64,000 nt of DNA, taken from the NCBI RefSeq assembly GCF_026151205.1, contig NC_087077.1, positions 11,065,983-11,129,982 on the forward strand. Reading direction: 5' to 3'. The notes below the pieces were generated by a model, which ran no database searches, had not been told where the DNA came from, and worked only from the letters and a program-made list of their open reading frames with translations. The position numbers and the translations under genes are program-made. This document shows, piece by piece, positions 1 to 64,000 of the stretch. This stretch comes from Bolinopsis microptera. Taxonomy: Eukaryota; Ctenophora; Tentaculata; Lobata; Bolinopsidae. Position 1 is the first letter of the stretch. Every line of letters begins with the position of its first letter.

Positions 1-146
1 TTGGTTTAATTCAGAATCTAAATTGTCCCCAATTGTCCTCCTGGGGAGGCTCCTTTAAATTTACGAGACGGACATTTTGTTGAAAACCGGAAGGTTCTAT
101 CTATTTTACTTTTGGAGATATACCCCAGCCGGTAGGGTTTCCTGGG

Positions 147-858
147 CCGAACCTACGCGCGTATAAAAGAATTTGCGCTCTCATTTTAAAACGTTCACTT
201 TGACAAACCATAACTCTCCACCAATCAAGTCAAATTTCAATTTTAAAATATCAAAAGAAAGTAGAGAATTTCGCCAACAAGAAAGGGGACTCCTGGATAG
301 GTAGGTAAAAACGCGATCTTCGTCCTCAAAATCGACTTTTAAAACTTCATACATTTTCCGCCGAAATTATAAGTCTTATATCGCAAAACATCCCCCTACC
401 TCCCTGCAACTCCCCCCCCCCCCCCCTTTCCACTTCCCCCCCCCCCTTCCTTCTGCTTTCTTTTGCAGCTGAACTATGAACTCTTAGCTCTCTCGCCGGC
501 CGAACCTACGCGCGTATAAAAGAATTTGCGCTCTCATTTTAAAACGTTCACTTTGACAAACCATAACTCTCCACCAATCAAGTCAAATTTCAATTTTAAA
601 ATATCAAAAGAAAGTAGAGAATTTCGCCAACAAGAAAGGGGACTCCTGGATAGGTAGGTAAAAACGCGATCTTCGTCCTCAAAATCGACTTTTAAAACTT
701 CATACATTTTCCGCCGAAATTATAAGTCTTATATCGCAAAACATCCCCCTACCTCCCTGCAACTCCCCCCCCCCCCCCCCTTTCCCCTTCCCCCCCCCCC
801 CCCCCTTCCTTCTGCTTTCTTTTGCAGCTGAACTATGAACTCTTAGCTCTCTCGCCTA
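147..858. repeat. Head-to-tail dimer of a 353-bp unit
   Basis: Two units begin with CCGAACCTACGCGCG at 147 and about 500. Each contains a TATA-like GCGTATAAAAG close to its start, two long poly-C tracts in the middle, and a pyrimidine-rich stretch ending TTTCTTTTGCAG that reads like a 3' splice acceptor. The unit lies between copies of the MITE and is not part of it. The origin is unknown; a promoter plus first-intron fragment of some gene is one possibility. Confidence 0.8.
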
Positions 859-1188
859 CCCAGAAAACCTTACCGCCTGCTGGGCTTGCTAGAGGTTATA
901 GATTTTCAACAGCACGTTGGGCGTCGCGCGTCACATCGAGTTTACCTTTCACACGCTGCATTTAGTTTAGTAGTCATGACAACGACATGACTTTGCAAAG
1001 TTTAAAAGCTGCAATCTTTAATTTAGCCAAAAATCAAACTTTTTGGTTTAATTCAGAATCTAAATTGTCCCCAATTGTCCTCCTGGGGAGGCTCCTTTAA
1101 ATTTACGAGACGGACATTTTGTTGAAAACCGGAAGGTTCTATCTATTTTACTTTTGGAGATATACCCCAGCCGGTAGGGTTTCCTGGG
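859..1188. mobile_element. MITE-like inverted-repeat element, satellite copy
   Basis: The ends are imperfect inverted repeats: CCCAGAAAACCTTACCG on the left and CGGTAGGGTTTCCTGGG on the right, with TA before the left end. A diverged solitary copy with the same ends and related interior lies at 12744-13089. I infer a non-autonomous DNA transposon, probably with TA target preference as in Tc1/mariner-like elements, that was captured as part of a satellite monomer. No transposase is present. Confidence 0.75.
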
Positions 1189-1899
1189 CCGAACCTACGC
1201 GCGTATAAAAGAATTTGCGCTCTCATTTTAAAACGTTCACTTTGACAAACCATAACTCTCCACCAATCAAGTCAAATTTCAATTTTAAAATATCAAAAGA
1301 AAGTAGAGAATTTCGCCAACAAGAAAGGGGACTCCTGGATAGGTAGGTAAAAACGCGATCTTCGTCCTCAAAATCGACTTTTAAAACTTCATACATTTTC
1401 CGCCGAAATTATAAGTCTTATATCGCAAAACATCCCCCTACCTCCCTGCAACTCCCCCCCCCCCCCCCTTTCCACTTCCCCCCCCCCCCTTCCTTCTGCT
1501 TTCTTTTGCAGCTGAACTATGAACTCTTAGCTCTCTCGCCGGCCGAACCTACGCGCGTATAAAAGAATTTGCGCTCTCATTTTAAAACGTTCACTTTGAC
1601 AAACCATAACTCTCCACCAATCAAGTCAAATTTCAATTTTAAAATATCAAAAGAAAGTAGAGAATTTCGCCAACAAGAAAGGGGACTCCTGGATAGGTAG
1701 GTAAAAACGCGATCTTCGTCCTCAAAATCGACTTTTAAAACTTCATACATTTTCCGCCGAAATTATAAGTCTTATATCGCAAAACATCCCCCTACCTCCC
1801 TGCAACTCCCCCCCCCCCCCCCCCCCTTTCCACTTCCCCCCCCCCCTTCCTTCTGCTTTCTTTTGCAGCTGAACTATGAACTCTTAGCTCTCTCGCCTA
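1189..1899. repeat. Second dimer of the 353-bp unit
   Basis: This repeats 147-858 almost base for base, with different poly-C lengths (up to about 18 C near 1808). Units begin at 1189 and about 1543. Confidence 0.85.
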
Positions 1900-2229
1900 C
1901 CCAGAAAACCTTACCGCCTGCTGGGCTTGCTAGAGGTTATAGATTTTCAACAGCACGTTGGGCGTCGCGCGTCACATCGAGTTTACCTTTCACACGCTGC
2001 ATTTAGTTTAGTAGTCATGACAACGACATGACTTTGCAAAGTTTAAAAGCTGCAATCTTTAATTTAGCCAAAAATCAAACTTTTTGGTTTAATTCAGAAT
2101 CTAAATTGTCCCCAATTGTCCTCCTGGGGAGGCTCCTTTAAATTTACGAGACGGACATTTTGTTGAAAACCGGAAGGTTCTATCTATTTTACTTTTGGAG
2201 ATATACCCCAGCCGGTAGGGTTTCCTGGG
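1900..2229. mobile_element. MITE-like inverted-repeat element, last satellite copy
   Basis: This is a second complete copy, almost identical to 859-1188, with the same terminal inverted repeats and the TA before the left end. Its right end CCTGGG is followed by unrelated DNA (AACAAATGG), which marks the edge of the satellite array. Confidence 0.75.
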
Positions 2230-2475
2230 AACAAATGGATCGGTGAGGGACCTGTAATCCTTAAATAACATTACCAATCGCTCATGATTTTTATTGCAGA
2301 ATTATCGGACCTTGAAGACATATGACAGATACGGTTTAAAGAATGAAAACTTCAAGAAGTGTAATGTTTGTCTGCCGCGATAAACCTCTAATATTAAAAA
2401 GAAGTATTGTTTAGTTTGGAGTACGACAGAAACGCGCACGTACGAATGATATATGAGAACACTAGAAAATAATAT

Positions 2476-2710
2476 CACCTCTCGGATTTGCGCCCGGATA
2501 CGATAGGTTTTACATTTCCTATCGGGTCCGAGAGCAAATCCTATCGACTCTCGTATCGGAACTTACAAATCCTATCGCCGCTAGGATTAGCGCTCGGATC
2601 CGATAGGTTTTTAATTTCCTATCGGCTCCGAGAGCAAATCCTATCGCCTCTCGGAAATTGCACATCCTATCGCCGCTCGGCGATAGGAAATCATCGGAGG
2701 TATCCTGGGG
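2476..2710. repeat. Local repeat of CTATCG / CGATAG motifs
   Basis: An approximately 100-bp unit is repeated: CGATAGGTTT occurs at 2501 and 2601, each followed by TTTCCTATCGG and AGAGCAAATCCTATCG. The motif occurs in both orientations, so each unit can fold into a hairpin. I see no coding sense here; the short open frames across it are artefacts of the repeat. Confidence 0.7.
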
Positions 2711-2790
2711 GGACTGGATCGGCGTTTATAGGATTGACAAAATCCGAGATGTGTCGGACGCGCCATATATATATCCTATAGGGGAATCCT

Positions 2791-2904
2791 TGTAGCGCGA
2801 TGCATTACTGGGTCGCGCCGCGCATCAAATAATTCTTCTCGGTAGATCGGCGAGATGCACCACTGTGCCTCACCGAGCTGCGAAGGATTGACATCGTGAA
2901 TCAA
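2791..2904. mobile_element. Short TTG...CAA element, copy 1
   Basis: A 114-bp GC-rich insert beginning TTGTAGCGCG and ending ATTGACATCGTGAATCAA is flanked on both sides by the 10-bp direct repeat GGGGAATCCT (2781-2790 and 2905-2914), as expected of a target-site duplication. The end sequence is shared with the elements at 12424-12560 and 22903-23132. It is non-coding and would be mobilised, if at all, by an enzyme encoded elsewhere. The family is not one I recognise. Confidence 0.65.
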
Positions 2905-3019
2905 GGGGAATCCTATCTAATTAGAATCGCAGAAATCGACGTTCTGAACAGCCGTGTAAACCCGCATGTGAATTTCGCGCGAAGAGTATCACAAATTCTG
3001 CATATGGCGACGCTCCTTC

Positions 3020-3345
3020 CATTCTCCAGAAGACGTTTCCCTGAATTTTGTAGTGGATTTTGTAGTGGATTTTGCGCGCCGAACGTACGTTACAATATTT
3101 ATAATTGTAGAATCTACGACACTAGTAGTCAGAAGTCTCAATAAACTGCTCGTATTTATACTTTTATAGACACTGAGATATGAAAAGATGTCGAAACTCA
3201 GTTTTTATGATCATTTGGGTCACGTACTACCTATTTAACCACCAAAACATGTTCCACCTACCCCGGAACACAAATCCACTACACCTGTGAAATCCACTAC
3301 AAATCCACTACACAAATCAAGGAAACGTGCTCTCTAGAAAATAAT
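3020..3345. mobile_element. Inverted-repeat element with TAGTGGATTT arms
   Basis: The left arm (about 3022-3074) contains ACGTTTCCCTGAATTTTG and then two TGTAGTGGATTT repeats. The right arm (about 3290-3345) contains the reverse complement, AAATCCACTAC twice and then CAAGGAAACGT. The arms are roughly 40-50 bp with a few mismatches around a 215-bp centre. A MITE or other fold-back element is the simplest reading. I could not define a clean target duplication. Confidence 0.55.
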
Positions 3346-3984
3346 GTAGAAAATTTTACTCGGAAATTTAGGCATTGTTTTTTAACGAGTCATAACGCAC
3401 GAAAGCACTTTTCTGTCAGAAGAAAGTAATAGTTTAAATATACGATTAACATAGAATCTTTAAAAACATACATAGCTTAGAGCAGCTTAAAATATACACA
3501 CACTAAATTAAACATTGAAACACGAAATAAAGGGAGCTTTAATCAACTGCCACTAATTCACAATATCTGGCATTGAATAGAGACCAAACTATAAGATGTT
3601 CACTTGTAGTTTAACTAGAGATCTAAATAAATACAAACAGGTTGTGCACATAACAGTTATGACTGAAACTGACTATTAAAATTATAATTGAACAACAAGT
3701 TAACTACTTAACTGAATTACTGATAACTTTAATCTTGAATAACTGAAAATCTGGAAATTTTTATCAAACGACAAACAATCATTCAAAACCCTCAAAATTT
3801 TAAAATTTTCCGGTGAAATTGATTTAAACATAACGATTCTTCAAGCAATATTAAAAGAATTCTTCTTACACGATATACAATATATTATATACACATACAA
3901 TATATAATAATAATTTTATACTCCTAGTTCAATAAACAATATTACAATAACAGTTCTGTAGTCCTATAACTCTATAAAAAATTA
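3346..3984. other. AT-rich intergenic DNA
   Basis: I see no gene, RNA or clear repeat in these 640 bases. They lie downstream of the carrier gene on the minus strand. Confidence 0.6.
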
Positions 3985-3990
3985 TTTATT
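3985..3990 (-). promoter_or_regulatory. Candidate poly(A) signal of the carrier gene
   Basis: AATAAA on the minus strand lies 48 bases after the TAA stop of the SLC25 gene. Confidence 0.5.
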
Positions 3991-4037
3991 CATTAGAAAA
4001 TACCATGCTTAAATTATTTAATATTAATCATTCGATA

Positions 4038-7000
4038 TTAATCCCTAAGTCCTAACTTAGTGACGAGTTTCTGAGCGTTACTCATCATGATCATACTAAC
4101 GCCATTAGCAAGGAAACTCCTAATTGTCCCGGGTCCAATACCTCTGTAGAGACCTGTCACTCCCTTCTCTCTGAAAGTCATTGCTAGTCGGGTCTTCAAC
4201 GGCTGATCTCTGAAATTAGTGGAAATTAGCTGGTTATATCGTTATATCCATTATTTGATTGTATATATTATATCCGTATAATCTAATTTATTTAATTGTA
4301 TTACTCATAGCACGACATTTTCGTGGCTCAGACTGAAATGTTCAACAAATAGTTAATAGATATCCTGGAGGTGGTACGAGAAATTTCTTGTTTTCTTAAA
4401 TTTCCTGTTTTCTTGAATTTCTTGTTTTCTTGAATTTCTTGTTTTTTCGAGTGTTGATTATTAGACTTAACTAAATTGAGCCACCGTTAATTATACGCCA
4501 CCTCACACTGAACATTCAACAATCTTGTTCCTAGAAAACAGACGGATCTCACACGACTAACTAAGTTAGGACTAAAATAAACCGGTTTCAAAGCCCTTAA
4601 GGGTGGCCCTCGGGTCTTTAAAACGAGTACGTGATTTTCAATAATATTATATATCCACTTTAACACAAACATTTCACAAATGCCACGTCAGCATAGTGAG
4701 AAGTATTAAAACATTCTTACATTCCTAAATCTATGCAGCTAATATATTTAATGGTGGTTAGGAGCGATTACTTATTTTAGACGATCAATTATTGTTCATA
4801 TCTCATAATTAATCTGAGTCATATCAAACACTCCAAATTGAGAAACTGTATACGTACTTCCCGAAGTTTCCTTGAACTTGACTCTTCATGTTTTCAATCG
4901 GCCAAATGATCCACCAAGATAACGTAGCTGCAGTTCCTGAAATAATGATTATAACTTGTTAAATACTGGGTTAAACCATATAAACTAAAGCGTCATTGTA
5001 CACGACTTTCACTATATGTTGGTGTGTTTGAAAAGGCGAAATTGCACGATTACCTAAGTAAATATTTTGATCCCAGTTCAATTTGTAACGGAGTTTTTTA
5101 TTAACAGGAAACGATGTAACAGAGTCAATATATTTTAATGTTGCCATGGGGTGGCAAGTCCCATACACCGTAGTCTGACAGTTTCACTGCGTCCTAATAT
5201 AATCTGTGTGCACTTTAGTTGACTATGATATAATGTGACAGAATTTGTTTGTTAACTGTGTGAGCCCATCATCTGATAAATTATTTAATTAACAATGATA
5301 CTGACCAGAAAGTAAGAACGGTCCAAGAATGGGAGAAGAGAAGAGATGAGGGAGGTTCCGTCTGAAGGAGTCAATGAAGATGAAGTACATCCCCATCAGA
5401 CCTAGAGTTCTTATCCACGTCACTGAAAACCCCTGGGAATAATAGAATGTAACATATTTATAACAATTATCATGATACTGATTGAATTTAGAGAAACACA
5501 GCAGTTATCTTTGGAGGAATATTAATTATTGAATTAAGGTGTGGTAGATGAATTGAATGAATTTGTCGATAATTTAATGAATTTTGTCGACAAAACTCTA
5601 CACTAAGTGGCATTACTACAATTTCTACCATCTTAAATTTGGTGAGCAAAGCTATAACAGCTGATACCTGAGGGTTGTGCTGCACCCATTTACCCAACTA
5701 CTGTAAACAAACTGTTCAGTAACTCAGGTATTAGTGTCAAACTAGTCAAAACAGCACCACGAACACCCACAACAGAACTTTTCACCATGTTTTGGTTGTT
5801 GTTATCAGTTCTCAGTTCCGTTACAGAAGGGGACGTGCATTATGTCCCTAAACTTATGATTGCAGATGGCCAGAACCCCATGGATGGCAGTGTTGTACGG
5901 ATTATCATAATGAAAATGGAGGGTGCGAGTAATTTTATAATTTTCATTTTCCGTTCTCACTTCTTATTCTGAGGAGGCCGAAAAGTTTGTTGAGTATTAC
6001 TTGACAGTCATAATGGCATAAGTTAACATTCAAATTTCACAAATTTTAATGTGACGATAGTATTATTTCACGTCACGTCACTTCAACTTTTACGTCACGT
6101 CACTATTATAGCCGTGACTTTTTTTTCAGAGTGCGGAGAGCCCGAAGACACTGTTTTCTGCAGCAACAGAGAATTGAGTGACGTGAGAACTACTGCTGCT
6201 GTTATTTGTAGATCTATCATGGACGCTTACTACACTACAGGTAATATCAGAGAGAAAACATGCATACGAAATTCACTGTTTGAGTGTTTTTGTTAAATAA
6301 TCATGCATGTAATATCCGGATAGGAACATTATTTATGAGTCGTATTGTTATGAATTGTGTAATATGCTAACTGCTAAGCATGAGAGGGACAATGACAGTG
6401 CCACATTGCCACAGTGCCACATTGATAGTGCCACTCAAATGTACATTTTGTGGTGAAATAACCAATTCTGTTATTAGACTTTCAACAATTAAAAGCACAC
6501 AATCTTGCCAGGAGATGCGGTGAGAAAAGACATGACATCGGAAGGAGAAGAGATAGTGGAGACTATAGGATACGACTTTAAATGCGAGGGTAAAGAGAAC
6601 AACCTGGACCAGTGCGAGGGGGAGAGGGTGGTGTGCCATGACAGAGTTGTAGTGAAGTGCTCAGATCCTGGTCTTAGTGGTTAGTAGATAGTTTGGAGCT
6701 GTGAGTTCTTTGTAGAGACTATGTTGTGTTACATGTACATGTTGTGTTACATGTACAATGTACAGTATACATGTGATGTACACAGTATACACTGTGTACA
6801 TACACAAGGAAGGAACACGTTCCATTCTACATGTTTCTATTCTATGTTTCGAGATATTTATACAATTTCTGCAGATTAACCAGAAGCGCAAAATGTATTT
6901 TACAACATGTATTTGAGTATATAATGTGTATACTTGAGTACTAAACACATAGGCTTAACCCTCTTTAAATCACGTGACAATAACAACAGGTATTTGTAAG

Positions 7001-10000
7001 TCATCCTGTGGGTGCATGGCTCCCTCTCTACTCTCTAAAGTTATTGGAGGACAAGATGCATCGCCCGGAGAGTTTCCTTGGCAAGTGAGTCTAACAATGA
7101 ATCACAAGCTTTGCTATAATATAAGTCATAACGTGCGTTTCAAAAACTTTGCTATAATTAATATTAATTATAGCAACAATCTGTAAAATTCTTATCCGAT
7201 CTGCGGCATTACTGTGATAGTATCCCAGCAGTACCGAAGTAGAACTGTAGCAAAATCTCCAATCTCTTACTTTGTATTTCACGAGAAACAAGACGCTTCC
7301 TAGACTATTACTGTATTATAGACTAGTTCTATTAATGTTACAACGCGGTGTGTGCAGCTAAATGCAATTTTGCAGGTCACATTAACGACGAAGTCGAAAA
7401 GTAAATTTTTCAATTGCGGAGGAACGATTATTGACTCAGAGCATATCTTAACAGCAGCCCACTGTTTACATTATCCAAGTTGGCCGAATGTGCCTTGTAA
7501 AGCACAAAAGAGTAGTCCGGATGATAAATGGAAACAGTGCTATTGGCTAACAGGTGATTTGTGTAATTTATATGTGCAAATAGCTGAAAATATGTGTAAT
7601 TTATGTGCTGAAAATATGTCATTTATGTGTAAATTTAAATTAAATTAACATTTAAGGGATTTATATTTACATTTTCATGTTATTTCGGCTACGTCATGTT
7701 TAACTGATATGGCTCAAGAACAACGGTATCTAGTACATTTATCGAGAGATTAATATAATCGTTATGTTAAGATTGAAATGTTTGTATTTTTCACTCAATG
7801 TCAATAGTCAACCGAACTTGTCGCAAAAAACTAATAGTTTTTTTGTTGCGGAACAACCTTTTTGTGATACACTTGTATCGAAACTGTGAAAATACCGAAG
7901 TCCCTCTTCAGAAATAGAGGTTTATTATGGCTCACACGAGTTTTACACAAGAATTGACGATCCTCAAACAGCTTCTGTAGAATATATCTACATCCACAAG
8001 GTAGGAACTACTTCTCCAACCACTCAAAGTTATAACAAATCAAAGGAACAATTTTGATAATTACATTATATGGTAGGCTAACTAATTAATATTGCCCATA
8101 ATACAATACTGTTATTTACTGATAGAAAACTATGCAGGACTATGTTAGAGGAAACACAGCATTGCGCCATGACATTGCTATCTTAAAACTGGATACACCG
8201 CTGGTTCTTAATCCTTACGTACATCCTGCCTGCCTACCACGGGCAGACTTCCAACTTCCACCAAACCGAAATGTAAAGTATTTCTTAACTTGTTCACACT
8301 GCTTATCTTAACTTTACAAAAAAGTATTTACATTATTTTTGTTTTTGCTGTATTATTACTTATATATTTATCAACCTAGCATATAATTAAAAGCTTGATA
8401 CAGTTGTTAAACAACCAATTTGCATACTTAGCTTATTCACACTTGTGTACTACTATATGGTTCACAATGAGATTGTTAACACAGATTTATATTGAATTAA
8501 AGAGTTGCATGACGATACAGCTATAGATATTTTAGATCTAGCAGGGTTCAGAAACACGCTACAAACCAGTTTGTTAGATATCTAGTAATATTTCAGTCAG
8601 TACAGGAAGTAAAATGTGTAATGTAGGTATCTACACCAGGTGACGGTGAGCGGGTTTGGAGACACAACAAAAAGCGGTGGGGTTATCCCGAGTGTTTTAC
8701 AGAAAGCGAGTTTGAATTGGCTGCCTATAGAACTGTGTGGACCTATTATGTTTGGGTTCCTCTTTAACGAACATTTGTGCGCAGGTATCTGGTATAATAG
8801 TAAAACGAAATTAGGAAAGTAAGTTTGTAGCATTAACAGTCAATTACATTAAAAAACTCCCAAATTGTGTGAAACTCTTCAAAGACCAAGATCAATGTTT
8901 TTGTTCAAGTTGAAAGACAGTAATACCAACAGTGGCCCTATGTTCAGGAGATACAACGGGTAGTGTTGACGCGTGTAGGGGTGATAGCGGGGGACCACTT
9001 GTATACAAGGACGATCAAGGTAAACTCTAAACCAGCAGTTTACTCTGAATTACTGAATACTGAATTACTGAATACTTAGTGCGTGTAATTTTTAAAAGAT
9101 AATGACAGACTCTGTACTCTATGGTCTAATTATGTCCCAATAGCGTAAAAATGCCAAACAATGTGACATAACACTACTTGAGATACTAACACATTTCTTT
9201 AAGTAAATTATTAAAATCTCTAAATAACTGCAGTAAAAACAGCTATTCCTCAGGTATTTCGACGGTGATGGGAATTGTTAGTTTTAGCTACGGGTGTGCT
9301 CAGCTAAACCTGTATGGTGTGTATACTAACGTACAGTTAGAAAGAGATTTTATTGACAGTGTTCGGACACAAACACTGGATCCAAACACTATCACACTGT
9401 TTTGTAAAACGAAGAACGGCAAATGTAAGAGTGTAAAGACATAGACTGTCTAGAGCGTTCATCTTGATTACTAGATTTAGTAGTGGACTATGAGAATACG
9501 TTTTATTGGCTTTACCATTCACATTTGAAGTGGAGTAAAATTGTTGAGGAATGAGTAATAACTTCACTCCTGTTCTCTGTTAACAATTAACATTAACCAC
9601 TGCAACCATTACTCTAACGTTCAGGGGCCTATGAGCATTTAAAAAATAATCTTACCTTGTATACACCACTCAGTTTATAGGTCTGTCCTGTTTGTCGTCT
9701 TATCTGAAACAACATTCATACATTTCACTAATAGTTTATGAAAGATCCGAATTTAATAGCTGCAATTCATCGGACATAAGCTATTAGCACATTTTGCAGC
9801 TTATTCAAAGTAACAATAGAATTTAATTACGAAAGAATGATTTAATTTCACACTAAAATTTGATCACTGCGCTGGAGACCAAAAGATAGATGAACTATAA
9901 ACTTATAAACCGGAAATATATTAACAAACCTTGGCAAGCTCGAGAGGAGATTCGATTATTGCTCTGGCGGTGGAACCACAAGCTCCTGCTAGTATAACCC

Positions 10001-10835
10001 TCCTGGATATATGGTGATTAAATTATACAATGTTGTACTATTTTATACAATGTTGTATAACGTAGGATAAGATTACCGTCCACTTACTTACCTATCATTA
10101 ATAATAACATCATACCATGTTGCATTATAGAACTGATATAAGTTGATGTGTCACATTATTCGTAATTGTAGAAATATTACCATCAAAAATATCTTACACT
10201 TGGAGACCGAAAGTTCCGGGTATTTCCTTCTTTAAAGTTGGGTATTTGTCACAGAAGGTATACACAGCCTCAAACGCAGAAAATTGAACAGACCTGTAGA
10301 TTCCTGAACCCATCATAGGTGGAACACATCCCCTGAAATGATTAATATTTAAACTTTCTCTAGAGTTACTTTAAATAACGTTACTTTTAAATATATGACT
10401 AAGAGAAGAACAATAACTACTTTTCTTGGAACTTCTTGAATGTAACATCAAATAAGTCAAACAATAAAACGGTATCTTACCTGTAAAGTCCCAATATTCC
10501 TTGTGTTCTTAGTGTTTTCAAACAAGTCCGAAACATATTGGTATTCTCAAAGCCTTTTTGAGCTTGCATCTTCGTCTTGATGGTATCCAGAGGGTGTCCA
10601 ACCATGACACTTGTAGTTCCATATAGAACACCAACTAAGAGAGGTTTTGTTGGATATTAATTAGTGCACAATGCTAAAGGGATACATATCCAAGCTTCAA
10701 ATTCCAAAAATAATCTTAATCCCAACTGAGCGATATATAGATATTATTTCCCAGGGCTAATGCAATTGAAAACTCACCACTCAATGCTATAGCACCTTCC
10801 TTCAGCCAACCTGCCCGAGCTTCATTGTGAGTCAT
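4038..10835 (-). CDS. Mitochondrial carrier family protein (SLC25)
   Basis: Transporter of the mitochondrial inner membrane, 281 aa. Minus-strand exons in gene order: 10835-10778, 10634-10481, 10332-10198, 10002-9930, 9703-9656, 5432-5306, 4936-4858 and 4209-4038; all have GT/AG ends and frame is kept to TAA at 4038. Three repeats carry the family signature PxDxxK or its Glu form: PLDTIK (residues 34-39), PLELAK (135-140) and PIENMK (211-216). The last repeat ends with GLYRGIGPGTIRSFLANG. Start ATG 10835 is the first ATG after an in-frame TAG, and a possible 5' UTR acceptor (CTTTCTAG) lies about 80 bases upstream. The length is slightly below the usual 300 aa. The substrate cannot be assigned; the motif PIENMKSQVQ does not point me to a named vertebrate member. 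Intron 5 (5433-9655) contains a whole protease gene on the other strand. Confidence 0.88.
5787..9444 (+). CDS. Secreted SRCR-domain trypsin-like serine protease
   Basis: Predicted 446-aa secreted protease. Exons: 5787-5928, 6130-6240, 6512-6679, 6990-7084, 7376-7553, 7912-8000, 8138-8272, 8640-8784, 8933-9019 and 9254-9444; phases agree throughout. A signal peptide (MFWLLLSVLSSVTEG) is followed by one scavenger-receptor cysteine-rich domain (about residues 20-135; DVRTTAAVICRSI, NLDQCEG, VKCS) and an S1A protease domain. Activation would occur at SK|VIGG (Lys157). The catalytic triad is His201 (TAAHC), Asp273 (RHDIAIL) and Ser373 (GDSGGP). Asp367, at the chymotrypsin-189 position, predicts cleavage after Lys/Arg. 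Oddities: the usual Gly216 is Ser395 and position 225 is Tyr404 instead of Pro; in vertebrate proteases Tyr225 goes with sodium binding. All exons lie inside one intron of the antisense carrier gene. The physiological substrate is unknown. Confidence 0.88.
7149..7176. repeat. Perfect 28-bp palindrome in protease intron 4
   Basis: TTGCTATAATTAAT is followed directly by its reverse complement. The nearby GCTATAATATAAGT at about 7112 is a partial repeat of one arm. It is probably an AT-rich hairpin of no coding significance. Confidence 0.6.
9445..9655. other. Short gap between protease stop and carrier exon 5
   Basis: This 211-bp stretch must hold the protease 3' UTR and the start of the carrier's large intron. 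The two antisense genes are therefore tightly packed here. I see no clear AATAAA for the protease. Confidence 0.5.
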
Positions 10836-11575
10836 GATATCGGCCTCTTTGTTATCACACGCAGAAACAGATTCAGTCTAAATCTGGTCGGTCAAGTCAT
10901 CCACCAATTCACCTAGAAAGGAATTATATCATAAGTTCAATTATGAACAATGAACAGTGACAACTACACAAAGGAAAACTATCGGAATGTTAGCTTTAAG
11001 AACTACAATAGTATAAGCTGGGAGACTTGTAACCCATGTAGCCAAGTCCCCATAAGAGTGGCAAAAAGAGATTTTGGAAAATGTTTGAAGAGGAGCTTTT
11101 CTGCTGTCCCCTTTTTGCGGTTTTGATTCAAATTTTGACCAGTGACCAATCAGTGAGGTCGATGAGAGTCAAGTTGCCATCAAGGTACTGGAAGCAGTAT
11201 ATCCGGAGAGAACTTTGATGCAATGAACATTTTGAATATGTCCTACCGGTAGTACATATTCGAATTTCAGTTCTCCATAACCCAAATTTCACTGTTTTGA
11301 CTATCTTACAGGGTCACTCAGGATGGCACAAGACACGATTGAAGTATTCAAAGTTCCATTCCCAAATAAAGCTTTGATAAACCGAAAATCATCAAAATAT
11401 AAAAAGAGATTTTAGGAGATTTTGAAGAGGAGCTTTTCTGCCGTCCCCTTGACCAAAATTTCACAGTTTTGACTGAAATTTTGACCAGTGACCAATCAGT
11501 GAGGTCTGTGAGAGTGACACAGTTCGCCATCAAGGTACTGGAAGCAGTATATCCGGAGAAAACTTGGATGCAACG

Positions 11576-11866
11576 CAGTGGCGTAACGAAGGGCCCCGCC
11601 GACCCCGCTGTGCGGGGGGGGGGGGGGGGGAGGGGTGGGCGCCAAATCGTCATTTGAATGTGGGACAATTTCGAAAAACTTACCTACGGTACTAGCAAAA
11701 CTGTGCGTTTTTCTCTAGAAACACACTTTTTTAGAGATTTTACCGGTGTACCCTCTAAAATTATCTAATTTGTTCAATTTTAGGGAGGAGCGCCAAAAGG
11801 GGAGGGGGCACCAACAGGGGGGGGGCTTTTTCAGCGGGGGCCCCAACAGGCAACGTTACACCACTG
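11576..11866. mobile_element. hAT-like MITE, poly-G-rich
   Basis: The terminal inverted repeats are CAGTGGCGTAACG and CGTTACACCACTG; CAGTG...CACTG ends are typical of hAT elements. The element interrupts the second array unit: uninterrupted units read through GATGCAATGAACATTTTG at this place. The flanking octamers ATGCAACG and ATATAACA agree at five of eight positions, consistent with a decayed 8-bp duplication. The interior contains runs of up to 18 G and no transposase. Confidence 0.75.
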
Positions 11867-12423
11867 ATATAACAAACATTTTGAATATGTCCTACCAGTA
11901 GGACCTATTCGAATTTCAGCTCTTCACGACCCAAATTTCAATGTTTTGACTGAATTTTTCTTGAATGACCATCTTACAGGGTCACTCAGGATGGCACAAG
12001 ACACGATTGAGGTACTCAAAGTTCTATTCTCAAAGAAAGTTTTGATAAACCGAAAATCATCAGAATATAAAAAGAGATTTTGGAAGATTTTTGAAGAGGA
12101 GCTTTTCTGCTGTCCCCTTGACCAAAATTTCGCGGTTTTGACTGAAATTTTGACCAGTGACGAATCAGTGAGGTCGGTGAGAGTGACACAAGTCGCCATC
12201 AAGGTACTAGAAGCAGTATATCTGCAGTGAACTTTGATGCAATGAACATTTAGAATACGTCCTACTTGTAGGACATATTCTAATTTCAACTCTCCGTGAC
12301 CCAAATTTCACTGTTTTTACTGAATTTTTCTTGAATGAACATCTTACATATGACATAGTCACTCAGAATGGCACAAGACACGATTGAGGTACTCAAATTT
12401 TAATTTATAAAGAAAGCTTTGAT

Positions 12424-12560
12424 TTGAAGGACTTCGACGCAAGCGCCGCGCAAACTAGCATTCTTGCTTCGCATCGAAGCAAGAATCCTGTTCGCAACGA
12501 TCCTGACTAGATCGTTGCTTTACAGAGCAACAATCTGGAAGGGTTGACATCGTCAATCAA
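12424..12560. mobile_element. Short TTG...CAA element, copy 2
   Basis: A 137-bp insert begins TTGAAGGACTTCGACGC and ends TTGACATCGTCAATCAA. It is flanked by perfect 8-bp repeats GCTTTGAT (12416-12423 and 12561-12568). It interrupts the third unit of the tandem array, whose uninterrupted form reads GCTTTGATAAACCG, so insertion is directly visible. The interior is rich in self-complementary segments (GCTTCGCATCGAAGC). It shares CGCCGCGCAAACTAGCATTC with the inverted copy at 22903-23132. Confidence 0.75.
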
Positions 12561-12743
12561 GCTTTGATAAACCGAAAACCATCTAAATATAAAAAGAGAT
12601 TTAGGAAATTTTTTGAAGAGGAGTTCTAGTTAACGGGTGATACTCGTAAAATATTTGTTCCAACTAGGCGCGCGTCCTGGTAGGTTATAAACCTACAAGA
12701 AAACTTTGATACAACGAAAATTTTGAATAGGTCCTATACACTA

Positions 12744-13089
12744 CCCAGCAGACCTTACCGGCTAGCGATATTACTACAGGGTGATCGCCTTTTCACAGCT
12801 TGTTGAAATCTGCGCGCGCTCGCTAGTTCATTGCATTTGCACGCTTCAAATATTCCAAGAATGCAATTGTACCGCGTACCACGTGATACGATTCAGCCAA
12901 TCAGAGAACAACAATCTGCAAAGTTAAAGCTGCGCAGTATTATAAAATATGACTAAAATATGACTTTTCGCAATAATTCAAAATCTACAGCGTTTTGAAT
13001 TTTCCTCCTGGGGAACATTTTGTTGAAAACCAGACGTTTCTATCTCTTTTACTTCCAAAGTTAGGCCCCTAACGGTAAGGTTTCCTGGG
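12744..13089. mobile_element. Solitary copy of the satellite MITE, probable TA duplication
   Basis: The ends CCCAGCAGACCTTACCG and CGGTAAGGTTTCCTGGG are inverted repeats with TA on both sides. Interior blocks (CCTCCTGGGGA, ACATTTTGTTGAAAACC, TCTATCT) match the elements embedded in the satellite at 1-2229. It is more diverged than the satellite copies are from one another, so it is an independent and probably older insertion. Confidence 0.75.
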
Positions 13090-13130
13090 TATATAATGAT
13101 AGGACATATTCGAATTTTAGCCCTCCTCAC

Positions 13131-13740
13131 AGGAGGAGCAAAGTGCAAAGAAACTGCTACAAACTGCTACAAACTGCTACTAACTGCTACAAACTGGCAC
13201 TAACTGCCACTAACTGCCACTAACTGCTACAAACTGGCACTAACTTGCAGCAGTTTGTAGCAGTTTCGAGCGTGCTAAATCACTCTACAGTCGATCTTCG
13301 AGATTGTTCTAAAAGGGCCCCCGACAGTTGAGACCAACTTCAATCGATGTATTTTCGGACGCTGATTCCGAATCACCCCCCATGACATAGGGTTAAAATA
13401 CTCCCCTAGCGAGATATTGGCGAAAAACTGTCTCGATCACGTGATATGACCATATAAGGAAGTTAGTCTAATTTCTCGATAGGGTTAGGGTTTCAGCATA
13501 TACTTTTGTTAGAAATTGTGTTAGGGTTAGGGTTGGGATCAGATTAGAGGGCTATTATTTCGAATAGTCATTCAGGGCCACCAAGAGAACGTGTTTAAAA
13601 AGTCACGTGACAGTCGAGTGTAGAGTGATTAATCATCATCCTAGCAGTTTGTAGCAGTCAGTGCCAGTTTGTAGCAGTTAGTGCCAGTTAGTAGCAGTTT
13701 GTAGCAGTTTGTGGCAGTTTCTCTGCACTTTGCTCCTCCT
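13131..13740. mobile_element. Fold-back element with minisatellite arms
   Basis: The left arm begins AGGAGGAGCAAAGTGCAAAG and runs into about ten copies of a 10-bp repeat of the type AAACTGCTAC / TAACTGCCAC (to about 13266). The right arm (about 13645-13740) is the inverted counterpart, ending TGCACTTTGCTCCTCCT. The centre is the first copy of the AATCACTCTACA element (13278-13630). A 610-bp hairpin could form. Confidence 0.7.
13278..13630. mobile_element. AATCACTCTACA inverted-repeat element, copy 1
   Basis: The ends AATCACTCTACAGTCGA and TCGAGTGTAGAGTGATT are inverted repeats. The interior contains CGATCACGTGATATGA and short TTAGGG runs. It lies between the minisatellite arms of the fold-back. 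Confidence 0.7.
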
Positions 13741-13757
13741 GCGAGCGTGCTAAATTA

Positions 13758-14124
13758 AATCACTCTACAGTCAATCTTCGAGATTGTTCTAAAAGGGCCC
13801 CCAACAGTTGAAACCTGCTTCAATCGATGTATTTTCGGACGCTGATTCCGAATCACTCCTCATGACATAGGGTTAAAATGCTCCCTTGACGAGATATTGG
13901 CGAAAAACTGTCTCGATCACGTGATATGAACGTATAAGGAAGTAAGTCTAATTTCTCGTTAGGGTTAGGGTTTCAGCATATGCTTTTGTTAAGGATTGGG
14001 TTAGGGTTAGTATATAGGGTTGGGATCAGATGAGAATTGAGAGGGTTAGGGTTTCGAATAGTCGTTCAGGACCAGCTAGAGAACGGGTTGAAAAAGTTAC
14101 GTGACAGTCAAGTGTAGAGTGATT
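13758..14124. mobile_element. AATCACTCTACA inverted-repeat element, copy 2
   Basis: This is a direct repeat of 13278-13630 at an offset of 480 bp with scattered substitutions, and it ends AAGTGTAGAGTGATT. It has an extra GAATTGAGAGGGTTAGGG segment. The two copies together suggest tandem duplication of part of the fold-back. Confidence 0.7.
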
Positions 14125-15931
14125 TCACATTTTTTTATTAAATACTTTTCAAATTTTACAGAGTACAGCAATAGATGAATATAAAATAGAATCGTTCAAA
14201 ATATCGCCCCCATCTGTAAAATATGATGGGCACCCAAACACGGTAAACACATAGTGAACTATGTCCGCAGTAACTTGGACCCATTACATCGAATTAATCT
14301 AAATCCAAAAATTTATGAAAAACTATTTAAGAACAAACAAATCCATGGTGAATAACTGTGGATATAGAGTCAAAATTGGTATTTCAATACGTCAAATTCC
14401 AGATACATTAGATACAGGTCTGAAATGGTCATTAATGTGTGAGAAGGTGTGCGGGTGAAGTGTGATATGATGTTGAAAGTATAGGAAGGTAGATAAAAAA
14501 AAAATTAATAAAACAAAAATAATAATAATATGGGGAGCAAAGAGACTAGGCTAGACTGTTGTTTCACTATCCAATAAACATTTCCATAGATGCTTAATAA
14601 AACAAAAGTTTTTTAATAAAACAAAAGTTAAATTTATTACCAATTATTCAATCAATACATATCATAAATTCTAATATTGGAAACACAATGCAAAATGGAT
14701 GTCTTAAACTATAATTTCATTGTGACTAATAATCTATTGACTTTCAAAGTTGAATTTTAGTTAAGTATGAAATGCCACCACATCATAGTTAGGGTAAAAT
14801 GTTATTTTTAAAATTTTAAAATTGAGAAGATTGCTCTATGGCTTAAAATGTAAAATTCTAGCAAAAGATATCTTATTTTTAAATAGTTGGTTACAGTTTA
14901 TGACAGTACTGGCATGACTAGTTTTATTGTGGCTGGTAAAAGGACCCAGTTGCCTGTAAGGGCTTTACCGAACCCCAGGGGACCACAATGTGATAAGATC
15001 AGGCCAGATGTTTCTATGTAGAGCAATTTATTTATTTTGGAGCTATGATTACGTGGTATAGCTGGTGGTCATGTTTAAAGGTCAGTTTATCCTTGTGTGC
15101 TAATTATCCATCCAGATGCTTAGTGATGTGGGTAAATCATGCCCTTCTACGATATATAATGTTTGACCATAAATTTGTTTTTACCACATAAACTGTGGCA
15201 CTAATGTCAATTAACAATATTTACATTCATTGATATTTAAAGCGTGTTTTTTCCCCAGCACTACTACACAACAAAAACCTGTCGGCCCACCGAGGAAACA
15301 CGGTCGCAGAACAAAGAGCCCAATTGTGCTCTTCTATTCTGTGATCGTGTGTATCTACTATAAACTAGCTAAATATACTAAGAAAATTTAATGGAATCAT
15401 TACAGTCGTTTGATAAGTTCACGTGTCAAAGTAATGTTCATGGTGATCATATTTTTTGATCCCCGGTGGGCAAACACTCGTCCGAAAGGTCAAGGCAAAC
15501 CTGTCGATGTTTCACCATACGAAGTAAGGCGATTTGAACATATACTCAGCTTACAACTCAACCCATGGGACGAGACGTCGTGAGCCTCAAAATTCTTCAA
15601 AATATACAGCACATACCTAGTTAGCAAACACTAAACACAACATACATACGATACCAAATAATGTATAATGCCATTACTAATTCGAAAGAAAATATATCTG
15701 CTATCTAATTTAAAAAATTGAAGAATAAACCTGAAGAAAGGGGAAGGAGAGGGGTTTGGGAGAGGCAGAGTAGGAAAACAACAGGATCCTGTGCCGCAGG
15801 ATTTTAAAATTTGTTGTATGATGATTCGTTTTGTTTCGTCTCTTAGATTAATATATAGGTCTGATACCCTTGTCATGGTTCTTTGCAATAACACCGTGGT
15901 TTACTCATATGATTAAGTTTAGTTAATTAAC
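14125..15931. other. Intergenic DNA and probable LINE 3' tail
   Basis: I see no gene in these 1.8 kb. The part next to 15931 is downstream of the LINE-A stop on the minus strand and probably holds its 3' UTR, but I could not find an unambiguous poly(A) or microsatellite tail. Confidence 0.5.
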
Positions 15932-18900
15932 CTATTTCAATGATAATTCATTTGCATCAAAGTTGTAACTGCACCATAGTTGTCTGTCATATTTAGATTG
16001 TAGTTCTAACAAAGCTTTCTTAAGATTATTCTTGAATATACTGATAGGAGTGGAGAAGTCTATTTCACTCGTTGACTTACGGCAGTGATTCCAAATACTG
16101 GTTGATTGGTAGATGAATAGTGAGGACGGAGTGGGTGGGATGAAGTAGTTGTCTCGTCTTGGTGACCTGTTGAATAAAGAGAACATTGAGACTGGTGATT
16201 GGAACTTATTAATTTTAAACATTTCCAGTAAACAGTGCAACTTATGAAGATTGTGGACAGTCAGGAAGTTATACTCGTTACAGATTGGTTTACTGTGTTC
16301 TAGTTCAAAGAAATCTTTGCCTAACATCTGCTTGATAACTTTACCGGTCTTATCCCTAGTGATAGGCCTTACTCTGGCACATGTTTTGAACTTATTGAAG
16401 TACGCATCATTATCACCAAAGAGAATTCTTATGCATTTCTTTTGTGTTTTAAATATGGCTTCTAGTTTATTATTTGATACACCTCCCCAAACAGATATTC
16501 CATAACATAGGTGTGATTCAAAAAGGGTGTGGTACAGGTCCTTATAGAGTGTTTTAGGTACACAGCGTCTGATTCCACATAGTCTACCAATCTCACATTT
16601 CAATTTACGATTTAACGCTCTCAAGTGAGCATCCCAGTTCAGTTTTTGGTCAATAATGACTCCAAGAAACTTAGTTTCCTCTACCTTTTTAATTATTATA
16701 TTATTCAGTGTCAGTTCTAATTCATTAGTGTTTGAATCTGGTTCATTTCTACAGTTCGGCTTAAAGTGGATATAACAACATTTCTTTGTGTTGATATGCA
16801 GCAAGTTACTCTTCATATATTGATGAACAAGTTTAAGAATTTTGTTAGCTTTGCAGTAAAGTGTTTTTATACATTTATCTACAACAAATATGTTGGTGTC
16901 ATCGGCAAAAAGTATAAACTTACCTAGGTCTGATACTCTATATATTTCATTGATGTAGATAATGAAAAGCAAGGGACCTAATACTGACCCCTGAGGCACA
17001 CCAAATATTACAGACAGTTTTTCGGATTCTTCTCCAAGTACTGAAACATATTGCTGCCTATTAGAGAGGTAACTGGCTATTAATTTATTTGCAGTCCCTC
17101 GAATTCCATAATCATTCAGTTTTTTAAGCAGTTTATCATGACAGATTGTATCAAAAGCTTTACTTAAATCAATGAAGATGCCTAGTACATGATTTTTATC
17201 TCTTAGTGATTTTTCAATGTAGTCGACAGAGAAGTTAAGTGCATGGCTTGTCGAATGATTTTTTCTGAAGCCATATTGATTTTCATATAATAATCCTTGC
17301 GACTGGAAGAAACTGTAAAGCCTGGAGAATATAATTTTCTCAAGTATTTTACCAAATATCGCTAAGGTTGAGATAGGCCTGTAATTTTCAAGAAGCTCAG
17401 CATTTTCTTTCTTATATATTGGACTTATTTTACCTACTTTTAGGTCGTCTGGAAAAACTCCCTGTTGCATACATTCGTTATACAATACCGATAGTAGTGG
17501 ACTAATTTTGCCTGATACTGCCTTTACTATATGTACTGGTATATCACTAGCCTTGCCATTCTTTAGTTCCGATATGATCTTAGCCACCTCTTCAGGTGAG
17601 CAGTCATGTAGATATATATTAGCTGTATTCGATTTAGGTAAGAGGTCACAGAAACTTGGAAGCTGATTAATTTGTATTTCTCCTAGTTCTGTGTAGGCTG
17701 CATTAAGGTTAGATGCTAGGGATACAAAATACTTATTGAATTCATTCGCTATAACTCTGCGATTAGTTATCTTTTCATTGTCTATGGTAAATATAGGTCT
17801 GATCTCACGTTTCTGTTTGCCACGAATTTTATTTATAAGTTCCCAGGTTTTCTTGGAGTTTCCCTGAGTTTCAAGAAACTTGTCAGAATAATATTCAGAT
17901 ACAGCCATTTTACGAACCTTTTTTAGAGCCTTTCTATATTCTTTGTAGTCATCATAATGGTTTCTTTTATTACAGCAGATAGAACACAGGCATGTGCCCC
18001 CTTTTGTGTCAGTTTCGCCTTGTTTACACTTAACTTTCCTGACTTTCGCCCAGTCATCATACAGTCCATGGCAGTGGTTTACTGAGGCTATAATCCCGCC
18101 AGTAATCCAGGGGTTGTTCTGGATAGTGCGCTTAGTGGTTTTGGGTACAGCTAGTTTGCAGGTTTCGTCAATGCTGTTTTTAAAGATATCATGAAAGTTG
18201 GTAAAATCTATAATTGGTTCATTATCTAGTTTATTACCCAAGACTTCAGCAAATTTATCAGTGTTTGACTTACAATAGTCATAATATTGAGTGTGCTTAT
18301 GAGTATTTTTGGTCTTGCTAATTTCCCAGTCAGATATATTAAATATAGGGAGGTGGTGAGATATGTGATCAGTTATGACTCCAGAGGCAGTAACAGAGTC
18401 TAGGTCATTTGTAATGATGTTGTCGATGCATGAGGCATTACATCCAGGCTTTTCATGAGTTGCTAATGATATCAATGGGAAGAAGCCTCTACTGAATAGG
18501 ACGTCTTCATACTGTGCAATAATGTTACTGTGTTTACCATGGAGATTAATGTTAAAATCACCTGCAATTTGTGTATGTTTTGGTGCTTTATCAAGGATTG
18601 ACGACAATTCTTGGAGAGCTTGCTCAGCATTGCCACTTGGAGGGCGGTATATTACTCCTATAGAAGTAGAATTTCCTATACTTCCTATGGTTACAAAGAG
18701 GGTTTCTAGATTTTCTGTTACTTGTGACAGGTTGTTATTTTTAACAGCATTAAAGGAGTTAAGGACATATAGAGCTACTCCTGAGCCTTTTACTTTCGAG
18801 TCAAAGGTATCTTGATAGAAGCTCTCATAGCCTGTGAGTTCGTACAAGTTTTTCAATTCAGGGCCAACATTTGTTTCAGCGAGACCAATTACAGAGAATT

Positions 18901-19102
18901 TGTTAGTAAATCTAGCTATTTCAATTGCCAGCGAGTCAAAGTTTGATTTGTTGCCATCAAGATTTTGAAATATTAGTGAGTTTTGCACTTGTAATTCGTG
19001 AGCAAAGGTGTGGTTTATGCCTTTTACAGAATATGAGTCACAGCTTTCAAGTACCTCAGAGATTCTTAGTGACCTCAGCTTTGAAAAGACTAGTAGACAC
19101 AA
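15932..19102 (-). CDS. LINE-A non-LTR retrotransposon, endonuclease-reverse transcriptase
   Basis: An uninterrupted frame of 1,056 codons encodes the ORF2 protein of an APE-type LINE, probably in the CR1/L2/Jockey assemblage. The apurinic-like endonuclease spans about residues 40-255 (AETN near 76, GDFNI near 182, ITDHISHHLP near 245). A Cys cluster (CLCSICC) follows near 372. The reverse transcriptase covers about 500-800: PISTL, QYGFRK, FIDLSKAFD, GVPQGSVLGP (701) and catalytic FADDT (about 733). The first 25-30 codons overlap the end of LINE-B in another frame and probably do not belong to this protein, so the true start is uncertain and the 5' end looks truncated. The absence of stops over 3.1 kb suggests recent insertion. 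Confidence 0.85.
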   Translation of the reverse strand: MCLLVFSKLRSLRISEVLESCDSYSVKGINHTFAHELQVQNSLIFQNLDGNKSNFDSLAIEIARFTNKFSVIGLAETNVGPELKNLYELTGYESFYQDTFDSKVKGSGVALYVLNSFNAVKNNNLSQVTENLETLFVTIGSIGNSTSIGVIYRPPSGNAEQALQELSSILDKAPKHTQIAGDFNINLHGKHSNIIAQYEDVLFSRGFFPLISLATHEKPGCNASCIDNIITNDLDSVTASGVITDHISHHLPIFNISDWEISKTKNTHKHTQYYDYCKSNTDKFAEVLGNKLDNEPIIDFTNFHDIFKNSIDETCKLAVPKTTKRTIQNNPWITGGIIASVNHCHGLYDDWAKVRKVKCKQGETDTKGGTCLCSICCNKRNHYDDYKEYRKALKKVRKMAVSEYYSDKFLETQGNSKKTWELINKIRGKQKREIRPIFTIDNEKITNRRVIANEFNKYFVSLASNLNAAYTELGEIQINQLPSFCDLLPKSNTANIYLHDCSPEEVAKIISELKNGKASDIPVHIVKAVSGKISPLLSVLYNECMQQGVFPDDLKVGKISPIYKKENAELLENYRPISTLAIFGKILEKIIFSRLYSFFQSQGLLYENQYGFRKNHSTSHALNFSVDYIEKSLRDKNHVLGIFIDLSKAFDTICHDKLLKKLNDYGIRGTANKLIASYLSNRQQYVSVLGEESEKLSVIFGVPQGSVLGPLLFIIYINEIYRVSDLGKFILFADDTNIFVVDKCIKTLYCKANKILKLVHQYMKSNLLHINTKKCCYIHFKPNCRNEPDSNTNELELTLNNIIIKKVEETKFLGVIIDQKLNWDAHLRALNRKLKCEIGRLCGIRRCVPKTLYKDLYHTLFESHLCYGISVWGGVSNNKLEAIFKTQKKCIRILFGDNDAYFNKFKTCARVRPITRDKTGKVIKQMLGKDFFELEHSKPICNEYNFLTVHNLHKLHCLLEMFKINKFQSPVSMFSLFNRSPRRDNYFIPPTPSSLFIYQSTSIWNHCRKSTSEIDFSTPISIFKNNLKKALLELQSKYDRQLWCSYNFDANELSLK

Positions 19103-22100
19103 TCTGTCTTACCTGTAAAGGGAGTCCATTCCACAGTATATGGGTTCTGTAGAAAAATGATTTTGCCAGTGGGCTATTTGAGGTACATGTGGTGTGTGAA
19201 TTCTGACTTAACTTAGGTAAAATTGATGACACAATAGACAGACTGTCGAGGTGGCAACGCCTTAGTCGAGAAGTGCCCTGATATAGAGAGAGATAGTGAG
19301 GCAGCGATACAGGAATTAAATTGTTAAGAACTTTGTGGAAAAAAATAAGATCATTCAAGTCAAACTTTTGAGACAAAGGGAGAATGTCGACAAGCTTGCA
19401 CTTTTTGACATATTGCTCAGGTGGATAACTGCGGCCCTCTTCAGACAGAATCCATTTAATAGCTCTCTTTTGGAGACTTTCTAATTTATCACTAAGTGAT
19501 TTATTACAAGGGCGCCAGATTATGGAACAATTCTCGAATTGGCTACGAACCAGGGAGAGGTAAAGCGCCCGGCGACGTTTCTGATCAATGACAATATGGC
19601 CATCTCTTCTGACCATACCAAGTTGTTGGCAGGCCTTAGTATAAATTCTGTCGCACTGACTATTCCAACTTAACTTAGGAGTAACATCGACTCCAAGATC
19701 TTTTTCTAACTCTACATACACAAGAGGAGAGCCATCAAGATTATATGCGAATGGAGGAGATAAAGATGGTTTTCCTGAAACAATAAGCACTTTACATTTT
19801 GCTGGATGGAATCGCATTTTGTTTCTTAGTGCCCAGTCAGAGAGATAGTCTATATCCATTTGTAAATTAGTATTATCAGAAGATGAATGTATTTTACGCC
19901 AGATTTTTGTATCATCGGCATACAAAACAATATCAGTATTATCCGAAAGGCCAAGAGGAATATCATTGATAAACAATACAAAAAGTAAGGGACCAAGAAT
20001 AGAGCCCTGGGGGACACCAGAATTAACTGAGAGGGTAGATGACATCTCATTACCAATAACCACTCTTTGGTAACGGCCTTGAAGGTAATTGGTAAGAAAT
20101 TTGAGAAGTGTACCATCAATGTTATATAAGGTCTTTAGCTTATGAAGAAGGATATCATGATTTACAGAATCAAATGCCTTAGCAAAATCAAAATACACAA
20201 CATGATTGATAATGTTTTCGTTAAGAGACAATGCCAGGCTATCACAAAAGTCAACCATATTGGTTGTGCATGACTTGTGCTCTAGAAAACCATGCTGCCT
20301 GGGATCAAGAAGGGTACTTGTCAAAGAAAGCAGTTTACGTTTAACAATGCGCTCAAAAACTTTCATGACTAAACAAGTAAGGGATATTGGTCTATAGTTT
20401 TCAACCTCACTTTTCTTACCTTTCTTAAATATTGGGACAACATTTGCAAGTTTCCATTCTTGTGGAATGTAGCCGCTGTTGTAAGATCCACGAAAAATAC
20501 ATGTTAGAGGGTAAGCTAAACCTACGGAACAATTTTTGAGAATTTTACCGTGTATGCCATCTGGTCCCTGGGCTTTATTTGAATTAATATTTGAAAGAAG
20601 CTTACGAACATCCCGATGATCGAAGTCAATATCAAAATCAACATCATTGACATAGGATATGTCAGTGTCATAAAGTGAAGGATCCGAAAACTGGTTATAA
20701 AAGAAAGAATTGAAAAGTTCAGCTTGAGCTTTGGGTTTGAACCGAAGCTGTCCAGAATAACTAACACAATTAGGAATACGGCAAGAGTTAGATTTATACT
20801 TAACATGTGACCAAAACTTCTTAGTTATAAGCGCTGGATCATCACTATTGAAAAGATTGTCTCTTATTTTGGCTGATGAAAGCCTCTTAAAATCTTTACG
20901 GCTAGTAACAAACTTTAACTCATCAGAAATAGAACCAGAAATTTTAAATTTAGCTCTGAGTCTATCTTTTTTACGGCATGAAGAAAAAAGTTCACTATCG
21001 AACCACGGGGGTTGAAACTCTGATTTAATAGTTACTTTAGGAATATGTATATCAACTAAATCCATAATGCAGTCTTTAACTAACTTCCAAGACGAATCAG
21101 GATCTAGGCATTCTAGGACTTGCCAATTAATCGAGCATAATTCACGATTAATCATGTCCCAGTTTGCTTTCTTATAATTATAGATTTTACGTTTAGGAGT
21201 TTTCTTGCGGGAAAAGGAGCTTTTAATTGAAAAAGTGACAGGAAAATGATCAGATTTGCACACGGAATGAGGATCACAGACATTCAAGTTATCGATTGTG
21301 TTATCATAATTACTGAGAAGAATGTCTAATGTATTACCACTTTTATGGGTGGGTGATGTGATCAACTGGGAGAGAGAAAGATCACTGAAAGAATCTATGA
21401 AGGATTGCTCAATAGGTACGGTACTGGATGAAGATAGTCAGTCTGTATGGGGGAGATTAAAATCACCAATAACATAGATTTTAGGGGGATTCTTTTTGGA
21501 AACTAGCTTGCGAATATAACTAACTATGACATCATGATTAGGTAACCCAAGAGTTCCTACTCTATAACAAGTACAGATTACAATACTCTCTTTGTTAGGA
21601 AAAGCAATTTTAACGGCAAGCATTTCTGCACCTAGGCTAACTGGTAGTCGGGTTGTAGTGGCATCGAGATCAGACCGAACAGCCAAAAGAACACCACCTC
21701 CATTTTCCCTAAACTTTTTAGGGTTATTAGGATCTTGAGGATGAGTCTTTCTCGTGCGGTCATTGCGGAAGATTTCATATTGAGAAGAAGGAAAGATTTC
21801 GTTGCTAGAAATAGATTTTTTGAGCCAAGTCTCATTTAGGGCAATTATGTCAGGCTGCTCTATGTTAGCAAAGGATTGAAGTTCGGAAATCTTATTACCA
21901 TCAAGAAGGGGATGGGAGGAGCTTAGGTTACTGAAAGGAATAAGACCTTGGACATTTTGGTAGAGTACAGATAGGGAGTTGGGACCTGGATTAAGCATAG
22001 AAGGATTAACAAGAGTTATCAAAAGAAAGTTAAGAGAGAAAACCCAAAGAATGAATAAAGATACTAGACGCCTGAGGCGGCTGGAATACTTGACTCTATT

Positions 22101-22538
22101 CATCTTACCAGGGAGAAGAACATTTCTTATAAACCATGAGGAGATAATTACAAAGAAAAGTTTGATGTGGGAGCAAGCAAGAAATGGTATAAGATAACGT
22201 GGGCTGTCAAGGAGTAGAGAGGAATGAATATTAGAATCTAGGGGGAATACGGTGTTCATGGACCTAGTCGTGGAGAGAAGAATTGGGAGAAGGTAAGTCA
22301 TGATGAGAGAATAGAAGAGAAACATATGATTATGATAATTGTAGTTGATGTGTGGGGTGCATGGAGAATTAAATGTGTAAATTTTGTTAGGTATGAACGT
22401 GTTGATATGTATATGTGCATTTCTTGACTGTGTACGAGGCCTTTTGCATGCAAAAAGACCTATTCTAAGTCTAAACGATTCATTGTCTAACATATGGGAA
22501 AATGGGCAGTGACCGAATGTACCTGAAATAGGAGGCAT
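19056..22538 (-). pseudogene. LINE-B non-LTR retrotransposon, one premature stop
   Basis: One element is split into two frames by a single in-frame TGA at 21435-21437. The upstream part (22538-21438, 366 codons) holds a hydrophobic N-terminal region, a degenerate 2A-like motif and an APE endonuclease (LYQNVQGL, ALNETWL, GDFNLPHTD). The downstream part (usable from about 21434, ending at 19056) continues the endonuclease without a frame shift and then the reverse transcriptase: QHGFLEHKSCTTN, YFDFAKAFDSV, GVPQGSILGPLLF and catalytic LYADDT, ending in the usual FFYRTHILWNGLP tail. The stop falls right after the endonuclease GDFN motif. The family resembles CR1-type LINEs. It is otherwise intact, so the lesion is recent. 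Confidence 0.85.
21975..22010 (-). other. Degenerate 2A-like motif in LINE-B
   Basis: The protein reads NPSMLNPGP just after a hydrophobic stretch (LFILWVFSLNFLLITL). Ribosome-skipping 2A peptides end in DxExNPGP, and several CR1-like LINEs of marine invertebrates carry one near the ORF2 start. Here NPGP is kept, but the acidic residues before it are missing, so activity is doubtful. Confidence 0.45.
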
Positions 22539-22902
22539 AAAATTGAGAAAAAGATTAAATCAGAGATTTGTTTGAGTTTTAATAGCCATGTGTATACGCA
22601 TGCTGCAATCGCGCGCTACTGCAAGCGTGAAGCGAGAGGGCTCTGGTTAGAGCAATAAAGTGATTAATCATCATCCCTCCTCCTGTGTCCTATAATCAAA
22701 CAAAAAGTTAATAATAATAAACTCAAATTTCACTGTTTGAATTTTTTATACAATCATCTTACAATAAAGTATATGTTCCAACTTTCAAATATTAGACCGT
22801 CGACGAGTCCAACTTGAAACTTATATTTTTGGGTTTTAATAAGTTATAAACCCATAACAAACGAATGTTTGTGTAATTATCCGCATGTATGTTCACCTAA
22901 CC

Positions 22903-23132
22903 TTGATTGACGGTGTCAATCCATCGAAATCGTTGATACATGTTTCGTATCCCAATATCAGAGATAATATATATTTTTTCCGCCTTCGGCGGCGCGCGCT
23001 TCGCGCGCGAAAAGTGGCATGCAACGTATGTCAACGAAATCGTTGCTCTGCGAAGCAGAGCAACGATCGACGATTCGATGCGAAGCAAGAATGCTAGTTT
23101 GCGCGGCGCGTCGAAGCGGCAAAGTCCTCCAA
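22903..23132 (-). mobile_element. Short TTG...CAA element, copy 3 (inverted)
   Basis: On the plus strand the element begins TTGATTGACGGTGTCAATCC and ends AAAGTCCTCCAA. It is flanked by ACCTAACC (22895-22902) and ACCTGACC (23133-23140), which agree at seven of eight positions. It is the reverse complement of the type seen at 12424-12560, with an added segment containing the hairpins CGCGCGCTTCGCGCGCG and TTGCTCTGCGAAGCAGAGCAA. Open frames through it on both strands are a by-product of its palindromes. Confidence 0.7.
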
Positions 23133-23140
23133 ACCTGACC

Positions 23141-23736
23141 ATGTTTACAAACATAGCCTGGCGTAATTGAATCCTCAAAAACGCGCAAGTAAGCGCGTTT
23201 ATGCGATTTTACAATTTCAAATAATCAGATTTTACAATCAAACTCAGCGCGCGGCTCTTGTGGCGTATACGTCACTTTTTTCCAATTGGTAGTTGCAGTG
23301 CACGTAAATAATTGCGCGGCTGTGAGTGGTTCTAAACGTGAATGCTGGTCACGTGCGCTCTAACATCCAATGAGCATCCGCACTTTTTTCAAAGCGATGG
23401 AGCACGTAATTCACCCAGCCCGATTAATTGGTCAATGTTAATAAAAATGAAATCTTTGTTAAATTGCATGCTAAATACCTTAAAATTTAAATTGTTGTTG
23501 TCAAACATGTCAATCTTACAAATGTCAACAATCCTAAAATAATTTAAAACCGAAACGTGATCCTTTGTAAAATTATATGTCCCAATAATCAAATTGACTT
23601 GTACTCAAGTATAAAGTTAAACAATTTACTTCAATAACCACGGTCACTAGCAAGTTCTCTCAAATGGAGAATATCATCATACGACTCCAGCAAGATGAAA
23701 CGCTTCCAGAGGTCAACCTTCAGGTGCTGTAGGAGG
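23141..23736. other. Intergenic DNA
   Basis: I see no gene in these 600 bases; none of the short frames resembles a known protein. Confidence 0.5.
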
Positions 23737-24270
23737 TTACGTCTGTGAGCCCGAGTCTACCAACTTCACTAGACTACACATCTCGACACTAAAACACAGC
23801 GCAGCTTGAGCTGGTGATCTTTCATCGCTCCTCAGTATTTGTCCTAGCATCTTCCACCTAGATAACTCAGCACGCTCAGACATAGGGGTAGAGTTACTCT
23901 GTTTGTAGAGGGTATCTTTGGACATCATACTGCGTGGCCAGCTGACATTCATGATCTTTCTGAGGTGGTTACGGTGACATGCATCTAGTTTGTCCCAGTA
24001 CGATTTAGGCATTCCCCAGCAACTAGAGTTATACATGAGGATAGATACTACTTGGGCCTCAAAGACCTTCAGCTTCTTCTGTAGGGGGATCTTACTCTGG
24101 CACCAGACCTTCTTGAAGTTCTGGAATGCTACATTAGCTAACATGATTCTTCTGGTGACATCTTTCCTACTTTCTAGCAGAGAACCCAACAACTTGCTAC
24201 TGCACCATTCTTCATTCATTCTAAGGGGTTTACCATCATCCATGACCTCATCTTTAAAATTTAAAAGCAA
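23737..24270 (-). pseudogene. LINE-C fragment, C-terminal end of a reverse-transcriptase ORF
   Basis: These 177 codons match the region downstream of the polymerase in a LINE ORF2. ILMYNSSCWGMPKSYWDKLDA and LRKIMNVSWPRSMMSKDTLY follow the pattern 'L..I..I.WP..I....LY' seen in RTE-like and related endonuclease-reverse transcriptases. The endonuclease and polymerase are absent, so this is a 5'-truncated relic. It is unlike LINE-A and LINE-B. Confidence 0.7.
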
Positions 24271-25249
24271 TAATAAACAACAAAAAATGTCTGTTATCGA
24301 TGAACTGACTTGGCGCTCGCTACTTCTATCAAGCTATTTTCCACGGCGCGCGCTTCTCCGGGAAAATTTAGAATAGTTGGTAGTATCATCCGTCAAACAA
24401 AAAGTCAAAAATAATGGAATGTCTTAAAATTGAACACTTGCACTTTTTGGCATAATTTTTCAACCATGTTGTTTTAAAACTCCTGTCCAATTTATCAGCA
24501 TGATTACTAAGTTAAATAAAAATTTCAGTCAAATAAAAACAATTTTATGCCACTAGACTTATTGCAGAGAAAATTATATTAAAAACACATAAGTTTTATA
24601 TTTAAAAGAAGCCTAATGTATCGCTCAGTATTGTTACATAATATTGGCCTGGAATCATTAACATTGCACATGTTAAGTAGGACATATTTTACATATTTAT
24701 TACATATTACTGTTCTCCATTAAGGGGCCGTAATTGTTCCAATTGTGTAACTGTAGATTTATCATTATTATTATTATTCCCACGTGATATACAATATAAT
24801 AGAAACGATCCTATACAGGTTTTCGGTTGACTGTTAGGTTCATCTGGTCACCAGTTTTGCATTCATATTAATGGGGAGGGTTACATTAGAAAGTCATCCT
24901 TTTAGCACCTTATTGGTTGATGGTTCTGGCATATGGTCAACTCTCCCTCTCATTTTGAAATGACACCAATGTCTGATATAAATACCGTGAAGTTTATATA
25001 TAAAACATTTAAATATCTCGCTGTATCAAACTGTTTGTTCAAGGAAAGGCCCAAGTACTGTGATGTGGTGTCCTTTGTCAGACACAGACTACGATTCGCT
25101 CTGCTCCGAACTTGTATTGTATTATTTCACAGAGGTTCCAAAAATTGGACACCCACGGCACTAAATAAATTAATTATTTTGTATCTTTGTATCCTGTATC
25201 CTTCATCTTTGTATCCTTGAAAGATGTTGCCTGGGCCCACACCTTGCAC
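24271..25249. other. Intergenic DNA with a possible transposon relic
   Basis: There is mostly nothing recognisable. At about 25040-25150 (plus) a short frame reads YCDVVSFVRHRLRFALLR and then HRG. This reminds me of the tail of a retroelement protein, but it is too short to assign. Confidence 0.3.
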
Positions 25250-25325
25250 GTTCGCTTTTTCAGGGGGGGGGGGGGGGGGGAGGGGGTGTGTACGCCTCTG
25301 CCCCCCCCTGACTACGCCCTTGATC
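25250..25325. mobile_element. Poly-G-rich end of a hAT-like MITE relic
   Basis: A run of about 18 G is followed by GCCCCCCCCTGACTACGCCC. Read on the minus strand this gives CAAGGGCGTAGTCAGG, close to the CAGTGGCGTA... ends of hAT-type MITEs such as 11576-11866. The other end is not identifiable. Open frames through this block on both strands are not genes. Confidence 0.45.
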
Positions 25326-25515
25326 ACAGAACATTCTGTTGCTCAAGCTTATTTCTAGTGAGACAAATCGTGGTTTATGCTCTGATTCATCAAAGGAATG
25401 TAGCATAAAACTTACTATTTCGATGACAATTTATTGTTTTGTGTGTAATAATTGTAGTCTACATAATATTTTATCTTTTAGCAGTGACTCAATGAAAATG
25501 TAGAATCTTTGGTGG

Positions 25516-28500
25516 ATGTCCGTTACAAAATCTATCTACATCCTCTCATTACTTCTGGCAACTCCTTGTTTAAGGTATGTTCACATGAACGTACTGTATG
25601 CTTTTTGCTTGAATTTTAGGAGATGGAATTTGATTAAAGAATCTATGTAATTGGGTGACTTACTATTAAGTACATAGATTCATTCATTACATGATGTCTT
25701 TATTTAGGTGCTGTCTCTTAAGACCCTTCCATTAACCTTGTGTTCAGCAAAATGTTTTAATTACCAAGTTTTGCAATAAAAAACATACTTTAATCATGCC
25801 TGTTTTTAAGTTATTCATAGTGTACACATACCATTGACTTGATCAAATTCTTCAAAATGTGTTTACTTGCAGATTCTCTGTGAAAGAAGAACAACAAGGC
25901 GGGGCTTACGTTGGTCAGCTTACTAACCTTGACAAACAAGGAACTTACTGCTTCACATCTTCATGTGGCTGGTCTTCATTATTTGCTTTGGATAAACAGA
26001 ATGGGATAGTGACCACAACAGCATCTATAGACAGGGAATCGTTATCATCTTCTGTAATTACATTGACTTTGTCGGGAACTGACAGTCAAGGTAGTAATGT
26101 CCTGGAGGTCATTGATGTGACAGTTGAAGATATAAATGACAATAGTCCCACATTTTCTGCCCCAGACTATACCTTGATTGTATCTGAAAATTTGGGTCCA
26201 CAAGTGTTTGATCTGTTATCCTGGAGTGATGACGATGAAGGTGAAAATGGTAAACTGAAGAAAGCACAGATCTTGGATATATCAGATCAAAGCTGGCCCT
26301 TTATACCTGAGATTAAAACTAGTGGAACGTTTCAGCAAGTTGTGTTAAAGATAACCAAATCGCTCGATAGGGAAAAGGTTGATCATTACGAATTCACTGT
26401 AGAGATAGAAGATAATGGGTATCCTGCTCTAACTGGAACTTTAAACGTTATTATTGATGTTCAGGACATCAATGATAATGCACCATCCTTCGAGAAAGAT
26501 AAATATCAATTTGATCTGGATGAAAATGTCTCAATTCCTTTTATGATTCATCAATTTATTGCAACTGATGAAGACTCTGGGGACAATGGTGATGTTAAAT
26601 ACTCATTATCGCACAATTACAATCAAGCTTATTTTAGTATTGATGAGCAATCTGGACAGCTCTCTTTGACATCAAAAATTGACTATGAAACCAGTCCAAG
26701 AATACGACAAGACGTCAAAGGCTTTACTCTGACTGTGACTGCTCAAGACATGGGTGTGTCTTCTAGACATGCTTCAACTTCAGTTGAGATTGTTGTTCGT
26801 GATGTCAATGACAACAGCCCAATAATAAAGTTTTACAGTCCTTTCATGACAAATTCTGGCAGTGATACCGTTGAAATTCGAGAGAATATTGCAGTTAATT
26901 CTTATACTGCAACAATTATTGTAAGTGACAAAGATAGTGGTGTCAACGGTGACTTTGATGTGGTTATAGATGGTGGCGGTTTTGGGAGCTTCAAACTTCA
27001 AACATCTCCTGGTTTGCTCATGCTTACAGCTGACCATTTAGACAGAGAAGAAAGACATACATATGAGGTTGTCATCAAAGCAACAGATAGAGGAACACCA
27101 AGTCTGCAAACTACGAAAAATCTGAATGTGAATATTTTGGATGAGAATGATAATAGTCCCAGTTTCACAAAGCCACTTTACACTAAAAGCATTGCAGAAG
27201 ATGTTGTGATAGACACTGACATTCTCTCTGTGAAGGCGTTAGATCCGGACAATGGTGTCAATGGTTCGGTTTTATACAGGATTGAATCCCAGACAGGTGG
27301 TAACCTTTTCAAGATATCATCGAGTGGTAGCATCTCCAATTTGAAGAAGCTTGATGCCGAAATAAATAAGTTTCATGTATTAAACGTGTCAGCATCAGAT
27401 GGAGGAAATCCATCGTTGATCAGTTTTACAGTTGTAAACATCACAGTCACGGATGTAAATGATAATACACCAGTTTTTGATAGTTCTCTGTATACATGTA
27501 ATGTTCCAGAGACAAAAACAAAAGGCTTGGTAATCTGCTCTGTTTCAGCTAGTGATCTTGATGGTGGAGTTAATGGTGATATCGTATTTACCATTGTCCA
27601 GACTGATAGTCCAAACTTTTCTATCGATGGTTCAACGGGGGATATTACACTTATAACTGCCCTTGATTATGAACAAACAGAAGTGCATCAATTGACCGTC
27701 AAGGCATCCGATAAAGGTAGGCCGGCAAAATATACGACTTGTGAAGTGATCATCAATGTGCTAGATGTAAATGATGAGACTCCACAGTTTGATCCAGTTA
27801 TTTATTCAGCCACAATCCCTGAAGGTGTTATGTTCTCGAGCATTCTGCAGCTCTATGCTCATGACAACGATAAAGACGATAGCATCAAATTCTCTCTCAC
27901 TTCTGGTGATATAAGCTATTTTACAATTTCCCCCTCTGGTGTTATATCAAACACAGAAGTGCTGAAATATTCAGACTCAAGCAGTACATATAATTTCAAA
28001 GTTTCAGCTCACGATACTGCAGATAATGAAGCATCTCCTTCTGCTTCTATCAGTGTCAATGTTGTTGAAAAGTCTCCTGATTTACCTGTTTTTTCAAAAG
28101 GTGTGATCAAGACATCAGTTGCAGAGGATTCTCCAGTAGGACATTCTGTGACCACTATCAATGCTTCTACAGAATCAAGCTGCACTATTTCGTACAGCCT
28201 CGCTTCGCAATCTGATTATTTTTCTTTGGAATCTGCTACCGGCAAACTTATGATCAAGAAAGAGATTGACTATGAGATGATCAAGAGAATCAGCTTATCT
28301 GTGATTGCTACCTGCAGGTCAGTTGAAGGCCGTGCGACTATTGAAGTGGATATCTTAGATGTCAATGATAACTCACCTGTTTGCGATAGCATGGGCACGA
28401 CTTTTGTCAAAGAAGACACTCAGGTTGGAACAGTGGTTTATACTAGTGTTTGCCGTGATATAGATTCTGATGTGAATGGGAAACTTTCATACAGCATAAC

Positions 28501-31500
28501 ATCACAGACTCCTCTCTTCTCGATATCTATAAACAAAGGAGAAGTGTCGGTTGCTAGTCCATTAGACAGGGAAACAGTAGACTCTGTAACATTAACTATC
28601 AAAGTTTGTGACAACGGGGTCACTTTGAAATTATGCAGTGACTTTAGTATAACAGTTCAAGTCACAGATGCGAATGATAATGCACCAGAATTTCTTGATC
28701 CCCTCACATTTTACGTGAAAGAAGATGTCAAAGTTAACCATGCCATTGGAAAATTGAAAGCACTTGATAGAGACGAGGGCAAGAACAAACAACTTACCTT
28801 TACTGTCCTTAACTCCGTTCAGCAGATCAAAGTCTTTAGCTCTGGTGAAATTGTTGTAAACCAGTATCTTGACTTTGAAACAGTTGACAGATTCTTCTTG
28901 AATGTGAGAGTCGAAGACCAAGGTGTACCTTCTCAGAGTTCTGAATCTATTGTAAAGATCATTGTTCAAGATGCCAATGACAATGCCCCAATATTTGAGC
29001 AACAAAGTTACAACTTCAACGTTCAGGAACATCAGTCAGTGCCATTCGTTCTAGGTGCTGTTGTGGCTACTGACAAAGACTCGGATGAAAATGGAAAAGT
29101 ATTTTACTCACTTTTAGATGGTAACGATGTTTTCAGTATCAATTCCACGTCTGGTGAACTTACTTTGATTGGTACAGTCGACTATGAGAGTTCAGTCATT
29201 TCATATCAAATCAATGTAGAGGCTTCTGACTCCGGAGAAATCCCCCTAAAATCCAAGGTTCTTGTCGTTGTCAATGTGCTTGATATCAATGATAATGCAC
29301 CAACGTTTACCCAAGATAGCTATTCAGTTTCTATTGCTGAGGATATTGCCATAAATTCTAAAATATTTGAAGTGACAGCATCCGATAGAGACGGTCCCAA
29401 TAACAACCAGATCACATACTCATTTGAGCAAGTGCAAGACAAGTTTAGAATCGATTCTTCTAGTGGGAGCATTTTCACAACAAAACAGCTTGATTTTGAG
29501 CAGATTCAAAGTTACAATATTGTTGTGATGGCTGAAGATAATGGCTCCCCAGCGTTCTCCTCAAAAGCAAGTTTGGTGATTGTACTATCTGATGTCAATG
29601 ATAATGATCCGAAATTTGAAACAGATCTCTTGGAAATAGGTGTAGTAGAATCAACTAGTCCTGGCACCATTATCAAAAGGATCCAGGCTACAGATATTGA
29701 TTCAGGAAACAACGGTAAACTTACATACGCCATAGTTTCAGAATCAGATACAGGAATTTTCTCATTGGATAGTTCTTCTGGTGATTTGACACTGCTAGGG
29801 AAACTTACTTTTTCTGGGAATGTTTTCAAGCTAGAAGTAGAAGCTACAGATCACGGAAGTGTACAACGATCTTCATCACAAGACATTGAAATCACAGTGA
29901 TAGATGTTAATGACAATGCACCAGTCTTCACTGATGGAATATCCTCTGCAAATATTGTTGAAAACTCGCCCAAGGGAACTTATGCTTTTCAAGTTTCAGC
30001 AAGAGACCAAGATTCTGGACCAGCTGGTATAGTCAATTTTAATATTTCATCCCAGTTTTTTAGCATCGAACGGATGACTGGAAAAGTTACTGTTATATCC
30101 AATATTGACAGAGAAAGTAACGAAACTCTGCTAGTAACTGTGTGTGCTACTGACCAAGCATCACCGGTATCTGAGCAACTATCAGTGTGTAAAGACATTG
30201 TTATCAGAGTTCTTGATGTCAACGACAATGCCCCTATCTTCAAAGATCATGAATCTAATATTTTTGTACACGAGAACACAAAGGTTGGTGGAAAGATAGC
30301 AACCATAAAAACATCAGATGCTGATTACGGATCTAATGCTACTGTCTCCTACTCGATTGTTAACGAAACCCCTCGAGGAATAGTTTCTATTGATGCAGAT
30401 TCCGGGGAACTTGTCCTCTCTAAATCAGTAGACTACGAAGAAGATGAGAACGCTGGCTCATTCACCATAGAAATCAAAGATCTGGGCACTCCCTCTTTGA
30501 AAAGTTCCAAGCAATTTTTCCTCCTTGTGCTAGATGACAACGACAATGTACCTGTATTCACCAATCCTTCAGCTCAAAGATCTGTATACTTGTCATCTTT
30601 CGTGAAAGCAGGAAATGTCATCTACAAAGCCACAGCAACAGATGCAGATAGCGGGTTGAACGGTAAGATATATTACTCATTGCCCAACACTTTCAATGGA
30701 AAGTATAGCATCGACGAGAATACTGGAGACATAACATTGAATGTAAAAGTGGATAAATCATTCGAAAATACTCTACTGAAGGTGAAAGCTACTGATTCTG
30801 GCGTTCCTGAACTCGCCTCAATCATGGTTGTCAATGTGGAATACAAGGATAAGAATGTCAAACCAATTTGTCCTGGTAAGTCCTATGTAACAGTTCCAGA
30901 AGATCAAATGAGTTTCACTACCTTGTTCATTATCGAATGCTATGACTTGGATTGGGGAGAACGGGGACTGTTGACGTATTCCATTCTGAATGGAAACCGA
31001 GGGAATGTCTTCTCTGTATCTACTGATGGAAAAGTTAGCTTGACTCAGAATAGGCTTGATTATGAGCAGCTTAACTTGTACAGCCTTGTCATTCTTGTTG
31101 AAGATCTCGGAGAGCCATCACTGAAAGAGCTGTTTATACTCGATATTAAAGTGACAAATGTCAATGATGAAGCACCCGTGTTCACCACAGAAGAAATTGT
31201 GTTGACTGTCAGTGAAGGAGTTGCAGTGGGAACTTTGTTGAATACTGTCACTGCATCAGATGCAGATGGGGACACAATTACATACTCCAGCTCGACTGTC
31301 ACTGAGGATTGCAAAGGGCTCTTCAATCTTAACTCACAAACTGGACAGCTAACTCTAGCGAAAGAGATTGATATAGTTTTGATGAACTCAATCGACTTGT
31401 GTGAAATATCCGTAAGTGCCAGTGACGGAGTGTTTACTACGGAGACTTTGATGTCTATTTTGATTACAGATGTTGACAATAATGCACCTATATTCTACTC

Positions 31501-33505
31501 TTCCCCAGCATTCACAGTAAACTTAGCCTCCTCAAATGTTGTCGGAGCAGTTGGAGCTAGTGATTCAGATTCTGGAGATTCAGATTTGGTCTACATAATC
31601 TCAACGACCAAAAGATCGGCAGGAGTTGTAGTCGATCCAAACACTGGTGTTCTCTCATGCCCTGACTCTGCCTGCACGGATGGTGATGTTCAAATCAAAG
31701 CCGCTGGACGAACACTGTCAACATCAAAGGTGGTTTCAATAACATTAGATTCGTCCTCTGTTCAAAAAATATTTTCTTACTCACAGTATAGCTTCTCGGT
31801 AAAAGAATCGGCAGCTGTTGGTTTCATAATTGACAGGATCAGTGTTCAAAAGGTGCCTGATAAAATGACCATAGAAGGTGGAAATAAAGGACTCTCATTC
31901 AGAGTTGAGAACAACAATTTAATTGTCAGCAAAGAACTTGACTTTGAAGTGTGGACTACATTCGATCTCACTCTCTGTGCTGTTTTAGACTCAGTTTCAA
32001 CATTTTCAACGGTGGTAATATCAGTTGAAGATGTAAATGATAACATACCAACATTCCGTCCTTCTTCTTTGAGAAAGGAGGTAAAGAGCAATGTTTTAAT
32101 TGGCACAGAAGTTTTTGAAGCGAGAGCTACAGACGCTGATTCTGGACTATCTGGTCAGCTTCTCTATTACTTAGAGGACTCGGTCTTTAGTGAGTACTTC
32201 AGTATTGAAACTCAAACGGGCATTATTAGCGTCAAGAAAAGTTTGAGTGAAGCTCCATTGGATATGGATATTCAAGTTAAAGCAAAAGATCAAGGCTCCC
32301 CTGCTAGAACATCCAACAGTTTCAATCTACTTATCAAGATTGTACACAAGCCTCTTCCTCCTCAGTTCAGTAAACCATCATATGATTTTGCTGCTTATGC
32401 TGATGCTTCTGCTTACTCTCTCCTTGGTCAAATTGATGTCGTCAACAACATACATGATGATTTTCACTATGCTTTCGAGGAAGATAATCAGTATTTTACC
32501 ATTTATTCCGTATCAGGAAGTATCCTTCAAAAGACTCCGATCTCGAATAATCAATTGACAGAGATTCAAGAATCTGTAAAAGTTGTGTCCATGGCAGATC
32601 CAACTGTGTTTGGTACTGTGAAGGTGAACATAAGAATCATTCAATCGATCTGCACTCCCAATCCATGTAAAAATGGAGCAGCTTGTATAGATTCTGTTGA
32701 TAGATACGAATGTGAATGTGTAGATGGAACTGCTGGTAAAAACTGTGAATGTGTTGACGAAAAATGCACAAACAGTGGCTTTTGTTTTTACAATTCTACA
32801 ATGAGTGAAGCTATGTGTCTTTGTGAAGACGGAATGTATAGGGACAATTGTAAGAAATCGAACTCAGTCCTCTTGATTGCTGTAATCGGTGGAGCTGTAT
32901 TTGTTATTCTTGTGATTATCTTATCTGTTGTTATCTACTGTTGCTGCGTCAGGAAGTACAGGAAGGGTAAGGACAAAAAAGCGGCAAACTCAGATTTCGA
33001 ACATGCAGTGAATGGTACCAGACTTGGCAGTAACAAAAGATTAAAGGGACAGCTTCATTTGCAGGATAACATCTGCATGAATCCGATCAACATTTCAAAC
33101 TTAGATGTTGATTCAAAGATCGGGTATCCAGAGTATACCTACACCAACCATGATTACGATCTGGACTCACCCCTTCCTCTTCAGTCTCCTTCTGTTGAGT
33201 TCCCACCTCATTCTTTCCAGTATGCTGCATCAGACAGCGGCCGTTCATCCGTGTGCACTGAGGCTGTCATCTTCAGAAAGTTGAAACAAGTTGATGAGCC
33301 CAATTCAGTGGAATCTAATAGAAGAGACAAAGACTCTGGCTTGGCCGGGTCCCTCAATACTTTGTGTCACTTTGATATGGACTACCAGTTCAATGAAGAC
33401 TATTTGCATGACTGGGGTCCCAAGGTTCAGAACATAGTTAATTTTTTAGATTTGGATGATGCTGTTCTCGACGAGGACAGTCCAGTAAAAGAGGAATTTG
33501 TATAA
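25516..33505 (+). CDS. Large single-pass cadherin, Dachsous/protocadherin-like
   Basis: Predicted cell-surface adhesion protein of 2,563 aa. Exon 1 (25516-25574) encodes a signal peptide (MSVTKSIYILSLLLATPC); exon 2 (25873-33505) encodes everything else. About 21-22 cadherin repeats follow, most ending in the calcium-binding linker DxNDNxP. Linkers near the 7th, 16th, 19th and last repeats are degenerate (for example EKSPDLP and HKPLPP), so those joints should be more flexible. Two EGF-like domains (about residues 2280-2350; CTPNPCKNGAAC) precede a membrane helix (about 2352-2377) and a cytoplasmic tail of about 185 residues. Near its end the tail has DYLHDWGPK, resembling the core of the catenin-binding region in classical and Dachsous cadherins (DYLxxWGxR), and SDSGRSS further upstream. 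No laminin-G domain is seen. A uORF (ATGAAAATGTAG, 25492) precedes the start. Confidence 0.88.
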
Positions 33506-33722
33506 TTGTGTAATTTATTATTTTTATGAAGTAGTGGAGAGATACTTTTTTTAAACTCTCACTAAAACATTTTAAAATATACTTATATTTCCAATATTCG
33601 AGGGTATTCAGGTTTGGTAGTGGGTTTAATTATTGCGAACGAATTGAAACCTATCAGCTTTTAAATAGTATATTCAGGGGTAGAATAATTCGTTCAACAA
33701 GTTTACATTACTTCAATTTTTC

Positions 33723-33728
33723 AATAAA
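33723..33728 (+). promoter_or_regulatory. Candidate poly(A) signal of the cadherin gene
   Basis: AATAAA lies about 215 bases after the cadherin stop, inside AT-rich sequence. Confidence 0.5.
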
Positions 33729-34309
33729 GTAACACTTTTTATTTCAGTTTTTATTTTCACCAAACATAATCAAAGGCTATTCACTTACATAATGAGATTT
33801 ATACGATTAATTTATAACATGAATTTTCACCATACTGCATGCGCATTTAATGAACTGCTTTTGAAGTTTATAGCATAGTTTGAGTTTTACCAGCAGCACG
33901 TAGCATTTAGCTTATTTCTAATTTGATTTTTTAGAACATTTACCAGAAATTGTAGATTTTATCAGTTTAGAATCAGTTTAGAGTTCAGATTACTTGATTC
34001 ATTCAGAGATTACATGTATTTTGTGTAAATATATCAGATACATTATATTATTTGTGTACATCATCACAGTTGACAAATTTATCATTATTTAATGATTTTT
34101 ACTGACTTGAATGTTTTGTGTTTAATTATGCCTCTCAATGATTATTCGAATGAAAAGTGCAGACTCTGCACTGCAGAGCTATACAAATTTTTGAAATTTT
34201 CAATGGTTACATTTCATTGTTTAGCGAATTGAAAAATTGAATTATCAAAGTTGATCCTTGTACCTCACTCATTTAACTACTTTAAATTATACATCTAACC
34301 TTATCAAAT
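33729..34309. other. Cadherin-PES1 intergenic DNA
   Basis: AT-rich sequence with no gene visible. Confidence 0.6.
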
Positions 34310-34320
34310 ACTTCTTGTAG
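34310..34320 (+). promoter_or_regulatory. 3' splice acceptor just before the PES1 ATG
   Basis: ACTTCTTGTAG is followed by GTAAC and then ATG. An acceptor five bases before the start implies either a cis intron in the 5' UTR or addition of a spliced leader. Confidence 0.55.
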
Positions 34321-34325
34321 GTAAC

Positions 34326-35849
34326 ATGGGGAAGCTTCAAAAGAAAGGGGAACGTGGGTCTGCCACAAATTACATCACCAGAACACAGGCAGTAAAAAAA
34401 CTCCAGCTCACACTGCCCGACTTCCGTAAGATATGTATCCTCAAAGGTATTTACCCTCACGAGCCTAAAAAGAAAAGAAAGCTGGCAAAAGGAAGCAGTG
34501 CACCCAAGACATTCTACTACGCTAAAGACATCCAGTACTTAGCTCACGAACCTCTGCTACAAAAGTTTGCTGAGACTAAGATCTTTGTGAAGAAGGTAAA
34601 GAAAGCCTTGGGTCGAGAGGAGCTTGATACTGTCCAGCGAGTAAGGGACGCAAAACCCCAGTACACATTAGATCATGTTGTCAAGGAACGGTATCCCAAC
34701 TTTGCTGATGCTATCAAAGATCTGGACGACTCTTTGTGCCTGATCTTTCTTTTCAGTACCATGCCTCGCCAAGGAAAGGTGCAACCTGGAATCATCAACA
34801 AATGCAGAATCCTGGCGGTACAGTTCATGCATTATTGTATTGCTGCGAAATGTGTGAAAAAAGTGTTTGTATCCATCAAGGGAATATATGTTCAAGTTGA
34901 AATTGACGGTAATGACATCAGCTGGATCATTCCTCATCAGTTTACCACACCTCCCCCTTCCAACATCGACTTCAGGGTCATGTTGTCTTTCCTTGAATTA
35001 TATACCACAGTCCTGGGCTTCGTTAATTTCAAGCTGTATTCTAGCTTGAACTTAATTTACCCTCCCAAAGCTTTAGATGATGTATTCAGCGAGAAAAGCT
35101 CCATTTATTATGGTGACGATATTTACCGTGAGCGGTTAGAGTCACTGAATATTCAGTTGGCAGAAGTACCACAGTTGGAAGAAGATGAAGAGATTGATGA
35201 AGAATTGCTGGCTGGAGACCAAACGTTAGAAGATCTCGTTCAATCTCGAAAAGAAGAGGAAAAATTCAAAAATCTATTCAAGGAGTGCAAGTTTTTCCTG
35301 GGTAGAGAAGTGCCTCGGGAAATCTTAGTTCTAACAATCAAATCGCTTGGAGGAGAGGTTTCATGGTCATCAGATAGCGGTGTTGCAAGCACATTTGACG
35401 AGACAGATCCAGACATCACCCATCAAATAGTTGACAGACCCTCTCAGTCCCATCAGTTCCTCTCCCGGTGCTATGTGCAACCTCAGTGGATATTCGACAG
35501 TATAAACCAGAAGAAACTTCTCCCAGTAGACGAGTACGTGGCGGGATGTCTCCTCCCACCTCATTTATCACCCTTCGTCAACTCTGAGGGATACCAGCCT
35601 CCTGAGCAGGTAGAACTGCTGGATCGTAACAAGGTGGCAGAGGATGAAGCAGAACAGGAGCCTAAAGATGGAATGACTCCTGAAGATAAGAGGCTGGCAG
35701 TCATGGCCATGCCCAAGAAGAGGAAAATTCTGTACAACAAAATGGTTTACAGTAATAAGAAGAAAGCTAGTGCTGTTAACAAGTTAAAAAGAAAGCGTGA
35801 GGAGTTGGATGAAACCAGGGAAAATAAGAAAGCTGCTCCAGAATCATAG
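34326..35849 (+). CDS. PES1: Pescadillo homologue, ribosome biogenesis
   Basis: A 507-aa nucleolar protein. In known species Pescadillo forms the PeBoW complex with BOP1 and WDR12, needed to process the 32S pre-rRNA and mature the 60S subunit. The N-terminal Pescadillo domain (about 5-280) is highly conserved: MGKLQKKGERGSA, then DFRKICILKGIYPHEPK. An acidic stretch (about 278-295, EEDEEIDEE) leads to one BRCT domain (about 316-410; CKFFLGREVPREIL and QPQWIFDSIN, with the conserved Trp). The tail is Lys/Arg-rich (KKRK, KLKRKRE), as expected of a nucleolar protein. At 507 aa it is shorter than human PES1 (588 aa), mostly in the C-terminal low-complexity part. The coding region has no intron, unlike its neighbours, but an acceptor-like site sits 5 bases before the ATG and the frame is fully intact, so I read it as the functional gene. 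Confidence 0.95.
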   Translation: MGKLQKKGERGSATNYITRTQAVKKLQLTLPDFRKICILKGIYPHEPKKKRKLAKGSSAPKTFYYAKDIQYLAHEPLLQKFAETKIFVKKVKKALGREELDTVQRVRDAKPQYTLDHVVKERYPNFADAIKDLDDSLCLIFLFSTMPRQGKVQPGIINKCRILAVQFMHYCIAAKCVKKVFVSIKGIYVQVEIDGNDISWIIPHQFTTPPPSNIDFRVMLSFLELYTTVLGFVNFKLYSSLNLIYPPKALDDVFSEKSSIYYGDDIYRERLESLNIQLAEVPQLEEDEEIDEELLAGDQTLEDLVQSRKEEEKFKNLFKECKFFLGREVPREILVLTIKSLGGEVSWSSDSGVASTFDETDPDITHQIVDRPSQSHQFLSRCYVQPQWIFDSINQKKLLPVDEYVAGCLLPPHLSPFVNSEGYQPPEQVELLDRNKVAEDEAEQEPKDGMTPEDKRLAVMAMPKKRKILYNKMVYSNKKKASAVNKLKRKREELDETRENKKAAPES

Positions 35850-36318
35850 TCAGACCAATTTTAGCTTTCCCACTCTGAATTCTTTCCTTTAACTATTTAT
35901 TTCTGCGGTGATTTTTGCTTTTATTCTGTGTACTTGAGCGGGTCTGGGCAGTTACTTTTACAAGTTTTTATAAATTATTCATTTTAAGTCGTTGAGCTTG
36001 AGCTGTCTGGGGTTTCTTATGTTTTAACCAAGTGATAAATTTTAACCAATCATTCTGACATAAGATAAATTGAAAGTAATTTATTATCAACACAACGTGT
36101 TTCATTAGATTACTGCTTTCAAATTTAACTATAGCGCCAGGGATGAAGTAGTCATAAGGGCGCTGCTTATATAGAGCTGTGAAAATATTGAACAACAATT
36201 TTGACTTCAAACTCTTTAAAAATTATTCAATCTATCGTCTTTAAGGTGACTTGTTCTACTGAATGTAACCTCACGAGTAACTTGTTCTACTAAATCTATA
36301 CTAATCTCCCAGCATGGT

Positions 36319-39300
36319 ATGAATGGAGAATCTCTACTAAACCTCCTCCAACAGAAGCTGCTCGCACACCCAGATTACACACAACTCGCTCACAGACTCA
36401 AGAGTGATGTACAGACTCATCCCACTAGAGATGAACAGAGAACCATTCTCTCTGCACTCAGGTAATAATCTCCTCATAAAGACCCCCCCCCCTGCCCCCT
36501 TAATCTCCTTATAAAGACTCCCCTGCACCCTTAATCTCCTCATAAAGACCCCCCTGCCCCCTTAATCTTCTCATAAAGACCCCCCTGCCCCCTTAATCTC
36601 CTCATAAAGACCCCCCTGCCCCCTTAATCTCCTCATAAAGACCCCCCTGACCCCTTAATCTCCTCTTAAAGACCCCCCTGCCCCCTTAATCTTCTCATAT
36701 AGACCCCTCCCTGCCCCCTTAATCTCCTCATATAGACCCCTCCCTGCCCCCTTAATCTCTTATTCTTCTTATTGTTCTAGTCGGAATTTCTAATAACCGT
36801 TCGCGTTATTAGCTAACTTAAATGTGCTTACATTATTTCGGTTCTATCGGCTTATATTAGTAACACTATAATCTCTTCAGTAAGTATGATAAGGAGAACA
36901 AGCTGATAACGACAGTTCAACAAAGTCTCCTCTCCTTGGGATACCCCAACATATCCACTGCTGCTAGTGAGGCGCTGGTGACTCTGATAAAGAAAGATAA
37001 GAGCACAGTATTTGTTCTGCACCAATTCCTGAACCAGCCCCTGCCTAGTCCGCTCCGCTCCTCCCTGTACACTACACTGCTCAGTGAGGAGGCGGTGGGT
37101 GCTGGCTATATGGACGCTGTTAGGGACAAACCTTACTCAGCTCAGTCACCTCAGGTAATTATTAATATACTTTATCTGGTTATCGAGGGATTAGCTTTAA
37201 TGTTGAGGGAAATTGGTGCAGTGTGCTGTAAAGCTGTAAAATCAGCGCCATTTTAGTTCATATTATATAATATTTTGAGTTTTTGATGGTGGTTATTATA
37301 TTATTATGTAGATTGTTACAATCTAGTAACTTTAATTGCTTTCTAAAAAGACTGTCTCCAGGAGAATGTCATCAGAGAAAAAGTGAAAGGTTTTATCCAA
37401 AGCGTTCCCGGCTTTAGTACGTCAAAGTTTCTTCACAGTGAGAAGGGACATCAGCTAATGATCAAATCATTAAGGTGAGACGTCTACATTTATTACATTT
37501 TTATTCTAATTTTTATTTAGAATTTACCAGGAGTGTTGGTTAAATGTGCCATGTCTGATGTCATGGTGTGTGTAAATACACTACCCTAATAATATGTAAC
37601 TGCCATAGTAATGTAACAAATGTTATTCACCAGTTACTGGCACATACACGTAGGACGCCCTCTGGCGGATATTGACTACAAACTCATGATACTGGTAATA
37701 TCTCTGTCATGGGAAGAGGGGGATACGACAACTACAGTTACTAAAGTTATATCCTTGCTGGCTGGACTCTTTCACCTGCTGTAAGTTTGATTCGTTGTGA
37801 TGATAGCCTTTATTTACTTATTTTCTGTGTTTATACATAATAATAATATTAATATTAATATGTTGACAACATATTAATATTAATATTATTATAATTTTAA
37901 TATGTTGTGACTTCAAACTCTGCTATAGCTTATCTATAATTTGTCGCAAAGCACACAAGAGCAGCGATTTTACACGAATAATGTTGCATTATAACTTAAC
38001 TGCTTCATAATGGAATGTACATCGTCAACAACTTTGAGCCGTCAATGAAGATGCTGAACATCGTGTATTCATAATTCAATTGTTACTCCTTACCCAATAC
38101 AATACAACTAAAATATGATTACACTCGTTTTTCCCTCTTCCTATCATAATCACAACAAGTTCAAACAATCTGCTATTAACGATAACAAGTCATGTTAACA
38201 TATTAAATCTACATGAAAACAAATATTCAAGTTGACGTGTATGAATCTCACATTCTAAACTCTAATTTCACATTCCAATCTGCAGCCAGACGCTGAAAGC
38301 AGCAGACCCGACCACACTAAACATAGTGCTCCAGTACGTGCAGCTAGCACAACCTGATCTCAGCGAACACATCATGTTGCTGAGACCGGACATTTCCTCT
38401 TCTCATACCACGCCCACTGCTCAGCTCGTAGCTACTCTTCACGAGAAACTATTTGTGGGGTTAGTGTTTTAAATATTGGGTCAGTAAAGCGTCGTGACTT
38501 CTAATCCTGGCTCCAATTTGAATGTCTACTCTGCGTCCATTTCCTTGCCGTGACTTTGAATTGTACTTTGGCGGTGAACGTTGAATGTTGAATGTTTTTA
38601 CTAGTCCTACATATTTTTAAGTATGCTCTTTCCCCTAATAGTAACCTGCTATACTAGTCCAATATTGTTAACCTCCTCCTTCCCCCAGGTACCTCTCCGA
38701 AGCAGTGATCCTGTTCCTCCTGGACCAGTGTGTTATAGGTAGTGATGTTTCCTCCTACAACCCTCTCTTCTCCTTTACTGCCACCGTCCTCTGTCTCTGT
38801 TCTTCTGCTATTTCTCAGTGTAACAATGTGGGTACATACTCTGCTTACTTTTATTATTATCAGTCTGAAAAGTTGGTCCCTTTCACTTAGAGAAAATATT
38901 TTTATAATTCTGGTCGGTTTAACATCATTTATAAATATCCGAGCCCCTCACGTGTTGAATTTTGTCACAACTACAATAATCGATCATGTTATTTTGTATT
39001 GTGTTTTTACAGAATACAGTTGTCTGTTTGTCTAGATCTTAGCGTTGATTAACACGTGAGATGAGATTTAGAGAGATAAACTTTTGTCTTCAATCTTACT
39101 CTGGCTACAAATGTGTCATGTTGTCCGTATTTCAATATAACAAGTTGAAAAGGTCGATATTTAGTTCGCCAGATGGTTATTCTTACCCTCAAGTTCACAG
39201 CTCCATTTTGAAAAATGCTACAAATTGTGTTGTTTTATTTTGCTTTGTCCTAGAATTTCTGTTTTGATTCCTCTCGACAACGCCAATACTGAGCTGATTA

Positions 39301-42300
39301 TATTCGAACAACCAATCAAACCATCTTAAATGTGCTCTATTTCTAAGCTAAAGTTCTTAGCCAGATTCCGTCACGACTTATGACGGATATATTATATAGT
39401 GTCATTATATACATATGTCAAGATGGTTGTCGATTTATCATTTAGCCAGCCCATTGTTATGATATTGAATAGTTTTAAACCTGACGTTCCACTCAATGAC
39501 CATTTTGACACAAACCAGGTGTTTTCACGCTTCTAGACTTTAGTAGGGACTAGTGAACACTCTGAATAGTTTATAAAATTAATAGGCATGTTCCACCTTT
39601 ACCTTTATCTTTTTGCAGCTGCCTAATTTTTCGACGAGCTGGAATATTTTTATTTTTCAAGCTTGTTCTCTACTTCAAGTTATTATTTAAATTTACTGTT
39701 ATTATATGACCGGGCCCTCTGGTAGTGATTTAAACTCTCCACGTACTCTAGATGATAGTAACAAAGCTTTTTATCCTGTTTCTCCTCCCCTACTCTTTAC
39801 ACAGCCTCCCTCACCTCAACAACAGTACTGTGATGACACATCTTCAACACGAGGAGTCTCATGTCCTCCACACCATCATTGCTAACATCACCAACATAAC
39901 ACCAGTATCCAACACTTATCACCTTCCTCATGCCTGGAGATATTTCGTGATAACATGGTCCGTGTTTGTTGCTTTACTTTCCCTGTCAGGCAACTCCCTG
40001 GTCATGGTTTCTTCTGTCGGCTACAACGCTATAAAAGTAGACAAGATCTCAGTAGTGTTGATCAGAAACATTGCAGTTGCTGATTTGGGAAGCACCGTAT
40101 TGGTGATTATTCCAACTATCGGCAGTCTAGTGGCAGACCGTTGGATCTTCGGAACAGGAATGTGTTACCTCACATCTTACATGGTTTGGGTTTTCTCTAT
40201 CTCCAACAACCTGTTGATTGCCGGTCTGAACTGTAGCAAGTTGTTCTGTCTGATGTTTCCTTTTAGAGCTAGGTTAAGGACTCAAACGACTGGATGTAAA
40301 ATCGCCATTGCTCTCTGGGCGATAACAATCTCAAACTTGATATTCAACGCTGCTTTGCAACGTCCCTGTGCTTTTGAAACGTTCATTGACCGTTGTAACA
40401 TTCAAAGTTACACTCCATTTTGGGCTCGAGTCGACTTAGCCGCCTCCATAATATTCGCAGTTATCCCCCTGATGATAATCCTAATCTCAACCTTTAGTCT
40501 CTTCTTAATCGTCAGATCTCGGGGCAGACTCCAATCTAACAACATTGTACTCATACTTTCTGTCTCCATTGTTTACTTAGTATCTCTGGGACCCTTTATA
40601 GTTTACCAAAGTCAGACTCAACTCGAGGAGGGGTTCTATGCGTTCTCAGTGTATGTTTACTATGTCAGTACGATATCTAACCCTTTCTTGTACTACTGGT
40701 CCAGTGCAAGTTTCAACGAGTTTGTGAGGGAGATGGTTGGTAGAGTGAAGGTGTATTTTAGTGGGTTTTGTAGAGGTACTAGTACTATTAGTGGTGGGGT
40801 TGGTGATCATTCAGTGGGTGGTATGAGGAAGACAATTACTGAACGTTTAGCAATGTCAAGTGTGGTTATTGGTGACAACACTTGAGAGACTCTTCAGAAT
40901 TAAGAATATGTGTTAATTTCCCGACATTGTGTTAATTGCATTTTTTGTTTTTTTAGAACTGAATTTCAATTAGTGTTCTAAATTGCAAAAATTGTCATCA
41001 ATACAGGAATAACTTTTATCATTCAAAGTCATCCCTCAAACCAACACTAAAATTGCCTCTCAACTCTTACAAACCCGCTCAGGTCTCCTCCGCTCTCTCT
41101 CACATAGAACAACGTGGTATTGCGGTCACCACCAAACAAGTCCAACAATTCATCCAGATGCACTACATAGACTCTCTAGCTACTCAACTGTCCACTAAAC
41201 CGTCCCGTGTCCACTTTAACCCTAAACCTACCACTCTGGGAGAGGAGGCTCACTCTGAGACTCCTGATAACAGAAGGTAAGAGTTGGTGAGAGGTTGTAT
41301 CAGCTAGGGGACAGGGGTGATGTTTTAACCGTACTTTTTTAGTGGAGTTTCTTTGGCTGTTCTGAATCAAAAATCGAAATAATGGTACCACATTCTATAT
41401 GTTTCCCGTTTTATCTCCAAATGTAATGTGAGTCCCGGTAAGAATTATAATTAAACTGTAACGAAAATTCCTTGAACTACAATTAGAAATTAGAATTATC
41501 AGTTCGCCAAATATTCGATTTTAAAACATGACGACACTTTTTAAATGGTTTGACCTAGTCAAGGAGTTTAAAATCCTTATATTTCGTGAAGAAAAGTCTA
41601 GACCAAAATTCGTATTCTAAATTCCTGAGTTGACGAGATTATTAAATCAAAGTACCCTAAATCATAACATTACGGTCAGTTTAATACAGTTTACTGCAAT
41701 AACTTTGGTGCAACTTGTGCGTTATTATCTGCCAACGGAAATAAATCCTTGTTTTTTAACAGAAAAAAAATTTGCAGATTGTTGAAGGATATGGAAGATT
41801 TGAGGAAGAAGCTGGCGGAGGAGAAGAAAGAGAGGAATGATAAACATGTAGCTCACAGGAATGAGATGGCGATACTGCGAGCTGAGAACGAAGATTTAAA
41901 ACGACGGGTACGTCCTCTTCACTTGTTTTTAAGTAAACCTGTTCTGTGCAGATTTTTGATAAGTTGTAGTACTCGGTAGAGACGTAATGAAAATTGTGCA
42001 CTCTAAGACATTAAGAAGTTTCTAGATCATTGGAAATATTTTGGGATATATTGTTAGACACTTGACCCATCTTGGGACAATGATTAATTGTAGATGCAAA
42101 TATCTTCATTCAGAACATCTGTTACCTTGACATATATACCGTGCTGAATGTTTCTTACTTCTTCCAATGCATTCTCTTATAATTATATTTGGTAAAAATG
42201 AAACTCCGACTTGCTCAAAAACGTTATCCAAATATAATATGCCTTCTCCAGAGCTACGTATTTATTTAATATATTATATTGGTTCGGCTTCCCGATCTTA

Positions 42301-43180
42301 TGTCCTCATCTCTAGCTATTCTCACAGTTGAACGCTACAAAAGGACCCGACATCATAGCACCAGTAGTAGTAGCAGCACCTTTAGTAGCTGCCGCCTCCC
42401 TCCCTGCAGTTACTCCACCAGCTCCACCACCACCAGAGTCTATACCTGCATCTGATCCAGATCCTATGGACGAGCCTGAAGATGAAGACACTGGTGAGGA
42501 ATCTTTTGAAGTTAAATAATTCATCCATATATCCCATAACGACACGTGCAATCGTGCAATTAAATTTTTGGAATGAAATTTGTCAAAACGTCTATCACGC
42601 GTAAATTTGACTGTGTTTCCGAAACACTAATTTCTAATACTATCTAACAGTTAACTACCAGGTGACATCAGTGGTCCACTGACAGCACCTCTAACTCAAA
42701 AGCAAGTACAGAACCTCTGGCTGGACATTGCCCGGAATGTCATGCAGCGAGTTAAGCGGCTAGCCTTCAAGAACCCAACTAGAAAGAAGGAACTAGACAC
42801 ACTGACATTCTTCCTCAACAAACAATACGAAGAGGTTTGAGTTTACACTACAAATTTGTATGAAAGTTTTAAAATTATCTAATCTGTAAATTGCTTAAAT
42901 TCTCGGTTTGGTAAGCAGGGAACTTCTCATAGGATATAATATTATTTATATGAGGGACACTACTTTAACTTCTTTTCTAAAGCTTTTTCTTACTCAGGAC
43001 CGTGCCCGGGCGGAGATGGAACTGTTTGGAGGTGAAATGCAAGCGGAGGACTGGGACAACCTGTCGGAGGAGGAGTACTATGAGAAGATATACCAGATAG
43101 ACGTGTTTGTGGAGAAGTTGGTGAGGGAGAGGTTGGAGGAAGAAGCTAGTCCTGATGGTGGGAAGAAGAAGAAGAAATAG
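36319..43180 (+). CDS. Unrecognised 638-aa helical/coiled-coil protein
   Basis: Eleven exons join in frame: 36319-36461, 36881-37154, 37362-37474, 37634-37780, 38286-38459, 38689-38827, 41029-41276, 41763-41907, 42316-42493, 42662-42834 and 42998-43180. The N-terminal half (about 1-330) is leucine-rich and helical (LLNLLQQKLLAHPDY, then FLNQPLPSPLRSSLY) and could be an ARM/HEAT-like solenoid. Residues about 415-460 are a charged coiled coil (EDLRKKLAEEKKERND). A Pro/Ala-rich acidic linker follows, then a conserved-looking segment (LWLDIARNVMQRVKRLAF) and a Lys-rich end. I do not recognise the family. The acceptor AAG at 41026-41028 and the alternative acceptors of the eighth and ninth exons are the weak points; a split into two genes is possible. 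The 2.2-kb intron 6 contains a GPCR gene. The ATG lies 6 bases after a CTCCCAG acceptor. Confidence 0.65.
36465..36765. repeat. Intronic minisatellite, about 30-bp unit
   Basis: About nine copies of a unit like CTCCTCATAAAGACCCCCCT followed by GCCCCCTTAAT fill most of the first intron of the 638-aa gene. Variants have CTTCTCATA and ATATAGACCCC. Confidence 0.85.
37840..37892. repeat. AT-rich palindrome with 26-bp arms
   Basis: ATAATAATATTAATATTAAT and then ATGTTG is followed, after a single A at 37866, by its exact reverse complement. It lies in an intron of the 638-aa gene. It could extrude as a cruciform. Confidence 0.7.
39752..40885 (+). CDS. Class A (rhodopsin-like) G-protein-coupled receptor, orphan
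   Basis: An intronless 377-aa receptor. It has a signal-like N-terminus (MIVTKLFILFLLPYSLHSLP), several N-glycosylation sites before the first helix (NNST, NITN), and seven hydrophobic segments. Class A landmarks are GN in TM1 (SGNSLVM), an AVADL-type TM2 motif (IAVADLG), a Cys at the start of TM3 (GTGMCYL) paired with one in the second extracellular loop (IDRCNIQ), and NPFLYY (NPxxY) in TM7. The DRY motif is replaced: the TM3 end reads NCSKLFCLMFPF, with Ser-Lys-Leu where Asp-Arg-Tyr would stand. TM6 lacks the usual CWxP motif. The ligand is unknown. It sits on the same strand inside intron 6 of the 638-aa gene, and ATG follows ACTCTAG directly. Confidence 0.85.
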   Translation: MIVTKLFILFLLPYSLHSLPHLNNSTVMTHLQHEESHVLHTIIANITNITPVSNTYHLPHAWRYFVITWSVFVALLSLSGNSLVMVSSVGYNAIKVDKISVVLIRNIAVADLGSTVLVIIPTIGSLVADRWIFGTGMCYLTSYMVWVFSISNNLLIAGLNCSKLFCLMFPFRARLRTQTTGCKIAIALWAITISNLIFNAALQRPCAFETFIDRCNIQSYTPFWARVDLAASIIFAVIPLMIILISTFSLFLIVRSRGRLQSNNIVLILSVSIVYLVSLGPFIVYQSQTQLEEGFYAFSVYVYYVSTISNPFLYYWSSASFNEFVREMVGRVKVYFSGFCRGTSTISGGVGDHSVGGMRKTITERLAMSSVVIGDNT

Positions 43181-44351
43181 AACACTGTTGTTTCCGAGAC
43201 TGTTTCTTCTTGTCATTACAAATACAGTATGTTGCGGTGGTTTTAGGCCAAGAAACAGGATTACAGTTTATGATAATAAGTTTTTTGCGCACCGTAATTG
43301 TTTAAAACCTCTCAGATTTTTTCACCCATTAGAATTAGTTATAACTTGTTTCCGAAGTCAGTAAATCATATGATAACCACCCTTGTCCCGAACCCTGAAG
43401 GTCGCATTTTGTGACCCATTTAACCAGATCCTTTGTACAGATCATTGTAATTAATGTATTTAAGTTATCGTTTTACTTTTATAAGTTAAAATTTTATTCA
43501 CAATTAACAATATATATGTTCTCAGCTTCAGTAATTATGTCAGATTTTTAATCAGAGTGTGAAATGTAATGAGATATTTTAACATGTACAGAATTATAGT
43601 AAATAATATCGTTGATCAATATTGTTCTAGTTAAATTGTTTCTATTCAACATAATATTTTAGTTGACACAGTTGTTGAATTGCTTTTAAGTGATATGACA
43701 AAGCGTGTAAAATGTTCAGTAGAATAATATAACTTTATTAATATAACGAGTAAATTTGTTTCTCTATGTCCATGTAATCAATCTGAAAATTTAATTAGAA
43801 ATTCCAGAACTTCTACATTCAAAGAAATCGCTTTAAAATATTCAGAATTCATCCCGTCATCAGTCACTATTGAATTGCTATTAAGATAATCGCCGCATCA
43901 AGCTCCGGAGCCATTAGATAGCAATATGCGAATGACTGCCATATGTTTTGAAATTTCATTACTACCTGTTAAGTAAGGTATCAGATTCCCTAAACACGCT
44001 GTTCTCAGCATAACTTCACGAACTATTGGTCGTTATCACGTGACTAATGTAGAGGACCTCTATTGGATTGTTCCTGTCACGTGATATGGGAACATGTCCT
44101 TAGTTAGGGTGGGAACATTAGCCGTAGTAAAAACATGTGATGAATTGGGGATCAGTGTCCAAACTAGTGCTACTGTAAGTGCACTATATAATTATTTGAA
44201 AGTATTAAGACTTTATTTAAAGGCCCACAAATTATTTAAGTTTGACAAATAAGTTATTACTTCCAAACGAACTACTGGTTATCTTGAAATAGCGAGATTG
44301 CCTCAAACTCCAACCACCAACTAACACGCCCCTCTCTCCCCTGAAGGGACC
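43181..44351. other. Intergenic DNA before the RAD6 gene
   Basis: I see no gene. The region is AT-rich and ends in a pyrimidine tract (CCCCTCTCTCCCCTGAAG) five bases before the UBE2A ATG. Confidence 0.55.
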
Positions 44352-47300
44352 ATGTCTACCCCAGCTAGGCGGCGTCTCATGCGGGACTTTAAGCGTCTCC
44401 AGGAGGACCCTCCCACAGGGGTCAGCGCAGTGCCTACTAACAACAATATCATGCTGTGGAACGCCATCATATTCGGTCCCTCAGGTAACGTTTCTGTTGC
44501 AAATATTTTCTAGAAAAGCAAGGAAATAGAAGCTGATTCTGGGTACCAGCCAAACTTTTTGTTTGTGATGATTTTCAAGTTACACTTTTATGTGAATTGC
44601 ATCATGTAATAACACAGTTATGCCTGATGATGATATTATAATATAACTAGAAAACCCGTGGTCACAGGGAGGAAGCTAATTGTATTTTTTGTTTGTAAGT
44701 TCAAATCGCGTCAAAAAATATCCTACACAACCAAAGATACAGCCGATTAAAATGTTGCTCGCACTAAACACAACATAATATCAACAAAACCAATAAAAAT
44801 GCCGTTTTAACAATCTTTGCACGTGCACGTGCGTGTAGCAACCCTCGTTACCATGGTTACTTTTCAACCTTTTGCTTTTTACCTAATTTGCACGTGGGCG
44901 GTCGTACAGACAGCAGAAATAATTCTCTGAATTATAGTAGAGATACCTGGGGGGGGGTCAACATCATTTTACCTCATGAGGCCAGCCAAAAAAGGCAAAA
45001 TTGGGATGAGGTAAAATGAGGTAAAATGAGGTAAATAAATCTAGTTTTTAAAGCCTTTTTTTAGATACAAAAAAGGTTTATTCGAAGTCATTATACTATA
45101 ATTCGAGGCTGTGCATGGTCTCCCATGATATTGAATGGTTTATTAGGGGTGATGTGGTCTCTGGGAAGGGGCATTCCCAGTTTAACCTACTTACTCTCCA
45201 AACTTGGGGTAAATAAAACTTCGCATTATAATTATTATTTATGAAAAGAAAATTGAACATTTCAATTTCCATGATCCATTAGGATATTGTTAATAGCACT
45301 TGCTAAGTTTTGTAAAGGAATTAGCAATAACTTTAGTGTCACTTTGGCAGTTGCCAATTTATGGGGATATTTCCGCATTGCATGACATGGACCATTTAAA
45401 TAATATCTTAATTTGATATTGCGATTATCGAGTCACTCTGAAACAAATTGTGTCTAACTAGACCAAATGTAAACAACAGTTGTGCATGGAACTGGATTGG
45501 ATATCTACATAAATTTAGTCGAAATTGCATATAGTGAAAGGTCATTTCATAATAAATTTCTCATATAAACTCATACTTCATACAATTCTAAGTTCTTATG
45601 TACATGTTCAATGTTCATGATTCGCTGTAGAATATAGGGCGGTTCACAAAACTACTTTTCGTTCAAATAATTAGTTGCTCTATAGGGTCAGGAACAACCA
45701 AAAATTTTTTTGTGTCTCTACGGTTTCGTATAATACTGACTTGGGCCACGCCCATATTTTTCACCAATTTTTAACAGGTAAAATTATCTAAATCGTCAAT
45801 TCAGTCACGAAGGAGTATGCGAGGAGTTCTAAATGTGTGCTCCTCTAATATAAACAGTAGGAAATGATTAACTTTAGTCGAGGTTTCAGGTCTCTACAAT
45901 GTCAGGAAGTTCCTGCAGGAATTTTCGCATTGCGCTGAAGCGCAAGATTCACTGCGCCAAAAGCGAAGGTCGTAGAGACATGAGACCTTGACTAAAGTTA
46001 ACCATTTCATACCATTGCTATAAGAGTATGCCACTTTCAGAGTCCTGAACACACTCCCATATCTCTTAATCGTCAATTATATGAATTTTACCTGTTAAAA
46101 TATATCATCTTTAACTGATATAAATTTAGTTTAACACTGTTAGTTTTAAAAAAGAACATAATACTTCACACCTAACTAACGCACAATATGGTAATATAAA
46201 AAAGGAAGGTTTTCCTTGGATTCCAAATTCAACTTTGATTATATCCTGGCACTGATTATCATTTCTCGATTGTTATCCATTTTTCAATGCAGTCAGCAAG
46301 TTCCAATTTAGGTAGACTAGGTTTTCGCATCTTCATATTATGTTCAGAAGCAGGCCAGAAGGGGTTGTTACCAGAGGAATATCTTCTTGGAACAAGGGAA
46401 TTAATGAGGTCTTCATTTATTTGGGAAGTTGGTCGTATAGCTCCGGACAGTCTATGCACGGTCCCTGCACGGTCCATGCAACAACAAGAGAACACTCCAT
46501 GCACGGTCCCTGCACGGTTCCTGCACAATGAACACTTGATGCACGGTCCCTGCACGGTCAGTCCCTGCACACTCTCTGCACGGTCTATGCACGGTCCCTG
46601 CACAGTAACATATGAACACCGGCTACTAGCCGGCTAGTAGCCACTTTTGTAATAACAGCTCCTCAACTTCACATTACCAAACCGGCACTTAAAAAGTGGT
46701 CACTAGCCGGCTACTAACCGGCTACTAGCAAGACAATGATTACTCCATAGCTCGTCACTAACTGGATCAGCATAACATGACTAACAACTAACGAGGTCCA
46801 GTGATCTTTTGCTGATACGTCAAGACAAGATCAGTAAATAGCTATAAATATCGAAAAAAATTAGCTTAGAAATTACAGAGTACACATGCCTTCTTTACAA
46901 CTAACTCTTTGGCCTCATCTTTTTAAATCACTCATTCCCTCTGAAACAAGATAATGCTTAGGACTAGGAGGAACTTAGTTAACTTCTTGTATGATTCAGT
47001 AAGAGGAAAATTCGTTAGTAAGCTAACATTCTTTTGTAGGATGTTACCACTTATCATATCTGTAATCCAGCATAATCCCACAACTAGACTCTCTTATTCT
47101 TGAGTCTTGACAATGACAGCAGCAATGTACACTATTTTGATGCTCGGTCCAGGTCTCCAAGAAAACCTTCCTTTTTACATTCTCATATTGTGTGTTAGTT
47201 TGGTGTGAAGTATTATTTTATTTTTTTAAACTAACAGTGTTAAACTAAATTGATATCAGTTAAAGATGATATATTTTAACAGGTAAAATTCATATAATTG

Positions 47301-48475
47301 ACGATTAAGAGATATGGGAGTGTGTTCAGGACTCTGAAAGTGGCATACTCTTATAGCAAATGGTTAACTTTAGTCAAGGTCTCATGTCTCTACGACCTTC
47401 GCTTTTGGCGCTGTGAATCTTGCGCTTCAAGCGCAATGCGCAAATTCCTGCATGAACTTCCCGACATTGTAGAGACCTGAGACCTCGAATAAAGTTAACC
47501 ATTTCCTACTGTTTATATTAGAGGAGCTGAGCACACATTTAGATCTCCTTCCATACTCCTTCGTGACTAAATTGACGATTTAGAGAATTTTACCTGTTAA
47601 AAATTTGTGCCGAGATTTACCTCATTTTACCTCATGAGGCCAGCCAAAAAAGGCAAAATTGGGATGAGGTAAAATGAGGTAAAATGAGGTTGACCCCCCC
47701 CCCCCCCCCCAATACCTTTATCCAATCTTAATAACTCTAACGGTATCTATTTCAGACACGCCGTTCGAGGATGGTACGTTTAGACTAACAATAGAGTTCA
47801 CGGAGGAGTACCCCAACAAGCCTCCCACCGTCAAGTTTGTCAGCAAAATGTTCCACCCAAATGTTTACAGTGATGGTAGTCTCTGTTTAGACATCTTACA
47901 AAACAGGTTTGTGTCTCATTAAATAAGAATTTCATTCCTACATCAAGTCAAGTTCTATTGTACACTTTAAGTTACGCCGTTACTTAGTAACGGTGACGAA
48001 GCTTGAATTACTTGAGTGATCAGGTCGTTTTAAAAACAAAAGTCTTCAATTTCTATCTACTAAATGTGTTTTGCAGGTGGAGTCCTACCTATGACGTGTC
48101 AGCTATCCTCACCTCAATACAGAGTCTGTTAGACGAACCTAACCCTAACAGTCCTGCCAACAGTCTCGCTGCTCAATTATACTTAGAAAACAGGTTACTT
48201 TCTTCATGTTATTTTATAGTAAATTGCAGCTTTACTTTGAGTTTTTTATCATGAGAAGTAATTAAAATGTATCATAACCAGAACACCTGTTGTTTACTTT
48301 AGCTTTTGTTGGTCGCTGATAATCCAACCAGACTAATTAGCCCACCTTTTCTAACAAAACTTAATCCAGGAGAGAATACGAGAAGAAGGTAATAGCAATA
48401 GTGGAGCAGAGCTGGATAAACACGGACGGTGATGCTGATGACTCAGCCACGGCTGTACGCTCTACTCGCTCATGA
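44352..48475 (+). CDS. UBE2A: RAD6-type ubiquitin-conjugating enzyme E2
   Basis: A 168-aa E2 enzyme, orthologous to RAD6/UBE2A/UBE2B. With RING ligases such as RAD18 and RNF20/40 it monoubiquitinates PCNA and histone H2B. Exons: 44352-44484, 47756-47906, 48077-48193 and 48370-48475. [20 protein letters not shown] is nearly diagnostic. The HPN motif ([10 protein letters not shown]) precedes the catalytic Cys in SLCLDIL, and [20 protein letters not shown] follows. The core ends IVEQSWIN; a further acidic/Ser-rich tail of about 15 residues ([11 protein letters not shown]) makes it longer than the 152-aa vertebrate enzymes and recalls the acidic tail of yeast Rad6. Vertebrates have two paralogues, so UBE2A versus UBE2B cannot be separated here. 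Intron 1 (3.27 kb) is expanded by a fold-back transposon; the other introns are under 180 bp. Confidence 0.95.
45767..46220 (+). repeat. Left long inverted arm of the fold-back
   Basis: The arm starts TTTTAACAGGTAAAATT and ends AAGGAAGGTTTTCCTTGG. It contains its own palindrome: ACTTTAGTCGAGGTTTCAGG with GTCTCTAC on one side and GTAGAGACATGAGACCTTG with ACTAAAGT on the other, around a stem (GCGCTGAAGCGC). Confidence 0.8.
46440..46610. repeat. TGCACGGTCC minisatellite in the fold-back centre
   Basis: About twelve copies of a 9-10-bp unit (TGCACGGTCC, TGCACGGTC and variants) are interrupted by short spacers. Next to it (46615-46735) are several GGCTACTAGCC / GGCTAGTAGCC palindromes. Confidence 0.75.
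47156..47606 (-). repeat. Right long inverted arm of the fold-back
   Basis: This is the reverse complement of 45767-46220 with scattered substitutions and small indels. It runs from CCAAGAAAACCTTCC to AATTTTACCTGTTAAAA. Confidence 0.8.
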
Positions 48476-49363
48476 GAACAGTCCCCTCCCCTGATCTTAG
48501 TATTCTGAGATACCCTGCCACTCACGTTGGGAAAGTGATCGCGAGATATGATGTTTTAGTTGTGGAGCTGAGGACAATATCTGTTGAGTTCGTTTGGGAC
48601 TCTCGAAATTTGTTGTGTTGATTGAAGTGAACTCAAGGATGTGATGGGTGACCAGTACGTAGCGGTATCTGTTGCTTACTAGTTGAAGAAGTTAAAGTTT
48701 ATCTTATGGTTTTTGTCTTGAACGAGAAGTGGTGGATGTTTCATCGTTGCTTCGTGTTTGACGTTGAATGTTAACTTTCAAAAAGAGTAGAATTTCTCTG
48801 ATTCTTCTTTAATGCTTGAAATGCAATGCTTACTTTTGATGAGTGAAAGTTGGTTTTGAGATGCACTCTTTACCTGATCTTGCTGCTCAGGTTTTAAATG
48901 TTCTTAATTTCTATTATTTTCTAAGATAATTATGTATTGATAATTATTTCAATGATTTGACCCATTTCATTTAACCTTGTTTCACTCTCAAGTATCAAAT
49001 ATATTTCACCAATTCATTTCTGAGTTTCAGTAAGCCCCATATCCAAGAGTTATATCATACTAGACCCTACCATGTGATAGGTTCATTCTTTAAAACCATT
49101 TTACAGTAAGAATCTGAAATACTAAACTCAGTATTATTTTTATCCTTAATTTGTATTTGTCTTGACTAACACCAATGTACAATATTATACTTGAATATCC
49201 TTGACACATATCAATATTCCGTGTAGTGACGAGTAATTAATTAAATTCATGTAAGATTGTCAGATCATGTAAGATATCACCATTCCTGGGAGTGTACACA
49301 TACCGTAAAGTGGAGGTCTCCTAATTCACTTACTATCACATACATACCTCTTCTTATGCCAAG
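48476..49363. other. UBE2A-EndoG intergenic DNA
   Basis: AT-rich, with no gene visible. It should contain the UBE2A 3' UTR. Confidence 0.6.
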
Positions 49364-50185
49364 ATGAATCATACAGCCAGGGTTACCATAGCAACGACGG
49401 TGGCTGTAACTGGGGCGGGAGTATTACTGTATGCGTTATATCAGAAGTTTCGGAGCAAGGAGGGAGATGTTGATGAGACTGATTCTGGACCTTTTGTACC
49501 GAATATCACCAAATATGGTAAACCTGCTGCGGTACAGGAGTTAAAGAAGCCAGGGTATTTCATCATGTACAACAATCAAACAAAGACGCCGGTTTATGTG
49601 GTGGAGAAGTTGACGCCTGAGACCTTTACTGAAGGAATTCATGTCGAACGGGATCACATGGGGTTCCACATTGAAGATGCGATCTGGAGTGATGCTATCC
49701 GATCTACTAACGCTGATTATGCCGGGTCGGGGTATGATCGTGGTCACATGGCAGCTGCTGCAAACCACACCAGTTGTCAGGACGCTACTATGGATACCTT
49801 TACTCTGAGCAACGCTGTGCCTCAGTTCCCGGCCTGTAACCGAGGCAACTGGAAGATTTTAGAGAATTACGCCCGGGCACTTGTTAAAGCCAGTGTTGGA
49901 GTCTACGTTTACTCGGGTCCCCTGTTTATACCGCAAGAGACAGGCCAGTCACATGATAGATATGTGATATATCAAGTGATCGGCCAGCATACTGTAGCCG
50001 TCCCCACTCACTTCTTTAAGATTATCATCGTGGAGAGATTCAAGGTAAAGGCCACAGTGGAATGTTTTCTGGTGGAGAATGCCCCAAATTTGAAGAGTTT
50101 GACTCTGCAGGATATGGGTGTGGAGTTGTCAGATATTGAGAGGTGGTCTGGTTTGGTATTTGATAAACTGCACAAACTTGTCTGA
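49364..50185 (+). CDS. ENDOG: Endonuclease G, catalytically complete copy
   Basis: A 273-aa DNA/RNA non-specific nuclease of the beta-beta-alpha-metal family. In animals it resides in the mitochondrial intermembrane space and can cut DNA after release. The N-terminal hydrophobic segment (residues about 7-26, VTIATTVAVTGAGVLLYALY) would act as targeting/membrane anchor. The active-site motif DRGH is present (Asp125-His128, then MAAAANH). The metal-binding Asn159 and Glu167 occur in NRGNWKILE, 31 and 39 residues after the His, the same spacing as in human EndoG. LSNAVPQ, YVYSGPLFIP, VPTHFFK and DIERWSGLVF are family landmarks. The gene has no intron. A near-identical but altered copy follows 1.4 kb downstream on the same strand. 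AATAAA at 50368 may be its poly(A) signal. Confidence 0.93.
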   Translation: MNHTARVTIATTVAVTGAGVLLYALYQKFRSKEGDVDETDSGPFVPNITKYGKPAAVQELKKPGYFIMYNNQTKTPVYVVEKLTPETFTEGIHVERDHMGFHIEDAIWSDAIRSTNADYAGSGYDRGHMAAAANHTSCQDATMDTFTLSNAVPQFPACNRGNWKILENYARALVKASVGVYVYSGPLFIPQETGQSHDRYVIYQVIGQHTVAVPTHFFKIIIVERFKVKATVECFLVENAPNLKSLTLQDMGVELSDIERWSGLVFDKLHKLV

Positions 50186-50367
50186 TTTTAGCCGTCCTCC
50201 AGCGCCTGTAATGGCGTGTTCAGAGACTTTTAATATTTAATGTTTTATTTTTTGATGTCAGACATTTTTCAGTTTTAACGATAACAAACAATGTATATTT
50301 TTTGTCGATAACAAACATTTCAAAGTAACTATAGTACTAATACTATTAAAACTATTTTGTCGATATT

Positions 50368-50373
50368 AATAAA
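50368..50373 (+). promoter_or_regulatory. Candidate poly(A) signal of EndoG copy 1
   Basis: AATAAA lies about 180 bases after the stop. Confidence 0.4.
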
Positions 50374-51575
50374 AATGCATGATTGTTATCAATACATAGT
50401 TATGTGAGCTATTTAGAATATTATATTATTGCTTCAGTCTTAATTTCAGAAGTTTTATCAATTGTCAGTGCTATAGTGTATGATACGTGAATCGATTTAA
50501 AATGGAACATAATTTTGCATGCTATTCGGTGTAAGATTAACCGCACTGTGAGTGCTCCAGTTTATTATCTGCTTGAGAAAGTTGATGGTCTCTCTTGAGA
50601 CTTTTTGCCGATCGTAAATTGTGTAAAATCGTGTGAATTAAGACTATTTACCGTATGTTTATTTTGTTGAGACTTTTTAGCTATTGAATTGAGGTAAATG
50701 TGCACCAACCATTTTATTTACAGTATACAATTTTATTTATTGAGAATGAGAACAATTTGTTAATTGTTCATTGCAGTTAGAAATCGACCTAAAATTTGGC
50801 AAGTCCAAGGTTTGGGTTTGAGTTTTTCACTGGTTTGGTTCGAAGATGTAATCATATCTCCCTCGGACACATATCAAGAATCCTCCTCAAATAAACACGC
50901 TCTCCACGACTAACTGAAATTCATTAAAAAAAAGCTCTGGTTGGGCCATATCCAGAAAGACGACAGATAATCTGCTAGGAAATTTTGGAATTTAGAGGAA
51001 ATTTGATACCACAAAAGAAATTTGATACCACAAAAGAAATTTGTAATTGTGTAAGACCTTTTTTCCCCTTTTTTTTCGGGCATAAAAAAACATTGAACTG
51101 CAGGGAAATTTAAAGTTTTCTGTATGTGGGATGGTTCGTTCGACGAAGATTAATATAATTTTTCGAGAAAAACTCTCGGTTTGGTCCTTTTCTTATGTAA
51201 ACAAAAATAATGGCAATTCGTTTAGCATGTAGATTGTAGACGTGAGCTTTTTAACTTAGATCGTTTACATAAAAGTCTTCGCGAAATTCTTCATCTTTAA
51301 ATATTAATCCAGTTTTTTCTGTAATAAATGGCATAAAATTGAACTTTCTGTTTAACTGATCTCCGTGTTTTGATTTATTACCACCCCTTAATAACAGCCG
51401 CTCATGTCGGCATTCTAACGCGGCAATTGAAGCTGAGTCTGAAGGAGTTATGAACTTTTCAATGAATGCCTTGGGAATAAATCTTGTCAACAATGAACCT
51501 GGACAGTTGTTTACTTTAACTTTTTTGATCGCTGACAATTGGTATCCAATGAGACTCGCATCTACTTTTAACAAG
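50374..51575. other. Spacer between the two EndoG genes
   Basis: I see no gene. A short direct duplication (GAAATTTGATACCACAAAA, twice near 51000) is present. An in-frame ATG at 51450 exists upstream of copy 2, but the sequence between it and 51576 has no counterpart in copy 1. Confidence 0.5.
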
Positions 51576-52394
51576 ATGGACCCCACTGTTAAAGTCACTA
51601 TTGCCCTAACTGGCGCTGGGGCGTTGCTTTATGCCATATATCAGTGGTTCAGGAGTGAAGATTGTGACTCACCTTTTGTGGCGAATATCACTAAATACGA
51701 TAGTCACGTGGCCAACATCACCAAATATGGTAAACCAGCTGTCGTTCAAGAGCTTAGGAAGCCGGGGTATTTCATCATGTACAACAGTTCAACGAAAACG
51801 CCTGTTTACGTCGTGGAGAAGTTGACAACAGAGAGTTTTACTGACTGTTTTGTTGAACGAAAAGACAAGGAGTTTCAGAGTGAGGATGCTCTCCGGAGTG
51901 CTACAATGCGATCTACCAACGCTGACTACGCCGGATCAGGATACGATAGAGGTCGCATGGCAGCTGCTGCTAACCACACCAGATGTGAGGACGCCAGAAT
52001 GGAAACATTAACTCTGAGCAACGCTGTTCCTCAGTTTCCAAACTGTAACAAAGGGAACTGGACTATCCTGGAGAATTACGCCCGGGCCCTCGTTCAAACC
52101 AGCACTGGAGTCTACGTGTACTCGGGTCCTCTGTTCATACCCCAGGAGGTGGGTATATCACGTGACAGGTATGTGGTGTATCAGGTGATCGGGGAGAGCA
52201 CGGTGGGGGTTCCTACTCACTTCTTCAAGATTATTGTCATGGAGGGGTTCAAGGAGAAGGCTCTGGTGGAATGTTATTTAGTAGAGAATACTCCAAATGC
52301 TGAGAGTTTGACTCTGGAGGAGATGCGTGTGGAGTTGTCTGATATTGAGAGGTGGTCTGGTTTAGTTTTTCATAAATTACACAATCTTGCCTGA
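51576..52394 (+). CDS. Endonuclease G paralogue with altered active site (DRGR)
   Basis: A 272-aa full-length tandem paralogue of the gene at 49364. The start at ATG 51576 is chosen because MDPTVKVTIALTGAGALLYA aligns with the start of copy 1; an upstream in-frame ATG at 51450 would add 42 unsupported residues. The motif reads Asp-Arg-Gly-Arg: codon CGC at 51954-51956 (Arg127) stands where copy 1 has CAC (His128). That His is the general base of the family, so activity should be lost or very low. Everything else is kept, including AAAANH, the metal-ligand segment NKGNWTILENYAR, YSGPLFIPQE and VPTHFFK. Near residue 40 is a 12-residue internal duplication (VANITKYDSH, VANITKYGK). No stop or frameshift is present, which argues for selection on a non-catalytic role, or for very recent loss or a sequencing error. 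Confidence 0.88.
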   Translation: MDPTVKVTIALTGAGALLYAIYQWFRSEDCDSPFVANITKYDSHVANITKYGKPAVVQELRKPGYFIMYNSSTKTPVYVVEKLTTESFTDCFVERKDKEFQSEDALRSATMRSTNADYAGSGYDRGRMAAAANHTRCEDARMETLTLSNAVPQFPNCNKGNWTILENYARALVQTSTGVYVYSGPLFIPQEVGISRDRYVVYQVIGESTVGVPTHFFKIIVMEGFKEKALVECYLVENTPNAESLTLEEMRVELSDIERWSGLVFHKLHNLA

Positions 52395-53489
52395 TTTTCG
52401 GGTCGCAATAGCAAGATTTTAAAATGTAAACAATATGGACTGTGATATTAAGTCGTGTTGTGATGTAGAGTTATTGATTGTAAATATTTGAGCGACATGA
52501 TATTTAACATGATATTATGTACATTTACATTGTACTATCCAGCAAAAATACACTACCAGCAACGTTATCTCATTTTGCTATTAATTGTAAAATGTGTAGT
52601 TTTGAGTTTAGTTACACCGTTAGTTTTGAGGCATATCTTTAGCTACAGGAATTGTTATAATGCAGAAACTATACTCAATACAATACATTTTACTATAATA
52701 TTCATATCATCTCTGGTCAGCACTCAGCATAGTTTGGGAAATCATAAAAGATTAAATGTTATCCCCAAATACTTCAGGGAAATGTTGATGCGCACAGAAT
52801 TAACTCTATCTTAACAGACCAATTTGATTGGCTTAGATTTTAAGTGCAACTTAATGCAGATCACCATAGAGTTACACCCACGTAGACCCACACAAAGTGC
52901 TCGTTAAAATACAGATTGCACGCCAAAATACATACCATGTCATGTACTCACCAAATTTATCTAATTGATCGCATGTTTTAAAATAGAAATCCTCTGTAAT
53001 ATAGAGTATACAAATAGCCACAATGTCACAATGTCAAAGTGCTACCCACAAGTAGTTCGCTACAATACACCTTTCAAGAGGACATCTCAGGGGACATACT
53101 TCACACATTCTAATCTGCCTACGTGTGAAATATCCTGTTTGACTCTGATATCTTGATAAGATCTAATTGCTTCCACGCTAACATTTATACAATTGGACTA
53201 TCAAAGACGTCCAAGTTTAGTGGGAAGATAAAACGGTACACAGTACGAGATTAAGCAGCTAGATATAATACCATGATATTATACGGCACTGGAAAAACTA
53301 GATCAACCCTAGCTATTTTATCAACTTTATTTGTAATACCAAATATTATCTCACATTATTGGCCTACTATCTCTGCAAAATCTCGGACTATCAACTATTA
53401 AACATTTAATTTTAACCATTTAGCTGTCAAATATGACTAATTAATAATTAAAAACTAATTATTAAATACCGCCACTAGGCCTAGCAATC
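52395..53489. other. EndoG-DNAI3 intergenic DNA
   Basis: AT-rich, with no convincing gene. Confidence 0.55.
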
Positions 53490-56400
53490 ATGGCGGACGA
53501 ACTGCCTCCCTACATGAAGCCTCTCTTCATGTCAGGTGGCTCTCAGAAGATATTCGACTGTGTCTGCGACGAACAGGTTAGTCTTACGGAAGTATAATAG
53601 ATAACATGTTCTGTACCTAAAGTCTAAATGATAAGAAGTTTGTTTGGGGCTGTCAAATCGTTTTTGTTAAAATCACATTATTATATTATCTTAATGACGT
53701 CTTATCATTGAGGGTTATTTTTAGCTGACCGTTTTAGTGCATTCACTGCTCGTGAATTGATTATCATAAGACATGATTTACCTGAATAATCGCTGCCATA
53801 CTTGGATACATGACCATATTTTGATAATCTTCTAATTAAATGAAATGTTAAACTTATCTGTGTCTTACGTCGCCTAGGTAACAGAGGAGAATCCCCATAT
53901 TCTTATATCAAAAGCCAAAATCATGGAGGATTTCAAGATGAGAGCTGCCGTCTGTGATTTCCATCCCATCAAGAAACAGGTACAGTAGATGTAGTTAAGA
54001 CGTACTGAAGTTATCCTGAATTCAAAACACTTCAGTGTTCCATTTAGAACGGCTGTAAAACAATCTCAATATTTCAGGATGTAGCTGTTCTTTAAATTGG
54101 TGTATTTAGAAGACTTGGAATTCACTAATTAGTATTACATCCCTATCTAATACCATCCAAATAACATGTTGCTCTATCACCTTTCTATTACCTTTATACC
54201 TGTTATAATCTACCCTACAGATAACAAGCTACCCCGGAGAGGAGATCCTCATTGTGTACGACCCTGACTACAAGTACGGTGAGAACTTCTACGTGTGTTT
54301 GACTGAGGCTGGCAAGGCTGAGTACCTTGATTCTTTGAAGAAGGAAGAAGAGGAGGCCGAGGAAGGTTTGTAGTAATGGCAGTATTTTGAGTTTTTATCT
54401 GCCGATAAATGCCCAATTGTTCTATTTTGTAGGTATCATTTGATGGAATGTTGCAACACTATTGTTCTGTTTTCATATTATTGTCTCTACAATATTACCA
54501 TGATCACATTATATTTAAACTACTACATTTTTAGAGGCAACAGCTGAAGCTGAAGCTGAGTCTGAGGAATATGACGAGATCGCTCTCGAGGACATAATCT
54601 TGAAAGACCTACCCTCGACCCCTGCTACTTGGCAAGAACAGGGCAGTGAGGAAGATCTAGAGGAGGAGATTCTCACTACTTCCCGATCTCTTATAACCTT
54701 CATGATCCAGCGCAAACGCAAAATGTTTGGCACCCCCACTCAGTTTGAAGATAGGAATGTGGACGCAGCAAAGGATGCTTATATCGAGTGCACATCATTT
54801 GAAGATAACACTTTTGATCTGCACCGACAGGAGCATGATTTTGCGGTTCAGAACGTGATGGAATCTTGCGAGAAAGCTTGCCAGACAGAGTGGAAGAAAC
54901 CACGTACAGCCCTGTCTCAGTACGTGCCACGTACCCTCCCTCCAGCACAGCTGGAGAAGATCAACAAGTCGGAGGACCTGGCTAAGTTTGTTGAGAGTGT
55001 GTGCCCGAGGTTCAAGTTGGCGCTCCAGCAAAATGAAATTATGGACGTCTTCGCAGGTTCTGATAGAATTCTTTGCTTATAATCTGGTGTTAAATTATAC
55101 TAATGATATTGAATTATACTGATGATCCCTCGTCGGGAACATTTAGTTAGATTAACGTAAAAAATGCGGCATTAAAACTTTTTACACGACCGGCCCTTGT
55201 TACGGTGGATTATTCTTATATATTGCAATAATAAATGTACGGTGTCTTACAGCCTCATGTTTTCCCAGATGATTACAACGACTTGATTGATGTTGACGGT
55301 GTGTTCGGAAACAAAGCAGATAACAATCTCAAAGAATACCAATCCTTTACCGATCTGGAGTTCAGTAAAAACAAGTCCATTGCGCAGATTGACTGGCACC
55401 CGTCAATAAAAGGTTCGAATTTCATGAATTGGCTAGACTTAGCCAACAATTAGATTTAGATTTAGCCAACAATTCAGCCTTAAAACTTTTAACGGCAATT
55501 CATTGACGGATTGACGAATTGGCAGTTTTGTTAGACTGTAATTTATCTGTTGACACCAAAAAGTTAGCACTTATTCATGATTTTGGTCCGACCAGGAATT
55601 GTGGCTGTCGCGTACACAGAGAAACTCAAATACGACGACCGTGTAGATCTTTCTAGTAGGATACTGATGACACCTTCTTTGATCCTTATCTGGGGGTTCT
55701 CCGATCCTATTCATCCTCAGTTGGTTTTAGAAGCTCCAGAAGATATCTATACCTTTAAATTCAATCCAACTGATCCTAACATTGTAGCTGCTGGTTGTAT
55801 CAATGGACAGGTGATTGGCTATGTTTTTCTTTCAAGATTTTATCAACAGAAGCTAGAATGCTTTTCAATTTGTTATCCTTTGAAGGTTTACACCTTCACA
55901 ATGCGTTTCCATAAAACTTGAGGATTGAAAAAATAATTCTTTACTGTTGATATTAAAACTCTCATCTTAACAGGTAGTGATGTGGGATATAAGTCAGTAC
56001 GATGCACGACTGCGCAACCACAAGAACACAGGTGCACGTGCAAACAAGACGCGCAGCGACTTGTTCGACGTGGAATACCAGCGCTCTCCAGTGGTCCACT
56101 ATGCGGCAGTGTCCTCTATTGAAGGGAGTCACAAGATGGCAGTTATGGATCTGATGTGGCTACCTGATACTATTGAGGTTGCTAGGATGGGAGTTCCTGT
56201 TGAAAACAAGGCTCAGGTTTGTAATTTTTAAAAAGCTCTTAACGAAATTTGACATGTTTTTTATCATGCGGTCAGTTGAATAATGTTTAAAAGTTAATAT
56301 CTTCCCTTACATCATAGAGATTTTACGCCCTAAAAATTAAAAATCAGATAAAATGTTTTTAAGGCTCGGGATTATATTTAAAGACATGTTTGCAGGCGTC

Positions 56401-58892
56401 GTGCCAGCTAGTAACGGTAGGTATAGACGGTAACGTAATGTTCTGGGACATCAGACTGCAGAAACCAGCCGGCACAGGTGGGCTGGGTGGCCTCGGTTCA
56501 ACCACTAAGAAGGAGCGTGAGACTGCCAAGGAGAAATTCAGTTCCATACCCTCAACCTTCTCTCATCTGGATCTCCAAGTATGTTGGAAATTGTTTGGTT
56601 TACGGTAGACGGACTTTTTAAAAGTATGATCGTGATAACTAATATTAGCGATGAGCATTAAACTAGGCTGGTCCAAGATGCTGTTTATAATCTGTAATTC
56701 TCCTGTTCGTCCGTCCTCCATTACTGCTCAATTTGCAGCTATAGTATCAGACACGTTACAAAGGATATACTAATCTACCCTCTTTGAGGTCGACAATTTC
56801 TAACCGCCATGAATGTTGATTCACAATGATTTCAGTGGAAGCCGATAAACGTAGTACCGCTATCCAAACTTACTGGACCAGGGCTGCACCCAGGAGTAAC
56901 ACTGTCCATCTCACAACAACTCCTGATCGTCAAGTCTAAGATGCAGAGTTTAGTGTCCGGTAACCCCCCTCTCATCCATAGGACCAACTCCTCCGTCAGT
57001 AGGCAGAGACCTGTTGAGGTAATTACTGTAGTCTTTTAGTTATGTAATTGTGGGAATTTTTAATTAATACAAATGGGAAATCTAAAACATGTTTAACAAT
57101 GATTTCTTAATCGTTGGTTGTTTTAATTACAGCACGAAACATGAATAGAAAGTTTAGGGTGCTCTTTAAAAATATTTCTCCCAGCATTCAATGCTGTATT
57201 CCTATTACGGGTCCAGTTTTATTGAAATCAGAAACGTACCGTTCAACGACAACTGAACACATTCAGGCTGAAGGAGTGAACACAAAGTTCTTTGCGGGTA
57301 CGGAGGACGGATATCTGATTTACACGGACTGGAAGGCAGAAAAAGATCCAGAAAGTGGTAAACTGGTCAGTTCTAAGCCGGTTTATGCTATCTCCACCCA
57401 CGCCGGTCCTGTTCACTGTTTGCTGAGATCACCTTTCTATAACCACATATTCATGAGCGTTGGAGGGTAAGTTGTTTATAGCTTAGTTGCTTTATCATTG
57501 ACAAGTCTTAACTCTTAAGAAGTTCACCAACTACCTTCAACTGAATGAATGGATAAAACGTTAAATGTCAGTGTTTTAGATGGAGTTGGAGTATATGGAA
57601 AGAGGGAGAATCAGAGATTCTTCAGACTTCGAGATCAAATGTCAAGTACACTGCTGCTTCTTGGAGTTTGACAAGACCTGGGGTAGGTGTCCCTCTTTGA
57701 TTTCAGATTACAACCACTTCTCTATATTAATTTTCAAACATAATTTTACAGCTGCGTAATGCGTATACATGTCCCACATGTAATTATACACATAACATTC
57801 CACATTCTTACCAATCCTTTGAACTATGTTTTGTTCTAGCCCATTGATAACCCTGACTTAAACCAGGTGTTCTACATTGGTAAGGAAGATGGTAATATTG
57901 ATGTGTGGGACCTTATGGATAGGTCCCATGAACCCAGCATGAGTCAGAACATCTCCTCTTCTGCTGTAACTTCTCTTGTTCCTTATAGAGTATCCTCAAA
58001 ACAGGTAACATTAATTGTAGTCAATAGTCATGAATATTCAGATTTGTAGCCCCAACATGACCTTCCCAATTCGGCAATTCAGTTTGATCCACAATAACAT
58101 CCGAATTTCCTGTGTTTTAACTTTTTGAAAAAGCACAACTAACAATGGTTTCCCTATAATTTCTTTAGAAGACCAGTGACTGGTCTCTGGTTAACAACTG
58201 TTATTAAATCTGTTATTTCTAGGTGTTGCTTGGTGTTGGTGATAACTTTGGAACCCTCCACATTCTTGAAGTGCCATGGAGTTTGAGACAAGCCTCGCCC
58301 AACGAGCTGCACGCCATGTCTTCTTACTTCGATAGGGAATGTTCTAGAATAGATTACTACAAGGTCTGTAAATCTAAGAATTAAGTGGTTCTAAGCACTT
58401 TAATGCACTGTTTAGTGCTGTTATAAATTATAATGGATTTCCAGTAAAGTCGTGATTATTCCCTTTATGGCGCTCTTGATGAACAAATTTTTAACAGCAT
58501 TTCAAAATGTTTAAGGTCTCCAAAAAAACTGATACTGCAGTTTGACGAACTGTATAAATTGGACAAATCTACTTGTTCAGAATATAAACTGTAACCCAGC
58601 TTAGTATTAATGATCCTTGAAATAAAAGTGGCCAAATAATAGTTACAACCTAAGGAGTAAGGACTCAATCCATCAAAATAACGTTAAATTTCTCCTTTTG
58701 CAGGAGCGAGACATGAACCGTGGTACAGCAGTTGTGGACAGTGCACCACAAATACCCACCGCTCTGGAAACGGCCGAGGAAGAGGAGGAGAGGCTTAAGA
58801 AATCGTTTAATAACTATCTGAATATGGAGAAAGAGTTCCTGGTCAAGTTGGGACTCCGCAAGGAAGATGACCCAGTCCAGCTTCTTACTTAA
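53490..58892 (+). CDS. DNAI3: Axonemal dynein intermediate chain (WDR63/IC140 type)
   Basis: An 873-aa WD-repeat protein of motile cilia; in Chlamydomonas the homologue IC140 is an intermediate chain of the I1/f inner-arm dynein. Exons: 53490-53576, 53878-53979, 54221-54365, 54535-55056, 55269-55412, 55596-55810, 55974-56216, 56396-56578, 56836-57018, 57267-57466, 57580-57682, 57840-58004, 58223-58363 and 58704-58892. Human WDR63 is 891 aa. The N-terminal part has acidic stretches (KKEEEEAEE). The WD-repeat region runs from about 345 to 800: IDWHPSIKG, FSDPIHPQL, DPNIVAAGCINGQVVMWDIS, MFWDIRLQKP, FFAGTEDGYLIYTDWK, GNIDVWDLMD. A charged helical tail ends NYLNMEKEFLVKLGL. The exon 5 acceptor (CCCAG, 55268) and exon 10 acceptor (57266) were chosen by phase and family similarity and are the least certain. 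The ATG is 5 bases after a CCTAG acceptor. Confidence 0.93.
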
Positions 58893-61800
58893 TTTTTTGA
58901 ATTCCTGTGACGTCACAAGAAAAAGTGTGACGTTACAAGTGGACTGACAATTTAAATGATATTCAGATAGTCGTAATTTATTGTAAAAAGTGTTTATATA
59001 AGTTAATATTCATCCACAAATGTAAGCTAATTTATAATCCCCTGTATTATATTACTCACTCATAACCCATGTCTCATGAAATTCAGAAACCTGTCAGAAT
59101 TTACTTTTTCAGATTGTAAAATTGTGTAAATATTGTTTGTTAAACTTATTGTTTCTTTTCAAAGTTAACGCATAGGATAATTTTGTAGCTCCCAAAATTT
59201 GGTTTTATCACTAAAGCCATGAGATCCCGTCGTCAGGCACGCTAAAGTCGACCGTAACTCTTTCGCGCGCATCCTCTGAACTGCCGAACACATGGGCTTT
59301 GCAAAATATCCGCAGTTTGTGTATTGAAATTATCTATTGTTAGCATTCAGTAATGTAACGCAAATACTTTATTTAGTGATTGAGAAGATGCACTGCCGAT
59401 CTTGAGTTTATTACATTAAATAGATTATGTGAACGATTACAAAAATTTAACTAGCGGTAACGTATTTATCTACATTCTGAGGAATCGCTATCATGTAAGG
59501 GAGGTTGAACTAATGGGTTGTGTAAATAGTCCAGATCATGTGATTCCTCAAGTCTCATGCAGCGATAGCCGGATAGCTAGCTAATTATTCCTGAGATGTT
59601 ATGTTAACTATAGCTTCTTTTGATTGGTCGGCGTCGACTGTAAGCCTTCCTTGCGGTGGCTTTCACAACGCGTCCCCATTCTCCAACTCCTGCTGCTGGA
59701 GAGACAAGAGAGAGACTCCCAAATTATATTTACGTAAAAACTTTTGGCCAATTATTTTCCCCCTCCGTAATCAGTTTTACACATAGTTATTTTGTTTAAA
59801 TTACCTAGCGTTCGCGTTATCATTTAGAAACCCTTTTCCTGACACTCCCCCCCCCCCTCAGTGATTACGTAGTATGTGAACGACGTAGTTAAAAACTTAG
59901 GGACCTTTAGATTTATTTGCCTTTAAAGTCTGCAGTTATCGACGTGCTAACTGCTAATATCGAGACTAACTTACTTTCATTGGGCGATCCTCTGTCGAAA
60001 TCCCGTTCAGTATCTTCATCCAAACTTCTCGATCGCACATGGCAGAATCGAGAACTGCACGCCGGCATCGCTAACAACAGTATCTACGAATCGTGACAGT
60101 TATAAGTATAATTGAGGCGGTCATGTTATATTACGTGAGTGGATGAAACTGCAGCCTCTCCAGTCTCTATCTAATTAGGTTTTATATGAAGTTAATGGGG
60201 AACTGTCTAGGTCATGTTATTCTATATATTCAGTATACACAATGTTTCGGTAAGAGGTGTATATGGTGAACCCAAAGACTAGAATCATAGGAATTGGTGA
60301 ATGGTTATATCATCATGCTACGTTTACAGTTTAACCCAATCTCACAGGAAACTTGCTTATTATGACGTGTGTAGTGTACATTAATTATTCCTGTAAAACC
60401 CACGAATTTATGATGTCTGTCAACTTACTGAATTATTTCTTGCATTGGTAAATCGATTCCATTTACCAGAGAAGAGGTTATCATTCATCAACAAACGTCG
60501 TAGGTGGTCTATAAATCTTGCTAAACTAGTCAGTCGAGATTCATGCATTATTCTGGGCCCACTGCCATACTACTATAGTAAAATAATGAACGAGAAACGT
60601 CTGACAGTGAGGCTGCCAGCTAGTGTGTTTATAGATTATTGGAGCCTCCGTTTACAATTATTAGAGCATGCAGTAATTATTGCTGTTTCTTGCCTGCGAT
60701 GAAGTAGGATTTATTGCATTCCCCGATGGTGAGGGTTTAGTTTGTTATTCGTAAATAACTATGGATTATTTAGGTATCTATATCTCAGTGTTGCCACATG
60801 TTGCAACGTGCGTCTCAGTGTATCCTGACCTTTGTAATTTGCAATTGCGAGATGTTGATCGGATCGCAACTGTTGGGAGTTTCTGACCATCATTCTTTGA
60901 TTGATCGTGAGTACTCGTGCTGATCGATGCAAAGTGAACATGCATCTGGTCGGATCTTTATGAGAAACCTTTGTGAGAAATGCATAACCCGGTTGACTCA
61001 AATCAACTGCTAATACACAGTACATCAAGATTGTCTTCGAAAATGGGCCTGATTAGTTAAGCCATGCAACTCGCGCGCGCACATGCTTGCCGCGCCTTAC
61101 GTGATCGATAGTACACTTTTAACACCAAATTCGCCATCGCGTGTGTCATAGGGAGATTGTTTCTGCTCCATGCTTCGTGTACTGCAGCTAAAAGTTCATC
61201 CATCAGTTGGTGGTAAAATATAACGCCCATGTATGTATCATTACAAAATTCGTATACACATACGATAGTCCATCTATAACAATGATTTTGTGGCCATGAC
61301 TTTTTGCCCCACCCTACAATTCAGGTTGTGCCATTTTTAAAGATCATTCATTTATAGATTCCATTCATCTTATATTGAGATTTCATTTAGTATCTATGAT
61401 ATCGGTTAATACTATGTCTCGCCGAATAAAACCTCACGACGATCCGTACTGCTCCATTGAGCAATGTCTCTGCTTTAGGAAATTTTGATGAAGCAGCTAC
61501 CCACCACGGTCAACAATTTATATATTGGTTGCTGCAAAATTGGTTTTCTGCAAATGTGGTTCTTTAAACTGCGTTGGTTGATTAACTGCTCTTAGTATAA
61601 ATGTTATGGTAAACCGAAATTTACGCCGTGTATAGAATAGTACACGGTAGTAAATCAACAAACATTTTCGATCAACAAAAATGTGCACTCAATTGATTTA
61701 AATTATGCTGATCTCGAGCTGAAATACATAATTGCCTTATTTCGCGCTCATCTGCATTTGAGTGCAAGATAAGCACGATAATATCTGCAATCTTCCACCT

Positions 61801-64000
61801 TGAAAAACTTTGGATTTTTAATAGAAGATGATATGACTGTGGAAAAGAGCACATTAGAGGGCAATATTGGACGAGTGAAATATGTTTATAGTTTTCCTAC
61901 CAATAACCTATCTGCTTTTATTTGGCCCGTTGCCACAATTAATGATCCCTGTATCAAATCTCTTAAAATCCAAATTTGTGTTGTAGAACCCTTTCGCACA
62001 ATCTTGAAAGTCATTAATCACTGTTGGATTCCATTTCAATTTCTTTAGTATTTGCCCCGAAAGGGCAAATAATTCGATGGAAAACCTTTTAGAACGTGGT
62101 ACAGGCTGAGCTAATCACTTTGATATTTGGCACTATTCTAATCATAGGAAAACCCGCAGATCTAAAAGCCTGTAGCTGTCAAATTTGTATTGATGAAACA
62201 GGTAGCCATTTCCTATTAAACCATCATTCCAGCTTCATGACAAGACCTAATTTGGGGGTCACTGTTCAGCCATTGCCCTTAATAGTTAATACTTTCAGCT
62301 AATATTGACCTTGATCTTAGGAGAAGCTTTGCAGGGAGATTGGCAAAATTACAATTCGGGTACCTTCTCTTCATTGTCAAGAAGCGGCAATAAAATTCTG
62401 TGACCCGTACCACCCGACAAGTATAATTTGAATTATACATATAATGGTGACGGGGTTGTCCGATCCTTTAAGAAATAATCAATTGCTACTTTTAAGATAA
62501 TTCTTTTCAATAGCCCAGAGGAGGCAGGACAATTAAATCTTCGTTTTTTTGGAGGAGAAATTCATGTATATAATTAACATTTATGTACATTTTAGCTATA
62601 AATTCAATCATGTTAATAAGCATGAACATTTTGTTTGTCTGTTTATTCTTGTTTGTTTGTTTGTATGTTTATAACCTGTCCCAATCTCTTATCGGAAAAT
62701 GACGAATCTCAATTCTGAGTGTGAATACGCGTACGGCTGGTACCTGCAAGAGTGTTCATAGTGGTGGTATGATAAACTCAAGATAGATCGCAGTTCCTGT
62801 TCTGATAGAATCTGAACCTCCTCGTTTCCAATACCTTTCCAGTCCTCCGAACCTTTGTAAAAAATTCTGCTTGGGAATGTGCCAAAAAAAGTAACTTCCG
62901 TTGTCATGGTGACAGAAATTCCGAACAAAGCTACTGCCCCATTTAGTACGTAAGTTCTGGCTAACTGCCATTCAGAGTTACTTAGATTAAACGAGACACC
63001 TTGTTGAGCAAGTAAGAACAGTTCACCCTAGGTTATAGCCATGCGACAGATCTGATCAGAGTGGTTACAGTAATCTTAGTAAGTGGGAAATTTGTATCGG
63101 ATCTTCTCCGAGATATTAGGCGATTATTATGGTTTTTGTCATGTGATCGAACCATGTGGTTTATTCTCTTTACAAAGGTGAACTTTCGAAACATCTCCAT
63201 CCTTCGGTAAACAAGGTCTGACCGCAGTTTTGTTTCAGTAAATAACAGAAACGTATTATGGATATATGTTCAATAATTGAGCGTGCGTTCACACAATGTC
63301 TTTGAAAATGGATTATCTTTATAATAAAAGGCCTTGGTTATGCAAAACTCTTTCATTGTCCTCTATCCTATTTTTGAAGGTCACGTATAAATCGTGAAAA
63401 CGACGTAGGTAACCCAAAGTTTATAGTAAGACCATTGTCCACTCAGACGTTGAGACTGAGTGTAATAAATACCAAGGAACAATCAGATACTTCAGCAAAT
63501 TTCAATCTTCGTACTCAATATTCAAATTTTTGGCGCCCCAAAAAAGGCCTTACATGACTAAATCTTACATGACCAATTTATTACTGAAAATAATATCCTG
63601 ATGCCCAGTTCTTTAGTACGTGAAGAAATGAAGTGTTCAAGTATCCGCAATATTTGAGTCTTTAGAAGGATGTCTGGGGAGCCGTAAACGGGGCAATAAA
63701 TACAACGTGGTTGAAACTTACCCTAGAGAGTGAAGGTATTTAAAAGGAAGCCGGGCTAAACGATTGTCTCACATCATGCAGAGGTAAATCCTCCAATGTC
63801 AGGAATATAAAACTCTAGCATCACTGACCAGAATTTATACGATATGAGCAAATTTCCAGACTTTTTGTAGGACAGTTTCGTTGGTGAGCACAATACAGGG
63901 CGTACTGGTGAGCTCCACTAATCACAGCGTTCTAAACATTTAAACTTACAACACATTAATTTGTCTGGCATCTGGCAAATACCTGAACTATATTTTAAAG
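58893..64000. other. Gene-poor DNA to the end of the window
   Basis: In these 5.1 kb I see no coding exon I can support on either strand, no long repeat array and no recognisable transposon. Small items are a poly-C tract near 59848, a hairpin ATTTGCCC-loop-GGGCAAAT near 62049-62070, and a CGCGCGCG patch near 61073. Distal exons or regulatory DNA of a neighbouring gene cannot be excluded. Confidence 0.5.

Follow-up and report, generated by a model that had tools for sequence, protein, structure and literature searches.

EndoG is a nonspecific nuclease that the cell must keep in check, and the locus described here raises the question of what a copy of such an enzyme is for, if anything, once its catalytic histidine has gone and its reading frame has not: is it a duplicate on its way to becoming a pseudogene, an error at a single base, a nuclease by other means, or a protein retained to do something other than cut? 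The material examined is a 64,000-nt stretch of DNA (‘the window’) on contig C6 of a host assembly of 264.65 Mb in 232 contigs.

Two intact EndoG-like genes in tandem

Reading along the forward strand, the following features define the locus:

49364..50185, + strand: copy A, an EndoG-like frame, intact and intron-free; 273 aa, DRGH, His codon CAC at 49745-49747
51450..51575, + strand: upstream in-frame extension of copy B; 42 codons, beginning at another ATG at 51450 (the frame then being 314 aa)
51576..52394, + strand: copy B, an EndoG-like frame, intact and intron-free; 272 aa, DRGR, a predicted pseudonuclease
51600..51662, + strand: hydrophobic N-terminal helix of copy B, model residues 9-29; a similar helix is present in copy A (residues 6-31)
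51671..51732, + strand: local duplication in the N-terminal linker of copy B (VANITKY...VANITKYG), single in copy A

Each frame is uninterrupted between ATG and stop and contains no intron, in agreement with the original prediction of two intact, intronless EndoG genes lying in tandem; they share the + strand, are separated by 1.4 kb, and encode proteins identical at 191 of 269 aligned columns (71%). The Pfam family Endonuclease_NS (PF01223) covers the core of each, scoring 167 bits for copy A and 146.1 bits for copy B against a cut-off of 23 bits, and is the sole Pfam domain detected in either protein in a scan at E 0.001; for both, the top matches among solved structures bear the name ‘Endonuclease G, mitochondrial’. 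The ATG of copy B at 51576 sits in the context CAAGATG, the same as that of the copy A ATG, and the 42-codon extension above it is probably a leader sequence. In the predicted model the hydrophobic N-terminal helix of copy B is a possible membrane anchor.

The intron-free state of the two genes is unremarkable in itself, since long intron-free frames occur nearby too. Other features of the window are:

15932-22559, - strand: long open frames of 1058, 793 and 373 codons (stop to stop), which we take to resemble reverse transcriptases of non-LTR retrotransposons
26543-33505, + strand: a 2320-aa cadherin encoded by a single open frame, comprising 17 cadherin stretches plus an EGF domain
34326-35849, + strand: Pescadillo, in a single open frame
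39752-40885, + strand: a rhodopsin-type receptor, in a single open frame

A third, typical EndoG gene elsewhere in the genome

Two genome searches both return the same three places of the EndoG family; a count to be read as at least three, the search having been made exon by exon with masked stretches read as N. In addition to copies A and B there is:

G000 contig C4:11186907-11187578 (L004 1441-2424), - strand of C4: a third, typical EndoG gene; intron-free, 327 aa, DRGH, basic

The third copy scores 247 and 242 bits against worm and fly EndoG respectively, as compared with 131 and 141 bits for copy A, and joins the EndoG proteins of worm, fly and mouse in the protein tree (support 96/94). 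That position, together with the cadherin gene near copies A and B, marks the genome as that of an animal; a search of it for COX1 found nothing. With the typical EndoG sitting on another contig, copies A and B are seen to form a divergent side pair. Their common stem in the tree is long, at 1.72 changes per column, and their placement is uncertain (75/64); a single animal clade uniting them with EndoG is not rejected (p-AU 0.298).

Two other placements were considered for the pair and set aside. As to a bacterial origin, the top prokaryotic matches are chlamydial (at most 42% identity), yet as the animal-only clade is not rejected, horizontal transfer is not needed to account for A and B. The best prokaryotic relatives of the two proteins are mostly Chlamydiota (20 of 42 tree rows; L007-L011, L013-L017 and others), which might reflect an ancient connection of chlamydiae with eukaryotes through EndoG. 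Nor do the two proteins appear to be EXOG: the SRGH motif given as the EXOG signature (PMC6547421) is absent, copy A having DRGH and copy B DRGR, and neither carries a C-terminal Wing domain, both stopping at the end of the core. A match to Exog_C was not found in this genome, although the same search was equally silent in 14 control genomes.

Copy B has lost the general-base histidine

Alongside copies A and B, the protein alignment holds 40 other sequences, comprising the third copy from this genome and, from a profile search that recovered 40 prokaryotic or viral-contig loci, 39 of these; the remaining locus, L042, is a fragment and was left out. The positions of copy B that bear on catalysis are:

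51954..51956, + strand: codon 127, CGC (Arg), where the general-base His would stand; His in 40/40 other sequences and in copy A
52047..52049, + strand: Asn158, the metal-ligand position, kept; EXOG N171 lies at an equal offset from its His
52050..52052, + strand: Lys159; Arg in 36/40 others, and by offset equivalent to EndoG R181
52071..52073, + strand: Glu166, the invariant active-site-helix Glu, kept

The catalytic codon is CAC in both copy A and the third copy, and CGC in copy B. The loss of the general-base histidine from an intact gene is a real and clean observation, and the original prediction of a full-length downstream copy reading DRGR for DRGH holds.

Around this position the catalytic and metal-site residues checked are otherwise preserved. 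To judge from its sequence, copy A has DRGH together with all of the metal-site residues checked, and R113, R126, N150, N159, E167 and R171 (copy A numbering) are the same in copy B. Of these, R113, N150, E167 and R171 are positions that we take to be catalytic or metal-binding by comparison with Serratia nuclease. Asn159 and Arg126 match EXOG N171 and R138, which are reported as catalytic or metal-site residues of that enzyme (PMC5418593). At the neighbouring substituted position, EndoG R181 is described as forming a salt bridge with the Asp of DRGH (PMC6547421); the Lys of copy B at the equivalent R160 place (A numbering) could still make such a bridge.

The prediction that only the histidine had been lost can be upheld for the seven catalytic and metal-site positions checked, and not for the protein as a whole. 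In the alignment, 39 columns are conserved across 90% or more of the other 40 sequences. Four of them show departures in copy B only (H128R, F146L, R160K and A212G, in A numbering; sign test p 0.125), none in copy A only, and two in both; three further changes thus accompany the loss of the histidine. Scored against a profile of the 40 others, copy A reaches 224.1 bits, copy B 212.9 bits and the third copy, which is itself inside the profile, 289.2 bits. Copy B has five His in total, and the two with no counterpart in copy A, residues 44 and 266, are far from the site in sequence.

The EndoG core fold is kept in the predicted structure

Structure-model alignments comprised 32 rows, made up of 29 of the 40 loci and the genome's own three copies. 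The monomer models of copies A and B have mean pLDDT values of 80.7 and 78.3 respectively. Of solved structures, that of fly EndoG (3ism_A, CG8862) superposes on the copy B model with Z 27.5 and an rmsd of 2.3 over 231 residues, with worm CPS-6 (Z 27.3), mouse EndoG (25.8), EXOG (24.0) and the nuclease-like domain of autotaxin (20.9) also matching. In the model, then, copy B keeps the EndoG core fold, which together with the identity of the metal-ligand Asn and the conserved Glu to those of copy A bears out the earlier claim that these residues and the fold survive. The first active-site strand, assigned to residues 125-128 in copy A, is assigned over just two residues in copy B; model confidence at this point is middling.

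An old pair, with copy B probably constrained for most of its branch

Nei-Gojobori estimates between A and B are dS 1.11 and dN 0.18, a ratio of 0.16 over 268 codons, values which indicate that the pair is old. As gene conversion would make dS misleading, it was tested for and rejected: across 185 same-residue degenerate codons, permutation gives no significant clustering of identical synonymous codons (longest run, p 0.21; lowest window, p 0.42).

Our codon model takes three sequences (A, B and the third copy) over 263 codons, or 222 codons for the nuclease core. Synonymous sites are saturated in the third copy, which serves only to polarise protein changes; A and B are equally old since their duplication, and their neutral lengths were accordingly set equal. 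Under equal ages, omega is 0.106 for copy A and 0.202 for copy B (about 0.12-0.33 from a likelihood grid); A = B is not rejected (2dlnL 1.53), and omega B = 1 over the whole of the B branch is rejected (2dlnL 49.4). For the core, omega comes to 0.126 in copy A and 0.182 in copy B, and the test against omega B = 1 gives 2dlnL 41.0. Once equal ages are dropped, omega B = 1 can no longer be rejected (lnL -2614.29 vs -2613.52), such a fit being unable to part time from omega, and the selection result consequently leans on that setting. Taken copy by copy, and given equal ages, dN/dS for copy B (omega 0.20, with 1 rejected) is not the near-neutral value that would speak against the original prediction; we consider it a fair reading of these sequences that the protein encoded by copy B has spent most of its existence under constraint.

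Constraint over most of a branch leaves room for its loss towards the end. We therefore also fitted a ‘late-neutral’ model, in which the constraint on B equals that on A up to a last fraction f of its branch, which is neutral. The best f is ~0.05 (core 0.02), with an upper limit of ~0.24 from the grid, and lnL is -2615.60 at f 0.05 as against -2615.89 at f 0; a short, recent neutral phase therefore fits slightly better. When neutral drift was simulated on copy A (1000 runs, substitutions only), the frame stayed free of stops in 48%, 19%, 4.6% and 0.4% of runs at 0.02, 0.05, 0.1 and 0.2 changes/site respectively. Derived changes in B and A number 8:5 when polarised by the third copy (p 0.58) and 30:32 when polarised by the commoner residue of the other sequences (p 0.90), whilst the end branches of the protein trees are longer for B than for A (0.31 vs 0.06 in one tree, 0.29 vs 0.04 in another). 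The B-only changes, lower profile score and longer branch of copy B fit relaxed constraint. The loss of the histidine may, from these figures, be fairly recent, with neutral drift confined to about the last quarter of the B branch at most; on balance we favour the view that constraint outlasted the loss.

Hints as to compartment

Copies A and B have pI values of 6.4 and 5.6, as against 9.2 for the third copy. They carry four and five N-glycosylation sequons respectively (P 0.045 and P 0.027 against shuffles), where the third copy has four (P 0.375), and three Cys fall at matching places in the two proteins, out of totals of three in A and five in B. Sequon and Cys positions are common to the pair, as is an acidic composition that sets them apart from the third copy. 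These are weak hints, on which A and B may sit outside mitochondria.

Discussion

What, then, is copy B? An old pair, a low omega B and rejection of neutrality over the whole branch argue that it is probably a real pseudonuclease of EndoG fold, and we regard it as very probably catalytically dead. Our preferred explanation begins with tandem duplication of a divergent EndoG-like gene, from which copy B would have arisen; its histidine would then have been lost through one A-to-G change (CAC to CGC, if the copy A codon is ancestral), and purifying selection would have kept the product as a folded protein. Judging from published mutants, such a protein would be unable to cut and still able to dimerise and to bind nucleic acid, so that it might pair with, or compete against, the active-looking copy A and thereby lower or redirect the nuclease activity of the latter; competition for DNA or for an activator would, beside pairing, be the simplest use of such a product.

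The published mutants in question are the following. In human EndoG the histidine is the general base, and H141A, which leaves plasmid DNA almost uncut, elutes as a homodimer and binds ssDNA, dsDNA and ssRNA with micromolar Kd (PMC13151035). EXOG H140A is likewise inactive, a homodimer and able to bind nucleic acid (PMC6547421; PMC5418593), and EXOG shows half-site behaviour (PMC5418593). Worm CPS-6 is highly active as a dimer and less so as a monomer; its H148A mutant still binds the activator WAH-1, at 84.5 nM (PMC11496498). That histidine mutants are inactive and yet dimerise and bind nucleic acid makes a damping mechanism possible, and by analogy we find heterodimer damping of A by B plausible. 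The components of this proposal do not stand equally firm. We lean, by a narrow measure, towards copy B having kept a function after losing its histidine; that this function is the damping of A, via mixed dimers or competition, we put forward tentatively; and more doubtful again is the fullest version, in which copy B would be a selectively maintained, natural dominant-negative EndoG, a DNA-binding and non-cutting subunit whose mixed dimers set the nuclease dose at the locus.

The main competitor is that copy B is simply a recently inactivated duplicate, a nuclease for most of its history that lost its histidine lately and is now drifting towards a pseudogene. The late-neutral fit would allow for this, as would the four B-only changes at conserved columns set against none in A, the longer end branch, and the near-half of simulated frames that stay open at the lowest level of drift; the simple counts of derived changes show no clear excess in B, however, and the frame is intact with a core omega of 0.18, such that we see this as possible, though not the likelier account. 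A function for copy B without reference to A is a sub-case of our preferred explanation, its probability being included there: a kept pseudonuclease might, for example, bind nucleic acid or AIF, possibly outside mitochondria. The acidic character of both proteins, the hydrophobic N-terminal helix, the excess of sequons over shuffles and the three matching Cys would suit such a role, as would the retention of activator binding by CPS-6 H148A noted above; the sequon and pI signals are weak, however, and A, lying in tandem with B and 71% identical to it, is the natural partner, which leaves this sub-case rather unlikely in our estimation.

Two further readings dispute either the change or its consequence, and both seem to us improbable. 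Position 51955 might be a base error, an assembly error or an unfixed allele, the B copy of the species normally having His. A single transition is all that would be needed; against this, B alone differs at three more conserved columns, as expected if the active site were relaxed, and the 20.9 Mb length of the contig suggests a good assembly. Alternatively, copy B might still be a nuclease, with Arg or another residue serving as general base or with an unusual substrate, given that all other active-site residues checked are kept and that selection persists on average. Saying this, the histidine is invariant in the other 40 sequences, EndoG and EXOG histidine mutants are reported inactive, and the two additional His of copy B are distant from the site in sequence; of all the readings we give this the least credence.

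Comparison with known systems

If our preferred explanation of a maintained pseudonuclease is correct, copy B would be a natural twin of the residue loss that kills the enzyme in the laboratory, placed beside an intact copy, and so a test of whether inactive subunits regulate dimeric nucleases; if it is merely a recent casualty, it has met the ordinary fate of a duplicate. Known controls on EndoG include the fly inhibitor EndoGI and, for worm CPS-6, the activator WAH-1 and redox-dependent dimerisation (PMC11496498). A natural EndoG pseudoenzyme was not found among the matches listed in open-licence literature, which is weak evidence of novelty.

Animal EndoG, as represented by mouse EndoG, fly CG8862 and worm CPS-6, resembles copies A and B in the metal-site Asn, Glu and Arg, the DRG motif and the length of the core, and resembles copy B in fold (listed EndoG rows, Z 24.4-27.5); it differs in that B is without the general-base His, and in that A and B form a separate, long-stem pair of acidic pI. 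Also comparable are the engineered mutants hEndoG H141A, CPS-6 H148A, mouse H138A and EXOG H140A, which have lost the same residue and kept the rest of the site; these, however, are laboratory alanine mutants, whereas copy B occurs in nature with Arg at this place and has, on average, diverged under constraint. The nuclease-like domain of ENPP1-3 (ENPP2 being autotaxin; listed autotaxin rows, Z 20.4-20.9) offers a natural domain with this fold that probably lacks nuclease function, but it forms part of a larger ectoenzyme and is reported to conserve none of the essential nuclease residues; copy B, in contrast, stands alone beside an intact paralogue and has lost one catalytic residue. Finally, trypanosome prozyme, the dead DHS paralogue and c-FLIP are each reported as an inactive paralogue that acts on an active relative, as we propose for copy B; they belong to other enzyme families, and the regulation reported for them is what we infer for the pair described here.
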